This document shows, one piece after another, positions 1 through 64,000 of a stretch of 64,000 nucleotides of DNA. Both the position numbers and the translations under genes were made by a program. The stretch spans positions 1 to 64,000 of the forward strand of contig CANJQH010000004.1 in the NCBI GenBank assembly GCA_947476335.1. Direction: 5' to 3'. The notes beneath the pieces were generated by a model. The model ran no database searches. It saw nothing but the letters and a program-made list of their open reading frames with translations, and was not told where the DNA came from. Source of the stretch: Anaerolineae bacterium. GTDB lineage: Bacteria; Chloroflexota; Anaerolineae; J036; Brachytrichaceae. Within the stretch, counting starts at the first letter, position 1; each line of letters begins with the position of its first letter.

Positions 1-2
1 CA

Positions 3-116
3 TTCGCATTGCAGCGCGTGGAGCGTCTGCCGATTGAGACGCATGATCAGATGCTTGACGAAGTACTGCATGACTCGTTCGTTCGTAATCCGACGTTCGT
101 AATCCGACGTTCGTAA
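3..116 (+). CDS. C-terminal fragment of a gene that begins left of the window
   Basis: Frame 3 is open from the window edge and encodes about 37 residues, beginning FALQRVERLPIETHDQMLDE and ending in a TAA at 114-116. The composition looks like real protein (charged and amphipathic, no early stop), whereas the other two frames stop early or are Cys/Arg-rich. The last dozen codons lie in a 14-bp tandem repeat, so the repeat now supplies the C-terminus and stop. The family is not recognised from so short a piece. It lies upstream and co-directional with the L,D-transpeptidase. Confidence 0.4.
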   Translation, partial: FALQRVERLPIETHDQMLDEVLHDSFVRNPTFVIRRS

Positions 117-140
117 TCCGACGTTCGTAATCCGACGTTC
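81..140. repeat. 14-bp tandem repeat, about 4.3 copies
   Basis: The unit GTTCGTAATCCGAC is repeated head-to-tail four times plus a partial copy, without mismatches. It overlaps the 3' end of the partial gene at the left edge and abuts element A1. Perfect copies suggest recent slippage or expansion. Confidence 0.95.
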
Positions 141-141
141 A

Positions 142-259
142 GTAACTACTCAGGCCAGCCGGTTTTCCAACGCGAAACACACTATTCCTTCCCCCGAAAG
201 GGGAAGGGGAAGGAATAGTGTGTTTCGCGGGAAATACTGATTTGGGCCTGAGCAGTTAC
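142..259 (+). repeat. MITE family A, copy A1
   Basis: Palindromic element with outer arms GTAACTACTCAGGCC and GGCCTGAGCAGTTAC and a long inner stem around CACACTATTCC. The flanking octamers are GACGTTCA (134-141) and GATATTCA (260-267), 6 of 8 identical, so this is a probable decayed 8-bp target duplication. The hairpin loop region is slightly expanded relative to other copies. It lies upstream of the LysM/L,D-transpeptidase gene. Confidence 0.9.
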
Positions 260-268
260 GATATTCAT

Positions 269-283
269 GGTCTGAGTAGTTAC
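269..283 (+). repeat. Solo right end of MITE family A
   Basis: GGTCTGAGTAGTTAC matches the right terminus of family A but has no matching left half other than that of A1. It is probably the remnant of an older copy next to or around A1. Confidence 0.55.
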
Positions 284-346
284 GTTTATTGTGATTCGGT
301 ATTCCGCCAGATGATCTAAGAGGTAGTTGCGTTCTACACTGAGTGC

Positions 347-1039
347 ATGTCGAGTGTCCTGCATCGTTTCATGTTTGCGTTGCTGATTTTGTGTGGAGTG
401 CTGGCTGCGTCGACGGACGACGGCGTTGCACAGACGGCCGATTACATGGTGCGGAGCGGCGACACGTTGAGTGCGATTGCGCAGCGCTTTGACGTCTCAG
501 TTGAGGCGATCATGCGTGTGAACGGCTTGAAGACGGCGCGCGGCATTTGGGCTGGACAGCGGCTGGCGATTCCATCGGCTGCGGCTGCGGGGGCGCCGGC
601 TGCGGGCGATGCCGGCGTGCAGGCTGCAGCCGGGCGATTGCCCGCTGCGGTGCCGGTGCGCGGGAAGGCTGTGTTCGTCAGTATTCGCCAGCAGCGCATG
701 TACGCATACAACAATGGCCGTTTGGTGTATCGCTGGCTGGTCAGCACCGGCCTGCCCGGTCGCAATACTGCGCGTGGTGATTTTCGAATCCAGAGCAAGT
801 ATGACGAAGCGTGGTCGAGCATCTGGCAGTTGCGCATGCCATATTGGATGGGCATATATGATGTTGGCACATACGAAAATGGCATTCACGCGCTCCCGAT
901 CAATCGCAAAGGTCAGAAGCTGTGGAGTGGGCTGCTTGGTTCACCCGCTTCGTTTGGTTGTGTGATCCTCAGCACGGAGAATGCGGCGACGTTGTTCCGG
1001 TGGGCGCCTGTGGGAACGCCGGTGATTATTCGATATTAG
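347..1039 (+). CDS. LysM and L,D-transpeptidase (YkuD) domain protein
   Basis: A 230-residue exported protein, probably acting on peptidoglycan outside the membrane. Residues 1-29 form a hydrophobic signal peptide ending near VAQ-TA. Residues 33-76 are a LysM domain (SGDTLSAIAQRF; NGL; GQRLAIP). An Ala-rich linker follows, then a YkuD domain from about 108. Catalytic candidates are His181 (GIHALP) and Cys205 (SFGCVIL). The usual SHGC motif is SFGC here; aromatic variants exist in the family, so activity is still likely. YkuD enzymes form 3-3 peptidoglycan cross-links or attach proteins. The next gene is a PIG-L deacetylase; removing MITE A2 would leave only 7 nt between this stop and that start, so the two were probably an operon. 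Confidence 0.85.
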   Translation: MSSVLHRFMFALLILCGVLAASTDDGVAQTADYMVRSGDTLSAIAQRFDVSVEAIMRVNGLKTARGIWAGQRLAIPSAAAAGAPAAGDAGVQAAAGRLPAAVPVRGKAVFVSIRQQRMYAYNNGRLVYRWLVSTGLPGRNTARGDFRIQSKYDEAWSSIWQLRMPYWMGIYDVGTYENGIHALPINRKGQKLWSGLLGSPASFGCVILSTENAATLFRWAPVGTPVIIRY

Positions 1040-1127
1040 GCAACTATTCAGGCCAGCTGGTTTTCCAACGCAAAACACGCTATTCCTTCCTCTGTGGGGG
1101 AATACTGATTTAGGCCTGAGTAGTTAC
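1040..1127 (+). repeat. MITE family A, copy A2 (internally shortened)
   Basis: Arms GCAACTATTCAGGCC and AGGCCTGAGTAGTTAC; the central stem is partly deleted. It is flanked by a perfect 8-bp direct repeat, GATATTAG, at 1032-1039 and 1128-1135. The left repeat contains the TAG stop of the L,D-transpeptidase gene, so the element landed immediately after a stop codon without altering the protein. Confidence 0.9.
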
Positions 1128-1142
1128 GATATTAGGAACTCT

Positions 1143-1922
1143 GTGCATCTATTTCTCTCACCGCATCTCGACGACATTGCGCTTTCCTGCGGCGGTCTGG
1201 TTCATCAGCTGACGGGTGCGGGCGAGCGCGTGGTTATTGTGACTGTTTGTACTGGCGACACGCCGCGTGGGGTGGCGCTTTCTGAAGCAGCGCGGCACGT
1301 GCATTGGGAATGGCAGCTGGGGGAAGATAACCCCTATGCGGCGCGGCGGGCGGAGGACGAGCGGGTGTGTGCCGTGCTGGGGGCGGAGCCGCTGCACCTC
1401 GGATTTCTTGACGCGGTGTATCGCGTGGATGCGCACGGTGCGCCGCTGTATACGCGCAACTTCATTGGCGGCGCGGTGCAGGATGCCGACTGGCACGGGA
1501 TGTACTTCGCGCTGATTGCGCGCCTGCGGCCGTTGATTGCTGCGGCGCAGCACGTGTATTGCCCGCTCGCAATCGGCGGTCATGTTGATCATGTGCTCGT
1601 GCGCAGCGCAGCGGAGGCGGCCACAGTGCGGCGGCCGGTGTATTACGAAGACTATCCATATGCGCAGAAGATCGCTGCCGGCCAGCTTCTGGCTGTGGAT
1701 CTTGCGGCGCTGACGCGCGGGCTGAGCCCGCAGCGCGTGACGCTGTCGTCGGAGGATGTCGATGCGCGCGTCAAGGCGATCGAGCGCTATCGCTCGCAGC
1801 AATTCGCCCTTTTTGAAGATGCAGCGAGCATGCCGGCGAAGGTGCGCGCGTACGTGGCGGAGGCTGGGGGTGAACGCTATTACTACGTTGATACAATCTC
1901 AGCGCTTGGCCTTCAAGGCTGA
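1143..1922 (+). CDS. PIG-L (LmbE-like) family deacetylase
   Basis: A 259-residue protein with the zinc-binding signature of PIG-L deacetylases: PHLDDIALSCGG at residues 7-18 (His8, Asp10, Asp11) and a distal GGHVDH near residue 150 supplying further ligands. Family members hydrolyse N-acetyl groups from GlcNAc-containing substrates such as glycolipids, thiol precursors or antibiotics. The substrate cannot be told from sequence. No signal peptide, so it is probably cytoplasmic. The start is GTG at 1143; no ATG lies nearby in frame. It is sandwiched between two L,D-transpeptidase genes on the same strand, which fits a role in envelope or cell-wall sugar metabolism (inference). Confidence 0.85.
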   Translation: MHLFLSPHLDDIALSCGGLVHQLTGAGERVVIVTVCTGDTPRGVALSEAARHVHWEWQLGEDNPYAARRAEDERVCAVLGAEPLHLGFLDAVYRVDAHGAPLYTRNFIGGAVQDADWHGMYFALIARLRPLIAAAQHVYCPLAIGGHVDHVLVRSAAEAATVRRPVYYEDYPYAQKIAAGQLLAVDLAALTRGLSPQRVTLSSEDVDARVKAIERYRSQQFALFEDAASMPAKVRAYVAEAGGERYYYVDTISALGLQG

Positions 1923-1931
1923 GATGAATTT

Positions 1932-3014
1932 GTGATGCTAAGTCGACGGAATTTTATTCGGATGGCGCTTGCGGCCGTGCCGATGGTGACCCAGCGCGTA
2001 GTGCGTGCAGAGACGAAAGACGAATTTCCGGCGTCTGTGGCGATGGCAGATGCGTCGGCGGGCGCGGTATTTTTGGCTGATGCGTTGCCGATGTTGTATG
2101 AGGCGCCGCTGTTGCCGTTTGGGCGTGTGGTTGTGCCGGAGCTTGAGATTTTTGCTGCGCCACAGCGCGATGCAGCGATATTGCGGCGCGTATCGTTCGA
2201 TGATCTGCTGCCGCTGAGGGCGCGTGTGACCGGTGATGCGGTACAGCCGCACAACGACAAATGGTTCGCGCTCGAGGACGGCTACGTGTATTCGTCGCTG
2301 GTGCAGCCGGTGCAGGACATGCACAACGATCCGCAGCCGGGATTTGCGAAGCAGGGCTTCTGGGGAGATGTGACAGCGCCGTTCATCGATGCGCGCGTTG
2401 CAGCAGCATCGGATGCGCGTGTGGCGAAGCGCTTGTATTTCGGCAGCGTGTACCGCGTGATCGATGCGAGTGTGGACGCCGATGGGGCGTGGTGGTACCG
2501 GCTGCATTACGGCGTTTCGCGGGGTCCCGGGCCGTGGGTGCCTGCGGAAAATGTGCGTCGCTTTGACCCGGCTGCAGATTTGTCGCCACTGTCTCCAGAT
2601 GTGAAGGATAAGCGCATCGAAGTCGATTTGCCGACTCAGATAATGACGGCGTACGAAAACGGCCGTGCGGTGTTGCGCGTAATGGTTTCGACGGGGACAG
2701 GCCGGTTGTTCACGCCGATCGGCAATTACCGTGTGTTTCGCAAGGCGCCGGGGCAGCGGCTGGTCGGTGGCTGGGGTTCCGGATATTACGATCTGCCTGG
2801 AGTGCCGTTCGTCACATATTTCACCTACAACGGCGTCGCCATTCACGGCGCGTATTGGCACAACGATTTTGGCACGATGCGCAGCCATGGCTGTGTGAAT
2901 GTGCCGGTGGATGTGGCGCGATGGTTCTGGCGCTGGACGACGCCGGCAGCGCCACAGGAAGCGTCGGACATATGGTTTCGTCCGGCGCAGGGCACACCGG
3001 TGCGGGTGGCGTAG
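1932..3014 (+). CDS. Tat-exported L,D-transpeptidase
   Basis: A 360-residue protein that begins with a twin-arginine-type signal (SRRNFIRMAL; residues 1-27, cleavage near VRA-E). The middle part is probably SH3-like and contains many aromatic residues. The YkuD catalytic domain spans about 230-345, with His305 (IHGAYW) and Cys321 in the canonical SHGCVN motif. Its role is expected to be 3-3 cross-linking of peptidoglycan in the envelope. The start may be GTG 1932 or the adjacent ATG 1935. It is 9 nt downstream of the PIG-L gene and probably co-transcribed. Unlike the first L,D-transpeptidase in the window it has an intact SHGC motif and no LysM domain. Confidence 0.87.
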   Translation: MMLSRRNFIRMALAAVPMVTQRVVRAETKDEFPASVAMADASAGAVFLADALPMLYEAPLLPFGRVVVPELEIFAAPQRDAAILRRVSFDDLLPLRARVTGDAVQPHNDKWFALEDGYVYSSLVQPVQDMHNDPQPGFAKQGFWGDVTAPFIDARVAAASDARVAKRLYFGSVYRVIDASVDADGAWWYRLHYGVSRGPGPWVPAENVRRFDPAADLSPLSPDVKDKRIEVDLPTQIMTAYENGRAVLRVMVSTGTGRLFTPIGNYRVFRKAPGQRLVGGWGSGYYDLPGVPFVTYFTYNGVAIHGAYWHNDFGTMRSHGCVNVPVDVARWFWRWTTPAAPQEASDIWFRPAQGTPVRVA

Positions 3015-3086
3015 GAAACCGGTGGATGTGGGCCCAGTAACCCAGACGACGGTGGATCTGCGTTACTCTTTTTAGGCGGAGATTTT

Positions 3087-3168
3087 GTATCTACTCAGGC
3101 CAGCGAGTTTGCTAATGCAAAACACGCGCGTGTTGTGCGATGGAAAATAGAATGGACTGAGTAGGTAC
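3087..3168 (+). repeat. MITE family A, degenerate copy A3
   Basis: Ends GTATCTACTCAGGCCAGC and GACTGAGTAGGTAC are recognisable, but the interior is short and diverged (AAAACACGCGCGTGTTGTG core). No clear 8-bp flanking duplication was found, so this is an old copy. Confidence 0.65.
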
Positions 3169-3171
3169 GGG

Positions 3172-3205
3172 AAAAGAAAAGGGCAGATCGAAATGATCTA
3201 CCCTT
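3172..3205 (-). terminator. Rho-independent terminator of tRNA-His
   Basis: Read on the minus strand, AAGGGTAGATC pairs with GATCTGCCCTT (one G-U wobble, 5-nt loop) and is followed by TTTTCTTTT. It starts about 9 nt after the 3' end of the tRNA-His gene. Confidence 0.85.
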
Positions 3206-3213
3206 CTTGTTAG

Positions 3214-3286
3214 GGTGGCTTACGGGTTTCGAACCCGCAACCTCCTGAGCCACAGTCAGGCGCTCTGCCATTGAGCTAAAGCCACC
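3214..3286 (-). tRNA. tRNA-His (anticodon GTG)
   Basis: Minus-strand cloverleaf. The acceptor GTGGCTT pairs with AAGCCAC, D-stem GCTC/GAGC, anticodon stem CCTGA/TCAGG with loop CTGTGGC (anticodon GTG), T-stem GCGGG/CCCGT with TTCGAAA loop. The extra 5' G (G-1) opposite C73 is the known identity feature of bacterial tRNA-His. The 3' CCA is not encoded; the gene is followed by CTAACAAG. A terminator lies directly downstream. Confidence 0.97.
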
Positions 3287-3371
3287 ACGAACGGGTGTGA
3301 TTTTAGCACAGCCCATTCGGTATTCAACTGGTGAAACTGGCGAAACTGGCGGCTGGCAGGGTGACTGAAAC

Positions 3372-3424
3372 GAACTTGCCGCATAGAACTTGCCGCATAG
3401 AACTTGCCGCATAGAACTTGCCGC
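3372..3424. repeat. 14-bp tandem repeat, about 3.8 copies
   Basis: The unit GAACTTGCCGCATA is repeated perfectly three times plus a partial copy. It is preceded (3327-3355) by a shorter ACTGGCGAA-type repeat. It lies in the gap between tRNA-His and element D1; no gene was seen there. Confidence 0.93.
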
Positions 3425-3446
3425 GGTGTAAGCCGCCGCATATTTT

Positions 3447-3514
3447 TTGGGAGTGACTAAATCCGAGTGAATACCGTGATTCGTGAGTTTCGATCTACTT
3501 GGGTTTAGTCATTC
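3447..3514. repeat. Repeat family D, full copy D1
   Basis: Inverted ends GGGAGTGACTAAA and TTTAGTCATTCC enclose about 45 nt containing CCGTGATTCGTGAG. The reverse complement matches copies at 54940 and 63071 (shared GACTAAAC and GAATCACGG blocks). T-runs border both sides. It is adjacent to MITE A4. Confidence 0.6.
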
Positions 3515-3521
3515 CTTTTTC

Positions 3522-3633
3522 GTAACTACTCAGGCCAGCCATTTTTCCAACGCGAAACACACTATCCTCTCCCCTGAAGGGGGAGAGGATAGTGTGTTTC
3601 GCGGGAAATACTGATTTGGGCCTGAGTAGTTAC
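3522..3633 (+). repeat. MITE family A, copy A4
   Basis: Full-length 112-bp palindromic element. Left octamer CCTTTTTC (3514-3521) and right CCTTTTCA (3634-3641) are near-identical, allowing for loss of one T. It lies immediately upstream of the peroxiredoxin-like gene; an apparent ORF start inside it (3592) is an artefact of the element. Confidence 0.9.
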
Positions 3634-3672
3634 CCTTTTCAAAATTCGAAACTTTTTGCTATAACCCCACCC

Positions 3673-4215
3673 ATGATGGCAAGGCTTTCGATTGGCGACA
3701 TCGCGCCGGAAATCACTCTGATTGACGCAATGGGAACGCCCCTAAGCTTGGCGCAGATTCGGCGCCAGCGGCGCACGCTGATCAGTTTTGTTCGCCAGTT
3801 CGGCTGCGTGTTCTGCCGCACGGAGCTCGCGCGCCTGGCGCGGCTGCGGCCGCAGATCGAATCACTCGACGCCCAGCTGATTGTGATCACACAAAGCCAC
3901 AACGAAGAAACCTGCGCATTTTGCGCTGAACATGCGCCCGGCGTCGACTGCTATTCAGACATCGCGCACGGCGGCGGCTATCGCGCCTTCGGCCTGCAGC
4001 GCGGGCACCTCAGCCAGCTCTTCGGCCCCGCCGTTTGGATTCAGATGGTGCGCACCGGCGCCACTGCCGGCGGCAAACCCGTCGATGACGCAGCCCTACT
4101 GCCTGGAATCTTTGTACTCAATCCAGATGGCCGCGTGCACTTCGCGTGGTATAGCCGCCACATCGGTGACTACCCAACGAACGAGCTGCTGCTGGACGCG
4201 CTGCGCGTCCCTTAG
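3673..4215 (+). CDS. Peroxiredoxin-like / thioredoxin-fold protein (AhpC-TSA superfamily)
   Basis: About 180 residues with a thioredoxin fold. It begins with the AhpC-like segment ARLSIGDIAPEITLIDAMG and has a redox motif GCVFCRTE (CxxC) near residues 42-45. Such proteins (AhpC/TSA, PRXL2-like) reduce peroxides or act as thiol-disulfide reductases in the cytoplasm; the exact substrate is unknown. The start chosen is ATG 3673 (or 3676), because the open frame upstream to 3592 lies inside MITE A4. The next gene begins 19 nt after the stop and may be co-transcribed, though no functional link is evident. Confidence 0.75.
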   Translation: MMARLSIGDIAPEITLIDAMGTPLSLAQIRRQRRTLISFVRQFGCVFCRTELARLARLRPQIESLDAQLIVITQSHNEETCAFCAEHAPGVDCYSDIAHGGGYRAFGLQRGHLSQLFGPAVWIQMVRTGATAGGKPVDDAALLPGIFVLNPDGRVHFAWYSRHIGDYPTNELLLDALRVP

Positions 4216-4234
4216 AATCACGCCGATACACGGC

Positions 4235-4963
4235 ATGTCGAACCTAATCATTCTGATCGACCAACTGGCGCGGCTGGCAGTGGCGCCGCTGCTGCTTGGG
4301 TTGATCGCCACCGCAGCACTGCTGCTGATTGTGCACAACTGGCGCATCACACTTCCAGCGCTGATCGTGCAATATGTGCTCGTGGGGATTCTGCTCGCGC
4401 GTGCGATTCCACCAGGCGTGGCCATCATCAAACCGTTTGCCGGCGCCATCGTCTGCCTGGCGATCAGCCTGGCCGCACAACGCGCAGACAACGCGCGCGC
4501 GGCGCGCGGCGAATCGGTGGCGGCCAAGCGCGTTGAACGAAGCCGGCATTGGAGTAGCCTGCCTGCACAATTCCTTGTGCGCGTCATCGCCGCGGTGCTG
4601 ATGCTGACGGCGGCATTTGGTGCAGCTGTGCGATTCCCACTGCCTGGCGATGCACGCGAACTCAGCCTTGCGGCATACACGCTCGTCGGCGGTGCAGTCA
4701 TTTTGATCGCCAGCACGCCGGAAGCGCTGAACGTCGGCACGGGCATTCTTATGCTGTTGTCAGGCGTTGAAATCGGCTACATGCCGCTGGAACCGAGCAT
4801 CACTGTCAGCGTGCTGCTCGGTCTGATGACGCTAATCGTGGGCATCGCTGTGGCCTATCTCGTGCTGGCTGACGAAGGCGCACTCTCAAACAGCGACGAC
4901 GCCCCACAACAGGAGGCCACCCCTGGTGTCGCCGTTGCACGATTCGTCGAGGAAGGAGCCTGA
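4235..4963 (+). CDS. Multi-pass membrane protein, partner of the NuoN-like gene
   Basis: 242 residues starting MSNLIILIDQLARLAVAP, with about seven predicted hydrophobic helices (residues 8-30, 35-55, 58-75, 108-130, 135-155, 160-180, 185-210) and a polar C-terminal tail. Its size and position directly before a proton-conducting-transporter-like gene recall HyfE/NuoK-type small subunits of hydrogenase-4 and Mrp complexes. I see no diagnostic motif, so this is inference from context. The start is ATG 4235; the open frame continues upstream only as a shadow of the previous gene. The next gene starts 1 nt after the stop, implying translational coupling. Confidence 0.6.
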   Translation: MSNLIILIDQLARLAVAPLLLGLIATAALLLIVHNWRITLPALIVQYVLVGILLARAIPPGVAIIKPFAGAIVCLAISLAAQRADNARAARGESVAAKRVERSRHWSSLPAQFLVRVIAAVLMLTAAFGAAVRFPLPGDARELSLAAYTLVGGAVILIASTPEALNVGTGILMLLSGVEIGYMPLEPSITVSVLLGLMTLIVGIAVAYLVLADEGALSNSDDAPQQEATPGVAVARFVEEGA

Positions 4964-4964
4964 C

Positions 4965-6356
4965 ATGCTGCCCGCATCTGTGCTCGTTTTTCTGATACCG
5001 CTAATCGCCGGCGCCACAACGTACGCACTGCGTCACATGCACGCCATGCGCATCATCGTGGCCGCTGCCGCCTGCGCACTCGTCATGCTGCTGCTGGCAC
5101 AGCCGTTTGACACCGCCGTCATCGGCATCCCCGTCGACGGACGGCTCGACCTGCTCGGCCGCGCACTGCAAGTTCACCCACAGGATCGCCTCGCACTTCT
5201 ATCACTGTTTGGCTGCGCTGTGCTGCTGCTGGTCGCTTCGTGGCGCACCCCCGAGAACTGGACCTTCGTGCCGATCGGCATGGCCATGCTGAGCGTGCTG
5301 AGTGCAGCGCTCATGGTGCGGCCGGTGCAATATGCAGGACTGGCCTTCGTCATCGCCGGCGCATTGGGGGCGCTAATGATCCAGGCCGATCAAACAATTC
5401 ATCGCGCGACGCAGGGCGCGCGTCGTTATCTCATCAGCAGTGTGCTGGCGCTGCCAGCCTTCCTCGGTGCGGGCTATCTTGCGCAGCGTGCCGCCGCCAC
5501 CAGCGAAGCTGATGCAGCAGCTGCAGCGTACGGGCCCGCAGTCGTGCTACTGCTGCTGGGCGTCATACTCGTGATCGGCGCACTGCCGTTGTTCACCTGG
5601 ATCTACTCCACCGCACAGGATGCGCCGCCGCTGACCACAGCATTTCTCGGCACAATCGGTGTCGGCGCAGCAAGCTTCCTGCTGCTCACATTCGTGCGCG
5701 AATTCAGCTGGTTCCACGACAGCGAAACGATGCGCACAACGTTGCGCGCAGGCGGCATAGTGCTGTTACTGACAGTGACGGCGCTGGGCTGGACGCAGCA
5801 ATCGTTGAGCGGCATTCTGGGCAGCGCGCTGCTGCTCGACCTGGGCTGCGTGCTGCTGGAGACAGCCGCGCGCACACAGCAGGGCGTAGAAGCAATCGCT
5901 TTCGGCATCATGGCGCGCGCACTATCGATGGGGCTGTTCAGCATCGGCGCAGCGCTGCTGCGCGAACGTTGCAACGGCGACGACTTCGCAGCGATTCGCG
6001 GCGTCGGGTCGCGCGAACCGTGGCTGGCGCTGGCCATCGGCATGGGTGGACTATCAATGGCCGGACTACCAGGCACCATCGGCTTCGTCGCCGGCTGGGT
6101 GAACATGCGTGCGCTCAGCGCCGAAGTTGAGATCATCCTGATCATTGCACTCGCCGGCCTCAGCATCGCCATCGGCGTGCTGCGCGCGCTCAGCGCATCC
6201 TTCGACGGCGTCACTGCACCGACAAAGATCGAATACGAACAAGCGCGCGGAGAACGTTGGACGGTTGGCATATTTATTGCGCTGGTGCTCGGCCTAGGTT
6301 TTCTGCCAATGCTGCTTTCACCACTAGCGCAGGCAATTGCCGCTGCGTACCGGTAA
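4965..6356 (+). CDS. Proton-conducting antiporter-like membrane protein (NuoN/MrpD-related)
   Basis: 463 residues, about 12-14 hydrophobic helices. The segment LPLFTWIYSTAQDAPPLTTAFLGT and the later glycine-rich GLSMAGLPGTIGFVAGW resemble the PF00361 proton-conducting domain of NuoL/M/N and Mrp antiporter subunits (where LPGTxGFxGK is typical). The usual conserved charged residues look partly replaced. No other nuo, hyf or mrp genes are nearby, so this pair may be an orphan ion-translocating module. The start is ATG 4965 with GAAGGAG seven nucleotides upstream. Confidence 0.6.
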   Translation: MLPASVLVFLIPLIAGATTYALRHMHAMRIIVAAAACALVMLLLAQPFDTAVIGIPVDGRLDLLGRALQVHPQDRLALLSLFGCAVLLLVASWRTPENWTFVPIGMAMLSVLSAALMVRPVQYAGLAFVIAGALGALMIQADQTIHRATQGARRYLISSVLALPAFLGAGYLAQRAAATSEADAAAAAYGPAVVLLLLGVILVIGALPLFTWIYSTAQDAPPLTTAFLGTIGVGAASFLLLTFVREFSWFHDSETMRTTLRAGGIVLLLTVTALGWTQQSLSGILGSALLLDLGCVLLETAARTQQGVEAIAFGIMARALSMGLFSIGAALLRERCNGDDFAAIRGVGSREPWLALAIGMGGLSMAGLPGTIGFVAGWVNMRALSAEVEIILIIALAGLSIAIGVLRALSASFDGVTAPTKIEYEQARGERWTVGIFIALVLGLGFLPMLLSPLAQAIAAAYR

Positions 6357-6448
6357 AATAACCCCCGTCATAGCGATTGACGAACCTCCGCAGCGGCATT
6401 TCAAGCCGATATTTGCGAATGCGGTTCGTGTAAGGAGAATATTTTCCA

Positions 6449-9388
6449 ATGGCAGTCAAGAAAGAATCCCTGAAGAAGCCCGCCCTCGCGGCTGTGAAGA
6501 AGCCTGCGGCAAAGCCTGCGGCAAAGTCTGTGGCGAAGCCTGCGGCGAAGCCTGCGGCAAAGTCTGCGGCAAAGTCTGTGGCGAAGCCTGCGGCAAAGTC
6601 TGTGGCGAAGCCTGCGGCGAACAAACAGTGGGTGTTCTTGTTCAATGACGAAAAAGGCGTGGCGAAAGCCGCCGTCAGCTGGAGCGCGACGCGCGAACTG
6701 CTCGGTGGCAAGGGCGCCGGCCTGTTCGACATGACGCGCAAGGGTGTACCAGTTCCCCCGGGCTTCACGCTCAGCACCGAGGTCTGCGACGAATTCGTCC
6801 GCGCCGGGAACAAGATCCCGAAAGATGCCTGGGAACAGGCGCTGAAGGCCGTGGCTGCAGTCGAAAAGTCCACGGGCAAAGTCTTCGGCGGCGGCAAAAA
6901 GGGCAAGACGCCTCTGCTCATCTCGGTGCGCTCCGGCGCGCGCGAGTCGATGCCCGGCATGATGGAGACCGTGCTCAACGTCGGCCTTAATGACAAGACC
7001 GTCGAAGAGATTGCGGCGATCAGCAACAACCCGCGCTTCGCCTACGATTCATATCGCCGCCTGCTCATGATGTTCGGCGCGACGGTGCTCGGCATCGATG
7101 ACGAAAAGTTCGACGAGCCGATGGATCACATCAAGCACGAGAAGGGCGTCAAGCTCGACACGGAGCTGACCACCGAAGACCTGCAGCAGCTCGTGGCGAT
7201 CTTCAAGTCGGTGATCAAGGCCGAAACCGGCAGAGATTTCCCACAGGACGTCTATCAGCAGATTCAAGAGTGCGCAATGGCGGTCTTCCGCAGCGCCACC
7301 GGCCACAAAGCCAAGACTTATGCTAAGCAGATGGGCTGGAAGAACACGCTGCCCACCGCGGTGAACGTCTGCACGATGGTCTTCGGCAACATGGGGGAGA
7401 ACAGCGCCACCGGCGTGGCCTTCACCCGTGACCCCTCGACCGGTGAAAAGACGATGCTCGGCGAGTACCTCATCAATGCGCAGGGCGAAGACGTGGTGGC
7501 CGGCATCCGTACACCCAACCCGATCGCGGCACTGGCCAAGGATATGCCCAAGGCCTACAAGCAGTTCATGACTGTCACTGGCATGCTGGAGAAGAAGTAC
7601 CAGAACATGCAGGACGTTGAGTTCACAGTCGAAGATGGCACGCTGTGGATGCTGCAGACGCGCAACGGCAAGCGTACCGCCAAGGCGGCGATCAAGATCG
7701 CCGTCGACATGGCGAAAGAGAAGCTGATTTCGAAGGAAGAAGCGGTGACGCGCGTGAGCCCGGCCGACGTGGACTTCCTGCTGCACCCGCAGTTCGATGG
7801 GGATCAGTACATGAACGCGAAAGTCGAAGGCCGCCTGCTGACCAGCGGCGTGAACGCATCGCCTGGCGCCGCCGTCGGCATGCTCGCCTTCGACGCAGAC
7901 CTGGCGGAAGCCTGGCATGCGGAAGGCAAGGCCGTCATCCTGCTGCGCCCAGAAACCAAGCCAGACGACGTGCACGGCATGGTGGCATCGAAGGGCATCC
8001 TGACCGCGCGCGGTGGCGCTACAAGCCACGCTGCAGTGGTAGCGCGCCAGTTCGGCATCCCAGCTGTCTGCGGCGCCGACTCACTGCAAATCGATATGGC
8101 CGCTCGCACGGTCGTGTCGAATGGCCATATGCTGCGCCAGGGCGACTGGGTCTCCGTCGACGGTGCCAGGGGCGAAGCGATCGTCGGTCAGGTCACGATG
8201 GTGACGCCGAAGTTCGAAGAACAAGCCGACCTGGTCACGTTGCTCGGCTGGGCCGATGAGATCAGCGCGCAGAAGACGCGCCAGGACACAGCTGGCAAAC
8301 CGGCGCGCGGCCTGCAGGTGTGGGCGAACGCCGACTACCCGAAGGACGCCGAGCGCGCACGCCAGTTCGGTGCGCAGGGCATCGGTTTGTGCCGCACCGA
8401 GCACATGTTCTTCGAGGAAGTGCGCCTGCCAATCGTGCAGCGCATGATCCTGGCCAAAGAAGATGCTACGCGCGATGCTGCGCTCAATGAATTGCTGCCA
8501 TTCCAGCGCGAGGACTTCGCCGGCCTGTTTAAGGCGATGACTGGCTTGCCGGTGATCATCCGCCTGATCGACCCGCCGTTGCATGAGTTCCTGCCCGCGC
8601 AGGACGACCTGATCAAGGAAACCACGCAGCTGCAGACGAAGCGCCGCTACGAAGCACTGAATGACAGCGAACGTGCTGAGCTTTCTCATAAGGAAGAGCT
8701 GCTCGTTGCGGTGAGCCAGATGCATGAACAGAACCCGATGATGGGTCTGCGCGGCATCCGCCTCGGCATCATGCTGCCTGGCCTGATCCAGATGCAGGTG
8801 CGCGCCATCTTCGAGGCGGCCTGCGATGTGAAGAAGGAAGGCTTTGAGCCAATCCCCGAAGTCATGATCCCGCTGACCGGCCACGTCAACGAGCTGCTGA
8901 AAGTGCAGCCGGTGCTCGAGCAGGTCGCCAAAGCCGTGATGACAGAGAAGGGCGTCACAGTGAAGTACAAGTTCGGCACCATGATCGAGATTCCGCGCGC
9001 GGCTGTGACCGCGTCCGAGATTGCGAAGGTGGCGCAGTTCTTCTCCTTCGGAACAAACGACCTGACGCAGATGACCTTCGGCTACTCGCGTGACGACGCT
9101 GAGCGCGGCTTCCTGCTGAAGTACGTCGAGGACGGCATCCTGCCGAAGAACCCGTTCCAGACGCTCGACCAGGACGGCGTCGGCCGGCTGATGCAGTCGG
9201 CAATCAACGATGGTCGCGCCTCGCGCCCGTCGCTGGAAGTCGGCATCTGTGGTGAGCACGGCGGCGATCCGGACTCAATCGACTTCTGCTACCGTGCAGG
9301 TAACAACTACGTGAGCTGCTCGCCATTCCGCGTGCCGATCGCGCGGTTGGCGGCTGCGCACGCGGCGCTGAAGCACGGCAAGAAGTAG
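6449..9388 (+). CDS. ppdK: Pyruvate, phosphate dikinase with Lys/Ala/Pro-rich N-terminal extension
   Basis: 979 residues; converts pyruvate, ATP and phosphate to PEP, AMP and PPi (reversible) in the cytoplasm. The ATP-grasp domain shows GGKGAGLFDM and RSGARESMPGMMETVLNVGL. The phosphohistidine swivel domain carries GGATSHAAVVAR with His527. The C-terminal PEP/pyruvate barrel ends with GICGEHGGDP (Cys934). Family members are about 870-900 residues. The excess is mainly residues 1-57, an imperfect repeat of KPAAKPAAKSVAK-like units resembling a histone H1 tail. The ATG start at 6449 is supported by TAAGGAG 12 nt upstream. A perfect palindrome (family C) lies 23 nt after the stop and may act as a 3' end structure. 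Confidence 0.96.
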   Translation: MAVKKESLKKPALAAVKKPAAKPAAKSVAKPAAKPAAKSAAKSVAKPAAKSVAKPAANKQWVFLFNDEKGVAKAAVSWSATRELLGGKGAGLFDMTRKGVPVPPGFTLSTEVCDEFVRAGNKIPKDAWEQALKAVAAVEKSTGKVFGGGKKGKTPLLISVRSGARESMPGMMETVLNVGLNDKTVEEIAAISNNPRFAYDSYRRLLMMFGATVLGIDDEKFDEPMDHIKHEKGVKLDTELTTEDLQQLVAIFKSVIKAETGRDFPQDVYQQIQECAMAVFRSATGHKAKTYAKQMGWKNTLPTAVNVCTMVFGNMGENSATGVAFTRDPSTGEKTMLGEYLINAQGEDVVAGIRTPNPIAALAKDMPKAYKQFMTVTGMLEKKYQNMQDVEFTVEDGTLWMLQTRNGKRTAKAAIKIAVDMAKEKLISKEEAVTRVSPADVDFLLHPQFDGDQYMNAKVEGRLLTSGVNASPGAAVGMLAFDADLAEAWHAEGKAVILLRPETKPDDVHGMVASKGILTARGGATSHAAVVARQFGIPAVCGADSLQIDMAARTVVSNGHMLRQGDWVSVDGARGEAIVGQVTMVTPKFEEQADLVTLLGWADEISAQKTRQDTAGKPARGLQVWANADYPKDAERARQFGAQGIGLCRTEHMFFEEVRLPIVQRMILAKEDATRDAALNELLPFQREDFAGLFKAMTGLPVIIRLIDPPLHEFLPAQDDLIKETTQLQTKRRYEALNDSERAELSHKEELLVAVSQMHEQNPMMGLRGIRLGIMLPGLIQMQVRAIFEAACDVKKEGFEPIPEVMIPLTGHVNELLKVQPVLEQVAKAVMTEKGVTVKYKFGTMIEIPRAAVTASEIAKVAQFFSFGTNDLTQMTFGYSRDDAERGFLLKYVEDGILPKNPFQTLDQDGVGRLMQSAINDGRASRPSLEVGICGEHGGDPDSIDFCYRAGNNYVSCSPFRVPIARLAAAHAALKHGKK
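6490..6620 (+). repeat. In-frame GCCTGCGGCAAAG-type repeats encoding a K/A/P tail
   Basis: GCxTGCGGCAAAGxCT-like units recur about nine times, encoding alternating KPAA and KSVA tetrapeptides at the N-terminus of pyruvate phosphate dikinase. The near-identical DNA units point to expansion by slippage. Confidence 0.85.
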
Positions 9389-9410
9389 GCGCCGCACCTA
9401 CGTTTGGTAA

Positions 9411-9447
9411 GTTTGGAACCCGTCTTCTTAGAAGACGGGTTCCAAAC
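9411..9447. repeat. Family C palindrome (REP-like) upstream of the RAYT gene
   Basis: An 18-bp perfect stem: GTTTGGAACCCGTCTTCT, a single central T, then its exact complement. It lies between the ppdK stop and the RAYT start. The same core (CCCGTCTTCTTAGAAGACGGG, in two halves) recurs at 33139 and, with G/C changed on both arms, at 26101 and 30233. It could also terminate ppdK transcription, but no T-run follows. Confidence 0.9.
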
Positions 9448-9542
9448 CTTCGTTTCGCAGGCAGCACCGTCAGCAACCGTCAGCCTCCATTCGCCCCGAA
9501 CCCTCTACGATCTGCATGCCCCTCATTCATACGAGGACCGAC

Positions 9543-10106
9543 ATGCCATATCGCAGAATCCCGTTCGAAATCGGCGCCGCATATCACGTCTTTAATCGCG
9601 GCGTTGCTCGCCAGGCGACCTTCTTCCACGCAGATCACTATGCCTTCTTCCGGCAGCGCCTCAGTGATCTCATACTCCCTACGGCATCGCTGATCGCTTT
9701 GTGCCAGATGCCCAACCACTACCATATGGTGGTGCGCATCCGAGAAGACGGATTTTCTGAAGCCATGAAGCGCTTCGCGCTGTCTTTCGTCAAAGCCGTC
9801 AACAAATCGCAGGGACGCGCGGGCCCCCTCTTCCAGTCCCGATTCCGCGCCATCCGCGTGCATGACGATCGATATCTCGCCTCACTGATCGATTACGTAC
9901 ATCGCAATCCGATCACCGCTGGGATCGCCGATTCACCCGATGAGTGGGATCATTCGAGCTACCGCGCGTATGAGAAACTCGGACTCGCCATGCCGGACTT
10001 GTTTCTCACACAGTCGATGCGCGGAATGGCATTCGAATGGCCATCCCTGACCCTGGCCGACTTCACATCCCCGGGATCTAAGAAGACGGGGAAAAACGTT
10101 ACATAA
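9543..10106 (+). CDS. REP-associated tyrosine transposase (RAYT, Y1_Tnp)
   Basis: 187 residues of the IS200/IS605-like Y1 transposase superfamily. The N-terminus PYRRIPFEIGAAYHVFNRG is typical of RAYTs. The HUH metal-binding motif is His59-Tyr60-His61 in MPNHYHMVV, and the probable nucleophilic tyrosine is Tyr118 in SLIDYVHRNP. Known RAYTs cleave and rejoin single-stranded REP palindromes and are usually single-copy, domesticated genes flanked by REPs. Here a palindrome of the same family lies 95 bp upstream and a degenerate one overlaps the 3' end. The start is taken as ATG 9543 (GAGG about 10 nt upstream); ATG 9516 is also in frame. The next gene starts 2 nt after the stop. Confidence 0.9.
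   Translation: MPYRRIPFEIGAAYHVFNRGVARQATFFHADHYAFFRQRLSDLILPTASLIALCQMPNHYHMVVRIREDGFSEAMKRFALSFVKAVNKSQGRAGPLFQSRFRAIRVHDDRYLASLIDYVHRNPITAGIADSPDEWDHSSYRAYEKLGLAMPDLFLTQSMRGMAFEWPSLTLADFTSPGSKKTGKNVT
10071..10092. repeat. Degenerate family C palindrome within the RAYT 3' end
   Basis: CCCCGGGATCTAAGAAGACGGGG resembles the right half of the C palindromes (TAGAAGACGGG) with a partly complementary left arm. It encodes the last residues of the RAYT (about SPGSKKTGK), so transposase and repeat are fused at this end. Confidence 0.5.
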
Positions 10107-10108
10107 CC

Positions 10109-10945
10109 ATGACCCTCCCTCCTCTCAACACCTACACCTGCCACCGCACCTCCGCACCGCTCACCATCGACGGTGATCTGACCAAACCCGCATGGCAGCA
10201 CGCACTGCGCTCCCCCCGCTTCGTCGACATGATCTCCGCCCACCCCGGCATCTTCGACACGCGCAGTGCCGCACTCTGGGACGACGAATATCTCTACGTC
10301 GGCTTCTGGGTCGAGGAACCGTTCCTGCATGCGTCACTCACCGAACGCGACAGCACAATCTTCCAGGAAAACGACGTGGAAGTATTCATCGATGGCGGCG
10401 ACTGCTACTATGAATTCGAAATTAACGCGCTCGGCACGATCTATGAGGTGTTCTTCGTCTGGCGTGACGCACATATCCGTGGCTCGCGCTTCGACGTCCC
10501 CGAGTTCGATGTACAACAGCCCAGCTCACATTCGTTCGGTGGCAACCACGACCGCGCTGCCGAAACTTTCTGGAAAGGCACGCACCCTCGTGGCGGCCGT
10601 TGGGCATTCACAGGCTGGGATATGCCCGGCCTCAAATGGGCCGTCCATCTCGACGGTACTCTCAACGACGACTCGGACATCGACCGCGGCTGGACCGTCG
10701 AAATTGCTTTCCCCTGGGCCGGCATGCGCGCCCTCGCCGGCAATCGCGCACTCCCCCCGAATCACGGCGACGCCTGGCGCATCTTCTTCGGCCGTTTTCA
10801 GCCCGTACCCCTCGGCAGCCAAACCGTCGGCGGTGCCTGGTCGCTCGATGCTGTTGGCACAAATGACAACCACTTGCCCGAGCGATTCACAACCGTTGCG
10901 TTTTCTCACGAAATAACGCCCAACACATCCAATTCTTCAAATTAA
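10109..10945 (+). CDS. Carbohydrate-binding family 9-like protein
   Basis: 278 residues. The N-terminal third, APLTIDGDLTKPAWQHA, followed by AALWDDEYLYVGFWVEEPF and ENDVEVFIDGG-CYYEFEINALG, is the standard pattern of CBM9-like / DOMON-type beta-sandwich domains. These bind sugars, or occur as stand-alone proteins of unknown role in Chloroflexota and Bacteroidetes. No signal peptide is visible. The start ATG 10109 is 2 nt after the RAYT stop, so translation may be coupled to the transposase by accident of insertion. Function beyond ligand binding is unknown. Confidence 0.75.
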   Translation: MTLPPLNTYTCHRTSAPLTIDGDLTKPAWQHALRSPRFVDMISAHPGIFDTRSAALWDDEYLYVGFWVEEPFLHASLTERDSTIFQENDVEVFIDGGDCYYEFEINALGTIYEVFFVWRDAHIRGSRFDVPEFDVQQPSSHSFGGNHDRAAETFWKGTHPRGGRWAFTGWDMPGLKWAVHLDGTLNDDSDIDRGWTVEIAFPWAGMRALAGNRALPPNHGDAWRIFFGRFQPVPLGSQTVGGAWSLDAVGTNDNHLPERFTTVAFSHEITPNTSNSSN

Positions 10946-10987
10946 TCGGTAAGTAGCCGCATACGCACGGCGCAAAGTCAAAAAATT

Positions 10988-11099
10988 GTACCTACTCAGG
11001 CCAGCCATTTTTCCAACGCGAAACACACTATTCTCTCCCCCGAAGGGGGAGAGAATAGTGTGTTTCGCGGGAAATACTAATTTGGGTCTGAGTAGGTAC
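10988..11099 (+). repeat. MITE family A, copy A5
   Basis: Full 112-bp element with the GTACCTACTC / GAGTAGGTAC terminal variant. Perfect 8-bp target duplication AAAAAATT at 10980-10987 and 11100-11107. Confidence 0.95.
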
Positions 11100-11130
11100 A
11101 AAAAATTTCATGCGGTCGGAACTCAGAATC

Positions 11131-11952
11131 TTATTTCCGCCGCGTCCAGACGTCGGCGGCGTATTTGGTGCGCAGCAGTTCGTCGGTACGTTCGAGTTCG
11201 GCGGTGCTGAGCGGGCCGGGAGTGAAGTCGATGTGTAGTACATCGATGAAAGATGCGCACCATGCAGTAGCGACTTCGTCCCAGGAGGCGATGCGACCGA
11301 GCGCTTCCTGCAGGGTGGCGGCGTGGCGGCGGACGCGCGCCGGTTCTGGCGCTCCGTGCAGGAGTGCGCAGATGCGCCCGATGTCGCCATGCAGCGGCAG
11401 GCTGCCGTGCTGCAGCACGCCATCGAGCCGACGCCATTGTGCACTGCCGACGAGTTTGCGCAGCGGCAGCGTGTCCGCTGCCGGCGCTGCGCCGACGACC
11501 TCGTAGTCGCTCGGTGCTTCGAAGCACACCGGCCCGGTAGCCTTGTCTTCCTTCGCCACTTTGTTCGCCTGCACGTCGCGCACGCCGAGCCGTTGCAGCG
11601 CATCTATGATCGCTTCGCTGATGCGACGATACGACGTCAGCACGTCGCCCTCAGCAATTGGGTGGCTCGCTGGCATTGCAATTGAGTAGGTGAATTCGTC
11701 AGTGTGCAGGATCGCCAGGCCGCCGGTGCTGCGCCGCACGATGCCGACGCCGGCTTCGGCGCAGCGCACTTCGTCGACGCTCGAGATCCGTTGTGACATG
11801 CCGAGGCTGATCGCCGGCGGCGTCCAGCCGTAGAAACGTAGCGTTGGCAGCTGCGCACCTGCGCTTACTGCATTCGAGATTGCCTCGTCGCGCGCCATGT
11901 TTGTTGCACCATCGCAGTGCTGATCGATGAGGAGCCGGAAGGGGAAAGACAT
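11131..11952 (-). CDS. LipM-type octanoyltransferase / lipoate-protein ligase A family protein
   Basis: 273 residues of the biotin/lipoate A/B ligase fold. Motifs: RRSTGGLAILHTDEFTYSI (substrate-binding loop, about 73-91), Cys143 in PVCFEAPSDYEV (position of the acyl-accepting cysteine in LipM) and Lys166 in LRKLVGSAQ. LipM enzymes transfer octanoyl from acyl carrier protein to a lipoyl domain; LplA enzymes activate free lipoate. The cysteine favours the octanoyltransferase role. Cytoplasmic. The gene sits alone between two independently inserted family A elements (A5 and A6); the ATG at 11952 has no obvious strong ribosome site. Confidence 0.8.
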   Translation of the reverse strand: MSFPFRLLIDQHCDGATNMARDEAISNAVSAGAQLPTLRFYGWTPPAISLGMSQRISSVDEVRCAEAGVGIVRRSTGGLAILHTDEFTYSIAMPASHPIAEGDVLTSYRRISEAIIDALQRLGVRDVQANKVAKEDKATGPVCFEAPSDYEVVGAAPAADTLPLRKLVGSAQWRRLDGVLQHGSLPLHGDIGRICALLHGAPEPARVRRHAATLQEALGRIASWDEVATAWCASFIDVLHIDFTPGPLSTAELERTDELLRTKYAADVWTRRK

Positions 11953-11962
11953 TTCAGATTTC

Positions 11963-12074
11963 GTACCTACTCAGGCCAGCCATTTTTCCAACGCGAAACA
12001 CACTATTCTTTCCCCCGAAGGGGGAGAGAATAGTGTGTTTCGCGGGAAATACTGATTTTGGCCTGAGTAGGTAC
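11963..12074 (+). repeat. MITE family A, copy A6
   Basis: Full 112-bp element, GTACC / GGTAC terminal variant, with perfect 8-bp duplication CAGATTTC at 11955-11962 and 12075-12082. It lies between the lipM-like start and the pepA 3' end. Confidence 0.95.
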
Positions 12075-12114
12075 CAGATTTCAGATTTCAGATTGAATTT
12101 TGAAATTCAAAACG

Positions 12115-13632
12115 TTACAGTATTCGCGTCAGCTGTACCAGCGTGCGCACGCCGAAGCCGGATGCGCCGCGCGGGGAATAGCCGCGGGTTTCAGACCAGA
12201 AGGCCATGCCGGCCATGTCGATGTGGGCCCATGGGTAGCTGGCTGCACCGGGGACGCCGTCGACGAAGCGCTTCAGGAAAATTGCTGAGCTGCCGAGGCC
12301 GCCACGGGCGCCGCCGGTGTTCTTGAGTTCGGCGACATCGCTCTTGATTTTGTCGGCGTAATCGGGCCACAACGGCATCGGCCAGATGCGCTCGCCGGCT
12401 GCATCGGACGCGCGCAGGAGTGCGCTGCGCAGATCATCGTCGTTGTCGAGCACACAGGCGGCCATGTTTTCGCCCATCGCCGAAGATGCCAGGCTGGTGA
12501 GTGTGGCGATGTCGACCACCGCGCGCGGCGCAAATTGGCGCGCGTAGTCGAGCGCGTCGGCGAGGATGAGGCGCCCTTCAGCGTCAGTGTTCACTACCTC
12601 GATCGTCAGGCCGGAGCGCGAGGTAAGCACGTCGCCTGGCCGCATGGCGCCGCCGTGAATCATGTTCTCGACGAGTGGGGTCAGGCCGATGACGCGCATA
12701 GGCAGTTTCAGTCCGGCGAGGGCCTGCATGGCGCCGGAGACGGCGGCGGCGCCGGCCATGTCACCCTTCATTGTCAGCATGCCGTCGGCGGTCTTGATCG
12801 AGTAGCCGCCGGTGTCGAAGGTCACGCCCTTGCCGATGAAGACGAGTGGTGCGTCGTTTTCGTGGCCGGCCGGCGCGTGTTCGAAGACGATGAAACGCGG
12901 CGGTACGTGGCTGCCCTGTGCCACGCCGAGCACTGCGCCCATGTTCTCAGCGCGGATGCGCTGTTCGTCGAGTACTTCACAGCGCAGCCCGACGCGCGCC
13001 GCCATCGCCGTGAATTCGTCGGCAAGCGTGACCGGATTGAGGTAATTCGGCGCAAGGTTGACGAGGCGGCGCGCGTCATTGATTGCGTCGGCCATGATGA
13101 CGCCGGCGTCTACACCGGCACGGATGGCATCGAGTTTGGCGGTGTCAAATTCAGCGATGAAGATTTCGTCGATCTGCCGGCCGTTCTCCGGATTTGCCTT
13201 GTGTTCGCGGAACTGGTATGCGCCGAGCAGCGCGCCTTCGATCGTGGCCTGCGCCGCCGCCTGTGGATCGATGCCGCCACTGCCTGCGCCGTGCACGATT
13301 GTGGCGACGCGCTTGCAGCCGAGATCACGCGCCCTGCGCATTGCGGTGCCGCTCGCCTGTCGCGCACGATCGATGGTGAACTCCGCGATCGGGCCAAGGC
13401 CGACGACGAGCACGCGCAGTGCTGCGATGCGCTCTTCGCTGTAGAACACGGCCGTCTCGTTCAGCCGGCCGCGAAAATCCCCCAGATCAAACGCACGCCG
13501 CAGTGCGCCGTTCAACGCAGTGTCGATTGCGTTGGTCGCGCCGGCCGGCGCTTTTACGCCTTCGAACAAATTGACGATGAGCACGTCGGCTGTGACGGCC
13601 TGAATGGGCTGATGGACGATGGAGATGCGCAT
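12115..13632 (-). CDS. pepA: Leucyl aminopeptidase (cytosol aminopeptidase, M17)
   Basis: 505 residues, the usual length for M17 enzymes. The C-terminal catalytic half contains GKGVTFDTGGYSIK, the metal and substrate ligands MKGDMAGAAAV, and the family signature NTDAEGRLILAD. The N-terminal half (1-170) is the less conserved macro-like domain. The enzyme removes N-terminal residues from peptides in the cytoplasm using two divalent metals. It is the only gene on its stretch of the minus strand; element E1 separates it from the uracil-DNA glycosylase gene. Confidence 0.95.
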   Translation of the reverse strand: MRISIVHQPIQAVTADVLIVNLFEGVKAPAGATNAIDTALNGALRRAFDLGDFRGRLNETAVFYSEERIAALRVLVVGLGPIAEFTIDRARQASGTAMRRARDLGCKRVATIVHGAGSGGIDPQAAAQATIEGALLGAYQFREHKANPENGRQIDEIFIAEFDTAKLDAIRAGVDAGVIMADAINDARRLVNLAPNYLNPVTLADEFTAMAARVGLRCEVLDEQRIRAENMGAVLGVAQGSHVPPRFIVFEHAPAGHENDAPLVFIGKGVTFDTGGYSIKTADGMLTMKGDMAGAAAVSGAMQALAGLKLPMRVIGLTPLVENMIHGGAMRPGDVLTSRSGLTIEVVNTDAEGRLILADALDYARQFAPRAVVDIATLTSLASSAMGENMAACVLDNDDDLRSALLRASDAAGERIWPMPLWPDYADKIKSDVAELKNTGGARGGLGSSAIFLKRFVDGVPGAASYPWAHIDMAGMAFWSETRGYSPRGASGFGVRTLVQLTRIL

Positions 13633-13674
13633 GTGATGTATTTTATTGGCGATTGTGATTGGCCAGGGTGCTGG

Positions 13675-13876
13675 GGGGGTGCATTCACCGTTGGGGGCGA
13701 ACTTTGACCGCGCGTCGCTGCGCCGCCGCCACCCGGGGCTGGCCGCTGGTCTGCCGCGCGCTCATTTTCTTCCGTCGAAAAAGCGCCGAAGGCGCAACGC
13801 AGCCCCAGCCCAGACCCTCGGTCTGGTGACGGCCCGCGCCATTTCATGAAATCTGCCCCCAACGGCGGATGCACCC
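13675..13876. repeat. MITE-like element family E, long copy E1
   Basis: About 200 bp with inverted ends GGGTGCATTCACCGTTGGGGG and its near-complement CCCCCAACGGCGGATGCACCC. A 9-bp direct repeat GGGTGCTGG flanks it at 13666-13674 and 13877-13885, consistent with target duplication. The interior is GC-rich with further palindromes (CCCTCGGTCTGG area) and no convincing gene. A related 89-bp element is at 32720-32808. Confidence 0.75.
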
Positions 13877-13943
13877 GGGTGCTGGCGGTGAGGCATTCGA
13901 GAGCTTTAGTTCGCCTTCAACGCAGGGATGGGCCCGTGTTGTT

Positions 13944-13971
13944 CATGTATGTCTGTGTATGTCTGTGTATG
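13944..13971. repeat. Short 10-bp tandem repeat
   Basis: GTCTGTGTAT is repeated twice, plus a partial upstream copy, in the gap between E1 and the uracil-DNA glycosylase gene. Confidence 0.7.
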
Positions 13972-13989
13972 CCTATAGACGCACTGGAT

Positions 13990-14592
13990 TCATAGACGCA
14001 GGTCTGCCAGTGCACGGAGTGCGCGGTCGAGGCGCGCACGATTGTCGGGAGCGTTGGTCCAGCGACTGACTCCGCTCGGATGAGGAAGCGGCACGATCGT
14101 GCGTCCCGGCTGGTTGAATGTGCTGCCGACGGCAGTGGCGAGATCGAGCGGGCCGAGGAAATATTCGATCGCTATGCGGCCGACCGCAAGCACGAGCCGC
14201 GGCTGTACGAGTTCGAGTTCGCGCTCGAGGAAGGGCCGACACATGCGGCGCTCGGCTGTGCTTGGCGCGCGATCGCCGGAACCTGGGCCGTTCCTGGCCG
14301 GACCGGGATAGCATTTGGTGATTGCGGTGAAGTAACAGTTTGCGCGGAAATCATCTTCGGAGAAGCCCGCTTGTGCAAGCCATCGGAAAAGCACGCGCCC
14401 AGCCTGGCCGCTGAAAGGCAGCCCCTTCGATCGCAGTGACGCCGCCGGTGCCTGGCCGACGAGCATCATCCGAGGCAATGTCACAGGCATGCCGATCACG
14501 ACATCAGACGATTGTGCGAAATAGCCGGCGTCGGGGCATTTTCGGCATGTGGAGATTGCCTCATGCAGGTGGTGGAGTGCGGTGGTAATCAT
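13990..14592 (-). CDS. Uracil-DNA glycosylase, family 4-like (Fe-S)
   Basis: 200 residues. The DNA-repair signature is present: motif I GQAPA followed by KGLPFSGQAGR, and motif II LPHPSGVSRW. Four cysteines placed as in family 4/5 enzymes (CRKC near the N-terminus, ITKCYPG, RRMCRPFL) would ligate a 4Fe-4S cluster. It would excise uracil from DNA in the cytoplasm. ATG 14592 is preferred; GTG 14598 is an alternative that starts in the MITE. It follows endonuclease IV and pyrG on the same strand, forming a nucleotide-pool and base-excision-repair cluster. MITE A7 now lies between it and the endonuclease gene. Confidence 0.85.
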   Translation of the reverse strand: MITTALHHLHEAISTCRKCPDAGYFAQSSDVVIGMPVTLPRMMLVGQAPAASLRSKGLPFSGQAGRVLFRWLAQAGFSEDDFRANCYFTAITKCYPGPARNGPGSGDRAPSTAERRMCRPFLERELELVQPRLVLAVGRIAIEYFLGPLDLATAVGSTFNQPGRTIVPLPHPSGVSRWTNAPDNRARLDRALRALADLRL

Positions 14593-14596
14593 GAGC

Positions 14597-14667
14597 ACAC
14601 CTACTCAGGCTGATCAGCTTCTCATCACGAAACGCGCGAGTATTTCGCGGGAAGTGCTGATCTGGGC

Positions 14668-14679
<12 letters not shown>
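14597..14679 (+). repeat. MITE family A, diverged copy A7 at a gene junction
   Basis: Ends ACCTACTCAGG and CCTAAGTCGTTAC with a shortened core (AAACGCGCGAGTATTTCGCGGGAA). The flanks ATGAGC(AC) and ATGAGTGC look like a decayed target duplication that carried the ATG of the uracil-DNA glycosylase gene. Its right arm encodes the last codons and stop (VTT-stop) of the endonuclease IV gene. Confidence 0.75.
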
Positions 14680-17764
<3,085 letters not shown>

Positions 17765-17792
17765 TTGACAGTATTTTTCACCATGCTAGAAT
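17765..17792 (+). promoter_or_regulatory. Sigma-70-type promoter of the liv operon
   Basis: TTGACA (17765-17770), a 16-nt spacer and TAGAAT (17787-17792): a perfect -35 and a one-off -10. It predicts a 5' leader of about 75 nt before the substrate-binding protein gene, including a short CCCCCT...AGGGG inverted repeat around 17809-17824. Confidence 0.7.
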
Positions 17793-17873
17793 CTCGTTGC
17801 CAGGATGCCCCCTAGACAAAGGGGAAAGTAGTTGTCGCGTTGACAAGTTCAGCTAGATTAAGGAGACGTACCC

Positions 17874-19103
17874 ATGAATACCAAGAAAATCCTGTCGTTT
17901 GCAGCGGCTTCGGCCGTGCTGGCGACGGCGATTGGCATTGCCCCTGCCACCGCCCAGGAACCTGCCGTTTTGCGCATTTATTCCAGCTTTCCGCTGACCG
18001 GTTCGGCCGGCCCGTCGTCCACTGCGATGGTGAACGCCATCAATATGGCGATCGAGCAGCGCACGAAGGGCGGCATGGTTTGCGAAGGCAAGTTCAAGAT
18101 TGATTACAAGTCGCTGGACGATGCGACGGCCGCTGCTGGCAAGTGGGATGCGGCGAAGGAACAGGAGAACGCCAACATCGCCGTAGCGGACAAGGAAACG
18201 ATCGCCTACATTGGCACGCTCAACTCGGGTGCCGCGAAGGTTTCGATTCCGATTCTGAACGCTGCAAATATCGCGATGGTGAGCCCTGCGAACACGTATC
18301 CTGGTCTTACCAAGGGGCCGGAGTCTGGTGCTGCAGCCAACGAGCCAGGCATTTACTACACGAAGGGCCCGCAGAACTACTCGCGCGTGGTTCCGGCCGA
18401 CGACATCCAGGGTGCGGTTGCGGCAAAGTGGGCGAAGAGCCTCGGCGCCAAGTCCGTGTACATCCTCGATGACACCGAGCTCTACGGCAAGGGTCTGGCC
18501 AATGTGTTCGAGAAGACGGCCAAGGAAATTGGCCTGAAGGTTCTCGGCCGCGATGGCATCGACGGCAAGGCCGCCGATTACAAGGCACTGGCGACAAAGA
18601 TCGGCAGCGTCAAGCCGAGCCTGATCTACTTCGGTGGCATCACGCAGAACAACCCCGGCCAGGTGCTTAAGGACCTGCGCGCGGCTGGCGTCAAGTCGCT
18701 GTTCATGGGCGCAGACGGCATCCAGGACACGGCATTCATCGAAGCTGCAGGCGCAGACCTCGCCAATGGCGTGCTGGCCACCCTCGGCGGTACCCCGGTG
18801 AAGAGCCTGCCCGCCTCTGGTAAGAAGTTCTATGCTGACTACAAGGCGAAGTACAAGATCGAGCCTGAGAGCTACGCGATCTATGCATATGAGGCCTTCG
18901 GCGTGGTTCTGAATGCGATCAGCAAAGTTTGCAAGGCGGATACTGCCGCTGTGCGCGATGCGATCATGTCCACGAAGAGCTACAAGGGCGTCCTCGGCAC
19001 GTGGTCCTACGGCCCCACGGGCGACACCACGCTGACCGGCATGGTCGGCTACCGCGTCGTCAAGGGCAAGTGGGAGCAGACCGGCGCTTTGACCTTTAAG
19101 TAG
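17874..19103 (+). CDS. livK: Branched-chain amino acid ABC transporter, substrate-binding protein
   Basis: 409 residues, type I periplasmic-binding fold (PF13458-like). A signal peptide spans 1-27 (KKILSFAAASAVLATAIGI, cleavage near ATA-Q), with no lipobox cysteine, so the anchor is uncertain. The mature protein opens with LRIYSSFPLTGSAGPSS and contains the ligand-site segment AYIGTLNSGAAKVSIPILN typical of LivJ/LivK. AAGGAG lies 10 nt before the ATG. It is first in the operon livK-livH-livM-livG-livF. A strong terminator-like hairpin after it probably raises its expression over the permeases. True ligand (Leu/Ile/Val, or another amide or amino acid) is not determinable. Confidence 0.93.
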   Translation: MNTKKILSFAAASAVLATAIGIAPATAQEPAVLRIYSSFPLTGSAGPSSTAMVNAINMAIEQRTKGGMVCEGKFKIDYKSLDDATAAAGKWDAAKEQENANIAVADKETIAYIGTLNSGAAKVSIPILNAANIAMVSPANTYPGLTKGPESGAAANEPGIYYTKGPQNYSRVVPADDIQGAVAAKWAKSLGAKSVYILDDTELYGKGLANVFEKTAKEIGLKVLGRDGIDGKAADYKALATKIGSVKPSLIYFGGITQNNPGQVLKDLRAAGVKSLFMGADGIQDTAFIEAAGADLANGVLATLGGTPVKSLPASGKKFYADYKAKYKIEPESYAIYAYEAFGVVLNAISKVCKADTAAVRDAIMSTKSYKGVLGTWSYGPTGDTTLTGMVGYRVVKGKWEQTGALTFK

Positions 19104-19169
19104 AGATCAATTGAGTGAATTCAAGCCAGTTTGGCGGTGAATTCTCTCCTGAGAACTCTGAGCGCTAAG

Positions 19170-19216
19170 AGGGCGCAGCCACGTTCGCAGAACGCGTGCT
19201 GCGCCCTTTTTTTGTT
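19170..19216 (+). terminator. Intercistronic terminator between livK and livH
   Basis: The AGGGCGCAGC / GCTGCGCCCT stem with an 18-nt loop is followed by seven T residues. It lies within the operon, so it is likely a partial terminator giving excess binding protein. Confidence 0.85.
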
Positions 19217-19288
19217 CGTGCGATCCGCTGCCGTTCAGTCAATGTTGCTGAACGATGTGATCGCGACTGCTGTTTCTTCCAACCTACA

Positions 19289-20806
19289 ATGCAGACAGCC
19301 GCTAACTCCCGTGCCGGCCTGCGTCAGTCTCCGATCTGGCGCATCCTGCTGGCAATTCCGATCATCTACGTGGTGTTGCTGCTCGGCCAGCCTGCCGGGC
19401 TCGATCTTCCGAAAATCGTTGATACGATTCGGAACGATCCCGGCATCCTGTTGCAGCAGCTGATCAACGGCCTGGCAAACGGCGCCATCATCGCCATCAT
19501 TGCGTTGGGCTATACCTTGGTCTATGGCATTATCGAGCTGGTGAACTTTGCCAACTCGGACGTGTTCATGCTCGGTACATTTACCGCGCTGCTGTCGATG
19601 TCGCCATTTATCATCATGTCTGAAAATGGTGGCGCGAGCGTTCCGTGGTGGGCGGCGTTGATCGCCTTCTTCCCGGCGATGGGCATTGGCGCACTTTTGA
19701 ATGTCACTATCGAACGCGTGGCGTATCGCAAGTTGCGCAATGCGCCTAAGCTGATCGTGCTGATCAGTGCGCTGGGCATGTCGTTTATTTTGCAGAATAT
19801 CGGGCTGCAGCTCGGTTCACTCGGCAAGCTGGCGCAGGCCGGTCCGCAGTTCTCCATTTTCTCCATTCTTGGATCGAATAACGCGGCGCCAAAGAGCTTC
19901 CCGTCTGTTTTTTCAAACGACAACTTGCTGGAGTATGTATTCCCGTCGGAACCGACGCCGACGCCGGCCGCAGATGCGGGTGGTGCGGCGGCTGCCGGCG
20001 CTGTTGCGGGTGAGCTGAGCGAAGATGCTGTGATGGCCACTGCCAACGCCGCCATCGACGCAACTATGGTCGCTGACGAAGCTACGCGCGCTGCGGCTCC
20101 TACTGAAGTCGTGGCGGCTGATGCAGAAGTGACGCCCGAAGTCGCGGTGGCTGATGCAGAAGCGACGCCCGAGGCGCCGGTGGCTGATGCGGCTGCTGAA
20201 ATTGTAGCCACGGAGGAGCCGACCCCGGACATTATCGCGACGATGAACGCCGAAAATGGTGGTCAGGATGTGATGGCCGAAGCGCCTGCAGCCACGAATG
20301 AGGCTGGTCAGTCCATCGAGCGCACGAAAGTGCGCATCACGTTCAAGGACCTGCTTGTGATTTCGGTGGCCGTCGTGCTGATGCTGGTGCTGCGCTGGTT
20401 CATCGCCAACACCAAGATGGGCAAAGCCATGCGCGCCACTGCGCAGAATCGTGATGCGGCCAAGATCATGGGCATCGACGTCGACCGTGTGATTGCGATT
20501 ACCTTTGCCATCGGCGGTGCGCTGGCTGGTGCAGCCGGCATGATGACGGGCATTTACAACGGCACCTTCGTCTTCACGATGGGCTTTACCGCCGGCTTAC
20601 GCTCGTTCACCGCGGCGGTGCTCGGCGGCATCGGCAATATCACTGGCGCTGCGCTGGGTGGCATTCTGATCGGCATTCTGGCGGCGTTTTCGGATCAATT
20701 CCTATCCGTGCGCTGGACGAATGCGTGGATCTTCCTGGTGCTGGTTCTTGTCATGCTCTTCCGCCCGACGGGTTTGCTCGGCAAGCATGGCGGAGAAAAG
20801 GCGTAA
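19289..20806 (+). CDS. livH: Branched-chain amino acid ABC permease (LivH-type) with large acidic insertion
   Basis: 505 residues against about 290-310 for typical LivH. N-terminal helices include NGLANGAIIAIIALGYTLVYG and the C-terminal half has TKMGKAMRATAQNRDAAKIMGID followed by helices, both family hallmarks. The excess is mainly about 130 residues (roughly 215-345) of low-complexity Ala/Glu/Thr/Pro sequence with VADAEATPE-type repeats, placed in the loop before the MRATAQN helix, predicted extracytoplasmic. ATG 19289 is preferred; the frame is open to 19196, but that part overlaps the terminator. Partner of the LivM-type permease that starts 2 nt after its stop. Confidence 0.9.
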   Translation: MQTAANSRAGLRQSPIWRILLAIPIIYVVLLLGQPAGLDLPKIVDTIRNDPGILLQQLINGLANGAIIAIIALGYTLVYGIIELVNFANSDVFMLGTFTALLSMSPFIIMSENGGASVPWWAALIAFFPAMGIGALLNVTIERVAYRKLRNAPKLIVLISALGMSFILQNIGLQLGSLGKLAQAGPQFSIFSILGSNNAAPKSFPSVFSNDNLLEYVFPSEPTPTPAADAGGAAAAGAVAGELSEDAVMATANAAIDATMVADEATRAAAPTEVVAADAEVTPEVAVADAEATPEAPVADAAAEIVATEEPTPDIIATMNAENGGQDVMAEAPAATNEAGQSIERTKVRITFKDLLVISVAVVLMLVLRWFIANTKMGKAMRATAQNRDAAKIMGIDVDRVIAITFAIGGALAGAAGMMTGIYNGTFVFTMGFTAGLRSFTAAVLGGIGNITGAALGGILIGILAAFSDQFLSVRWTNAWIFLVLVLVMLFRPTGLLGKHGGEKA

Positions 20807-20808
20807 CC

Positions 20809-22305
20809 ATGAAAAAGCAACTTTTTCGCGGCACGGAATTGCTCGCAATCGTGCTGTCCGCATTTCTTGCCCTTGTGATGGGGCGCTGGTCGATCATAGT
20901 CATCGCGGCAACCGGTGGGGCGCTCGTCGGCTTGGCGCAGGATCGCGCGTCGGGTGGCTGGAAGCGTGCGCTGCAGATCGGCCTGATTATGTCGGCCGCC
21001 ACGGTGTTGATGGGTTGGTTTCACAACAATGTGCTGCAGCTGCTGCCAGTGCAGGAGACGATCAATGCGTCTGCGCGTTCGCTGCTGACATACGTCGGCG
21101 CGATGGCCATCGGCGTGTTCACTTCTGTGGCGATTGCCTGGCTGCGCTGCCTTGAGAATCAAAAAGCCGGCCGCATCGGCCAGCTCGCCATCCTGGCGGC
21201 GTATGCGATTGCCTTCCCATTCTTCGACGCGGTAACCGGTTCGGTGTGGATGGCCACGATCATCGTGTGCCTGATCTACGCCATGCAGGCGCAGGGTCTA
21301 AACATCGTGGCCGGCTTCTCGGGCATGCTGGACCTGGGTTATGTGGCGTTCTTTGCGATCGGTGGCTATACGGTGGCGTTGATGAACTCTGAATTCGCCG
21401 GCCGCCATATGCCCTTCATGCTGATCATTTGGATCGCGGCGGCGGCAGCGGCGCTGTTCGGCCTGCTGCTCGGCGCGCCGGTGATTCCGCTGCGCGGCGA
21501 CTACCTGGCTATCGTGACGCTGGGCTTTGGCGAAATTGTGCCGATCGCATTTAAAAATCTTGAAGCGATTCGTATCAACGAGCCGATCAGTGCGATCATC
21601 GCGTGGCTGAGTGGCAAGGGTGCTGAAACGGTGACGTGTCTGATCGGCTGCGGTGATACGCCATACAACCTGACGAATGGCACGCAGGGCATCAGCCCGA
21701 TCGGCTCACCCGGTGAGTCGTTCGTGGTTGGCAATTACACGCCGTGGTACTTCCTGATTTTGGCGATGGTGGTGATCAGCGTGTTCCTGATCCACCAGCT
21801 GCGCCACAGCCGCATCGGCCGCGCCATGGTGGCGATGCGTGAGGACGAACTCGCGGCGAGTGCCATGGGCGTGCCGGTGACGCGCATCAAGCTCACCGCG
21901 TTCATGATCGGCGCTATGTTCTCCGGCTTCGCTGGCGCATTCTATGGTAGCTATGTGTCGTTTATCTCGCCGGATGCGTTCGACTTCTCGATCTCGGTGA
22001 TCGTGTTGTGTATGGTCATTCTGGGCGGATCGGGCAGCATTATCGGTGTGCTGATGGGCGCGCTCGTCGTCAAGATCATCGACCTGCTGGTGCTCGACAA
22101 GCTGCAGGTGATCATCAACGGCATCATGCATGTGACGGTGTTCAAGTGGAATACCAATCCGGGCTTGAATAACTTTCTCGAAAGCCTGCTCAATATGACG
22201 CAGTACAAGCTGCTGTTGTTCGGGTTGATTCTGGTCATCATGATGATCACGCGGCCGCAGGGTCTGGTGCCCGCCAGCGTCGCGAAGTATCCGGAGGGGA
22301 AGTGA
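20809..22305 (+). CDS. livM: Branched-chain amino acid ABC permease (LivM-type)
   Basis: 498 residues. The core contains QGLNIVAGFSGMLDLGYVAFFAIGGYT and RGDYLAIVTLGFGEIVPIAFKN, classical LivM motifs, and the cytoplasmic EAA-like MVAMREDELAASAMGV segment that contacts the ATPases. An N-terminal extension of about 130 residues with additional hydrophobic helices precedes the core, and a periplasmic loop (about 265-310) with two cysteines is longer than usual. The gene is tightly packed: its stop is followed by one nucleotide before livG. Confidence 0.92.
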   Translation: MKKQLFRGTELLAIVLSAFLALVMGRWSIIVIAATGGALVGLAQDRASGGWKRALQIGLIMSAATVLMGWFHNNVLQLLPVQETINASARSLLTYVGAMAIGVFTSVAIAWLRCLENQKAGRIGQLAILAAYAIAFPFFDAVTGSVWMATIIVCLIYAMQAQGLNIVAGFSGMLDLGYVAFFAIGGYTVALMNSEFAGRHMPFMLIIWIAAAAAALFGLLLGAPVIPLRGDYLAIVTLGFGEIVPIAFKNLEAIRINEPISAIIAWLSGKGAETVTCLIGCGDTPYNLTNGTQGISPIGSPGESFVVGNYTPWYFLILAMVVISVFLIHQLRHSRIGRAMVAMREDELAASAMGVPVTRIKLTAFMIGAMFSGFAGAFYGSYVSFISPDAFDFSISVIVLCMVILGGSGSIIGVLMGALVVKIIDLLVLDKLQVIINGIMHVTVFKWNTNPGLNNFLESLLNMTQYKLLLFGLILVIMMITRPQGLVPASVAKYPEGK

Positions 22306-22306
22306 C

Positions 22307-23092
22307 ATGGCGATATTGTTGGATGCAAGCGACGTCACCAAACGTTTTGGCGGCCTGACGGCCGTCAGCAAAGTGAACTTCCATATCGAGCAGGGCATGA
22401 TTGCTGGCTTGATCGGACCGAACGGCGCCGGTAAGACGACGTTCTTCAACATGATCACCGGCGTGTATACGCCGACGGAAGGCGCGATCATGTTCGATGG
22501 CAAGCCGATCGCCGGCCTGCGACCGGATCGTGTGCAGGCGCTGGGCATCAGCCGTACGTTTCAAAACATTCGTCTGTTCTCGCAGATGAGCGCGCTGGAA
22601 AACGTGCTGGTTGGCATGCATGCGCGTCTGCAGGGCAACGTTTTTGAGGCGTTCTTTCATATTCCGCGCGTGAACGCTGAAGAGGCGAGGGCGGTTGAAA
22701 AGGCGCGCGCGACGCTCGATTTCGTCGGCCTTGGCCGCGGTCTGGGCGATACGCAGGCAAGAAACCTGTCGTACGGCTTACAGCGTCGCCTGGAAATCGC
22801 GCGTGCGCTGGCGTCGGATCCGAAGCTGCTGCTGCTGGACGAGCCGACGGCTGGCATGAACCCGCAGGAAAAGCGTGAGCTGACGGACTTGGTTGATCAT
22901 GTGCGCAAAGAGCTGGGCATCACTGTGCTGCTGATCGAGCACGATATGAAAGTGGTGATGGGTATCAGCGATCGCGTGAGCGTGCTCGATCACGGCGAGA
23001 TGATCGCCGAGGGTCTGCCGCGTGATGTGCAGAACAACCCGAAGGTGATCGAGGCGTACCTCGGTCAGGGAGCAGCTGCCGAAGGCGCGTGA
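22307..23092 (+). CDS. livG: Branched-chain amino acid ABC transporter ATP-binding protein (LivG-type)
   Basis: 261 residues. Walker A GPNGAGKTTFFN, ABC signature LSYGLQRRLEIARAL, Walker B LLLLDEPTAGMNP and the H-loop VLLIEHDMKVV are all present. The LivG-type insertion after the Q-loop (LFSQMSALENVLVGMHARLQ) is recognisable. It powers LivHM on the cytoplasmic face. After it comes a 232-bp gap with tandem repeats before livF, unusual for an otherwise compact operon. Confidence 0.95.
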   Translation: MAILLDASDVTKRFGGLTAVSKVNFHIEQGMIAGLIGPNGAGKTTFFNMITGVYTPTEGAIMFDGKPIAGLRPDRVQALGISRTFQNIRLFSQMSALENVLVGMHARLQGNVFEAFFHIPRVNAEEARAVEKARATLDFVGLGRGLGDTQARNLSYGLQRRLEIARALASDPKLLLLDEPTAGMNPQEKRELTDLVDHVRKELGITVLLIEHDMKVVMGISDRVSVLDHGEMIAEGLPRDVQNNPKVIEAYLGQGAAAEGA

Positions 23093-23208
23093 TGAACGCA
23101 GGAGTGGGCAACGACGCTGTTCTTTGCACTGAAATTAATCGAATTACGATTTTCGCCTTCCTCTTCTCCTACTTTCGCTCTTCTTAAGAAGCTAAGAAGA
23201 CTGGATTG

Positions 23209-23290
23209 TGATTCGAGATGGATTCGAGATGGATTCGAGATAGATTCGAGATAGATTCGAGATGGATTGCGATGGATTGCGATGGATTGC
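23209..23290. repeat. 11-bp and 10-bp tandem repeats between livG and livF
   Basis: About five copies of GATTCGAGATG/A are followed by three of GATGGATTGC. The block is bordered by CTTCTTAAGAAGCTAAGAAGAC (23180-23201) and GGCCGAGTTGCT (23297-23308), which look like the two sides of a family C palindrome (compare 26101), so the repeats may have expanded inside one. Confidence 0.85.
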
Positions 23291-23324
23291 ATAGAGGCCG
23301 AGTTGCTACAGGAGTGGTCTAGAA

Positions 23325-24038
<714 letters not shown>

Positions 24039-24057
24039 AAAAAGCAGACGGTCAGAG

Positions 24058-24108
24058 CGGAGAGTCAGAGTAAACATTCACCATGTTCACTCTGACTCTC
24101 CGTTTTTT
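24058..24108 (+). terminator. Terminator of the liv operon
   Basis: A 20-bp stem with one mismatch (CGGAGAGTCAGAGT... / ...ACTCTGACTCTCCG), a 5-nt loop and six T residues. Confidence 0.92.
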
Positions 24109-24144
24109 CCGCCTGCTCTCATCTCGAATGCGATAATTCGCACT

Positions 24145-24486
24145 ATGAGCGACGCCACGAATTCAGAAAATGCAGTGCTTCCCCCCGCCGACGAGATGGT
24201 TGAAAAAGTGCGCACGGCACTGCGCGAAGTCTATGATCCCGAGCTGGGCATGAGTGTGATCGAGTTGGGACTGATCCGCAAAATTGCAGTGCAGAAGGAA
24301 CAGGTTGACCTGACCATGATTCTGACCACACCATTTTGCCCGTATGGCCCGGCGATGGTCGAGCAGGTCAAGCAGAAAGCGCAGGAGACCTCGCAGTTTG
24401 TGACAAAGGTCACCATGGGCCTGGAAGTCTGGGAGCCCAGCATGATGGAGGATCAGGCCGCAGCAAACTGGGGACTGTACTACTAG
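24145..24486 (+). CDS. MIP18/DUF59 family Fe-S assembly-like protein
   Basis: 113 residues. YDPELGMSVIELGLIRKI and ILTTPFCPYGPAM (with the conserved Cys) mark the MIP18/DUF59 fold, found in SufT, PaaD and eukaryotic CIAO2, which help deliver or mature iron-sulfur clusters. The C-terminal WEPSMMEDQAAANWGLYY matches the usual aromatic tail. Cytoplasmic. It stands alone between two terminators, convergent with thyX. No suf operon is in the window. Confidence 0.8.
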   Translation: MSDATNSENAVLPPADEMVEKVRTALREVYDPELGMSVIELGLIRKIAVQKEQVDLTMILTTPFCPYGPAMVEQVKQKAQETSQFVTKVTMGLEVWEPSMMEDQAAANWGLYY

Positions 24487-24497
24487 TAGATAGTGAT

Positions 24498-24547
24498 AGT
24501 AGATAGTGATAGTGAACCGAATCTTCACTATCCACTATCTACTTTTT
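24498..24547 (+). terminator. Terminator between the DUF59 gene and thyX
   Basis: The AGTAGATAGTGATAGTGAA arm pairs with TTCACTATCCACTATCTACT (one bulge), followed by TTTTT. A direct repeat of TAGATAGTGA lies before it. The right arm overlaps the thyX stop, so it could act on both strands. Confidence 0.8.
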
Positions 24548-25291
24548 CTCCGCCCCCAGCACATAGTGCTCAAACGCTTCCGCCGTCCATGGTAAAAGCT
24601 GTTTGAAAAAGTGCTGGTAGATTGCCTGGGCGTAGACGCGAATTTCGTGCTGCGCCTCTTCTGCCATGCGCAGACGCAGGAAATGCATCATATTGTGCGC
24701 GTCGACTTTGACGACCCAGGTGTAATAGACGGAAAATCCGGGCAGGAAGGCGCGTGCAAGTTCGCGCGCCACGCCTTTTTTCAGCGCATCCTCGTACAGC
24801 TCGTAGCTGCGTGCGTAATGCTGCAGCAGCGCGGCCGTCAGCTCCTGGCTGTCTTCCACAGATACTTCACCGAGGCTGGCCTGCTTGTTTGACGGCGATT
24901 GGCGGCGCCAGACGTCGGGCACGTAAAAATCGTTTTCCTCGAACTCGGTGTAGCGCCCGCTCTGCGCATTCATATTGAAGGTGCGGTGGCGCACCCACTG
25001 CCACCATGTGACGACTGGCGCACGCACGCGAAATTTAAATTCGACCTGCTCGAACGGGCTGGTGTGGTGGTGGCGCAGCAGGTAGAAGAGCAGCTTTTTG
25101 TCTTTTTCCTCGCCCTTACTCTCGCCCATGAACGATACGCGTGCGGCGTTGACGATTGCCAGATCGCCGCTGACGCCGGCGGCTGGGTGGGGCATGAAAT
25201 CGAGCAGTTCGATGTAGCCCTTGTCGAGCACGTCGATGCGTTTGCCGATGAGTTCAGCGCCGGGCGCGGGGGGCATGGGTACAGTAGACAT
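24539..25291 (-). CDS. thyX: Flavin-dependent thymidylate synthase
   Basis: 250 residues. The ThyX signature RHRTFNMNAQSGRY (RHRxxSxNxxSxR family motif, with Phe-Asn in place of the first Ser region) is present, along with HHHTSPFEQVEFKFRV and the C-terminal HNMMHFLRLRMAEEAQHEIR. It makes dTMP from dUMP using FAD, NADPH and methylene-tetrahydrofolate, replacing ThyA. Cytoplasmic homotetramer in known cases. The gene is monocistronic on the minus strand and converges on the DUF59 gene. Confidence 0.95.
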   Translation of the reverse strand: MSTVPMPPAPGAELIGKRIDVLDKGYIELLDFMPHPAAGVSGDLAIVNAARVSFMGESKGEEKDKKLLFYLLRHHHTSPFEQVEFKFRVRAPVVTWWQWVRHRTFNMNAQSGRYTEFEENDFYVPDVWRRQSPSNKQASLGEVSVEDSQELTAALLQHYARSYELYEDALKKGVARELARAFLPGFSVYYTWVVKVDAHNMMHFLRLRMAEEAQHEIRVYAQAIYQHFFKQLLPWTAEAFEHYVLGAEKK

Positions 25292-25511
25292 GGTGATAGG
25301 GCTTTTTAATTTCTGAGCAAAAACACGGGGACGACATTTTAATACTGACAGTCTGCGGCTGATTTTTTTTTGATTTTTTTTGGGCGAGTTGTATTTCCTC
25401 CTGCGAAACCGCGAAACCGCGAAGCCGCGAAGAACGTGAAGGGAAAGAATTTTGCGTGAAATATCTGTGGCTTCTGCTCCTCAAGCGAGAAACCTGCGCG
25501 AGAATACCAGC

Positions 25512-26102
25512 ATGATGTTGCACCTTGTTTCGAAGGCCGAATGGGAAGCACTTCCGGCAAACCAGCCGTATGCAGCGCCGTCGCTGGAGCAGGAAGGTTT
25601 CATCCACTGCACAGATGGCGAAGGGGTGATGTTGGATGTGGCCAATCGCTTTTATCGGGGTCAGTCCGGTGATTTTGTGCTGCTAGAGGTGGATGAGGTA
25701 AAAGTGATGGCGCCGGTGAAGCGCGAGGCGCCGGCCGATCCGAAGCCGGCGGTTGGGGCTGCGCTGCCGCCGGAGGTTGAAGCTGAACATGGGGAATCTG
25801 TTGCGCCGCGGCCGTTGTTCCCACACGTGTACGGGCCGATTGATCGTGCAGCGATCGTTGCGGTGCGCCCGGTGCTGCGTGATACGGACGGGCGATTCAC
25901 CGGCTTCGGCGCCGTTGCTGGTGTTGCTGATGTGGCCACAGCGACTGCGGCTAATCCGCTCGGTCTGAAGCCGGCTAGCCAGCTGGCGAACGAGCTGCTG
26001 GATGCGACGGACGCGTTCTCGGAATCGCTGCGGCGTTACAAAGACAAAATCGAGGCGCGCATCGATGCATCGGACCGCGATTTGTCAAACTTGTCAAAGT
26101 AA
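25512..26102 (+). CDS. DUF952 family protein with C-terminal extension
   Basis: 196 residues. The first part, LHLVSKAEWEAL, then GFIHCTDGEGVM and FPHVYGPIDRAAIVAV, matches the DUF952 family, whose biochemical role is unknown (it resembles ADP-ribosyltransferase folds). Typical members are about 110 residues; here there is an Ala/Pro/Glu-rich insertion (about 70-100) and an added helical tail of about 60 residues ending NLSK. ATG 25512 is preferred over an upstream in-frame start at 25452, whose codons look non-coding. The stop codon overlaps a family C palindrome. Confidence 0.75.
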   Translation: MMLHLVSKAEWEALPANQPYAAPSLEQEGFIHCTDGEGVMLDVANRFYRGQSGDFVLLEVDEVKVMAPVKREAPADPKPAVGAALPPEVEAEHGESVAPRPLFPHVYGPIDRAAIVAVRPVLRDTDGRFTGFGAVAGVADVATATAANPLGLKPASQLANELLDATDAFSESLRRYKDKIEARIDASDRDLSNLSK

Positions 26103-26125
26103 CCCGGCTTCTTAGAAGCCGAGTT
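26101..26125. repeat. Family C palindrome (G/C subtype)
   Basis: AACCCGGCTTCTTAGAAGCCGAGTT, a near-perfect inverted repeat that overlaps the TAA stop of the DUF952 gene. Relative to the copies at 9411 and 33139, the T/A pair in the stem is replaced by G/C on both arms. Confidence 0.85.
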
Positions 26126-26137
26126 GCTTATTACATA

Positions 26138-26785
26138 ATGACGAACCCCATCCTCCTGGACTTCCCAGAGCAGATCGAGAGCGCGCGCCTGATCATCCGC
26201 GCGCCGCGCGCCGGCGATGGTCCCGCCCTCAACGCCGCTGTCTGCGAATCACTTCCCGAGCTGCGCCGTTGGTTGCCGTGGGCTCAGCGAGCCCCCAGCC
26301 TCGACGAAAGCGAAGCCGGTGTGCGTCGGGGCCGCGCTCGCTGGATTCTCCGCGACGATCTGTGGCTGCTGCTGTTTCTCAAAAATCTTGATGGCGTAAT
26401 TGAAAGTGGGAAAGAAAGTGAAAAAGAAAGTGAAAAAGAAAGTGAAAAAGAAAGCGGGAAAGAAAGCGGGAAAGAAGGCATTCTCGTCGGAGCAAGTGGC
26501 ATTCATCGCATGGACTGGACTGTGCGGCGCTTTGAGATCGGTTACTGGCTGCGTACTTCTCTATATGGCCAAGGCTATATGACCGAGGCCGTCCACGCCA
26601 TCGCCGGCTTTGCCTTCGACATTTTGCACGCTCGGCGTGTCGAGATTCGCGCCGATGAGCTCAACTATCGCAGCTGGCGCGTCGCTGAGCGCTGTGGCTT
26701 CGAGCTGGAAGGCACCCTGCGCAACGAGGTCGTCGACGAAGTGGGCAACCCGCGTAATCTACGCATTTATGCACAGGTGCGCTGA
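26138..26785 (+). CDS. GNAT N-acetyltransferase (RimJ/RimL-like) with internal repeat insertion
   Basis: 215 residues. SARLIIRAPRAGDGPALN at the N-terminus and the acetyl-CoA region RFEIGYWLRTSLYGQGYMTEA, followed by RRVEIRADELNYRSWRVAERCGFELEG, are typical of RimJ/RimL-type GNATs, which acetylate protein N-termini or small molecules. Between the second and third core strands (residues about 88-113) lies an inserted run of ESEK/ESGK tetrapeptides encoded by 12-bp tandem repeats. The insertion keeps the frame and falls in a loop, so the enzyme may still be active. Substrate unknown. Confidence 0.85.
   Translation: MTNPILLDFPEQIESARLIIRAPRAGDGPALNAAVCESLPELRRWLPWAQRAPSLDESEAGVRRGRARWILRDDLWLLLFLKNLDGVIESGKESEKESEKESEKESGKESGKEGILVGASGIHRMDWTVRRFEIGYWLRTSLYGQGYMTEAVHAIAGFAFDILHARRVEIRADELNYRSWRVAERCGFELEGTLRNEVVDEVGNPRNLRIYAQVR
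26400..26476 (+). repeat. 12-bp in-frame tandem repeat inside the GNAT gene
   Basis: About six copies of GAAAGTGAAAAA or GAAAGCGGGAAA, encoding ESEK/ESGK. Confidence 0.92.
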
Positions 26786-26805
26786 AATGCCGCCCTGTCA
26801 TCTTC

Positions 26806-26851
26806 TCAAGCCGCATTTCAAGCCGCATTTCAAGCCGCATTTCAAGCCGCA
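26806..26851. repeat. 12-bp tandem repeat after the GNAT gene
   Basis: TCAAGCCGCATT is repeated almost four times, starting 21 nt after the GNAT stop. Confidence 0.93.
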
Positions 26852-27244
26852 TCATCCTTCTCCAAAAAACGCATAAGGCTGAATTTTTGCGCCGGTCGTG
26901 GATGACATCTGATGTCGTCACACTATTTGCTTTTGATGCCGGAGCTATCTATCCGCTACTGCTTTCTACTGTTTTGGGCGACTGCAATGGTCGCCGGCAT
27001 GGGCAAGGCGGCCAGTCACGCCAGTTGCGTTTTTACATGAAACAGTCGTGCTGCGTCGCCTGAATGCTCAGCGCTTGTTCAGATGTCCTCTCAAAAGCTA
27101 CCCGCCTGCCGTTTTTATGCCTGAATCGCAGGTAAAAGCACGTTTTGACAGTCTCATGTCGTTAGGATTCTGCACCAGACTTCCTATTGCACGTCTTTCT
27201 GCGGATATCGCAGAAGCCGTCTGGGATAAATCTGGGATATCAGA
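26852..27244. other. Intergenic region before the HMG-CoA synthase gene, no gene seen
   Basis: Together with the preceding tandem repeat this makes a 459-bp gap. It holds a GATGACATC/GATGTCGTC imperfect palindrome (about 26900-26918) and a TTCTGCG-GATAT-CGCAGAA hairpin (27197-27215) 30 nt upstream of the next start. The hairpin could be an operator or leader structure. A clear promoter could not be assigned. Confidence 0.5.
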
Positions 27245-28333
27245 ATGGCGAAATTCATGCAACCAAATCGGCCGGTCGGCATCGTAGGCTATGGAGCGTA
27301 TGTGCCGCGTTATCGGCTGGTGTCGCAAGAAGTATCCGAATTGTGGACGGATGGCAACGCCGTCTCCCCGGTGCGCGAAAAATCGGTGCCTGGGCTGGAT
27401 GAAGACGTGGCCACAATGAGCATCGAGGCGGCGCGTAATGCAATGCGTCGTGCGGTGCGTTCGTCGGCGCGCGACGAATCGAGCCTCGCCGCCAACCTCG
27501 GCGCCGTATGGGTGGGCAGCGAATCGCATCCCTACGCCGTTAAGCCCACCAGCACCATCGTCGCCGAAGCCATCGGCGCCACGCCTTATACGCAAGCCGC
27601 CGACTGGCAGTTCGCCTGCAAAGCTGGCACTGAAGCGATGCAGGCGGCAATTGGCTTCGTCGGCAGTGGTATGACCGAATATGCGCTTGCCGTCGGCATG
27701 GACGCCGCACAAGGCCGGCCCGGCGACGCGCTCGAATACACCGCTGGCGCTGGTGGTGCTGCTTATCTGCTCGGCCCGGCCGAAGAAGCGCTCGCCGTCA
27801 TCGATGGTTCGATCAGCTTCGTCAGCGATACGCCGGACTTCTGGCGTCGCCAGTACGAGAAATATCCCGAACATGCCGGCCGTTTTACCGGCGAGCCCGC
27901 TTACTTTCACCATATTTCATCGGCCACCGTCGGGCTGCTCGAGGCGATGCAGCTCAAACCGGCCGACTTTGCGTTTGCCGTTTTTCACCAGCCGAATCTG
28001 AAATTCCCGCTCAGCGCCGGCCAGCAGCTCGGCTTCCACAAGGATCAGCTGTGGCCCGGTATTCTGGTGAACGATATCGGCAACACTTACGCCGGCTCGT
28101 CCATGATCGGCCTCACCGCTGTGCTCGATCAGGCGCGCCCCGGTGATCGCATCCTGCTGACCTCGTTCGGCAGCGGCGCCGGTAGCGATTCGTTCTGCCT
28201 CACTGTCACTGAGCGCGTCGTTGAGGCGCGTAAAGATCCGAATGTGATGACTACGGCCGACTATGTGCGTCGCCGCACGCAGATTGACTACGCACAATAC
28301 ACCCGCCTGAAGGGTAATTACCGCTTGAATTAG
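27245..28333 (+). CDS. Hydroxymethylglutaryl-CoA synthase (archaeal type)
   Basis: 362 residues. It condenses acetoacetyl-CoA with acetyl-CoA to HMG-CoA for the mevalonate pathway. VGIVGYGAYVPRYRL opens the thiolase fold; the nucleophilic Cys125 lies in QFACKAGTEAMQ. Later motifs are FHQPNLKFPLSAGQQLGF and GNTYAGSSMIGLTAVLD. This length and these motifs match the short archaeal and Chloroflexota form rather than MvaS of Firmicutes (about 390 residues). It is followed by the acetoacetyl-CoA thiolase and DUF35 genes, as in archaea, where the three proteins form one channelling complex. Confidence 0.92.
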   Translation: MAKFMQPNRPVGIVGYGAYVPRYRLVSQEVSELWTDGNAVSPVREKSVPGLDEDVATMSIEAARNAMRRAVRSSARDESSLAANLGAVWVGSESHPYAVKPTSTIVAEAIGATPYTQAADWQFACKAGTEAMQAAIGFVGSGMTEYALAVGMDAAQGRPGDALEYTAGAGGAAYLLGPAEEALAVIDGSISFVSDTPDFWRRQYEKYPEHAGRFTGEPAYFHHISSATVGLLEAMQLKPADFAFAVFHQPNLKFPLSAGQQLGFHKDQLWPGILVNDIGNTYAGSSMIGLTAVLDQARPGDRILLTSFGSGAGSDSFCLTVTERVVEARKDPNVMTTADYVRRRTQIDYAQYTRLKGNYRLN

Positions 28334-28368
28334 CGCTGAGTGTTGAGTAATTCTCGGAACACGGAACT

Positions 28369-29523
28369 ATGAGAGACGTATCCATCATCGGCCTCGGCCA
28401 GACGGTCGTGGGCGAGCACTGGGACAAAAGCCTGCGCATGCTGGGCTACGAAGCGCTGAACTCGGCGATGGCCAGCGCGCGGATCGAACGCATCGATGCG
28501 CTCTATGTCGGCAATATGCTGTCCGGTGAATTGACCAAGCAGGAACATCTCGGCGCGCTCATCGCCGACTTCTCCGGCCAGCGTGGCATCGAAGCGATGA
28601 AAATCGAAGCGGCGTGCGGCAGCGCCGGCGCCGCCTTCCGCGTCGGTTATGCGATGGTCGCTGGCGGTATGCAGGATGTCGTCGCTGTCATGGGCGTCGA
28701 AAAGATGACCGATCAGGAGAGCAGCCTGACCACGTCGGCGCTCGCCATGGCCGCCGATGCCGAATATGAAGCGCTACAGGGCCTTTCGTTCGTCGGCATT
28801 AATGCGCTGCTGATGCGGCGCTACATGCATGAGCACGGGTATAAAAAAGACGACTTCGCGCAGTTCGCCATCAATGCGCATGCGAACGCGGTGAACAACC
28901 CGAATGCGATGTTCCGCTCGCTGATCACTGCCCGGCAGTTCGCCGACGCGAAGCCGATCGCCGATCCGATCAATCTGCTGGACTCATCGCCGATTGCCGA
29001 TGGCGCAGCATGTGTGATCCTGGCGCCGACGGCCATGGCGCGCGAATTTACAGACAAGCCGGTGCGCGTTCGCGCGAGCGCCGTAGCGACTGACACCGTC
29101 GCCGTGCACGATCGGCGCGACCCGCTTTATCTTGAAGGCGGTGCGATCAGCGCGCAGAAGGCGTACGCACAAGCCGGCATCGGGCCCTGGGATCTCGATT
29201 TGTTCGAAGTGCACGACGCATTCACGATCATGTCGGCGTTGTCGCTGGAAGCGGCCGGATTTGCGCCGCGCGGCAAGGGCGTTCGCCTGGCGCTTGATGG
29301 TGAGATCGGCATCGGTGGCCGGCTGCCGATCACGACGATGGGTGGGCTGAAGGCGCGCGGTCATCCGGTCGGCGCCACCGGCATGTATCAGATTGTCGAA
29401 GTGACGCAGCAGCTGCGCGGCGAGGCCGGCGCCAATCAGGTGCGCGATGCGCGCCTCGGTATGGCACAGAACATCGGTGGCAGCGGTGCAACAGTGGTGA
29501 CGACGATTCTCGAACGCGCGTAG
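28369..29523 (+). CDS. Acetoacetyl-CoA thiolase (archaeal-type thiolase)
   Basis: 384 residues of the thiolase superfamily. Cys83 in IEAACGSAGAAFR is the acyl-accepting cysteine. The second half has DLFEVHDAFTIMSALSLEAA and the active-site His in KARGHPVGATG. It makes acetoacetyl-CoA from two acetyl-CoA. The subtype belongs to archaeal and SCP-x-like thiolases that depend on a separate DUF35 protein. It lies 35 nt after the HMG-CoA synthase gene and 115 nt before the DUF35 gene, in the order seen in archaeal operons. Confidence 0.9.
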   Translation: MRDVSIIGLGQTVVGEHWDKSLRMLGYEALNSAMASARIERIDALYVGNMLSGELTKQEHLGALIADFSGQRGIEAMKIEAACGSAGAAFRVGYAMVAGGMQDVVAVMGVEKMTDQESSLTTSALAMAADAEYEALQGLSFVGINALLMRRYMHEHGYKKDDFAQFAINAHANAVNNPNAMFRSLITARQFADAKPIADPINLLDSSPIADGAACVILAPTAMAREFTDKPVRVRASAVATDTVAVHDRRDPLYLEGGAISAQKAYAQAGIGPWDLDLFEVHDAFTIMSALSLEAAGFAPRGKGVRLALDGEIGIGGRLPITTMGGLKARGHPVGATGMYQIVEVTQQLRGEAGANQVRDARLGMAQNIGGSGATVVTTILERA

Positions 29524-29527
29524 GACG

Positions 29528-29564
29528 CGCCGTTTTGCATCGCCGTTTGCATCGCCGTTTGCAT
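29528..29564. repeat. 12-bp tandem repeat between thiolase and DUF35 genes
   Basis: CGCCGTTTGCAT occurs three times (the first with an extra T), directly after the thiolase stop. It separates otherwise functionally linked genes. Confidence 0.9.
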
Positions 29565-29638
29565 CGACGAAAAACAAAATTCACAGCTGGAGCGCGCATA
29601 TATGCGGCGTTTCGGCCGAATAATACAGAGGAAAACAA

Positions 29639-30115
29639 ATGGAAGTCGCACGATATTGGCGCACGACGCAGCAGCGTTATCGCATGGAAGGCGAGATTTG
29701 TCCGACTTGCAGCGGTAAGATATTTCCGCCGCGTGACGTGTGTCCGCATTGTCAGCATGAAGCGAAGACGCCGTTCACATTCAGCGGCCGCGGTGAAATC
29801 TTTTCGTACAGCACGATTCACAATGCGCCGCAAGGATTTGAGAAATTCGCGCCATACACCGTCGCGCTTGTGCGCCTGACCGAAGGGCCGCTCGTCACCG
29901 CACAGCTCACTGACGTCGATGAGCATGACGTTTATATCGGCATGCCGGTCGAAATGGTTACGCGCGTGCTGCGTGAGGACGGCGAGCGTGGCCTGCTGGT
30001 CTATGGCTTCAAATTTAGGCCGGCGTTCGGCGTGTCTGGCTCGTCGTCGCAGGCGGTGGCTGTCGATGTGCGCGCGCCGGAGCATGCGCAGCACGAAGTC
30101 ATGATCGCACGCTAA
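29639..30115 (+). CDS. DUF35 / Zn-ribbon OB-fold protein of the thiolase-HMGCS complex
   Basis: 158 residues. A rubredoxin-like zinc ribbon at the N-terminus (Cys21, Cys24, Cys35, Cys38 in ICPTC...VCPHC) is followed by a DUF35 OB-fold with FSYSTIHNAP and VTAQLTDVDEHDVYIGMPVE. In archaea this protein bridges thiolase and HMG-CoA synthase and provides a shared CoA site, so the same job is inferred here. The ATG at 29639 follows GAGGAAAAC. The stop TAA is formed at the insertion site of MITE B1; the original C-terminus may have been longer. Confidence 0.9.
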   Translation: MEVARYWRTTQQRYRMEGEICPTCSGKIFPPRDVCPHCQHEAKTPFTFSGRGEIFSYSTIHNAPQGFEKFAPYTVALVRLTEGPLVTAQLTDVDEHDVYIGMPVEMVTRVLREDGERGLLVYGFKFRPAFGVSGSSSQAVAVDVRAPEHAQHEVMIAR

Positions 30116-30207
30116 GTGAGTCGCCAAAAGTTCTGGCGGCAGATTCGCCTCCCCCGCAAAGCGGGGGAGGCGAATCTGCCGGACAAAACTTATGGACAGG
30201 AACTTAG
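30112..30207 (+). repeat. MITE family B, copy B1
   Basis: A 96-bp CTAAGTGAGTCGCC...GGAACTTAG unit with a perfect inner stem GGCAGATTCGCCTCCCCCGC and its complement. TA dinucleotides border both ends. It provides the stop of the DUF35 gene. Confidence 0.93.
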
Positions 30208-30232
30208 TGTTTACCTTCGAAACGACGGAAAC

Positions 30233-30260
30233 AAACCCGGCTTCTTAGGAGCCGGGTTTG
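30233..30260. repeat. Family C palindrome (G/C subtype)
   Basis: AAACCCGGCTTCTTAGGAGCCGGGTTTG, with stem arms of 12-13 bp. It lies between MITE B1 and the convergent end of the GH13 gene. Confidence 0.85.
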
Positions 30261-30284
30261 CTCAACGCGGCCTGTCAGCTTCTG

Positions 30285-32591
30285 TCAGCGCCGCAGCACC
30301 ACCGCCGACTTCGCTCCCAGCCGCACGTTCATCAAGCGATCCGCGGCGGCAATTTCTGGAGATGTTCCTCCCACGGCCACTTCGACGTCGGTCGACGCCC
30401 TCGGCAGATCGGACTTCACTTCGATCGATTTGGGCTGGTCTCCCAGGTTGACCAGCGTGATGATCTCTCGTCGGCCGTCGCTTCGGACGACCGCAAATAC
30501 ATCGGCGGGAATGCCGTCATCGTTTAGCCAGGTGACCTTGAGATTCGCCCAGTCGGTGCTGCGCTTCAACGCGTTGAAGCCGGCGAGCGTCTCTTCGATG
30601 CCCACTTCGCCTCCGCTGAACATCATGTACGGTCCCGGCAGCGACATGAAGATCACGCATAGCAGCCTGACCTCGTCGAGTGAGAATTGTTCGCGCCGCC
30701 ATTTGCTGCCCCAGCTCGGCCACCAGAAGGTGTCGTGCGAATCGATGTGGTGCGCCGTCATCGATCCGCGCGGCAGAAAGGCGTCGCGATCCTGAATCCA
30801 GCGCGCCAGCCCGCGGGCGTCGCGCACCCCCCACGCTTTGGCGTTGTCCGACCGAAGCAGCGCTGTGATCAGCCACTGTTCGTCGTAGTTGTAATTCAGG
30901 TCCATCGAGCGGCGCAGCAGGATGCCCGACGGCTCGGTGTACAGCAGCGCATCCGGATGCAGCGCCTTGAGTGCAGGGCGCAGGCGTTCGAACAGCGGTA
31001 CGCACGCCAGCATCGACAGGCTGGCGCGGTGGCGGGCCCATTCGGCCCAGTTGGGGAAATCGTTGTACGTCGGCGCGTCGAAGCGAAAACCGTCGATCTT
31101 CAGCTCTGAAAGCAAAAACTGCATGGCTGCGGTGAAGTAGGCCTGCCACTCCGGATTTCGTGCATCGAAGGCTTTGGTGTAGATCCCGGCGACGTTGCCG
31201 TTTGAATCTCTGAAGAACCATTCAGGATGTTCCGCGATCAGGGGCGACACCGGCGGGCTGCCGGCTTTCCAGAATGGCTCGAAATCGATGATGTGTCGTG
31301 ACCAGGCGATCTGATAGTTGCTCCACTCGCCGACCGCGCTGGCGAAGCTGTCGGAGGTGGCGCTTCCCACGAGATGGGCATACGGTCCTGTGCGCACGCC
31401 ATCGGCGGCGATGGTGATGGATTCCTGGTCGAGCACGCCGTGCAACAGCACATCGAGGATGATGTGCATGCCCCGGCGGTGGCATTCCATCACCAGCAAT
31501 TTCATCTGTTCCACGTCGCCGAACGAGGTGGCGATGTCCCAGTAGTCGTGCACGTTGTAGCTGGGATAGGGCTGGCGCGGCATCAGCTGAATGACGTTGA
31601 AGCCCAGTGCGGTGATTCGGTCCAGATCGGCCGTCAGGTCGGACACCTCGGGATATGGCTGGTAACGGTGCCCCGGATAGAACACCGAAAAGCCGATCTG
31701 GGCTTCATAGATGCTGGCCGCGCCGATCCATGCGGGCGGGTTCATCGGGGTGGTGTGGCCGGTGAATCGCAGCCAGCTTTGAAAGACCTCGGCAAAAGCT
31801 GGAAAGTCCGGCATGTGCAGATCGAGATCGAACAGGTCAATGCTGGCACGACCCATGCGGCCGACGTCGGCGGCGAAATTGGTCGACACCTCCAGCGAAA
31901 GTCGATTCGCTTCCCCCCCTCGGATTCGAATATCGCTCGCCTCCAGCTCCTGGCGCAGCCAGAGGGCGGCACAGCGCTGTTCGCTGCCGAGGTGGACGAC
32001 GGCGCTCGACCCGCGCAGCCCGCCGATGGGCGAAATGCCGCTCCATTCCGAAATCTGGTCGAGGGCGATGTCGCGGCCGAGGCCGTTGCCCGGTGCGTTG
32101 ACGCGCCAATTTCCGGTGGGCAGCGCCAAGTCGGCGGTCATGGTCAGGTTTCGCACAAGGAGCGTCGATGCGGCGTCACCGTGCAGAATGAGGCGCAGGG
32201 TGAGGGCGGGCCCATGTCGTCTGAACAGGTACTCGAGCGTTGCAGAGATTGCCCCGATTTTCACTGCCAGGCGGCATGCATCTCCTTCATGACTGGAAGC
32301 CCATTCCAGGTGTCCCTGATAGGTAATGCCGGCGAGGGTCTCGGCATCTGCAATGTCGATGCCGCCGGTAGGGGAGCGCACCTCGCGGCCGTTCACGCTG
32401 AGTGTGAATTCGAACGCCGGAAGTTCGATGCGAAACGGATCGTTGCTGGGCAGCACGATCGCCTGTGGCAGACCGCTGCGGTCATCGATTTCGACGTGGT
32501 GCAGGTATTCCGGATGGCGAATGATCATGATTTTTGGCGCACGTTTATGAATCCAACCAACGATGATTCGAGTCGTATCGTGCGATTGCAT
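30285..32591 (-). CDS. Glycoside hydrolase family 13 (alpha-amylase-like) enzyme
   Basis: 768 residues. The N-terminal 290 residues form beta-sandwich-like domains. The (beta/alpha)8 barrel follows from about 305. Catalytic motifs are KIDGFRFDAPTYN-like (IDGFRFDAP; nucleophile Asp), LLYTEPSG (acid/base Glu) and HHIDSHDTFWW (transition-state His-Asp). A small beta domain closes the protein (EIITLVNLGDQPKSIEV). It should act on alpha-glucans or alpha-glucosides; no signal peptide is visible, so intracellular action is likely. The long N-terminal part is atypical. M22 (32528) is an alternative start. Its neighbours are sugar genes on the other strand. Confidence 0.85.
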   Translation of the reverse strand: MQSHDTTRIIVGWIHKRAPKIMIIRHPEYLHHVEIDDRSGLPQAIVLPSNDPFRIELPAFEFTLSVNGREVRSPTGGIDIADAETLAGITYQGHLEWASSHEGDACRLAVKIGAISATLEYLFRRHGPALTLRLILHGDAASTLLVRNLTMTADLALPTGNWRVNAPGNGLGRDIALDQISEWSGISPIGGLRGSSAVVHLGSEQRCAALWLRQELEASDIRIRGGEANRLSLEVSTNFAADVGRMGRASIDLFDLDLHMPDFPAFAEVFQSWLRFTGHTTPMNPPAWIGAASIYEAQIGFSVFYPGHRYQPYPEVSDLTADLDRITALGFNVIQLMPRQPYPSYNVHDYWDIATSFGDVEQMKLLVMECHRRGMHIILDVLLHGVLDQESITIAADGVRTGPYAHLVGSATSDSFASAVGEWSNYQIAWSRHIIDFEPFWKAGSPPVSPLIAEHPEWFFRDSNGNVAGIYTKAFDARNPEWQAYFTAAMQFLLSELKIDGFRFDAPTYNDFPNWAEWARHRASLSMLACVPLFERLRPALKALHPDALLYTEPSGILLRRSMDLNYNYDEQWLITALLRSDNAKAWGVRDARGLARWIQDRDAFLPRGSMTAHHIDSHDTFWWPSWGSKWRREQFSLDEVRLLCVIFMSLPGPYMMFSGGEVGIEETLAGFNALKRSTDWANLKVTWLNDDGIPADVFAVVRSDGRREIITLVNLGDQPKSIEVKSDLPRASTDVEVAVGGTSPEIAAADRLMNVRLGAKSAVVLRR

Positions 32592-32719
32592 GATGTGGAA
32601 TCGATATGGAATATTGTGGGCGCGTGTTCCAGGAAGTCAAGAAGGGGGAAGTTTTTCAGGCTGGGGCTGACTATGAATACGCAGGGCGACGCTTGCCTCG
32701 CCCCATCTTCTGCACATAC

Positions 32720-32808
32720 GGGTGCATCCGCGGTTGGGGCATTGGACCGCAGGCCGCAGCGAATTGTGACGCCGTACAAAAATTTTTACCCCAACGGCGG
32801 ATGCACCC
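32720..32808. repeat. MITE-like element family E, short copy E2
   Basis: An 89-bp element with inverted ends GGGTGCATCCGCGGTTGGGG and CCCCAACGGCGGATGCACCC (one mismatch). These match the ends of E1 at 13675. No target duplication is obvious. Confidence 0.7.
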
Positions 32809-32843
32809 ATTGACGGTGCGTCCGCCGCGCAATCTCTTTTTCT

Positions 32844-33115
32844 ATGAGCGGCAATCATTTGTACAGCCGTCAGGTTTTCGGTGTGCGCCTCTCCAACGAA
32901 GTTCCTCTGTACTGGTTTGGTGCCGAACGCGCATTAGTTCGCTGGCCGCGTATCTCATGTCCACCGGCGTGGAGCTATTGTCCGACGATATGCTGGCATG
33001 CTGCGTCGTTGATCAGCGCACTGACGGAACTTGCGAACTGTATGCCGGTGCGTCAGATCGTGTATCGCAGGATATTGGGCGTGTCGAGATGGCGAGGAGC
33101 TTGAACCTTGGGTGA
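32844..33115 (+). pseudogene. Decayed HPr-kinase-like (HprK family) gene
   Basis: One frame begins MSGNHLYSRQVFGVRLSNE, resembling the N-terminus of HprK-like kinases (YxxFGLxIxSExPLPEL). In another frame about 70 nt later, SSLAAYLMSTGVELLSDDML resembles the segment after the P-loop (GKSSLAAxLxxxGxxLLSDD). The P-loop itself is missing and the end (MARSLNLG) is abrupt. This looks like a deleted and frameshifted remnant. The interpretation is from pattern memory only. Confidence 0.4.
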
Positions 33116-33138
33116 CGTGATCGGTGAGCCATGCTCAC

Positions 33139-33165
33139 GAACCCGTCTTCTTAGAAGACGGGTTC
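33139..33165. repeat. Family C palindrome (T/A subtype)
   Basis: GAACCCGTCTTCTTAGAAGACGGGTTC, a perfect inverted repeat identical in its 25-nt core to the copy upstream of the RAYT gene (9411). Confidence 0.9.
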
Positions 33166-33264
33166 GCGCAGTCATTTTTGTCAGCGTTGGTCAGGTTTTC
33201 GTTTTCGTCCATACTTGTTCTATCCGCGTCACCGCGTCACAAGCGCCGCGGTTCATGGAGCAAA

Positions 33265-34476
33265 ATGAAAACCTACGCCATCGCCGGTGCCAGCTCACGC
33301 GCACTGGGCATGTTTGCCAAACCGATCTACGAACGATTCAAACACAGCGCGCACCTCGTTGGTGTGTTTGATGTGAACCGCACGCGTGCGCAGTTGCTCA
33401 GCGACGAATGCGGCGGGCCACAGGTATACGCCGACTTCGATGCGATGCTGCGCGAGCAAAAGCCCGATTGTGTGATCGTCACCACGGTCGACCGTTTTCA
33501 CCATGAATACATCATCCGTGCGCTGAACGCCGGGTGCGACGCGATCACCGAAAAGCCGATGACCATTGGTGCTGAGCAGTGCCGCGCAATTCTCGCCGCT
33601 GAGAAGCGCAGCGGGCACACGGTCACGGTGACCTTCAACTATCGCTTCGCTCCATACACTACGCGCGTGAAGGAGCTGCTGCGCGAAGGTGCGATCGGTA
33701 CGCCACTCAGCGTCGACTTCGAATGGATTCTCGACACGCGCCACGGTGCGGATTATTTTCGGCGCTGGCATCGACGCATGGAAAACTCCGGTGGTCTGCT
33801 GGTGCACAAATCGACGCATCACTTCGACATGATCAACTGGTGGCTTGAGGACGAGCCGCAGACGGTCTTCGGCCTCGGCGAGAGGCGCTTCTATGGGCCA
33901 ACGCGTGAGCAGCGCGGCGAGCGCTGCTCGACTTGTGCGCATACGCGCACGTGTGAGTTCTATGTCGATCTTGCGCGCGACGAGAATCTGAAGCGCTTAT
34001 ATTTTGATGCTGAGCACGAAGACGGCTACTTTCGCGACGGCTGTGTGTTCTCTGATGAGATCGACATCTATGACACGATGAGTGTGAATGCGCGTTACAA
34101 ACGCGGCACGCTGCTGAGTTATTCGCTGCAGGCGCACAGCCCGTGGGAAGGCTGGCGTGCAGCGATCAATGGCACAGGTGGCCGCATGGAGCTGCTGCTG
34201 ATCGAAAGCGGCCTTGGCTCGGATCCGCGCAGCCATCCGATTGCGATCTTCAACCGCAAGGGTGAACGCGCGACAATCGACGTGCCCGTCGCTGCGGGCG
34301 GGCATGGCGGGGGAGATGCGCGGCTGCTGGCGCGGTTGTTCGGTGGTGAGAACGAGCCTGATCCACTCGGCTATATGGCCGGCTCGTGGCAAGGCGCAAT
34401 GTCGATCATGATCGGCATCGCTGCCAATCATTCGATCGCAGAAGGGCGATCGGTTCGCATTGAGGATTTGCTATGA
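33265..34476 (+). CDS. Gfo/Idh/MocA family oxidoreductase
   Basis: 403 residues. The Rossmann N-terminus (KTYAIAGASSRALGMFAKPI) has a nucleotide-binding glycine region. EKPMTIGAEQCRAIL is the family EKP motif (substrate and cofactor Lys), and NYRFAPYTTRVKELL follows. The C-terminal half is the GFO/IDH/MocA beta-sheet domain, with a cysteine-rich insertion (RCSTCAHTRTCEFY) that could bind a metal. Family enzymes oxidise or reduce sugars, inositols or their derivatives with NAD(P). ATG 33265 is chosen because the upstream frame crosses the C palindrome. Its stop overlaps the next start by 4 nt (ATGA). Confidence 0.87.
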   Translation: MKTYAIAGASSRALGMFAKPIYERFKHSAHLVGVFDVNRTRAQLLSDECGGPQVYADFDAMLREQKPDCVIVTTVDRFHHEYIIRALNAGCDAITEKPMTIGAEQCRAILAAEKRSGHTVTVTFNYRFAPYTTRVKELLREGAIGTPLSVDFEWILDTRHGADYFRRWHRRMENSGGLLVHKSTHHFDMINWWLEDEPQTVFGLGERRFYGPTREQRGERCSTCAHTRTCEFYVDLARDENLKRLYFDAEHEDGYFRDGCVFSDEIDIYDTMSVNARYKRGTLLSYSLQAHSPWEGWRAAINGTGGRMELLLIESGLGSDPRSHPIAIFNRKGERATIDVPVAAGGHGGGDARLLARLFGGENEPDPLGYMAGSWQGAMSIMIGIAANHSIAEGRSVRIEDLL

Positions 34477-35588
34477 CCAACTATCGACATCTCGGCGTAT
34501 TCAGCGATCTTGTAGACGCGGCGAAGCGACAGCAGCCGTTGTATCCGTTGGCCCGCCCCGGCGAGGCCACGCAGGCGAAAGTGCGCGCCCGGCTCGGCTT
34601 TTGCTCCGGCCCGGAGACTCCGTTGAATGTGCAGACGCATGCGCACTGGGAACGTGACGGCGTCGCCGGCGAACTGGTGTCGTGGTCGGTCGGTTACGGC
34701 CCGCGCACTGAAGCGTACGTGCTGAAGCCTGCGGGCAAGCATGGGCCGCTGCCCGGCGTGCTGGCGCTGCACGATCATGGCGGCTTTAAGTTTTATGGGA
34801 AGGAAAAAATCGCTGACGGGCCGGACGGAATTGCAGCACCACTGCTGCAGGATTTCCGTGATGGCTGTTACGGTGGTCGCGCGTATGCGAATGAACTTGC
34901 GCGTGCGGGCTTCGTCGTCGTTGCGCACGACACGTTCCTGTGGGGCAGCCGCAAATTTCCGCTCGAGGATATGCCGGCGGATTTGAGTGCGCGCGCTGGT
35001 GCGAGTGGTGAGCTGGCGGCGCAGATTCAGTCGTACAACAATGTTGCCGGCGCGCATGAGCATCTTGTGGCGAAGTATTGCAACCTGCTCGGCACTGGCA
35101 TGCCTGGTGTGGTCTGCTATGAAGATCGCGTGGCGTTGAACTATCTGTGTTCACGCGCCGAAGTTGTGCCGGGGCGTGTGGCGTGTCTTGGTTTGTCCGG
35201 TGGAGGCAATCGCAGTGCGATGCTTGCTGCGTCGCATGGCGGGTTGAAGGCGGCGGCGATCGTCGGCTTGATGACTACGTATGAGGGATTGCTGGATCAC
35301 AACGCGTACTCACATACGTGGATGTTGTATCCGTACGGCCTTGCGCTCGATATGGACTGGGCCGATCTCGCTGCGTGCCGTGCGCCACTGCCGCTGCTGG
35401 TGCAGTTCGATGAAGAAGATGACCTGTTCACACCTGACGGCATGCGCGCTGCACATGCACGCCTCGCTGATCATTACGCGCATGTCGGCGCGCCCGGAGC
35501 GTACACCGCGCAGTGGTACCCAGGGCCGCATAAATTCGATCTGCCGATGCAGCATGCTGCGTTTGACTGGCTCAAGGCTGTGCTTTAG
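34473..35588 (+). CDS. Alpha/beta hydrolase (abhydrolase_7 / acetyl xylan esterase-like)
   Basis: 371 residues. Oxyanion and strand motif VLALHDHGGFKFYGKEK, nucleophile elbow CLGLSGGGNRSAM (Ser in GLSGG), a probable acid near QFDEEDDLFT and catalytic His in GPHKFDLP. The layout resembles the PF12715-type hydrolases often paired with carbohydrate enzymes; substrate unknown. No signal peptide. It is translationally coupled to the Gfo/Idh/MocA gene, so both probably act on the same sugar derivative (inference). Its 3' end overlaps the convergent GT-C gene by a few bases. Confidence 0.8.
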   Translation: MTNYRHLGVFSDLVDAAKRQQPLYPLARPGEATQAKVRARLGFCSGPETPLNVQTHAHWERDGVAGELVSWSVGYGPRTEAYVLKPAGKHGPLPGVLALHDHGGFKFYGKEKIADGPDGIAAPLLQDFRDGCYGGRAYANELARAGFVVVAHDTFLWGSRKFPLEDMPADLSARAGASGELAAQIQSYNNVAGAHEHLVAKYCNLLGTGMPGVVCYEDRVALNYLCSRAEVVPGRVACLGLSGGGNRSAMLAASHGGLKAAAIVGLMTTYEGLLDHNAYSHTWMLYPYGLALDMDWADLAACRAPLPLLVQFDEEDDLFTPDGMRAAHARLADHYAHVGAPGAYTAQWYPGPHKFDLPMQHAAFDWLKAVL

Positions 35589-36877
35589 TAGCGCCACAGC
35601 GCCAGCCAGCGGTGCATGAAGCGATTGAACAAATCGAGCCCGCCGAGCATGAATGCGTTCAACAGCATGCTCCACACGATGGCCGCGCGCCAGACGCGGC
35701 CATCCCATTCGTCGAAGCGCTGTTGCAGGCCGGCGCCGGCCAGCAGGCACAGTTGCGGCATCACGTCGAGCACGAAGCGCTGCGTGTTGATTTGTGCTGA
35801 ACCGTTTCCCAGATATAGCATCTGCGCGCCGAGCGTGAGCACGATTCCGAGCCATAAACCCAGGCTTATGGCTCGCGACGTGCGCGCAGCGAATACCGTG
35901 ATGAGAAAAGCGCTTGCTGTAAGCAGGCTGGTTCCGAAATAATCGGGGCGCACGTTGGTCAGGTAATTTGTCGCCGGATCCCAGATTAAATTTGTGCCGT
36001 GCATAAGCAGATAGTACAAATTGAACGGCACATATGCCGGGCTGAAGCGTCCGTAGAGATTGGCGCGTTCGAGCAGAAAGCCGTTGTCCTGCATGAACGC
36101 ATAGCCTGATTCGAGCGGGTTTCCGAAGCGCGCAAAATTGTAGAGGCCCCATGCACCGAGCGCGACAGCGATCACGCTGAGGAACTGCAATGCTGCAGAA
36201 AAATCGCGCCGTCGTTCGGGTCCGCGTTGAAAGCCGAATGTGATGATGAACACAGTTGGAATGAGAAAGAGGCCGAGCTGGCGCGAGAGAATCGCCGTTG
36301 CCGCATAAATGCCGAGCAGCAGTCCACGCCTTTTTCCGAGCGCTTCGTTCAGGCATGCAGCTGTGCCGAGCAGCGCAACCGCGTGCGCGAAATGCCAGAC
36401 GTTGCGGCTTTCGAGCGCGATGTGCCATACACCCGTTCCGAACAAATAGCCGAGCGTCGTCCACGCCCGCGTCTGTGCGCGCACGCTGAGCTTTGTCAGT
36501 GCCGCATTCAATGCCAGCGCTGATAGTGCGATGCAGATTGCTGCAATGATCGTCGTGTTGGTACGCTCTTCACCGAATATGGCAACGATTGGGAAAAGCA
36601 ACACGGATGGCGCGGGAGGAAAAGCCACATACCAGCGCCCGTCATGGATCGACCAGTCGCCAGCCACGCCGCGCATCCACTGGTATTCCACTTCGACTTG
36701 TCCATTGACCCACGCCAGTGCCTGCAGCGCGTGCAGATTGACGCCCTGATGACTGCGGCGAATTTGTGGAATCCATGTCGCGAGAAAAACGACACAGGTG
36801 AGTACGAAGACGATGCGATGGCTGTGGGTGCGAAGACGAGACATCGGAGAGAGTATTTCACATTTCGCGTTCGTCAT
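35585..36877 (-). CDS. GT-C / PMT-like polytopic glycosyltransferase
   Basis: About 430 residues with roughly 10 hydrophobic helices. The first extracytoplasmic loop (residues about 45-85), with VNLHALQALAWVNGQ and DGRWYVAFPPAPSVLLFP, is typical of dolichyl-phosphate-mannose-type GT-C proteins in Chloroflexota and Actinobacteria. These use a polyprenyl-phosphate sugar donor at the membrane. ATG 36877 or 36844 is preferred; the open frame upstream to 37204 runs through the opposite-strand sugar-permease remnant and a hairpin. Acceptor unknown. Confidence 0.7.
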   Translation of the reverse strand: MTNAKCEILSPMSRLRTHSHRIVFVLTCVVFLATWIPQIRRSHQGVNLHALQALAWVNGQVEVEYQWMRGVAGDWSIHDGRWYVAFPPAPSVLLFPIVAIFGEERTNTTIIAAICIALSALALNAALTKLSVRAQTRAWTTLGYLFGTGVWHIALESRNVWHFAHAVALLGTAACLNEALGKRRGLLLGIYAATAILSRQLGLFLIPTVFIITFGFQRGPERRRDFSAALQFLSVIAVALGAWGLYNFARFGNPLESGYAFMQDNGFLLERANLYGRFSPAYVPFNLYYLLMHGTNLIWDPATNYLTNVRPDYFGTSLLTASAFLITVFAARTSRAISLGLWLGIVLTLGAQMLYLGNGSAQINTQRFVLDVMPQLCLLAGAGLQQRFDEWDGRVWRAAIVWSMLLNAFMLGGLDLFNRFMHRWLALWRY

Positions 36878-37099
36878 GCTGAACAACCCTTCGTTGTATA
36901 ACCTGCTTGTGGGACTGCAGGCGACGGTATCTGGAACACCGATATTGAATCCAACGTTTGCCGCCACCGACTCCGGTCGCTGAAGCGACCGGAGTCGGTG
37001 GCGGCGATTCTGCTGACGGTTCTGCTGGTGATTCAGATTTTCGTCTTTGCGCAGCGCTATGTGGTTTCTAGTGCGCTGATGGGCGCGACGAAGGAGTAA
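36876..37099 (+). pseudogene. C-terminal remnant of a MalG-type sugar ABC permease
   Basis: Two segments in different frames resemble the end of MalG-type permeases. MLNNPSLYNLLVGLQATV (36876 on) matches the loop before the last helix (usually LPVGLxxxQ). VLLVIQIFVFAQRYVVSSAL plus MGATKE-stop at 37099 matches the final helix and the usual QRYxxxGLTAGAVKG tail. The frame is broken by a 46-nt hairpin. The stop abuts the isomerase ribosome site, so the intact gene probably formed an operon with the isomerase. Confidence 0.55.
36960..37005. repeat. Perfect 22-bp hairpin inside the permease remnant
   Basis: GCCGCCACCGACTCCGGTCGCT is followed by GA and then its exact complement. It interrupts the MalG-like frame. 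It is a single copy in the window, similar in style to family C. Confidence 0.93.
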
Positions 37100-37100
37100 C

Positions 37101-37973
37101 TTGAACGCGAACCAACTCAATCTTGCTGTGGCCGGTTTTCTGCCGGCGGACTGGCGCAGCATCGATGCGAACGTTTGCCGTAATGTGCGCGCAGCCGGAT
37201 TCACGGGTGTGTCGATCGTAGTGAGTCAGCCACTCGATGCACAGCTTGTCGATGCGCAGCGTGTGCGTGCGGCGCTCGACGAAACAGGTGTGCGCTGTGC
37301 GCAGGCGAATGGCATGTATGAACGCCTCATCGATGCAGATCCGTTGCTGCGTGCGGAAGGTGTGCGCGGTCATCAGTCGCTGACGCGGCTCGGTCGCGTC
37401 TTTGGCGCGCATTGCGTCTATGTGCGCCCAGGCAGCCGTAACTCGCGCGGTCACTGGTGGCATCACCCTGCCAATCACACGGCTGAGGCATTCGACGTAC
37501 TCGTCGCCTCTTGTAAACAGATTGCGCGCACGGCCGAAGAGGAAGGTATGACGCTGGCCATCGAAGGCCATGTTTCATCCACGCTCGATACGCCGCAGCG
37601 TGCGCGCGACCTGCTCGATGCCGTCGGATCGCCGGCGCTGAAGTTCAGCATGGACCCGGTGAATTTCATCGGCACAGTTGTGGATGCGCATGATCCGTCG
37701 CGCGTGCTGAATGCGCTCTTCGACCTCATGGTGCGCGATACGGTAATCTTGCACGCAAAGGACTGCCGTCTGCAGGATGGCCACGTTGTGCACATCGATG
37801 AAGTGCTGCTCGGTGACGGCACGATGAACTATGAACTACTGCTCACTCGGCTGGTCCGTGAGGCGCCGCAGGCGTGGCTGTTGATCGAACATTTGCCTGA
37901 CGAAAAAATTCCGGCTGCACGCGCGGCAATCGCTGCAGCAGCGGATAGGTGCGGGGTGACATTCGCAGCTTGA
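37101..37973 (+). CDS. Sugar phosphate isomerase/epimerase (AP_endonuc_2 TIM barrel)
   Basis: 290 residues, TIM barrel of the xylose-isomerase-like family. Metal-ligand candidates are MTLAIEGHV (Glu), KFSMDPVNFIG (Asp), ILHAKDCRL (His) and LLIEHL (Glu), in the order seen in sugar epimerases and 2-keto-myo-inositol dehydratases. The start is TTG 37101, supported by AAGGAG 5 nt upstream; no better ATG is in frame. It follows the sugar-permease remnant directly, which suggests a former sugar uptake and catabolism operon. Substrate unknown. Confidence 0.8.
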   Translation: MNANQLNLAVAGFLPADWRSIDANVCRNVRAAGFTGVSIVVSQPLDAQLVDAQRVRAALDETGVRCAQANGMYERLIDADPLLRAEGVRGHQSLTRLGRVFGAHCVYVRPGSRNSRGHWWHHPANHTAEAFDVLVASCKQIARTAEEEGMTLAIEGHVSSTLDTPQRARDLLDAVGSPALKFSMDPVNFIGTVVDAHDPSRVLNALFDLMVRDTVILHAKDCRLQDGHVVHIDEVLLGDGTMNYELLLTRLVREAPQAWLLIEHLPDEKIPAARAAIAAAADRCGVTFAA

Positions 37974-38032
37974 ATCGATTTGAATCGAGGAGAGAGCCAG
38001 AGCGTCTTTGCTTTTACGGAGCAGGATTTCGT

Positions 38033-38128
38033 CTAAGTGAGTCGCCAAAAGTTCTGGCGGCAGATTCGCCTCCCCCGCAACGCGGGGGAGGCGAATCTGC
38101 CGGACAAAACTTATGGACAGGAACTTAG
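38033..38128 (+). repeat. MITE family B, copy B2
   Basis: A 96-bp unit, almost identical to B1, bordered by TA. MITE A8 begins 19 nt downstream. Confidence 0.95.
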
Positions 38129-38146
38129 GCTCTTAACTCTGACTTT

Positions 38147-38259
38147 GTCACTACTCAGGCCGGCCAATTTTCCAACGCGAAACACGCTGTTCCTTCCCCC
38201 CGAAGGGGGAAGGAACAGCGTGTTTCGCGGGAAATACTGAGTTAGGCCTGAGTAGTGAC
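38147..38259 (+). repeat. MITE family A, copy A8
   Basis: A 113-bp element of terminal variant GTCACTACTC / GAGTAGTGAC with a G/C-shifted core (CACGCTGTTCC / GGAACAGCGTG). Perfect 8-bp duplication CTGACTTT at 38139-38146 and 38260-38267. Its right arm encodes the last residues and stop of the MFS transporter. Confidence 0.95.
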
Positions 38260-39597
38260 CTGACTTTGAATCTGACTCTCGTCCGTCATGGGCGGCTTCG
38301 GTGGCAGAACCCAGAACAACAGGCTGCCGCCGAAACGAAAGGCGGCGCAGATGAGCAGCACCTTGGCGGCGCTGGACCAGTCTGCGAGGGGCGCTGCTGC
38401 AAGCGGGGCGAGCATCGCGCCGACGTTCATCAGGATGCTGTAAAAAGCGACGAAACTGTTGCGCTTCTCGGGGGGGATGATCGCGTAGAACAAGCCGGCG
38501 TGTGTGATGCCGAGGCCGGTGTCGTTGAGCGTATTCAAAAATCCGAATGCCAGAATTGCGCTTGGCCACGGAATCAGCACGATGATCAACGGGTACATGC
38601 CGGTGAGCAGCACTGTTCGCAATACAACCCAGAAATCACCCTTGCGCGAAATCAGGCGTGTCCACAATTGTGCACTGACCATCATGGCAATCTGGGCAAT
38701 CGTGGAATTTAGGCCAATCCAGCTGTTGCTGAGGTGGAGCTCATTCACGAAGTAGATTGTGTAGATCGGTGCTGCACCCCACGCACCAATCCAGCAGATC
38801 AGCGTCACGATATTGAAATTAACGTACGAGCGATGCTCGTGCACGAACGCGCGTGCGTTGTTCAGCAGCTCGTGTACGCTGGGCCGTACTCTTTTCCCGA
38901 TTGCTTCGATTTGTGTTTTGACGGTGGTGAACGGTTCTGGGAACTCGATCTTGAGGATGAAGTATGTGCTGTATTGCGCCAGCAGGAATGATATGAAATT
39001 CAACAGCTGATGATTGAGTGGAAAGGGGACTGCGTCGAGAAAAAATCCGCTGAGAAATGAGCCAAGGGCCATGCTCGCCGAGACGAGCGTGAGGCGCATG
39101 GCAAACAACGCGCTGCGGCGGTTCGGTGGACAGACGTCGGCGATGATGACCGCCCATGCGGTGTTGAACAATGCCAGTGGCACTGACTGCAGAATCACGA
39201 TGGTCACGATCGCAACCGCTGCCCAGGCTGGAGGCAGCAGCCATGGCACCAACATGATGAACAGATACGCCATTCGTGAAAGCGCGAGGCTGCCGACCAC
39301 CCAGTTTTTGCGGCGTTGCGTATCGCGCATGCTGTCCATAAAGCGCGCCGCCGGAAATGTGAACAGGATGATCATCAGCGCCGGCAGTGACGACATCGCG
39401 CCGAGCAGCGAATTCGAGCCGCCCAGTTTTAGCACCATCGGCCCGTTGAACGCGATCGCCCCCATGGCTATACCGATCGGGATGATCTCGACGCACATGT
39501 AGTACAGATTTCTGTCCGTCGGTGTGTAGCCGCGCAACTCGACGATTCTGTCAGCGATGCGTTGGCTCGCTCGGCGTGCGATGTCTCGGATCTTCAA
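38242..39597 (-). CDS. MFS transporter
   Basis: 451 residues, about 12 hydrophobic helices in two halves. The inter-helix motif FPAARFMDSMRDTQRRKNWV (loop 2-3, related to GxxxDRxxRR) marks the major facilitator superfamily. The central loop (about 215-250) is basic. Substrate unknown. The protein ends SQVTTQA, where VTTQA and the TAA stop come from MITE A8. Removing A8 and one target copy restores an ending SQS-stop. It lies 23 nt downstream of the AttH-like lipoprotein gene, so co-transcription is possible. Confidence 0.85.
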   Translation of the reverse strand: MKIRDIARRASQRIADRIVELRGYTPTDRNLYYMCVEIIPIGIAMGAIAFNGPMVLKLGGSNSLLGAMSSLPALMIILFTFPAARFMDSMRDTQRRKNWVVGSLALSRMAYLFIMLVPWLLPPAWAAVAIVTIVILQSVPLALFNTAWAVIIADVCPPNRRSALFAMRLTLVSASMALGSFLSGFFLDAVPFPLNHQLLNFISFLLAQYSTYFILKIEFPEPFTTVKTQIEAIGKRVRPSVHELLNNARAFVHEHRSYVNFNIVTLICWIGAWGAAPIYTIYFVNELHLSNSWIGLNSTIAQIAMMVSAQLWTRLISRKGDFWVVLRTVLLTGMYPLIIVLIPWPSAILAFGFLNTLNDTGLGITHAGLFYAIIPPEKRNSFVAFYSILMNVGAMLAPLAAAPLADWSSAAKVLLICAAFRFGGSLLFWVLPPKPPMTDESQIQSQVTTQA

Positions 39598-39620
39598 AGC
39601 CTGTTGAGCATAGTGCAGTT

Positions 39621-40805
39621 TTAGCGTAACTGCGTGCCGATCGAAGCGCTGTAGCCGGTCATTTCAAGATAACCGACGCCGTGCACTGTTTTCGACAGTA
39701 CTGTGCCCTCGGCGCTGACCGCACCTTCGTAATACACGGTTGAGAGCTCGGCTTCCTGATCGTCGAAGCGCGTGCGCACTTCCAGATCGAGCTGTGCACT
39801 TGGTGCCGTGACGCGCCAGCGCGTCGGATAGCTTGCGCCCGTATGTGGGCTGCGCCACTCCTGCAGTGGTTCGAAGTGCAGCTCGTCACGTTTCAGTTGG
39901 CGGGGTTTGCCATCGGGTTCGATCAGCGTCGCCAGCGCAAGAAATGCGTCTTGCGGGCGACGGCTTTTGTCGCGCACCTGGGCGATGAGCAATTCGTGTC
40001 CGTCGTCGAGCTGCAGCGCCAGCCAGTCCCAGCCTTCAGCATTTTGGTCGAGCAGGCTGGTCGACCATTCATGGTCCATCCAACTGCTGCCTGTCACTTG
40101 AAATTCGCGCTCACCGATACGAATTCGGCCGTTGGTGCTGAGGCGTGTAAACGAGTAGTAATACGAGGCGTTCTTCGGATCAGCACTCTTTGGGCTCAGG
40201 CCGCGATCGGCTTGCAGCACGAGTGGTTTGTCTGGCTGCAGGCTCAGATCGATGGCGACGTTGCCATCTTCGGCGCGCAGCTGTACCGCGCCGGCGGCAT
40301 TGTGTGGCTCGGCGCTGGCGTTTTGATCGATCGTCCAGTTTTCGACCCATGCGCGGAACGGCGCACTCTGTGCCCCTGCCAGCCCACCTGCACCACGGCT
40401 GAAACGTTCGAACGCATGATGCGTCCCCGCTTCGATATCTGACAACGCAAAGTGCGCGAAGTACACCTGGCGGAAGCCGAGGCCGTTCGTCGCCGTTGCA
40501 TCACCGGGAGACGGTGGCACGACGGCACGTCGAAACACCGTCAGCTGGTAACCGAACGGGCGCCCGCTCGCGTCCTGCACGTTGCCGGTGTAGTACCACC
40601 ATTCGAGCAGGTACTCGTCGTGTGGTCCGTGATCCTCTGGCCAGTGCATGTCGCGCACCGTCGTTGCACGAGTGAAGGCACCGGGGTTCGTCTGCACGGG
40701 CTGCATCTCCAGACGGCCGACGGCTGGCGCCGACGTCGGCGCACTGGCACACGCGGACAATGTAAGCGCGGCGGCGATCAGGAGCTGGGCGAGGTTCAAC
40801 TTCAT
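39621..40805 (-). CDS. AttH/CrtC-like lipoprotein (carotenoid 1,2-hydratase-related)
   Basis: 394 residues. Lipoprotein signal with lipobox LTLSAC (Cys19). The mature part has DEYLLEWWYYTGNVQDASGR and VTGSSWMDHEWSTSLLD, hallmarks of the two-domain lipocalin-like AttH/CrtC family (PF07143). Members are called secreted hydrolases or carotenoid 1,2-hydratases, but few have known activity; in many bacteria they accompany MacB-type ABC exporters, absent here. It is probably anchored on the outer face of the membrane. Confidence 0.85.
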   Translation of the reverse strand: MKLNLAQLLIAAALTLSACASAPTSAPAVGRLEMQPVQTNPGAFTRATTVRDMHWPEDHGPHDEYLLEWWYYTGNVQDASGRPFGYQLTVFRRAVVPPSPGDATATNGLGFRQVYFAHFALSDIEAGTHHAFERFSRGAGGLAGAQSAPFRAWVENWTIDQNASAEPHNAAGAVQLRAEDGNVAIDLSLQPDKPLVLQADRGLSPKSADPKNASYYYSFTRLSTNGRIRIGEREFQVTGSSWMDHEWSTSLLDQNAEGWDWLALQLDDGHELLIAQVRDKSRRPQDAFLALATLIEPDGKPRQLKRDELHFEPLQEWRSPHTGASYPTRWRVTAPSAQLDLEVRTRFDDQEAELSTVYYEGAVSAEGTVLSKTVHGVGYLEMTGYSASIGTQLR

Positions 40806-40867
40806 GTCGGCCGCATGCTAGAGCGCATAGATAAGAAGAGGGTGAAGAAAGGGAATAGGGAAAATAT

Positions 40868-40980
40868 GTAACCGCTCAGTCCTACGTCGATATGTCCCGC
40901 GAAACGCACTCTTCTCTCCCCCTTCGGGGGAAAGAAGAGTGCGTTTCGCGGGAAATACTGATTTGGGCCTGAGTAGTTAC
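40868..40980 (+). repeat. MITE family A, copy A9
   Basis: A 113-bp element with divergent left arm (GTAACCGCTCAG) but a perfect inner stem (CCCGCGAAACGCACTCTTC and its complement). Perfect 8-bp duplication GAAAATAT at 40860-40867 and 40981-40988. Confidence 0.95.
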
Positions 40981-41018
40981 GAAAATATTAAATTCACTTT
41001 TTACTGACCACTGATTTT

Positions 41019-43223
41019 TTATTCCCTATTCTTTGCAAGCGTCGTCAGCACATCGCGGCGCAGCGCTTCGCCGAGTGTTGCGGCGCCATGGAATGCGCGT
41101 GTGAGTGTGGTGTGCATCTGTTCGCGCGTCATCTGCGCAGCGAGCGGCCGAATCTTTTCCCACTGCGGCAGGCGCGTCGGTTCGCTGAGCGCCTCTTCGG
41201 CGAGGATGGCGGCGGCGATTTCTGGATCGAGTTCATCCACGCGTTCGCCGGCCAGTACGAGATCGTGATATCGCAGCACACGGCCTGCGGCGACACGCTT
41301 GTGCAATCGATCGTAAACATGTTCGATTTTCGTGCTTAGCCCGCGTGGTGTAATCTGCCGCACCCATTCGGCCTGCACTGCGCTGGCGAAGCGCAGCAGC
41401 ATCCAGTGTTCACCATCGCGTCCGCCGATTTCACGTAATTCTGATGCGACCAGCAGCATGTTGTTGCCGGCTATGCTTTCGTCGGCGAGCTGTGCGCGCC
41501 GGCCATGCGCGAGGTCATATTCCGAACTGCCGCTGCTCGTGCGTACGGCAAGGTGATCGACGAAGCCGGTGAGATGGCAGCGTGCGATGCTCTCGACTGC
41601 CGCTGTGCTCATCGCCGTTGGTGCGGCGAGCGTAAGCCCGGCTTCCTCGCACAGCGCCAGAATTTGTGCGCGCGTCTGCGCCGTCTCGCGCGCTGTGTGC
41701 GCATTTACGCCGTAGTCTGCGCATTTGCGCCCATCAAAATTGCAGCGCTCGGCATGTTCGAACGAACGTGCATACAGAAAAAAATCACTGCCGGAATCGC
41801 GGCGCTGCAGCAGCGATGCGCGATTCCGACGCATGATGCGGTCGCGTTCATCGCGCGGGTGCAGGCGCATCAGCAGATCGCGTCCGCCGACGAGTGCGGC
41901 GAGCAGCGCAATCTCGCGCACGCAGTTGTGTGCTTCGGCTTCGATCAGCATGCGCGCATAGCGCGGATGTGCCGGAATGTGCAGCATGCGACGGCCGATC
42001 TCTGTGATTGCGCCTGCATGCAGTGCGCCAAGATCTTCGAGTAGCGCTTCTGCTGCAGTGATGCGCTGTGTGTCGGGCTTGTCGAGAAAATCGAAATCTG
42101 CGACCGATTGCACGCCGAGTGAATGAAGCAGCAGCACAGTTGATGACAGCTCAGTGCGCTGTACTTCGGGTGTGTTGCGCGCTGGGCGTGCGGCGTGATT
42201 TTTCTGCGACCACAAACGGATGCATGTGCCTGGTGCGGTGCGACCGGCGCGGCCGGCGCGCTGGTCGGCCGAAGCCTGCGAAATCGCTTCCACATGCAGT
42301 GTGTCGACGCCGCGCGTCGGATCGTAGCGTGCGACGCGCACCAGTCCGCTGTCGATGACGTGGCGAATGCCTGGGATCGTCAGCGACGTTTCGGCCACAT
42401 TCGTCGCGGCGATCACGCGTCGCAGTTCGCTCGGTGCGAAGACGCGATCCTGTTCGTGCGGTGACAGATCGCCGTGCAGCATGAGAAAAGTGAGTGGACC
42501 ACCGCGCCACACGCTGCGAATTTCGTCGAGCGTGCGCTGAATTTCGTTCATGCCGGGCAGAAAGATAAGCACGTCACCGCCGGCGGGATCGTCGCTGCCG
42601 GTATCGCGCAGCACGCGCAGCGCTTCGGCGGAAGCGCGTTCCCATATTGGACGATCGTCGTCCCACTCCTGATAGTGCACATCGACGGGGAAGCTGCGGC
42701 CGGCGGATTCGAGGATGGGACAGCCGAGATAGTGCGCGACCGGCTCTGCTTCGAGCGTGGCCGACATGACGATCAGCCGCAAATCCGGGCGTCGCGTCTG
42801 GATGCGTCGGCACAGCGCAAGCGCCACGTCACTCATCAGGTTGCGCTCGTGAAATTCATCGAACATCACGGCGCCTACGTGTTTGAGCAGCGGATCGCTT
42901 TGCAGCCAGCGCAGCAGAATGCCCTCGGTGACATACGCGATGCGCGTGGCGGGGCCGAGCTGTTCGTCGAAGCGCACCTGATAGCCGACCAGGTCGCCGA
43001 CGGTGACGTTCATCTCGTGTGCGACGCGCGTGGCCACACTGCGTGCTGCGACGCGCCGCGGCTGCAGCACGACGATCAGCTTGTCGCCGCACAATCCATC
43101 TGCGTACAGCATCTGTGGCGCCTGTGTTGTTTTGCCGGAACCCGTCGGTGCGACGAGCACAAGCGAATTGTGTTCGCGCCATATGCGGCTGAGTTGCGTG
43201 CGCAGATCATGAATGGGAAGCAT
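41019..43223 (-). CDS. hrpB: ATP-dependent helicase HrpB-like (DEAH family)
   Basis: 734 residues. Motifs: I APTGSGKTTQAPQ, II DEFHERN (DEFH variant), III MSATLEA, V AATNVAETSLTIPGI and VI QRAGRAGRTAPG. HA2/OB-like domains follow, and the C-terminal segment LPQWEKIRPLAAQMTREQM fits HrpB. HrpB proteins are SF2 helicases of largely unknown role, presumably in RNA metabolism. The usual length is about 800 residues, so the C-terminus is slightly short. The start is ATG 43223; an in-frame TTG at 43253 lies inside MITE B3. Confidence 0.9.
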   Translation of the reverse strand: MLPIHDLRTQLSRIWREHNSLVLVAPTGSGKTTQAPQMLYADGLCGDKLIVVLQPRRVAARSVATRVAHEMNVTVGDLVGYQVRFDEQLGPATRIAYVTEGILLRWLQSDPLLKHVGAVMFDEFHERNLMSDVALALCRRIQTRRPDLRLIVMSATLEAEPVAHYLGCPILESAGRSFPVDVHYQEWDDDRPIWERASAEALRVLRDTGSDDPAGGDVLIFLPGMNEIQRTLDEIRSVWRGGPLTFLMLHGDLSPHEQDRVFAPSELRRVIAATNVAETSLTIPGIRHVIDSGLVRVARYDPTRGVDTLHVEAISQASADQRAGRAGRTAPGTCIRLWSQKNHAARPARNTPEVQRTELSSTVLLLHSLGVQSVADFDFLDKPDTQRITAAEALLEDLGALHAGAITEIGRRMLHIPAHPRYARMLIEAEAHNCVREIALLAALVGGRDLLMRLHPRDERDRIMRRNRASLLQRRDSGSDFFLYARSFEHAERCNFDGRKCADYGVNAHTARETAQTRAQILALCEEAGLTLAAPTAMSTAAVESIARCHLTGFVDHLAVRTSSGSSEYDLAHGRRAQLADESIAGNNMLLVASELREIGGRDGEHWMLLRFASAVQAEWVRQITPRGLSTKIEHVYDRLHKRVAAGRVLRYHDLVLAGERVDELDPEIAAAILAEEALSEPTRLPQWEKIRPLAAQMTREQMHTTLTRAFHGAATLGEALRRDVLTTLAKNRE

Positions 43224-43237
43224 GGTATCGACTATAA

Positions 43238-43333
43238 CTATGTGAGTCGCCAAAAGTTCTGGCGGCAGATTCGCCTCCCCCGCTTTGCGGGGGAGGCGAA
43301 TCTGCCGGACAAAACTTTTGGACAGGAACTTAG
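43238..43333 (+). repeat. MITE family B, copy B3
   Basis: A 96-bp unit bordered by TA, occupying most of the 119-bp divergent gap between hrpB and the dihydroorotase gene, so both promoters must lie in or at the element. Confidence 0.94.
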
Positions 43334-43342
43334 GATTACCAT

Positions 43343-44674
43343 ATGCTTTTGATCATCGATGCCAACCTGATTTCGCCTGACGGCTGTCGCAAGGCCGATA
43401 TTCTGATCGAAGGTGAGCGCATCATCGCCGTCGCCGACGCAGGTGCGGATGCTGCGCTGCGTGCGCGCGCGACGCACGTCGTCGATGCCGCCGGCCTGCT
43501 GGCGTTTCCTGGCCTCATCGATGTGCACACACATTTGCGTGAGCCGGGTGGTGAGCATAAGGAAGACTTCCACAGCGGAACGAGCGCTGCGCTGGCGGGT
43601 GGCGTCACGACCGTGTTTGGCATGCCGAATACACAGCCCGCGCTGACCGATGCGGCTGCGCTCGATATGGCGCTGGCACGTGCGGCTGCGAGTGCGGTGT
43701 GCGATTTTGGACTTTTTCTCGGTGCGACGAACACGAATGCCGGCTTGAAGATGGCGGCGCCGGAGATGCACGAATGCGGCCTGAAGATGTACATGGGCAG
43801 CAGCACCGGCGATTTGCTCGTCGAAGATTTCGGCTTGCAATTGGCGCACTTCGAACAATATCCGCGTGAGCGCGTCATCGCTGTGCATGCCGAGCATGAG
43901 CAGGCGGTGCGCGCGTTTGCTGCGCGCCGCCTGCGCCGGCCGCCCGTGTGCGCGGAAATCGAAACGGGGCGCGCAATTGCGCTGGCCGAAGCGACGGGTC
44001 ATCGCCTGCATATTTGCCACGTCTCGACGAGGCGTGAGCTGGAGCAGATCGTCGCTGCGCGCGCGCGCGGCGTGCCTGTGACGTGTGAAGTCGCGCCGCA
44101 CCATTTGTTCTTTACGACGGGCGGCCGCTGGTTGTGGGATGACGTACCGCGCCCCGTTGCTGCGCCCGATTCGTTTTTCGAAATGAATCCGCCGCTGCGT
44201 GAGGCGGATGACGCACGCTTTCTATGGAACAACCTGGCACAGTTCGATTGCATTGCGACCGACCATGCGCCGCACACGCTTGCGGAAAAGCACAGCGCGC
44301 GGCCGCCGATGGGGCTGCCGGGTCTTGAAGATATGCTCCCGCTGCTGCTCACGGCTGTGCATGCCGGGCGACTGCGTCTGGAGGACATCGCCCGACTGTG
44401 CTGTGACGGCCCGGCACGCACGTTTTCCATCGCACGCAAAGGTACAATCATGCCCGGCTACGATGCAGACATTACGCTTGTCGATGCGGCTCGTGAGCAT
44501 GAGCTTGGAGCAGGGCGCATCTATAGCAAATGTGGATGGAGTGCGTTCGCCGGATTCCGCGCACGCGGCGCTGTGCATTCAGTGTATGTGCGCGGAAGCG
44601 TGGCATTCGATGATGGGATGATCGTAGCGCAGCCGGGCAGCGGCCGACGTATCGAGCAGGCGCATCGCGCATGA
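43343..44674 (+). CDS. pyrC: Dihydroorotase / cyclic amidohydrolase
   Basis: 443 residues. FPGLIDVHTHLREPG (metal His pair), LHICHVSTRRELE (His) and CIATDHAPHTLAEK (Asp) are the dihydroorotase-allantoinase motifs; LKMYMGSSTG supplies a likely bridging Lys. The class-I dihydroorotase converts carbamoyl-aspartate to dihydroorotate in pyrimidine synthesis. Allantoinase is the main alternative, but FEMNPPLREADD favours dihydroorotase. pyrG is in the same window but not linked. The upstream region is largely MITE B3, leaving only 9 nt between the element and the start. Confidence 0.87.
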   Translation: MLLIIDANLISPDGCRKADILIEGERIIAVADAGADAALRARATHVVDAAGLLAFPGLIDVHTHLREPGGEHKEDFHSGTSAALAGGVTTVFGMPNTQPALTDAAALDMALARAAASAVCDFGLFLGATNTNAGLKMAAPEMHECGLKMYMGSSTGDLLVEDFGLQLAHFEQYPRERVIAVHAEHEQAVRAFAARRLRRPPVCAEIETGRAIALAEATGHRLHICHVSTRRELEQIVAARARGVPVTCEVAPHHLFFTTGGRWLWDDVPRPVAAPDSFFEMNPPLREADDARFLWNNLAQFDCIATDHAPHTLAEKHSARPPMGLPGLEDMLPLLLTAVHAGRLRLEDIARLCCDGPARTFSIARKGTIMPGYDADITLVDAAREHELGAGRIYSKCGWSAFAGFRARGAVHSVYVRGSVAFDDGMIVAQPGSGRRIEQAHRA

Positions 44675-44687
44675 AAGTCGTGACAAC

Positions 44688-45521
44688 ATGACCCAGGAAC
44701 TGAGGCAGGTCATCACCAATCGAATTCTTACGCTGCTGGCATTGATCGCCATGGCGCCGGCGTTATTGCTGGTGATCGATCTGCCTGTGCGCAATTATTC
44801 GATCGATATTCTTGGCGCGCCGTTGCCACTGCAGTTTGGCGTGGATACGCTGCTCATCACGCTTGTACCGGTGCTCACGATCGCCGGCGTTGACTGGGTG
44901 TTGCGCGAACATCCGGCAGTGCGGCGGGGTGATGTGGTGTATCTGTTCCCTTTTTGGATCGCACCTGGACTGGGAACGCTGGCATTGTGCCTGTTGCTCA
45001 CGCGTATTTCAACCTGGCCGCTGTGGATCGCTGCGCTGATCGTCGGTGTTGTTGTGATCGGCATTCTGATCAACGCCGAGTATGGTGCGTTGTCGTCCGA
45101 CCTTGCTGGTTACGCAAATTCGCGCTTGGCCGTATCTGGGCTGACCTATGTGATTGCGTATGTGTTGTTCGCGGTGATTTATGTGCAGCGCGAACGCACC
45201 GTCATTAGTGCGACGCTGATGGCCGTGACGACGTTTTTGATTTCGATCGAGCTGCTTGCGCCGCACAGAATCGGCCTTGGCAAAGCAGCGCTGAATGCTG
45301 CGTTGCTGGCGTTTCTGATTGCGCAGGCGACGTGGGCAATGAATTACTGGAACATCTCGACATGGAGCGCCGGCGTGTTGCTGCTGACGTGGTTGTACGT
45401 CGGCGTTGGTGTGTCGCAGGAATTCCATGAAGGCCAGCCCGCGCGCGGTGTGCTCGTTGAGTACGGCGTGGTCACAATGGTTGCGCTCGTCGTTGTGTGG
45501 CTTTTGGCAGGCAGCCGGTGA
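44688..45521 (+). CDS. Conserved integral membrane protein, unknown function
   Basis: 277 residues with about eight hydrophobic helices separated by short loops. It begins MTQELRQVITNRILTLLALI and ends in a helix VVTMVALVVVWLLAGSR. No catalytic motif was recognised. The start ATG 44688 is 13 nt after the dihydroorotase stop, suggesting co-transcription. The cytoplasmic loop VQRERTVIS and the loop VGVSQEFHEGQPARG are the only polar stretches. It is probably a lineage-specific membrane protein. Confidence 0.65.
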   Translation: MTQELRQVITNRILTLLALIAMAPALLLVIDLPVRNYSIDILGAPLPLQFGVDTLLITLVPVLTIAGVDWVLREHPAVRRGDVVYLFPFWIAPGLGTLALCLLLTRISTWPLWIAALIVGVVVIGILINAEYGALSSDLAGYANSRLAVSGLTYVIAYVLFAVIYVQRERTVISATLMAVTTFLISIELLAPHRIGLGKAALNAALLAFLIAQATWAMNYWNISTWSAGVLLLTWLYVGVGVSQEFHEGQPARGVLVEYGVVTMVALVVVWLLAGSR

Positions 45522-45594
45522 ATGAGTGGGTGTGCCTGCTCGGAGTCGGCATCGTGAAATGCCGACATAAAGTTGAGCGAGTGTGAATTTGCAG

Positions 45595-45639
45595 AACGGT
45601 TTTGCAAAGCTGTTTTGTAAAACCGTTTTGTAAAACCGT
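45595..45639. repeat. Tandem and inverted GTTTTGTAAAAC repeat
   Basis: GTTTTGTAAAACC-like units are repeated three times just upstream of the sulfite-oxidase-like gene. Each unit is itself palindromic, so the block could fold as a hairpin or serve as an operator array. Confidence 0.8.
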
Positions 45640-45650
45640 ATGAGGAGTCG

Positions 45651-46301
45651 ATGATGAATTTGTTTAATCCACGAAAAGATCGCGAGAAGGATTTGCAGGA
45701 GCAGGGGCGCATTCCACCCGGACAGGCGCTGACGGAAAAATTCCCTGTATTGCATTACGGATCGGTTCCGCGTTACGACCTGAACAGCTGGACCTTCAGC
45801 ATCAGTGGCGAGGTGCTTGAGCCGCGCACGTTCACGTGGGCAGAATTTCTTCAGCTGCCGATGCGTGAGATCACGATGGATATTCATTGCGTGACGCGCT
45901 GGAGCAAATTTGATACGGTGTGGAAGGGTGTGCATCTGCAGGACCTGATCGATCAGAAAATCGTGCAGCCCAAACCGAGTGCGAAATTTATTATTGAGCA
46001 CTGCGAATACGGATTCACGACGAACCTTGACATCAAGCATTTTCTGAAGCCGACGACGCTGATGGCGATTGAATACGATGGAAAACCACTCGATGCTGAT
46101 CACGGATATCCGCTGCGCGTTGTGGTGGGTGCGGTGAAGGAATCGGCACAGGATCCGGATACGCGTTATTTCTGGAAGGGTGGCAAATGGTTGCGCTCGC
46201 TGGAATTCACCAGCGTGGACCATCCGGGCTTCTGGGAACAAGCCGGGTATCACAACATTGCGCGTGTGTGGCCTGAAGAACGTTTCGAAGGGAGCTGGTA
46301 G
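45651..46301 (+). CDS. Sulfite oxidase-like molybdopterin oxidoreductase
   Basis: 216 residues of the sulfite oxidase / MsrP fold. TMDIHCVTRWSKFDTVWKG carries the molybdenum-ligating Cys (IHCVTRWS). GYPLRVVVGAVKES and YFWKGGKWLRSLEF follow. No signal peptide, so it is probably cytoplasmic, like the compact YuiH-type proteins; substrate unknown. Preceded by TGAGGAG ribosome site 8 nt before ATG 45651. The palindromic tandem repeat upstream could be regulatory. A MoaD-like protein is encoded 10 kb away. Confidence 0.88.
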   Translation: MMNLFNPRKDREKDLQEQGRIPPGQALTEKFPVLHYGSVPRYDLNSWTFSISGEVLEPRTFTWAEFLQLPMREITMDIHCVTRWSKFDTVWKGVHLQDLIDQKIVQPKPSAKFIIEHCEYGFTTNLDIKHFLKPTTLMAIEYDGKPLDADHGYPLRVVVGAVKESAQDPDTRYFWKGGKWLRSLEFTSVDHPGFWEQAGYHNIARVWPEERFEGSW

Positions 46302-46335
46302 GGCAGCCCGCGTTTTCTTAATTGGAGTAAATGTC

Positions 46336-47649
46336 GTGGCCTTCATCGAGTTCATCGTTGCAGGCACAGCGTTCGAGGATCGAGCGCTGTTTGCGGAGAT
46401 GTTGCGCCTTGGAGATGAGCTGTTGCTCGTGCGCGATCCGCACAATCCAAATGATGTCAGCGCAATTCAGTTGATCCTGCCGCCGAGCGATGTGGTTGGA
46501 CATGTGCCACGTCATATCGCCGTCGAACTTTCTTTTCTGCTCGATCGGATTATGGAGCAGCATCGTCCTGTTGCGTTTTATGCGCGCGTGTTCGAATTGC
46601 TCCGTGATCCGATTATTGGCGATTTTCGCATCAGCGTTACCGTTGATCTGCCAGACGACTGGGTGATTCATTTACGCAGCGTGGCACAAGATCATTATGG
46701 TGACGTACGCGCATATGTTCTTGAACAGACGGCGCGCGCGAGCTATGTCATGCTGCGCTGCAGCGCTGAGCAGATGCTCACGGCGCGTGATGTGTTGGTT
46801 GCCAACGGCTTTGTCGTCGATCGCAGTGGTTTCGCGAGCCGGCCTGCTTCCAATGGGCAGCGCTATGCGTGGTTCATTCGTGTTGGATCTCTCACGCAGT
46901 ATCGCTATGCCGACGTGCATGCGTTGTTGAAGCGTGCAGGGTTTTCCTGTGACGATGAAATTCATCAGCTTGAGCAGATGCGCGCTGAACAGCTGCGACA
47001 GGCGCAGGAATCGTTGTGGCAGGCGCGCCGTCTCGAACAGAACGCAAAAAGTCTGCGTGAGCAGCATGAGATGCAGCTGATCGAAAAAGAAGATCTCATC
47101 AAAGACCTGCGTTTTCAACTGGATCAGCTGCGGCCGACGCAGCCCGTTGCGGCCGCACCAGAACGGATGCGCGTCGATCGCATGTGGCTTGCTCGGTTGC
47201 TTGATTCGATCGCGGATTCGCTCAGGCCGGAGCAGATGCTTGATGTGATCGAAGGTCAGTACCCCGATCGGGTCGTTGTGCTTTCTTCGGCGCGCAGCTC
47301 CGCGCATGATTCGGAAAAGTTTCGCCATCGCCGCCGCTTGGCGATACTGTTGCTCAGCCTGGCCACTGACTACTGGTCTGCATTGCAAATGGGGCAGGGC
47401 GATGTCGAAGCGCGCAAAGTGTTCGGCGATGACTATGCGGCGCAGGAATCGGAGAAGGTTGAGAAGACGCCGCGACTGCGACGCAAGCGCACATTCACCT
47501 ATGAAGGCCGCACTCTTTATATGTCACAGCATCTGAAGATCGGCGTGAAGGACGGATCTGTTGAGACGATTCGCGTGCACTTTGCGTGGGATGAGCCAAG
47601 CCGCACGATTGTCATCGGTCACTGCGGCGTGCATTTGCCGATTGATTAA
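46336..47649 (+). CDS. HIRAN-domain coiled-coil protein of unknown function
   Basis: About 437 residues. Residues 1-75 look like a HIRAN domain (IVAGTAFEDRALF, LVRDPHNPNDVSAIQL, VGHVPRHIAVELS), known to bind DNA ends or stalled forks in SNF2 helicases and as a stand-alone module. A Gln/Glu-rich coiled coil spans about 205-275. The C-terminal region ends with a conserved-looking block: FTYEGRTLYMSQHLKIGVKD then TIRVHFAWDE and IVIGHCGVHLPID, with paired His and Cys that could bind metal. I recognise no enzyme. GTG 46336 is chosen on the GGAG 8 nt upstream. It precedes mutS2 by 31 nt. Confidence 0.65.
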   Translation: MAFIEFIVAGTAFEDRALFAEMLRLGDELLLVRDPHNPNDVSAIQLILPPSDVVGHVPRHIAVELSFLLDRIMEQHRPVAFYARVFELLRDPIIGDFRISVTVDLPDDWVIHLRSVAQDHYGDVRAYVLEQTARASYVMLRCSAEQMLTARDVLVANGFVVDRSGFASRPASNGQRYAWFIRVGSLTQYRYADVHALLKRAGFSCDDEIHQLEQMRAEQLRQAQESLWQARRLEQNAKSLREQHEMQLIEKEDLIKDLRFQLDQLRPTQPVAAAPERMRVDRMWLARLLDSIADSLRPEQMLDVIEGQYPDRVVVLSSARSSAHDSEKFRHRRRLAILLLSLATDYWSALQMGQGDVEARKVFGDDYAAQESEKVEKTPRLRRKRTFTYEGRTLYMSQHLKIGVKDGSVETIRVHFAWDEPSRTIVIGHCGVHLPID

Positions 47650-47680
47650 TTGATTAAACGGCCGCGCTAGAATCTTCGTC

Positions 47681-50035
47681 GTGATCGCGAAGCATCTCAC
47701 CACACTCGAGCTGCCGAAAATATTGGACCGGCTGGCAAAATACTGTGCATTCTCTGCGAGCGATGTGCTTGCGCGTGAACTGCAGCCCGCTCATTTACCT
47801 TCTGAAGTGCTGCGTCGTCAGGCGGAGACGACGCAGGCGCGCGATGCCCTGGAGAAGCTCGACTCGCTCAGCATTGGTGGTTCACACGACGTGCGCGAGG
47901 CTGTGCAGCGGGCGGCGCACGCCGGTGTGCTCGAACCGCGTCAGCTGCTCGATATTCGCGATACGCTCAATGCTGGTCGCAATCTGCAGCGCACGCTGTC
48001 GCGTCACGCAGCGTTGTATCCGCAGCTCACTGCGCTGACCAGCCTGATCGAATCGTGCGGCACGCTGGTCACCGAAATCAGCCGCTGCATCGACGATGGG
48101 GGGGAAGTGCGCGACAGCGCATCGCCGGAGCTGGCTGCGATTCGCCGCGAAGTGCGCATCGTGCACGAGCGGCTGCTCAACAAGCTCAATCGTCTCGTCG
48201 CCAATGGCGACATCGCGCCGTATCTGCAGGAAGCGATTGTCACGCAGCGCGGCGGTCGCTACGTCATTCCAATCAAGTCTGATTTCAAGGGGCGCATTCC
48301 AGGCCTGATTCACGATCAGAGCTCCAGCGGCATGACGCTGTTCATTGAGCCGTTGGCAACGCTCGAGGACAACAACCGCTGGCGTGAATTGCAGATGGCC
48401 GAAGAACGTGAAGTGCACCGCGTGCTCGTCGCCGTTTCGGTTTCTGTTGGCGCCGAAGCCGACGCGATCATGCGTTCGGTCGATGCCATCGCGCGTTTCG
48501 ATCTTGCGCTGGCGAAGGCGAAGTATGCGCACGCCACGCGCTGTGTCGCGCCGCAGATTGTCGGTAGCAAACGGGAAGAGCACACGCTCTCGCTTGTGCA
48601 GGCGCGCCATCCGCTGTTGAATCCTGAAACCGTCGTGCCGATCGATGTGTCGTTTGATGAACAGGTGCGCATCGTCGTCATCACCGGTCCGAACACCGGC
48701 GGAAAAACCGTCGCACTAAAGACCATCGGTCTGCTCGCTGCAATGGCGCAATGCGGACTGCATCTGCCGTGTGAGCAGGCGGTGATGCCGGTCTTCGATC
48801 GCATCTACGCCGATATCGGCGACGAGCAGTCGATCGAGCAGAGTTTGTCCACATACAGCTCGCACCTGACGAATCTGCGTTCGTTCCTCGATAAAGTGGA
48901 TGCGCAGTCGCTGGTGCTGCTTGACGAGCTCGGCGCCGGCACAGACCCGACTGAAGGTGCGGCGATCGCGCGGGCGATTCTGGAGTTTCTGCTGCGCACG
49001 GATGCGCTGTGCGTGGTGGCGACGCACTATCCTGAATTGAAGGCGTGGGCGTCGCTGACGAAGGGAGCACAAAACGCCAATGTTGCGTTCGATTACGAAA
49101 CGCTGCGGCCGTTGTATCGGTTGAGCATGGGGTTGCCTGGCCGCAGCAACGCGTTCGCCATTGCGCAGCGCCTGGGAATGCCTGAGTCGATTCTCGAAAC
49201 TGCGCGCGGCTATATGGATTCGAACACTGCGCGTGCCGAGGATATGCTTGCGGAAATTGCGCGGCTGCAGGATCAATCTGCGGAGGCGCGCGTGGCTGCG
49301 CGCCAGGCGCAGCGCGATGCCGAAGCCGATGCTGAGCGCATTCGCACGCGGCTCAACTCAATTGAGGATGAACGTCGGGTGCTGTTGCAGGATGCGCGCG
49401 AGGCTGCTGCGCGTGAAGTTGAATTGCTGCGCGCTGAAGTGCGCAAGCTGCGTTCGCGCGTCGTCGCTGCGGGCGGCACGCTTGAAGAAGTGAAGAGCAT
49501 CGAGGCTGCTGTCGAATCTGTGCGCGAGATGCAGGAGATTGTGATCGCACCGCCGCCGAAGATGGAGCCGCAGCGCAAACGGCCGATTCAGGTTGGCGAC
49601 ACAGTGCGGGTGCGTTCGCTGAACAGTGATGCCGAAGTTGGTGCCATCATCGGTGGTGAGGCGGATGTGCAGATCGGGCGTATGCGCATGCGCGTGCGAA
49701 TTGCAGATCTGGAGCGCGTGCGTGCGAAGAAACGTGAGGACGAAATCGAAGATGATGAGAAGCCAAAGGCGGCGGAGCGTGCGCCTTCACCCGGCATGGA
49801 GCTCGACATTCGGGGCACGACGGTGGAGGAGGGCGTTTCAGAACTTGAGGAATATCTCGATCGCGCGTCGCGCGCCGGCTTGCCGTTCGTGCGCATCATT
49901 CATGGCAAAGGGACTGGCGTTCTGCGCAGGGCCGTGCGCGAGGCGATCAAGCGCAACTCTGTGACATCGTCGTTCGAAAGCGGGCGCGAGGGCGAGGGTG
50001 GCGATGGTGTGACCGTCGTCAAACTGCAGGCGTAA
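47681..50035 (+). CDS. mutS2: Endonuclease MutS2
   Basis: 784 residues. The MutS core and clamp helices cover 1-300. The ATPase domain has Walker A TGPNTGGKTVALKTIG, LLDELGAGTDPTEGAAIA (Walker B and D-loop) and VVATHYPELKAWA. A long charged coiled coil follows (about 500-620). The C-terminal Smr nuclease domain contains LDIRGTTVEEG and HGKGTGVLRRAV. MutS2 proteins resolve or suppress recombination intermediates and can act in ribosome rescue. The start is GTG 47681. It follows the HIRAN protein closely, a possible DNA-processing pair (inference). Confidence 0.95.
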   Translation: MIAKHLTTLELPKILDRLAKYCAFSASDVLARELQPAHLPSEVLRRQAETTQARDALEKLDSLSIGGSHDVREAVQRAAHAGVLEPRQLLDIRDTLNAGRNLQRTLSRHAALYPQLTALTSLIESCGTLVTEISRCIDDGGEVRDSASPELAAIRREVRIVHERLLNKLNRLVANGDIAPYLQEAIVTQRGGRYVIPIKSDFKGRIPGLIHDQSSSGMTLFIEPLATLEDNNRWRELQMAEEREVHRVLVAVSVSVGAEADAIMRSVDAIARFDLALAKAKYAHATRCVAPQIVGSKREEHTLSLVQARHPLLNPETVVPIDVSFDEQVRIVVITGPNTGGKTVALKTIGLLAAMAQCGLHLPCEQAVMPVFDRIYADIGDEQSIEQSLSTYSSHLTNLRSFLDKVDAQSLVLLDELGAGTDPTEGAAIARAILEFLLRTDALCVVATHYPELKAWASLTKGAQNANVAFDYETLRPLYRLSMGLPGRSNAFAIAQRLGMPESILETARGYMDSNTARAEDMLAEIARLQDQSAEARVAARQAQRDAEADAERIRTRLNSIEDERRVLLQDAREAAAREVELLRAEVRKLRSRVVAAGGTLEEVKSIEAAVESVREMQEIVIAPPPKMEPQRKRPIQVGDTVRVRSLNSDAEVGAIIGGEADVQIGRMRMRVRIADLERVRAKKREDEIEDDEKPKAAERAPSPGMELDIRGTTVEEGVSELEEYLDRASRAGLPFVRIIHGKGTGVLRRAVREAIKRNSVTSSFESGREGEGGDGVTVVKLQA

Positions 50036-50050
50036 CGCCGAACTGCTGCC

Positions 50051-50452
50051 ATGGCAAAATCAGCAAAGAAGCCGCAGCCGGCGACAAATGACACGCCGGC
50101 TGAATACGGCGGCGCGAAAAAGATGGCGGTGGCGAGCGTTGTGGTTGAAGAGAGCTGGTTCTGGGTCAGTGCGTTGTATAAGTCGGTGCCCGTCGGAAAA
50201 TCAGAATTGGCGGCGCGGCGGCGCAATTTGTGGGAACGGCGCGTGTTCGTGATTCGTGTGCTTCGTGGCGATGAGCGGCGAGTGGCGCGGCGTGTGGCGA
50301 AGCAGCACGAAAAAAAATACGTCACGCCGAAGGGTGAGAACGCAGTGTGGCGCTTGCAGGAAATCGAAGCGTACGCGGAATTATTTGATCAGAAAATCGA
50401 AAGCGGCACCGAGGTGTACTGGAATTTTTTTGTCAAAGTCGATCCTGAATAG
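50051..50452 (+). CDS. DUF4288-like protein
   Basis: 133 residues. After a Lys/Pro-rich leader, WFWVSALYKSVPVG, WERRVFVIRVLRGDERRVARR and EIEAYAELFDQKIESGTEVYW match the pattern of DUF4288 proteins (usually about 100 residues: WYSVxLLF...YEExIILVxA...LDxFELFDExxxxGTEVYS). No biochemical function is known for the family. It lies 15 nt after mutS2 and may be co-transcribed. Confidence 0.65.
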   Translation: MAKSAKKPQPATNDTPAEYGGAKKMAVASVVVEESWFWVSALYKSVPVGKSELAARRRNLWERRVFVIRVLRGDERRVARRVAKQHEKKYVTPKGENAVWRLQEIEAYAELFDQKIESGTEVYWNFFVKVDPE

Positions 50453-50536
50453 CCGCAACAACGTAGTCCCAAGCGAGTAATTTTTGCAGCACGGTAGAAA
50501 ATTGGCTGGCGTGAGCAGACACAAATTTATTTGGTA

Positions 50537-50739
50537 GTAACTACTCAGGCCCAAATCAGTATTTCCCGCTAAATACGCTATTCTCTCCCCCTTCGGGGGA
50601 GAGAATAGCGTATTTAGCGTTGGAAAATGGCTAAGTTCCTGTCCATAAGTTTTGTCCGGCAGATTCGCCTCCCCCGCTTTGCGGGGGAGGCGAATCTGCC
50701 GCCAGAACTTTTGGCGACTCACTTAGCCTGAGTAGTTAC
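50537..50739 (-). repeat. MITE family A, copy A10, interrupted by MITE B4
   Basis: Reverse-oriented A element with a perfect 8-bp duplication ATTTGGTA at 50529-50536 and 50740-50747. Its sequence resumes exactly after B4: GGAAAATGGC, then TA-B4-TA, then GCCTGAGTAGTTAC. The right duplication includes the A of the AI-2E gene start codon. Confidence 0.96.
50631..50726 (-). repeat. MITE family B, copy B4, nested in A10
   Basis: A 96-bp unit in reverse orientation. Removing it with one TA leaves AATGGC-TA-GCCTGAG, which differs from the family A consensus (AATGGC-TG-GCCTGAG) by one base. This is direct evidence for insertion at TA with TA duplication. Confidence 0.96.
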
Positions 50740-50746
50740 ATTTGGT

Positions 50747-51922
50747 ATGAATACACATTCGAAACTGGTTCGTTTACTGCAGGTCCTTGCGATTGTCGCG
50801 CTGGTGATTTTTATCGCCGAGCGTTTGTGGTTGCTTGGTACTGCGCTGGGCAGCATCATTTCGATGATCGCCGTGTCGTGGCTGCTTGGCCTCATCGTGC
50901 GCCCGTCGATTGAATATTTGCGCGGCGGCCTGATTCCACGTTTCGTGCTGCGCTGGGCGGGGCGGCGCTACGGCGAATCTGTGCAGCAGCGCCTTGGTCG
51001 GCTGCGCCTGCCCTTTGGCGTTGCTGTGGCCATTGTGTACTTGCTGCTGCTCGTTGTGATCGTCGGCGGCTTGTGGTACGCGACTGCGTCGATTCTGCCG
51101 CAGGCAATCGATCTGGTGCGGCGCCTGCCGGAGATTGGTGCGGATTTGCCGCGGGTGTTGGCGGAAGCATGGCAGTCGATTGCGCCGCGCATCGGAGTGT
51201 ATCCGGACTCGATCGCCGTCAATCAGCTGATATCGCCGCAGGATCTTTCTACGCGCGCGGCTGAGGTTGCAGGCTGGCTCGCGACGCAGGCGGTAAATTT
51301 GGCCGCTGTCACTGCGGGCGCGCTCGGCCAGGTTTTTCTCGTGTTGATCCTGAGCTTGTATGTGGTCGCCGAAGATCGGTTGATCGACGGTCAGTTTTAT
51401 ACACTGCTGCCGAGCCACTGGCACGAAGTCATGCGCCAGATGACGAGCAGCATCAATCGTTCATTCAAGAGCTATTTGCGCACGCAGATGATTTCCGCTC
51501 TGCTGCACGGGGCTGCGGCGCTGATCGTATTCATGATTTTCAGGCTGAACTTCGGCGTCGTCGTGGCGCTATTGTTCGCGGTGTTGTCTGTGGTGCCGCT
51601 GGTTGGCATCCCGGCTGCGATCCTGATCGCTGGCGTGGTGACGTTGCTTAGCGCGCCGGACGCGGTGATTCCCGTCGTCGTGATTCTGCTTGTGATCGAC
51701 CAGATCATTGCGTATGGGGTTGTGCCAAAGCTGATGACGAGCTCGACTGGCGTGCCGAGCCTGATCGCGATGTTGTCGTTGTTTGTTGGTGTACAGCTGC
51801 TCGGATTCTGGGGATTGGTGTTCAGCGTGCCAATCGTCGGTTCGGTCTACTCGATTCTGTTCGACATTCTGCTGCCATGGCGGCGGCGTGAGGAAAATGC
51901 GGCGAATCAGGCACCGTCGTAG
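50747..51922 (+). CDS. AI-2E family transporter (PF01594)
   Basis: 391 residues, about eight hydrophobic helices with a large soluble loop between helices 3 and 4 (ASILPQAIDLVRRLPEIGADLP). LFAVLSVVPLVGIPAAIL and GVVPKLMTSSTGVPSLIAMLSLFVGVQLLGFWG are the family's conserved C-terminal blocks. Proteins of this family export AI-2 or act as Na+/H+ antiporters or permeases for other substrates; the substrate here is unknown. Its start codon overlaps the target duplication of MITE A10, so its leader was displaced by the element. The 3' end overlaps the convergent phosphatase gene by 16 bp. Confidence 0.87.
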   Translation: MNTHSKLVRLLQVLAIVALVIFIAERLWLLGTALGSIISMIAVSWLLGLIVRPSIEYLRGGLIPRFVLRWAGRRYGESVQQRLGRLRLPFGVAVAIVYLLLLVVIVGGLWYATASILPQAIDLVRRLPEIGADLPRVLAEAWQSIAPRIGVYPDSIAVNQLISPQDLSTRAAEVAGWLATQAVNLAAVTAGALGQVFLVLILSLYVVAEDRLIDGQFYTLLPSHWHEVMRQMTSSINRSFKSYLRTQMISALLHGAAALIVFMIFRLNFGVVVALLFAVLSVVPLVGIPAAILIAGVVTLLSAPDAVIPVVVILLVIDQIIAYGVVPKLMTSSTGVPSLIAMLSLFVGVQLLGFWGLVFSVPIVGSVYSILFDILLPWRRREENAANQAPS

Positions 51923-52584
51923 GGCACGCGATTGACGTGCATCACCTGCGGTTTGTGCGTTGGTTCGGCTGGATTAAGCAGCAGCGTGCTGATCGATGCG
52001 GGCGCGATGCCGAGGCGCTGGAAGAAGTCGAACGGCATGCCGAGGTAATGCGCGAGCGCGGCCTTGATCGGGTCGGCGTGCATGACGATGGCAACGACCT
52101 GCGGGCGGCGCGTCGGATGGGCATTGGGCTCGGCCACCGGCGTTTCGATGTCGGGGTGTGCAAGGGCAATGGCGTCAATTTGCCCGACGACGCGGCGCTG
52201 CATGTCGAGCATGGCTTCGCCTTCAGGGAAGACCGCGGCGCTCGGCGTTTCCACCACGACTTTCCACAGGTCTTTTGTGGCGACGTCTTCGGCGACGTCT
52301 TTGATGGTGCGGCCGGTGAATGTGCCGTTGTCGATGTCGGCGAGATTCGGCCGAATGTGCACGGGCAGGGCGTGTGACGCGGCGACGCGCCACGCAGTTT
52401 CGATCGCGCGCTCAAGCTGGCTGGCGTAGACGGCGTCCATTTTTTTGGAAGCGAGCGCGCTGCGCAGAGCTTCGGCCTGATGGCGGCCCTCTTCGTTCAG
52501 ATGGATGTTCGGTGTGCGGCCCGGCAGACGGCCGGTTTTCACGAAGTCGTTCGTCGCGTGACGGATCAGCAGAAGTACGGCCAT
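51907..52584 (-). CDS. Histidine phosphatase family protein
   Basis: 225 residues. LLIRHATNDFVKTGRLPGR is the RHG-type catalytic motif (RHAT, phosphohistidine). LNEEGRHQAEALRSAL and the second His in VAIVMHADPIKAALAHYLG complete the phosphoglycerate-mutase-like active site. In Actinobacteria and Chloroflexota, related phosphatases (MSMEG_4193-type) are encoded next to DUF3090; here DUF3090 is 11 kb away. ATG 52584 is chosen over 52620 because the conserved strand begins there. It is followed upstream on the same strand by RNase Z. Confidence 0.85.
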   Translation of the reverse strand: MAVLLLIRHATNDFVKTGRLPGRTPNIHLNEEGRHQAEALRSALASKKMDAVYASQLERAIETAWRVAASHALPVHIRPNLADIDNGTFTGRTIKDVAEDVATKDLWKVVVETPSAAVFPEGEAMLDMQRRVVGQIDAIALAHPDIETPVAEPNAHPTRRPQVVAIVMHADPIKAALAHYLGMPFDFFQRLGIAPASISTLLLNPAEPTHKPQVMHVNRVPYDGA

Positions 52585-52616
52585 GGACGGAGAGCATACA
52601 CCGCACTCGGCACTCT

Positions 52617-53534
52617 TCATTCCCCCTTCACCTTGAAGGCATCGAAGTCGCGTGCGATGACGCTGTTGGGAAAGATGGCGCGCGCTTCGTCTTCGAGATC
52701 GCGCTCGCGGTGGCGGCCGCTGATGTGGTTGAGGATGAGCTGCTTCACGCCGGCATCGCGAGCGAGGCGCGCTGCCTGGCCGGCGCTGAGGTGTCCGTGT
52801 TCGCGGGCCATGTCGCCGTCGGTGTCGGAATATGTGGCTTCGGTGACAAGCGCAGTGGCATTTTCGACGATGGGTAGGATGCTGACAGTCTCACCGATGT
52901 CGCCGGTCATTACCAGCCGTGCGCCCTGGCGCAGTTCGCCGAGCACGTCACTTGGCTGTACGACGCGGCCATCGACGAGCGTGATGGCCTGACCTTGCAC
53001 CAGTGAACGGCGTTCTGGGCCCGGCGGCACGCCGAGCGCAGTGGCTTTGTCGTTGAGAAACGGCCGCCGCGAATGTTCCTGGAAAGCGAAGCCGTAGCAG
53101 TCCGGCCCGCGATGGCGAACGGGGAAAGCCAGCACATCGAAGTCGTCGCCTTCCAGAATGACACCGGGCTTGAGTTCGACGAAGTCGATGCGAATCGGCG
53201 GGCGTCCGCCGCGAAAAACCACGCGGTAGATCAGGTCTTCGACCTTATCGAGCGTGCTCTTGCCGCCATAGATTGAAACGCCGTCCAGCGTCTCCCACTG
53301 CCCAAGCGTGCTGAGCATGCCGCCCAGGCCCAGCAGGTGATCGAGATGCGGGTGCGTCAGCAGGATGTGTTCCAGCCGGCGAAAGCCGAGGCCGCTGGCG
53401 AGCAGCTGCCGTTGTGTGCCTTCACCGCAGTCGATCATGAAGCGGTACTCGCCGTGGGAGACGATGGCCGAGCTGAGTCCGCGCCGGGGCAGCGGCGCCG
53501 ATGCGGCGGTTCCGAGGAAGGTAAGTTCGAACAT
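52617..53534 (-). CDS. rnz: Ribonuclease Z
   Basis: 305 residues, metallo-beta-lactamase fold. It starts MFELTFLGTAASAPLPRRG. The metal motif is LTHPHLDHLLGLGG (HxHxDH). MIDCGEGTQRQL and the C-terminal EHGHLSAGQAARLARD are specific for RNase Z. It trims tRNA 3' ends where CCA is not encoded, which fits the CCA-less tRNA-His in this window. ATG 53534 is the likely start; the frame is open to 53576. Confidence 0.93.
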   Translation of the reverse strand: MFELTFLGTAASAPLPRRGLSSAIVSHGEYRFMIDCGEGTQRQLLASGLGFRRLEHILLTHPHLDHLLGLGGMLSTLGQWETLDGVSIYGGKSTLDKVEDLIYRVVFRGGRPPIRIDFVELKPGVILEGDDFDVLAFPVRHRGPDCYGFAFQEHSRRPFLNDKATALGVPPGPERRSLVQGQAITLVDGRVVQPSDVLGELRQGARLVMTGDIGETVSILPIVENATALVTEATYSDTDGDMAREHGHLSAGQAARLARDAGVKQLILNHISGRHRERDLEDEARAIFPNSVIARDFDAFKVKGE

Positions 53535-53572
53535 GGGGGAGGATAGTTCCGAGTTCCGATTGCCGAGTGCCA

Positions 53573-53802
53573 TCAATCCGATCGGTTTTCGATGACTCGC
53601 ATGAGTCTGCTGATCACTCGCCCCACTTCCTCCGCTTTTTGTATGAGTTCGGCGAATTGATCTGCAGAGAGATAACCAACGTCATGTGCTCCATATAACA
53701 GCGAGCGTAACTACTACATCGAATTGGTTCGTACATCACTCTCGTCAATTCGCGAGCTTTTTGCCATGCAATCAGATTTTCGAAACGACTCACACCGGAC
53801 AT
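53573..53802 (-). pseudogene. Four-helix-bundle protein (IVS/S23 type), internally deleted
   Basis: The N-terminal part SRFENLIAWQKARELTRVMY and, in another frame, the C-terminal part SLLYGAHDVGYLSADQFAEL ending with EEVGRVISRLMRVIEN match the two ends of the 23S rRNA-intervening-sequence four-helix-bundle family (about 115-120 residues). The middle helices are missing and the frame shifts at the junction. The junction carries GTAACTACT (53707-53715, plus strand), identical to the end of MITE family A, suggesting deletion through an inserted element. Confidence 0.7.
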
Positions 53803-53875
53803 GCTTCCTCCAAGCAGGGGCTTGATGGATGACTGGCCGGAAGTCTAGCACTCTGCGAACTCTGCGCTTGGAACT

Positions 53876-54898
53876 TTAAATTTCCCTTCCTGCGTACTGC
53901 TTTTTGTAGTACGCCAGGTATTCGCCGCTCTTGATTTTGCGCCACCACGATTCATTTTCTAGGTACCAGCGCACGGTCTTTTCGAGCGCCTGTGCGAATG
54001 TGTGGCCTGGCTGCCAGCCAAGTTCGCGGGCTTTGCTGTTGTCGATGGCGTAGCGGCGGTCGTGACCGGGGCGATCGGTGATGGTTTGAATCAGCGAATA
54101 TGGCTTGCCGAGCAGGTCGAGGATCGCGTGTGCGAGATCGATGTTGCGTGTTTCAATGCCGCTGCCGATGTTGTAAACCTCGCCGAGCGCACCTTTCTCG
54201 ATGACGACGTCGATGCCTTCGCAGTGATCGAGCACGTACTGATAATCGCGCATTTGTCGACCGTCGCCGTACATCGGCAGGGGCAGGCCGTCGATGGCGT
54301 TGGTTACCCACACCGGAACAACTTTTTCAGGGTATTGAAAAGGCCCGATGTTGTTCGTGCCGCGCGTGATCGTCACTGGCACATTGAATGAGCGTGCATA
54401 GGCCAGGCACATCAAGTCACCGCCGGCTTTGCTGGCGGAATACGGGCTGCTGCCGTGCAGCTTGTCCTCTTCGGTGCTGCGGCCAGGTGCTTCGATGTCG
54501 CCATATACCTCATCGGTACTGATCTGGTGAAAGCGTGCGATGTTGAATTCGCGCGCCGCTTCCAGCAGCACGTAGGTGCCATAGACGTCGGTCATGATGA
54601 AGCTGCCCGGCTCAGTCAGCGAACGATCGACGTGTGAGTCGGCGGCGAAATTGATGATCAGGTCGATGCCGTTGTCCTTCACACAGCCGAACACCGCTTC
54701 GCGATCGGCGATGTCACCCTGCATAAAGCGATAGCGGCCGCCGAATTTTTCGGCAACGTCTTTCAGGTTATCCAGGTTGCCGGCGTACGTTAGTTTGTCG
54801 TAAACGACGATGTTCCAGTCCGCGTGTTTTTCGAGTTCGTAACGAACGAAATTCGATCCGATGAAGCCGGCAGCGCCGGTGATCAGGACATTCTTCAT
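53876..54898 (-). CDS. rfbB: dTDP-glucose 4,6-dehydratase
   Basis: 340 residues, SDR extended family. The NAD-binding ITGAAGFIGSNFV, the catalytic STDEVYGD (Thr-Asp-Glu triplet of RfbB) and YSASKAG (YxxxK) motifs are present, with NNIGPFQYPEKVVPVWV for nucleotide-sugar binding. It converts dTDP-glucose to dTDP-4-keto-6-deoxyglucose, the precursor of rhamnose and other deoxysugars for surface glycans. ATG 54898 is chosen. The companions rfbA, rfbC and rfbD are not in this window. Confidence 0.95.
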   Translation of the reverse strand: MKNVLITGAAGFIGSNFVRYELEKHADWNIVVYDKLTYAGNLDNLKDVAEKFGGRYRFMQGDIADREAVFGCVKDNGIDLIINFAADSHVDRSLTEPGSFIMTDVYGTYVLLEAAREFNIARFHQISTDEVYGDIEAPGRSTEEDKLHGSSPYSASKAGGDLMCLAYARSFNVPVTITRGTNNIGPFQYPEKVVPVWVTNAIDGLPLPMYGDGRQMRDYQYVLDHCEGIDVVIEKGALGEVYNIGSGIETRNIDLAHAILDLLGKPYSLIQTITDRPGHDRRYAIDNSKARELGWQPGHTFAQALEKTVRWYLENESWWRKIKSGEYLAYYKKQYAGREI

Positions 54899-54939
54899 AG
54901 ATCGTGAATTGTAACGAACGAAGTCCGATGTTGAAAATC

Positions 54940-54981
54940 CGGGAGTGACTAAACTCAAGGATATTCCGCGAATCACGGCAA
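54940..54981. repeat. Repeat family D, copy D2
   Basis: CGGGAGTGACTAAACTCAAGG then CCGCGAATCACGGCA matches the reverse complement of D1 over one side and is nearly the same as D3 at 63071. It lies upstream of rfbB; its right end runs almost to the stop of the VTT gene. Confidence 0.7.
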
Positions 54982-54986
54982 TGGCG

Positions 54987-55616
54987 TTAATGTGCGGTTG
55001 TGGCGCGGAAGAGCATCGGCAGCCCGCCGGCACAGCCGTAGGCGATCAGGATGTAGCGCAATATTTTTCCTGCAATCGTCGCGCTTAAAAAAATAGTGGG
55101 TGGCATTTTCAGCATGCCGGCCAGCAGTCCGCCGACGTCGAACAGTGGATTGGGGATGAGCGCGAGTATGAATATTACCAACGGACCGGCGCGGCGCATG
55201 TAGTAGCGCATGAGTTTGTATATGCGGCCGTGGGGCACGACTGCGTTGCCGCCTGAGCCGGCCATGTATGCGGTGTATTCCCCCAGCGCCGAGCCAAGGC
55301 CGCCGACGACGCCGACGGCGAGTGGGTGTGCCGCATCGGCGAATGCGCAGGTCAATGCCAGGCCGAACGGCGCCGGCAGGATCACCGTCGCGCTGTTCAG
55401 CAGGTTGATGACAAAGATGCCCAGCAGCCCGAAGCGCCCCAGCCCGCGCAGTGCGTCGTGGAAATACAGGCCGAGACCTGCTGCGATGAATGTGATGAGT
55501 ACCGCAGCCAGCAGCGGCAGAATTTGTCGCAGCCGCTGCATGCGCGTTGGAGGGCTTGTGCGGGCGGATTCGCTTGTGCGGGCGGATTCGCTTGTGCGGG
55601 CGGATTTATTGTGCAT
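54987..55616 (-). CDS. VTT-domain (SNARE-associated/DedA-like) membrane protein
   Basis: 209 residues. Six or so hydrophobic segments. GLLGIFVINLLNSATVILPAP, GSALGEYTAYMAGSGG and LALIPNPLFDVGGLLAGML are typical of YqaA/VTT proteins, relatives of DedA thought to move lipids or ions across the membrane. The N-terminal 21 residues are a SARTSE hexapeptide repeat encoded by an 18-bp tandem repeat; M26 could be the original start. It is followed upstream by the MoaD-like gene on the same strand. Confidence 0.8.
   Translation of the reverse strand: MHNKSARTSESARTSESARTSPPTRMQRLRQILPLLAAVLITFIAAGLGLYFHDALRGLGRFGLLGIFVINLLNSATVILPAPFGLALTCAFADAAHPLAVGVVGGLGSALGEYTAYMAGSGGNAVVPHGRIYKLMRYYMRRAGPLVIFILALIPNPLFDVGGLLAGMLKMPPTIFLSATIAGKILRYILIAYGCAGGLPMLFRATTAH
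55555..55606 (-). repeat. 18-bp in-frame tandem repeat at the VTT gene start
   Basis: CTTGTGCGGGCGGATTCG occurs almost three times, encoding SARTSE repeats on the minus strand. Confidence 0.93.
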
Positions 55617-55643
55617 GGAAATGTGATTGTCCTGTGCACTGCG

Positions 55644-55907
55644 TTAGCCGCCGCTCAACGCCGGCACGAAATGCACTTCGCTCTCTGCGCTCAATTCGTG
55701 TCGCAGCCCGCGCTTGCTGTTTTCTCCGTCCACCACCAGCGCGATATTCGGCCGCAGGCGGTCATTTGAGATCAGCCGATCCTGAATGCCTGGAAATTGC
55801 TGCTCGAGCTGTGCCACGGCATCGCGCACGGTGGCAGCTGTCACTGTGATGTGCACTGTGCCGCCGGTCAGGCCGCGCAGTAGCGGGGGAATCCAAACAA
55901 TCGCCAT
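55644..55907 (-). CDS. MoaD/ThiS family sulfur-carrier-like protein
   Basis: 87 residues, ubiquitin-like fold. It opens MAIVWIPPLLRGLTGG, has TVRDAVAQLEQQFPGI and ends VHFVPALSGG. The terminal Gly-Gly is the site of adenylation and thiocarboxylation in MoaD and ThiS proteins. Likely roles are molybdopterin synthesis or a related sulfur transfer; the partner MoeB or MoaE is not in the window. A molybdoenzyme of the sulfite oxidase type is encoded 10 kb upstream. Confidence 0.85.
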   Translation of the reverse strand: MAIVWIPPLLRGLTGGTVHITVTAATVRDAVAQLEQQFPGIQDRLISNDRLRPNIALVVDGENSKRGLRHELSAESEVHFVPALSGG

Positions 55908-55942
55908 ATTGATTACGAATCAGCATTTTTTCGTGCGTCATT

Positions 55943-56033
55943 CAACAAAATCTCACAACAAAATCTCACAACAAAATCTCACAACAAAATCTCACAACAA
56001 AACCTCACAACAAAACCTCACAACAAAACCTCG
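55943..56033. repeat. 13-bp tandem repeat, seven copies
   Basis: CAACAAAATCTCA is repeated four times, followed by three copies of the CAACAAAACCTC(A/G) variant. The 310-bp divergent gap between the MoaD-like gene and the peptide ABC operon holds this block and a -10-like site; no gene is seen. Confidence 0.97.
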
Positions 56034-56124
56034 TCGCTGTGTGCACCAACTCTGGAATCAACGTTGGAATACTGAGAAAAACATGCACTTGTATTGCCAT
56101 TCAGATTGCGTCCGGCATGAGTGC

Positions 56125-56130
56125 ATATAA
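56125..56130 (+). promoter_or_regulatory. Candidate -10 box of the peptide ABC operon
   Basis: TATAAT 88 nt before the start codon. The only upstream -35-like hexamer (TTGCGT, 56105) is spaced 14 nt away, which is short, so the call rests on the consensus -10. Confidence 0.4.
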
Positions 56131-56217
56131 TAACGCCGTCGCCTCGCTGACGGCTCGAGCGACTTTGTCCCACCCGATGCTGTTGTGTAGGCTCTTTATT
56201 TCAAGGAGAAGACAAGA

Positions 56218-57969
56218 ATGACCCCGAAAAATCGTTTGTCTGCTGTTCTTAGCATGACTGCGGCTGCTGCGGTTTTGTTGAGCGCATGTGGCGCTCCCGC
56301 TGCGCCCAAGCCGACTGCGGCGCCCGCCGCCACTGCGGCACCGGCTGCGACGGAAGCACCGGCTGCGACGGAAGCGCCGAAGGCAACGGAAGCGCCGAAG
56401 GCAACGGAAGCGCCGGCTGCTGGCGCCGCCGCCAAGATCGAAGCGCCTGATTGCAAGTACGGTGGCTCGATGAAGTCCATCGAAGCTGTTGATGCGACGA
56501 CTGTGAAGTTCACGCTCTGCTCGCCTGACCCGGCGTTCCCCTATAAGCTGGCCGGCGATCCGTTCAGCATCCTCGACTCGAAGGATCTCGAGACCACGGG
56601 CGGCGATGCAGTCAAGATCAGCGAAGCCCCAAATGGAACGGGCGCGTACAAGCTGAAGGAATGGAAGCGTGGCGAGAGCCTGACGTTTGAGGCCAACGCC
56701 GATTACTACGGGGAGAAGGCCAAGACCCCCACCTTCGTGCTGCGCTGGTCGAAGGAAGCGGCTCAGCGCCTGCTCGAGCTGCAGTCCGGCAACACCGATG
56801 GCATCGCCAATGTCGGCCCCGAGGACTTCGAGAAGGTCGAGGGCGATTCCGCTCTCAAGCTCGTCGAAGTGCCGGCTGCCAACATCATGTACATCGGCTT
56901 CAACAACACGGTCGCCCCGTTCGATGACCCGAAGGTCCGCCAGGCCTTCTCGTACGGCATCAACCGCGAGCGCATTGTCAAGGACTTCTACCCGCGCGGC
57001 TCGTCCGTTGCCGGCAGCTTCGTGCCGGATAGCTTCGCCGTCGGCGCCTCGCCGAACGTGAAGTGGCCCACATACGACCCGGAGAAGGCCAAGGCGCTGC
57101 TGAAGGAAGCAGGCAAGGAAAACCTCGAAGTCTCGATCTCGTATCGCGACGTCGTGCGTGGCTACCTGCCTTCACCCAGCACCGTGGCGCAGGAAATCCA
57201 GGCGCAGCTCAAGGAAATCGGCGTCAATGTCAAGATTGACGTCAAGGAATCCGGTGCGTTCCTCGATTCCGTCACCGCTGGCAAGGAAGGCTTCTACATG
57301 CTCGGCTGGGGTGCGGACTACCCGGATGCGACCAACTTCCTCGACTATCACTTCGGCCCGCAGAACGCACAGTTCGGCAAGCCGAACGATGAGATCGTCG
57401 CGCTGTTGAAGGAAGCCGCTTCGACGGCCGATGTCGCTAAGCGCCAGGCCGCTTACGACAAGGTCAACCAGATGCTCGTAGACACTGTGCCGATGATCCC
57501 CGTCGCACACGGTGGTTCGGCGCTCGCCTTCAAGGCTTCGGCCGAAGGCGCGCATGCCAACCCGGTTAGCGCCGTCAAATTCAGCCTGATCAAGGGCGAG
57601 AAGGACACGCTGGTCTACACGCAGAACGCCGAGCCGATCAGCCTCTTCCCCAACGATGAGAGCGATGGCGAGACGTTCAACGCCACCGCGCAGATCTATG
57701 ACGGCCTGCTGGCTTTCAAGACCGGCACGGGCGACGTCGAACCGGCGCTGGCTGAGAGCTACTCCGCCAATGCCGAGCTGACCGAGTGGACTTTCAAGCT
57801 CCGCCCGGGCGTCAAGTTCCACAACGGCGCGACCTTCGAGGCCGACGACGTTCTCGCCACCTTTGGCGCGATGTGGGATGTCAAGAACCCGGCTCACAAG
57901 GGCCGCACCGGCAACTTCGAATACTGGACGGCCTACTTTGGCACGTTCCTGAACGCGCCGGCGAAGTAA
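56218..57969 (+). CDS. ABC transporter substrate-binding lipoprotein (family 5), apparently circularly permuted
   Basis: 583 residues. Lipoprotein signal with VLLSAC (Cys24), then a PAATEAPK-type linker to about residue 72. The next 390 residues correspond to the middle and C-terminal parts of SBP_bac_5 proteins (KSIEAVDATTVKFTL, NGTGAYKLKEW, DPKVRQAFSYGINRERIV, WGADYPDATNF). The normal N-terminal part then appears at the C-terminus: DTLVYTQNAEPISLFPNDES (464 on), QIYDGLLAFKTGTGDVEPALAESY, WTFKLRPGVKFHNGATFEADDV. Both lobes could still form. It should bind peptides or similar ligands for the two permeases downstream. AAGGAG lies upstream of the ATG, and a terminator-like hairpin follows. Confidence 0.92.
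   Translation: MTPKNRLSAVLSMTAAAAVLLSACGAPAAPKPTAAPAATAAPAATEAPAATEAPKATEAPKATEAPAAGAAAKIEAPDCKYGGSMKSIEAVDATTVKFTLCSPDPAFPYKLAGDPFSILDSKDLETTGGDAVKISEAPNGTGAYKLKEWKRGESLTFEANADYYGEKAKTPTFVLRWSKEAAQRLLELQSGNTDGIANVGPEDFEKVEGDSALKLVEVPAANIMYIGFNNTVAPFDDPKVRQAFSYGINRERIVKDFYPRGSSVAGSFVPDSFAVGASPNVKWPTYDPEKAKALLKEAGKENLEVSISYRDVVRGYLPSPSTVAQEIQAQLKEIGVNVKIDVKESGAFLDSVTAGKEGFYMLGWGADYPDATNFLDYHFGPQNAQFGKPNDEIVALLKEAASTADVAKRQAAYDKVNQMLVDTVPMIPVAHGGSALAFKASAEGAHANPVSAVKFSLIKGEKDTLVYTQNAEPISLFPNDESDGETFNATAQIYDGLLAFKTGTGDVEPALAESYSANAELTEWTFKLRPGVKFHNGATFEADDVLATFGAMWDVKNPAHKGRTGNFEYWTAYFGTFLNAPAK
56344..56424 (+). repeat. 18-bp in-frame repeat in the lipoprotein linker
   Basis: GCGACGGAAGCGCCGAAG and close variants occur four times, encoding ATEAPK/ATEAPA between the lipid anchor and the binding domain. 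Confidence 0.85.
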
Positions 57970-58035
57970 GTCGATGACTGATGGCGGCCGGCGGACTACC
58001 GACGGCTAACCACAGACAATCGATGGCAGCTGCAG

Positions 58036-58071
58036 CAGCCGCACTCGCAAGGGTGCGGCTGTTGTTTTTTT
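58036..58071 (+). terminator. Intercistronic terminator after the binding-protein gene
   Basis: A CAGCCGCAC / GTGCGGCTG stem (9 bp, 8-nt loop) followed by TTGTTTTTTT. As in the liv operon, it separates the binding protein from the permeases. Confidence 0.85.
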
Positions 58072-58100
58072 CGTGCGGATATACTTCGGCTCACAACGTT

Positions 58101-59177
58101 ATGGCACAGTTTGTCACACGCCGATTCGTTCTGCTGTTGCCGGTGCTAGTCGGCATCCTGATCGTCACGTTCACCCTCGTTCGGCTGATCCCTGGGGATC
58201 CATGTAAGGCCATGCTGGGGGAGCGCGCTACCGAGGCCAAGTGCAGTGCATTTCGCGAGCGCTTTGGCCTGAATGACTCGATCCCAGTTCAGTTCGCCCG
58301 CTATATTGGCCGCGTGGTTCAGGGTGATTTTGGCACGTCGATCCAGACTGGGCGCCCGGTCACGGATGTGCTCGCTGAACGGCTGCCGATGACGGTTGAG
58401 CTTACATTCTTTGCCGTCATCTTTGCCTCCGCTGCGGGGGTGCTGCTTGGCGTGGTATCTGCCGTGCGGCAGAACAGCGCCGGCGACGTTGCTGCGATGG
58501 TCATCGCCAATACCGGCGTCTCCATGCCTATTTTCTGGCTTGGCTTGATGCTGGCTTATATTTTTGCGCTCGCGCTCAAGGGCACGTTTTTTCAGCTGCC
58601 ACCTTCTGGGCGACTGGCGGCTGGTGCAAATCTGCCATCGCTCATGAAGATCTGGAACATCACTGAGGAAGATGGAATGCGCCGCTTTCTCACCATGTTT
58701 TTGTCGAATTCTGTGTTGCTCAGCGCGCTAATTCAGGGGAATTTCCCAGTATTTGTCGATGGGCTGCGCCATATGGTGCTCCCTTCGCTTGCTGTCGGTA
58801 CGATCTCGATGTCCGTCATCGCCCGCATGACCCGTGGTGCCATGCTCGATGTGCTGACGCAGGACTATGTGCGCGTGGCGCGCGCCAAAGGCCTTGCGGA
58901 GCGCGCTGTCATCCTGAAGCATGCGCTTCGCAATGCGCTCGTGCCCATCGTCACTGTGATTGGCCTGCAAATCGGTGGACTGCTTTCCGGCGCCGTGCTA
59001 ACCGAAACTGTGTTCAATCTGCCTGGCATGGGCACCGCCATCGTTACTGCGATCACTGCGCGTGATTACCCGGTGGTGCAGGCTTTCACCGTCGTCGTCG
59101 CGATGATCTTTGTGCTGGTCAACCTTGTGGTGGACCTGAGCTACGCATACCTGAATCCGCGCATTCGCGTGAGCTGA
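58101..59177 (+). CDS. Peptide-type ABC permease (DppB/OppB family)
   Basis: 358 residues. The N-terminal FVTRRFVLLLPVLVGILIVTF, LIPGDP and the EAA-like RVARAKGLAERAVILKHALRNALVPIVT, followed by LSGAVLTETVFNLPGMG, are diagnostic of DppB-like permeases. The family forms the first half of the membrane channel. ATG 58101 is preferred; the open frame upstream spans the terminator hairpin. It is paired with the DppC-like permease that starts 3 nt after its stop. No ATPase genes (dppD/F) follow, so those subunits must be encoded elsewhere. Confidence 0.92.
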   Translation: MAQFVTRRFVLLLPVLVGILIVTFTLVRLIPGDPCKAMLGERATEAKCSAFRERFGLNDSIPVQFARYIGRVVQGDFGTSIQTGRPVTDVLAERLPMTVELTFFAVIFASAAGVLLGVVSAVRQNSAGDVAAMVIANTGVSMPIFWLGLMLAYIFALALKGTFFQLPPSGRLAAGANLPSLMKIWNITEEDGMRRFLTMFLSNSVLLSALIQGNFPVFVDGLRHMVLPSLAVGTISMSVIARMTRGAMLDVLTQDYVRVARAKGLAERAVILKHALRNALVPIVTVIGLQIGGLLSGAVLTETVFNLPGMGTAIVTAITARDYPVVQAFTVVVAMIFVLVNLVVDLSYAYLNPRIRVS

Positions 59178-59180
59178 TCC

Positions 59181-60122
59181 ATGGCTGAATCGAACAACGC
59201 TTCCTCGCCTTCGCTCCCCATCGCGCCAATTCGACCGCTGGTGAGCTCCGAATCGCCGCTGCGCCGTACTTTGCGACGCCTGCTGCACAATCGCTCGGCT
59301 CAGGTGGGTATGGGCATGCTGGCATTTCTGATTCTGATCGCCTTCTCTGCGAGCATCATCGCTCCGTATGATCCGATCAAGCGCGTGCCCGATGTGAAGC
59401 GGCGCTCCGCGCCGTGTGTGCACGTTCTCGGCTGCGACGCCGACAAGAGCCAGCACCTGATGGGCATCGACGGCAATTTCCGTGATCTTTTCTCGCGGGT
59501 GCTTTATGGTTCGCGCTTGTCGCTGCAGATCGGCCTTGCCACTGTGACTGCGGCGGTGGTCATTGGCACGCTGCTTGGCGCTGTCGCCGGTTATATCGGC
59601 GGCTGGCTGGACAACCTGATTATGCGCATCATGGACGTCTTTCTGGCGTTCCCAAGCCTGCTGCTGGCCATTGCCATCGTCACGGTGCTGGGGCAGGGGC
59701 TGATCAACACGCTGCTGGCGGTGGCCATCGTGTCGATTCCGGTTTATGCGCGCGTGGTGCGCGCCAGCGTCATCACGGTGAAGGACCTGGACTATATTTC
59801 TGCGTCTTATGCGCTGGGGACGCCGCGCGCACGCGTACTCTTTACGCGCATCCTGCCGAACGCACTCACGCCGTTGATTGTGGTGGCGACGCTCGGCATC
59901 GCCGGTGCCATCCTCGAAGCCGCGGGCCTTTCATTTCTCGGCCTTGGCGCCGAGCCGCCGACGCCGGAGTGGGGCCTTATGCTCGGCGAAGAGCGCAACA
60001 GCGTCTTCAACGCCCCACATCTCGTTTTCTTCCCCGGCATCGCCATTATGGTCACTGTGCTGGCATTCAATCTGCTCGGCGACGGCCTGCGTGATGCACT
60101 CGATCCGCGGCGGAAGGTGTGA
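59181..60122 (+). CDS. Peptide-type ABC permease (DppC/OppC family)
   Basis: 313 residues. The HLMGIDGNFRDLFSRVLYGSRLSL segment and the EAA loop SASYALGTPRARVLFTRILPNAL, followed by EAAGLSFLGLGAEPPTPEWG, identify the DppC family. The segment PCVHVLGCDADKSQ with two cysteines in the first periplasmic loop replaces the usual HPLGTDxxGRD start. It pairs with the DppB-like permease. MITE A11 begins 7 nt after the stop, at the point where ATPase genes often occur in such operons. Confidence 0.92.
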   Translation: MAESNNASSPSLPIAPIRPLVSSESPLRRTLRRLLHNRSAQVGMGMLAFLILIAFSASIIAPYDPIKRVPDVKRRSAPCVHVLGCDADKSQHLMGIDGNFRDLFSRVLYGSRLSLQIGLATVTAAVVIGTLLGAVAGYIGGWLDNLIMRIMDVFLAFPSLLLAIAIVTVLGQGLINTLLAVAIVSIPVYARVVRASVITVKDLDYISASYALGTPRARVLFTRILPNALTPLIVVATLGIAGAILEAAGLSFLGLGAEPPTPEWGLMLGEERNSVFNAPHLVFFPGIAIMVTVLAFNLLGDGLRDALDPRRKV

Positions 60123-60128
60123 CTTATC

Positions 60129-60240
60129 GTAACTACTCAGGCCAGCCATTTTTTCAACGCGAAACACACTATTCTCTCCCCCGAAGGGGGAGAGAATAGT
60201 GTGTTTCGCGGGAAATACTGATTTGGGCCTGAGTAGTTAC
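60129..60240 (+). repeat. MITE family A, copy A11
   Basis: Full 112-bp element, GTAAC / GTTAC termini. Flanks GACTTATC (60121-60128) and GACTTGTC (60241-60248) match at 7 of 8 positions. The left flank includes the TGA stop region of the DppC-like gene. Confidence 0.94.
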
Positions 60241-60293
60241 GACTTGTCAAGTTCCGAGTTCCGAGTGAATCTTGTCTCGGAACTTGGAATTTC

Positions 60294-61763
60294 TTACCCG
60301 ACCTTGTAGCTTGTTCCCTTCGGACCGTCTTCGAGCATTACGCCGATCTTTGTGAGCTGGTTGCGAATCTCGTCAGCCTGGGCGAAATTGCGCGCCTTGC
60401 GCGCGTCCAGCCGCATTCCGATCAGCATTTCGATCAGGGCTGCTTCGCGCTGTGCGTTGCCGCTGCCGGCGGCGCCGCTCGATTCGCGCGCCACCACTCC
60501 CAGCACGTCGCCACCGAGTTCGCGATACACCATGTTCACTTGCTCGAGCACCTCGCGCGTGGCAATCTGCTTGTCCAGCCAGCGGTTGACATCCGTGCCT
60601 AAGTCGAACAGCACCGACAACGCCAGCGGCGTGTTGAAGTCGTCGTTCATCGCGCTGGCGAATTGCATGCGCGCCTGGTCGATTCGCTCGATCAGGTTGT
60701 TCGTCAGTTCGGGCGTGACTTCGCTGCTCAGCTCGAGCTGCGGCTGCTTTAGCTCATCGCGCACACGACGCACTACCGTGTTCAGGCGCTCCCAGCCACG
60801 GCTGGCGCCATCCAGCGCCGTCGCGCTGTAGTCTGCTGGCGAGCGATACAGGCCCTGCAGAATGAACAGGCGCAGCGCTTCAGCGCGGTATTCCTTCAGC
60901 GCATCCTTCACCGTGCGGAAGTTGCCGAGGCTCTTGCTCATCTTCACGCCCTCGACGTTCAGACTGCCGGTGAGCATCCAGTAGTTCGCAAACGGCTGTT
61001 GATTTGCCGCTTCACTCTGCGCAATTTCACACTCGTTGTGCGGGAAGATGTTGTCCACACCACCGCCGTGAATGTCGAAGTTGGCGCCGAGATACTTCAC
61101 ACTCATCGCCGAGCACTCGATATGCCAGCCCGGATATCCGATCGACCAAGGCGATTTCCACTTCAGCAGGTGATTCTCCGGCGCCTTGACCCACAGCGCG
61201 AAATCCTGCGGATGGCGCTTGTCGTCGCGCACGGCGATGCGTTTGCCCGCTTCCATCTCCTCCACACGCCGGCCGCTCAGTTTGCCATATTCAGCAAAGG
61301 ATTCGACGCTGAAATACACCGAGCCGTTCGATTCGTACGCAAAGCCGCCGGCGATCAGCTTCTCGATCATTTCGATCTGCTCCGGCACGTGTGCGCTGGC
61401 GCGCGGCGAAATATCCGGCCGTGCCACACCGAGCGAATCCATGTCCTCGAAGTACGAACGCATGTAGCGTTCGACGATTTCCATCGGCTCCACTTTTTCG
61501 CGCCGGGCACCCTTGAGGATGCGGTCCTCACCGTCGTCGAGTAGGTGCCCCACGTCTGTGATGTTCTGCACGTAGCGCACTCGGTAGCCGCTGTAGCGCA
61601 GCCAGCGCACGACCACGTCGAACGACACGTACGTCTTGGCGTGGCCGAGATGTGCGTGATCGTACACGGTCGGACCGCACACGTACATGGTGACGAAGCC
61701 TTCCTGAATCGGCTTGAACGCCTGCTTTTCTCGGAGGAGAACGTTGTAAATTTGCTGAGCCAT
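60294..61763 (-). CDS. cysS: Cysteinyl-tRNA synthetase
   Basis: 489 residues, class [22 protein letters not shown] holds the zinc Cys and the HIGH-type motif (HLGH). [19 protein letters not shown] supplies further zinc ligands, and KMSKSLGN is the KMSKS loop. The C-terminal DALR and anticodon domain ends with the expected [15 protein letters not shown]. It charges tRNA-Cys in the cytoplasm. It starts at ATG 61763 and lies downstream of the PIN/TRAM gene on the same strand. Confidence 0.97.
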
Positions 61764-61845
61764 TTAGAGTAATGATGTCGGTTCGAAATTTGTCTGGTAT
61801 GCAAGTCCTGTGGGACGCATATCGATGGAAAATTTCAATCCGTGA

Positions 61846-62913
61846 CTATAGTTTTGCGAAAATCAGGCGGCCGGCTGCAGTTTGCAGCACCTTCGTCACA
61901 GTGACTGGGATCGTGTGATTGAGGTAACTGCGCCCTTCTTCAACCACGACCATAGTGCCGTCGTCGAGGTAGCCTACACCTTGTCCTGCTTCCTTGCCTT
62001 CCTGAATGATCTCGATGTCGAGCATTTCACCGGGGATCAGCACCGATTTCACCGCATTGGCGAGTTCGTTGATGTTCATGACCGGCACGCCCTGCAATGA
62101 GGCGACCTTGTTCAGATTGTAATCATTGGTAACGATTGGGCACTGCCAGCGCTTGGCCAGCATGACCAGTTTTTCGTCCACGCGCGGAGATTCGCCTGGA
62201 TCGTCGTCGACGATTTTGACGCGGTTTTCCTGTTCGCGCTGCAGTCGGCGCAGCACTTCGAGGCCGCGGCGTCCGCGCACGCGGCGCAGGCTTTCGGTTG
62301 AATCGGCGACGTATTGCAGTTCGTTTAGCACGAAGCGCGGCACGATCATATCGCCGCGTATGAAGCCGGCGCCGGCAATGTCTGCAATGCGGCCGTCGAT
62401 GATGACGCTGGTGTCCAGCAGCATCGGCTCCTTATGTGGGTGTGGAGACAGCTCTTCTGGCTTCGATTCAGGCAGCCGAATGTTCAGAATGCGGAAAATT
62501 TCTCGGTAGCGCAGCCCCATCACTCCGAGGCCGAGCGAGGCAAATGCGATGGCTGCTAGAAATGGCAGCACCGGCCCGAATGGCTCGGGCAGGCGCGCCA
62601 GCGGAAAAGCGAGCAGCGCTGCCAGCAGCAGGCCACCGACCATACCGATGAAGTTGGCGATGATCTGCACTGCACTAATCTTGCTGATGCGCTCATACAT
62701 CACCATCAGTGAGCGCCCCGCCAGCGTCGGCAGCATAATCGCGCCGATCAGCCCGAAGACGATCAACAGCAGTACGTGCGAGAAAAAACGGTTGTCCAAC
62801 GGCGACAGCAGATTTTCATACGGAAACAAATCGGCCAGCGACCAGCCAATCAGTCCCAGCACCACGCCGCCGCTGATTCTGAGCCCGATTTGTATCGAAG
62901 AATTCGTTTTCAC
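61846..62913 (-). CDS. YacL-like membrane PIN/TRAM-domain protein
   Basis: 355 residues. Four N-terminal hydrophobic helices (about 10-130), then a PIN nuclease domain (MLLDTSVIIDGRIADI with the first Asp; VTNDYNLNKVA with later acidic sites) and a C-terminal TRAM domain (GYLDDGTMVVVEEGRSYLN). This matches Bacillus YacL and its relatives, often encoded near cysS and ispD as here (cysS adjacent). The PIN domain is a likely metal-dependent RNase on the cytoplasmic face; TRAM domains bind RNA. The target RNA is unknown. Confidence 0.92.
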   Translation of the reverse strand: MKTNSSIQIGLRISGGVVLGLIGWSLADLFPYENLLSPLDNRFFSHVLLLIVFGLIGAIMLPTLAGRSLMVMYERISKISAVQIIANFIGMVGGLLLAALLAFPLARLPEPFGPVLPFLAAIAFASLGLGVMGLRYREIFRILNIRLPESKPEELSPHPHKEPMLLDTSVIIDGRIADIAGAGFIRGDMIVPRFVLNELQYVADSTESLRRVRGRRGLEVLRRLQREQENRVKIVDDDPGESPRVDEKLVMLAKRWQCPIVTNDYNLNKVASLQGVPVMNINELANAVKSVLIPGEMLDIEIIQEGKEAGQGVGYLDDGTMVVVEEGRSYLNHTIPVTVTKVLQTAAGRLIFAKL

Positions 62914-63489
62914 GGTTCGTGGAATTTAATCATGATGATCACATGACAATTATGAAGAACATGACAGAATGCTTTCCAGCATCCAAAATCTCCAGCAGAC
63001 GCGAAGATACCGCTTTTGACTAAATGGAAGCTGAAGAGATGCTAGCACAGATGATCACTGGTTGCCGCCGCGGGAGTGGCTAAACTCGACTACATGAACC
63101 CGCGAATCACGGCATCGCCCCGCCGCCGCCGGGAGTGCTTAAATTAAAAATGAGGAGGACGGCACGATGCGTCAACGCGCCAGGTGTGTCTGCTGTGAGG
63201 GGTGCGGGGAAGCGGCAGTTGGGAGACAGATTACTTGCATGCCGCCGTGCCGGCGCGCGTTGGTTTTGTCCAAGTAAGACTCATGAAAATCTGTAGCTGT
63301 GTGAAGAGTGATTCTTCACACAGTCTTGCATGGGTTTGGGATGATAGCCACATCGGATCGCGCTGTTCTCGTGTGGAGCATCGTGTACCACAACACGCCG
63401 AGTGCCAGCGACGCTGTACTACTTTCCAGCCCGGGTGCCAAACGCACCCCGTTGATTGGGCGTATCCCTGCCGCGATACAATCTTTACC
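62914..63489. other. Divergent intergenic region with D repeats and a hairpin, no gene seen
   Basis: This 576-bp gap contains D3 (63071-63115), a partial D copy (63130-63145) and an 11-bp perfect hairpin CTGTGTGAAGA-GTGAT-TCTTCACACAG (63297-63323). Promoters for the YacL-like and DUF3090 genes should be here but none is clear. Small frames in the gap lack protein-like composition. Confidence 0.55.
63071..63115. repeat. Repeat family D, copy D3
   Basis: CGGGAGTGGCTAAACTCGAC then CCGCGAATCACGGCAT matches D2 closely. A shorter piece (CGGGAGTGCTTAAA) follows at 63130. Confidence 0.7.
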
Positions 63490-64000
63490 ATGTCTGGTCA
63501 GCAGATCGACCTGAATCCCGTTTCACGCATCACAATCAACGCCATCGGCCAGCCCGGCCAGCGCACCTTCTATATGCAGGGACGCAGCGGTGCTCAGCTG
63601 ATTTCGTTGATTTGCGAAAAAGAAACTGCACGCGCGCTTGCTGATGCGCTGCAGCAGATGCTCGAAGAGCTCAAGACTCGTTTTCCACAGGGCGCACGCT
63701 ACATGAAGCAGCTGGCCAACATGGATCTCGAGGAACCGATTGCGCCCGAATTTCGTATCGGCCAGGTGAGCCTGGGATACGACGAAGACCACGATCAGGT
63801 GGTGGTCGTGTGTCACGAAATGCTCGCTGCAGATATCGACGAGAGCGAATCCTCCGTGGTGCGCTTTCACTGCACGCGTGCGCAGGCTGACGCACTCACC
63901 GTGCATACGCTGGAAGTGGTTTCGAAAGGGCGGCCAGTATGCCAGCTGTGTGGCAAACCTATGGATGCTGATGGCAATGTGCTCGGATTCTGCCCGCGTC
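63490..64000 (+). CDS. DUF3090 family protein (truncated by the window end)
   Basis: ATG 63490 opens a frame running off the window after about 170 residues. SRITINAIGQPGQRTFYMQG opens the domain and GRPVCQLCGKPMDADGN followed by FCPR is the cysteine-containing end typical of DUF3090. The family is known mainly from Actinobacteria and Chloroflexota, where it is linked to a histidine phosphatase and a SCO1664-like kinase; its chemistry is unknown. The four C-terminal cysteines could bind zinc. The remaining few residues lie beyond the window. Confidence 0.88.
   Translation, partial: MSGQQIDLNPVSRITINAIGQPGQRTFYMQGRSGAQLISLICEKETARALADALQQMLEELKTRFPQGARYMKQLANMDLEEPIAPEFRIGQVSLGYDEDHDQVVVVCHEMLAADIDESESSVVRFHCTRAQADALTVHTLEVVSKGRPVCQLCGKPMDADGNVLGFCPR

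Follow-up and report, generated by a model that had tools for sequence, protein, structure and literature searches.

The gene on the plus strand at positions 56218–57969 of the window, i.e., the whole stretch of 64,000 nucleotides of Anaerolineae DNA that was analysed, raises the question of whether a family 5 ABC solute-binding protein (SBP_bac_5) can be complete and working with its chain order circularly permuted, and, if so, why such an order is kept. The frame is open throughout and encodes 583 amino acids, referred to here as P0001; all of its parts lie on the plus strand. It opens with the signal peptide of a lipoprotein (56218–56289), whose lipobox L-S-A-C with Cys24 was recognized in the sequence and by a lipobox scan. 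The Thr/Glu/Ala/Pro repeat linker that the original prediction had placed between the lipid anchor and a new N-terminus is indeed found after Cys24 (residues 25–72, 48 residues, 56290–56433), and Tandem Repeats Finder (TRF) reports an 18-bp tandem repeat within its coding DNA, at 56341–56420. Segment 1 (residues 73–460, 56434–57597) is equivalent by phmmer and Pfam to approximately residues 126–496 of DppA and holds the remainder of subdomain Ib, the hinge, lobe II, and the native C-terminus. At the join, LIKGEK / DTLVYTQNAEP (57598–57636, placed from alignments and coordinates), the old C-terminus is directly continuous with the old mature N-terminus, without a signal peptide in between. Segment 2 (residues 463–583, 57604–57966), which phmmer and the Pfam stretch match to approximately residues 2–116 of DppA, is the native N-terminal part of lobe I. 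Beside the new N-terminus, alignment conservation shows a co-conserved pair, Cys79 and Cys101 (56452–56520), for which a disulfide is possible; we infer that it could perhaps serve as a staple for the first strand past the new N-terminus.

P0001 is a single complete SBP_bac_5 (DppA-type) domain with a circularly permuted chain order. The Pfam SBP_bac_5 profile (PF00496) matches it at 8e-88 with 295.5 bits, against a cut-off of 32.4, and the match falls into two stretches: residues 75–384 correspond to profile positions 61–366, and the DNA at 57736–57903 corresponds, by Pfam in a genome search, to positions 2–57. The profile order is therefore inverted, and P0001 does not meet the native order of described SBP_bac_5 members, which is a property of those members rather than part of the PF00496 cut-off. 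The same swap is seen by phmmer against E. coli DppA (1dpe), where P0001 residues 87–450 align to 126–496 and residues 464–571 to 2–116. When the chain was rotated into native order, as the original prediction had suggested as a check, a single match spanning profile positions 2–366 of 368 was obtained, with 310.2 bits instead of 295.5 bits in two pieces. Thus the permuted order read from the motifs, which are found in the sequence in which they had been listed, holds. Three of its details required adjustment. The segment order was right; however, the domain resumes near residues 83–87, and the native N-terminus starts at residue 463. The statement that nothing is lost stands insofar as nothing is duplicated and nearly the whole profile is covered, but a loop of approximately 9 residues, equivalent to DppA 117–125, is unmatched on both sides of the cut. 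The placement of the swap between neighbours in the fold needs sharpening, as the cut lies inside subdomain Ib and not at the lobe hinge. P0001 scores 214 bits against the NCBIfam DppA equivalog, well below the cut-off of 1005, and is therefore not filed as DppA itself.

The expectation that the permuted chain could still fold is supported by prediction. AlphaFold2 gave a model of the permuted chain with a pLDDT of 85.7 and a pTM of 0.84 using a 27-row alignment in which native relatives were entered as separate N and C pieces; with a shallow 10-row alignment the model was poor (pLDDT 54.6). The predicted model shows the two-lobed SBP_bac_5 fold (lobe I, consisting of Ia and Ib, and lobe II), in which the long strands 213–228 and 426–439 are the likely lobe crossings. 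Foldseek ranks DppA, HbpA2, and GbpA first, with E-values down to 5e-31, and its best alignments end at about 380–390 columns because a sequential method cannot follow the permutation. The point from which the lipid anchor emerges has moved from subdomain Ia to Ib; that this alters the geometry of membrane tethering and of the hinge, as the original prediction proposed, is inferred only.

The search for other proteins with the same order succeeded. In 60 related genomes, a match spanning the junction was found at 29 loci beyond that of P0001 itself, at 31–78% identity, one of which (G005) is split into two adjacent frames. A separate collection holds ten named Anaerolineae records with the order of P0001, one of them a fragment. 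We refer to this group as family I; an alignment of 29 sequences contains invariant residues in both segments, and native-order relatives, e.g., L172, group next to it in the tree. In several members, the permuted domain is preceded by another binding domain, either SBP_bac_3 (L031, L033, L036, L037, L042, and L044), Peripla_BP_6 (L034), or both (L040), so that some lineages have attached fusion partners at the new N-terminus. The exact starts of these fusion frames are not fixed, because stop-to-stop frames were scanned. L040/L134 (G043:C7), L031, L033, L034, L036, L037, L042, and L044 thus each combine two or three different binding-protein domains (Peripla_BP_6, SBP_bac_3, and permuted SBP_bac_5) in one open frame, and such a row of receptors within a single chain is unusual. 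In L043:1477-3549 (minus strand), the stretch before the permuted domain resembles a LysM repeat by eye (NPDLIEIGWKLDVP), without a Pfam call.

Permuted members of the wider family were sought with a profile independent of the cut site, in which the SBP5 C-terminus is joined to the N-terminus and native proteins are entered as virtual joins. Native proteins, even those used in building it, hit this junction profile in two halves, whereas permuted ones match end to end. Chloroflexota gave at least 40 end-to-end matches in at least 39 of 251 genomes, and Bacillota (249 genomes from the phylum of a Clostridiaceae genome, i.e., Bacillota in the wide sense) at least 24 join-crossing matches in at least 19 genomes. 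No permuted SBP5 was found among the candidates scored in 249 genomes of Pseudomonadota or in 146 of Cyanobacteriota. Fisher tests were applied to the difference between phyla, and all counts are lower bounds, since only a dozen to some twenty candidates were scored per genome and the best matches listed. Matches were mapped against a native-order model, which gave a total of 96 distinct permuted frames from all searches; the breakpoint check leaves out five Bacillota matches, i.e., those of G437, G565, and G557 and second matches in other genomes. The cuts fall at four sites: a (model positions 140–165), the site of P0001; b (312–320), at the hinge, used by families II, V, VI, and IX; c (378–402), after AKxLLxEAGY; and d (433–436), before GWxxDY. 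On viral contigs, three loci were found, all in native order once mapped, and plasmids gave only distant matches, those listed having 32–34% identity in two pieces. By lipobox scan, most permuted families are lipoproteins; family VIII and part of family VII have no lipobox. The permuted Bacillota proteins L142–L146, L148, L149, L166, and L173 are without one, implying a secreted or periplasmic form that is not lipid-anchored.

A hinge-cut example occurs in the genome of P0001 itself, where the profile search found a second inverted PF00496 pair on contig C1 at 44347–46521. This protein, P0002, is a 725-residue frame in which lobe II comes first (HPILSDVRVRQAI after lipobox and linker) and the chain ends at WEHIDFNFNVR, so that the cut, WEHIDFNFNVR / HPILSDVRVRQAI, lies at the hinge crossover, a placement inferred from the sequence and the P0001 model. 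In MppA, the chain passes between the lobes at 286–287 and 507–508 (PMC6022919). The P0002 cut would lie just past the first crossover, so that one of the two covalent crossovers would be severed. Its native-order relatives L080–L083 have both segments in the usual order. At E ≤ 1e-30, P0002 matches are found in 20 of 120 genomes of the class, a few native-order relatives included. Like P0001, P0002 is an SBP_bac_5 lipoprotein with both lobes complete, followed by DppB and DppC; in contrast, it is cut at the hinge, belongs to another clade, and has two oligo_HPY ATPases downstream of the permeases.

The permutation arose repeatedly and independently in the wider SBP_bac_5 family. When 29 permuted sequences, rotated, were placed in one tree with 29 native ones, chain order had to change nine times (the best estimate), and well-supported branches force at least seven of these changes. 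A single clade of all permuted SBP5s was rejected (AU test, p = 2.7e-70), as was one of the four site-c families (p = 2.3e-8), whereas family I as one clade was not (p = 0.23). Order changes alone do not distinguish gains from returns, and long branches leave the placements of V with VI, and of X, unsure. L136:3400-5205 (plus strand), in native order, groups with the permuted family I member L042 with good support; native order may have been regained there, the same site may have been permuted a second time, or the tree may be wrong. The most clear-cut individual case is L167, on a 6-kb contig, which matches the native L061 in two complementary pieces at 62% and 56% identity with one clean hinge cut. 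Duplication followed by deletion is the generally known route to circular permutations. Tandem-duplicate intermediates were not seen beside the permuted genes. In L182:1755-4049 (plus strand), the N-terminal ~230 residues occur twice as an identical copy, followed by the rest of a native SBP_bac_5, which may be a recent internal duplication or an assembly error.

As to why the permuted order is kept, it may be selectively neutral, i.e., accidents of duplication and deletion left a foldable protein whose function and tethering are unchanged, a proposal that we would place slightly short of an even call. Permuted and native forms share ligand residues and operon partners, the cuts recur at a few permissive places, and tethering does not explain the families without lipobox. 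However, neutrality sits less well with the very uneven spread over phyla and with how long the permuted form has persisted throughout a class. This proposal addresses only the retention of the order and does not conflict with P0001 being a working permuted peptide-binding protein. Alternatively, selection may have favoured the new order for shifting the point of tethering or for making the N-terminus available for fusion to further binding domains. The family I fusions and the predominance of lipoproteins are consistent with selection, and tethering was proposed by its authors as the reason for the permutation of TpMglB-2 (PMC4990184). However, tethering cannot be the whole reason, since families without lipobox exist, and P0001 itself has only a linker at its new N-terminus; we regard selection of this kind as possible but rather doubtful. 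An evenly balanced proposition is the broader one that SBP_bac_5 is a natural hotspot of permutation (at least seven changes, with nine as the best estimate, at four sites, in Chloroflexota and Bacillota), that the hinge-cut families with one crossover severed still serve a peptide-type ABC transporter, and that the order is kept as it alters the options for tethering, export, or fusion.

As for function, R383 and D436 of DppA (precursor numbering) hold the dipeptide by salt bridges, and in assembled DppABCDF, the E41–R42 scoop of DppB fills the dipeptide site of DppA by binding this Arg/Asp pair (PMC12136057). By alignment, both residues are present in P0001, as Arg314 (codon 57157–57159; DppA R383) and Asp367 (codon 57316–57318; D408 mature, D436 precursor), and each is conserved in 28 of the 29 sequences of the family I alignment. 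Downstream on the same strand lie the genes of a DppB-type permease (58101–59177, open frame from 57981; BPD_transp_1 by Pfam and alignment), in which the E41–R42 scoop residues are conserved, and of a DppC-type permease (59181–60122; OppC_N and BPD_transp_1 by Pfam), so that cognate DppB and DppC adjoin P0001. In several families, the majority of permuted loci likewise have DppB–DppC directly downstream in the same orientation. A terminator-like hairpin between the P0001 and DppB genes (58032–58065, plus strand; 15-bp stem, then T6) is a consensus match only and would suit a higher output of binding protein than of permease. A motif scan found no ATPase near the family I loci except at L134, and SBP–DppB–DppC may thus be incomplete as a unit; however, the genome has nine oligo_HPY matches on contigs other than that of P0001, from which it is inferred that ATPases are shared from other operons. 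The lack of nearby ATPases could also be read as a sign that P0001 no longer takes part in transport and serves as a sensor or adhesin at the cell surface, but the adjoining DppB and DppC and the conservation of both the ligand and the scoop residues make this quite unlikely. Given these partners and residues, P0001 most likely continues to supply a transporter with peptides, although peptide as the ligand is inferred from sequence in the absence of binding data.

Thus, we consider it highly probable, without experimental support, that the product of the gene is a functional, circularly permuted peptide-binding protein of the DppA type that is anchored by a lipid. By the most likely route, which is inferred, an ancestral native-order gene would have been duplicated in tandem, after which the first copy would have lost its 5′ part and the second its 3′ part, leaving a chain that begins within subdomain Ib, passes through lobe II, reaches the old C-terminus, and goes on into the old mature N-terminus. 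This chain is predicted to fold to the usual two-lobed clamp and would use Arg314 and Asp367 to bind a short peptide before passing it to the DppB/DppC encoded next door, presumably powered by the shared ATPases.

It is highly improbable that P0001 is instead an N-terminally truncated SBP fused to a partial second copy. Its two separate Pfam stretches would allow such a fusion, but they are complementary without overlap and rotation gives a single uninterrupted match; the fusion is refuted because the two stretches share none of the profile positions. Accordingly, the C-terminal 120 residues form neither a second partial copy nor, given their DppA match and the predicted DppA-like fold, an unrelated domain of the protein. 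A first lobe hidden at the N-terminus was considered and rejected, as only the linker lies there. An assembly error or pseudogene, for which the 125-contig draft state of the source genome could be cited, can hardly be entertained, since the order is kept in dozens of Chloroflexota genomes, including independent assemblies such as the single-contig genomes G021, G036, G053, and G056, with residues invariant across 29 sequences.

Compared with E. coli DppA (SBP_bac_5, a cluster C SBP), P0001 has all segments, the ligand Arg and Asp, the DppB/DppC partners, and the predicted fold, but its chain begins at the equivalent of DppA residue ~126 and finishes at that of ~116, and it is lipid-anchored through a long linker, whereas DppA is in native order and free in the periplasm. 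The only natural permuted SBP found in the open-access literature is TpMglB-2 (Tp0684), a glucose-binding lipoprotein of Treponema pallidum encoded in an ABC-transporter gene cluster (PMC4990184). No permuted SBP_bac_5 was found there; subscription journals were outside the search, and an earlier description is thus not excluded. Both TpMglB-2 and P0001 are naturally permuted ABC solute-binding lipoproteins with a complete fold and joined old termini. However, the fold of TpMglB-2 is that of the sugar-binding cluster B (Type I), to which a fourth crossover has been added (PMC4990184), whereas P0001 is of the cluster C peptide type, and permuted SBP_bac_5 proteins, unlike TpMglB-2, have several cut sites and origins. 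Engineered permuted binding proteins in biosensors rest on the same principle, that two-lobed binders tolerate new termini, but are laboratory-made. Naturally occurring circular permutation within one two-lobed binding protein seems to be rare; in SBP_bac_5, which is among the most common families of bacterial receptors, it has occurred repeatedly, at different sites, and native-order relatives are known for several cases, the L167/L061 pair among them. With this natural series one can ask where the chain of a clamp-type receptor may be broken, whether such a receptor requires both covalent hinge strands, and by what route permuted genes originate. Biosensor design could draw on cut sites that nature has already tested, and there is a warning for annotation pipelines, in which permuted SBPs read as two partial matches.

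Two further tandem repeats lie upstream of the P0001 gene. At 55943–56032 of the window, a 13-bp unit, CAACAAAATCTCA, is repeated 6.9 times with 98% matches, and at 55554–55606 an 18-bp unit is present in 2.9 copies, which opens a minus-strand frame resembling a membrane protein and encodes a repeated SARTSE peptide.
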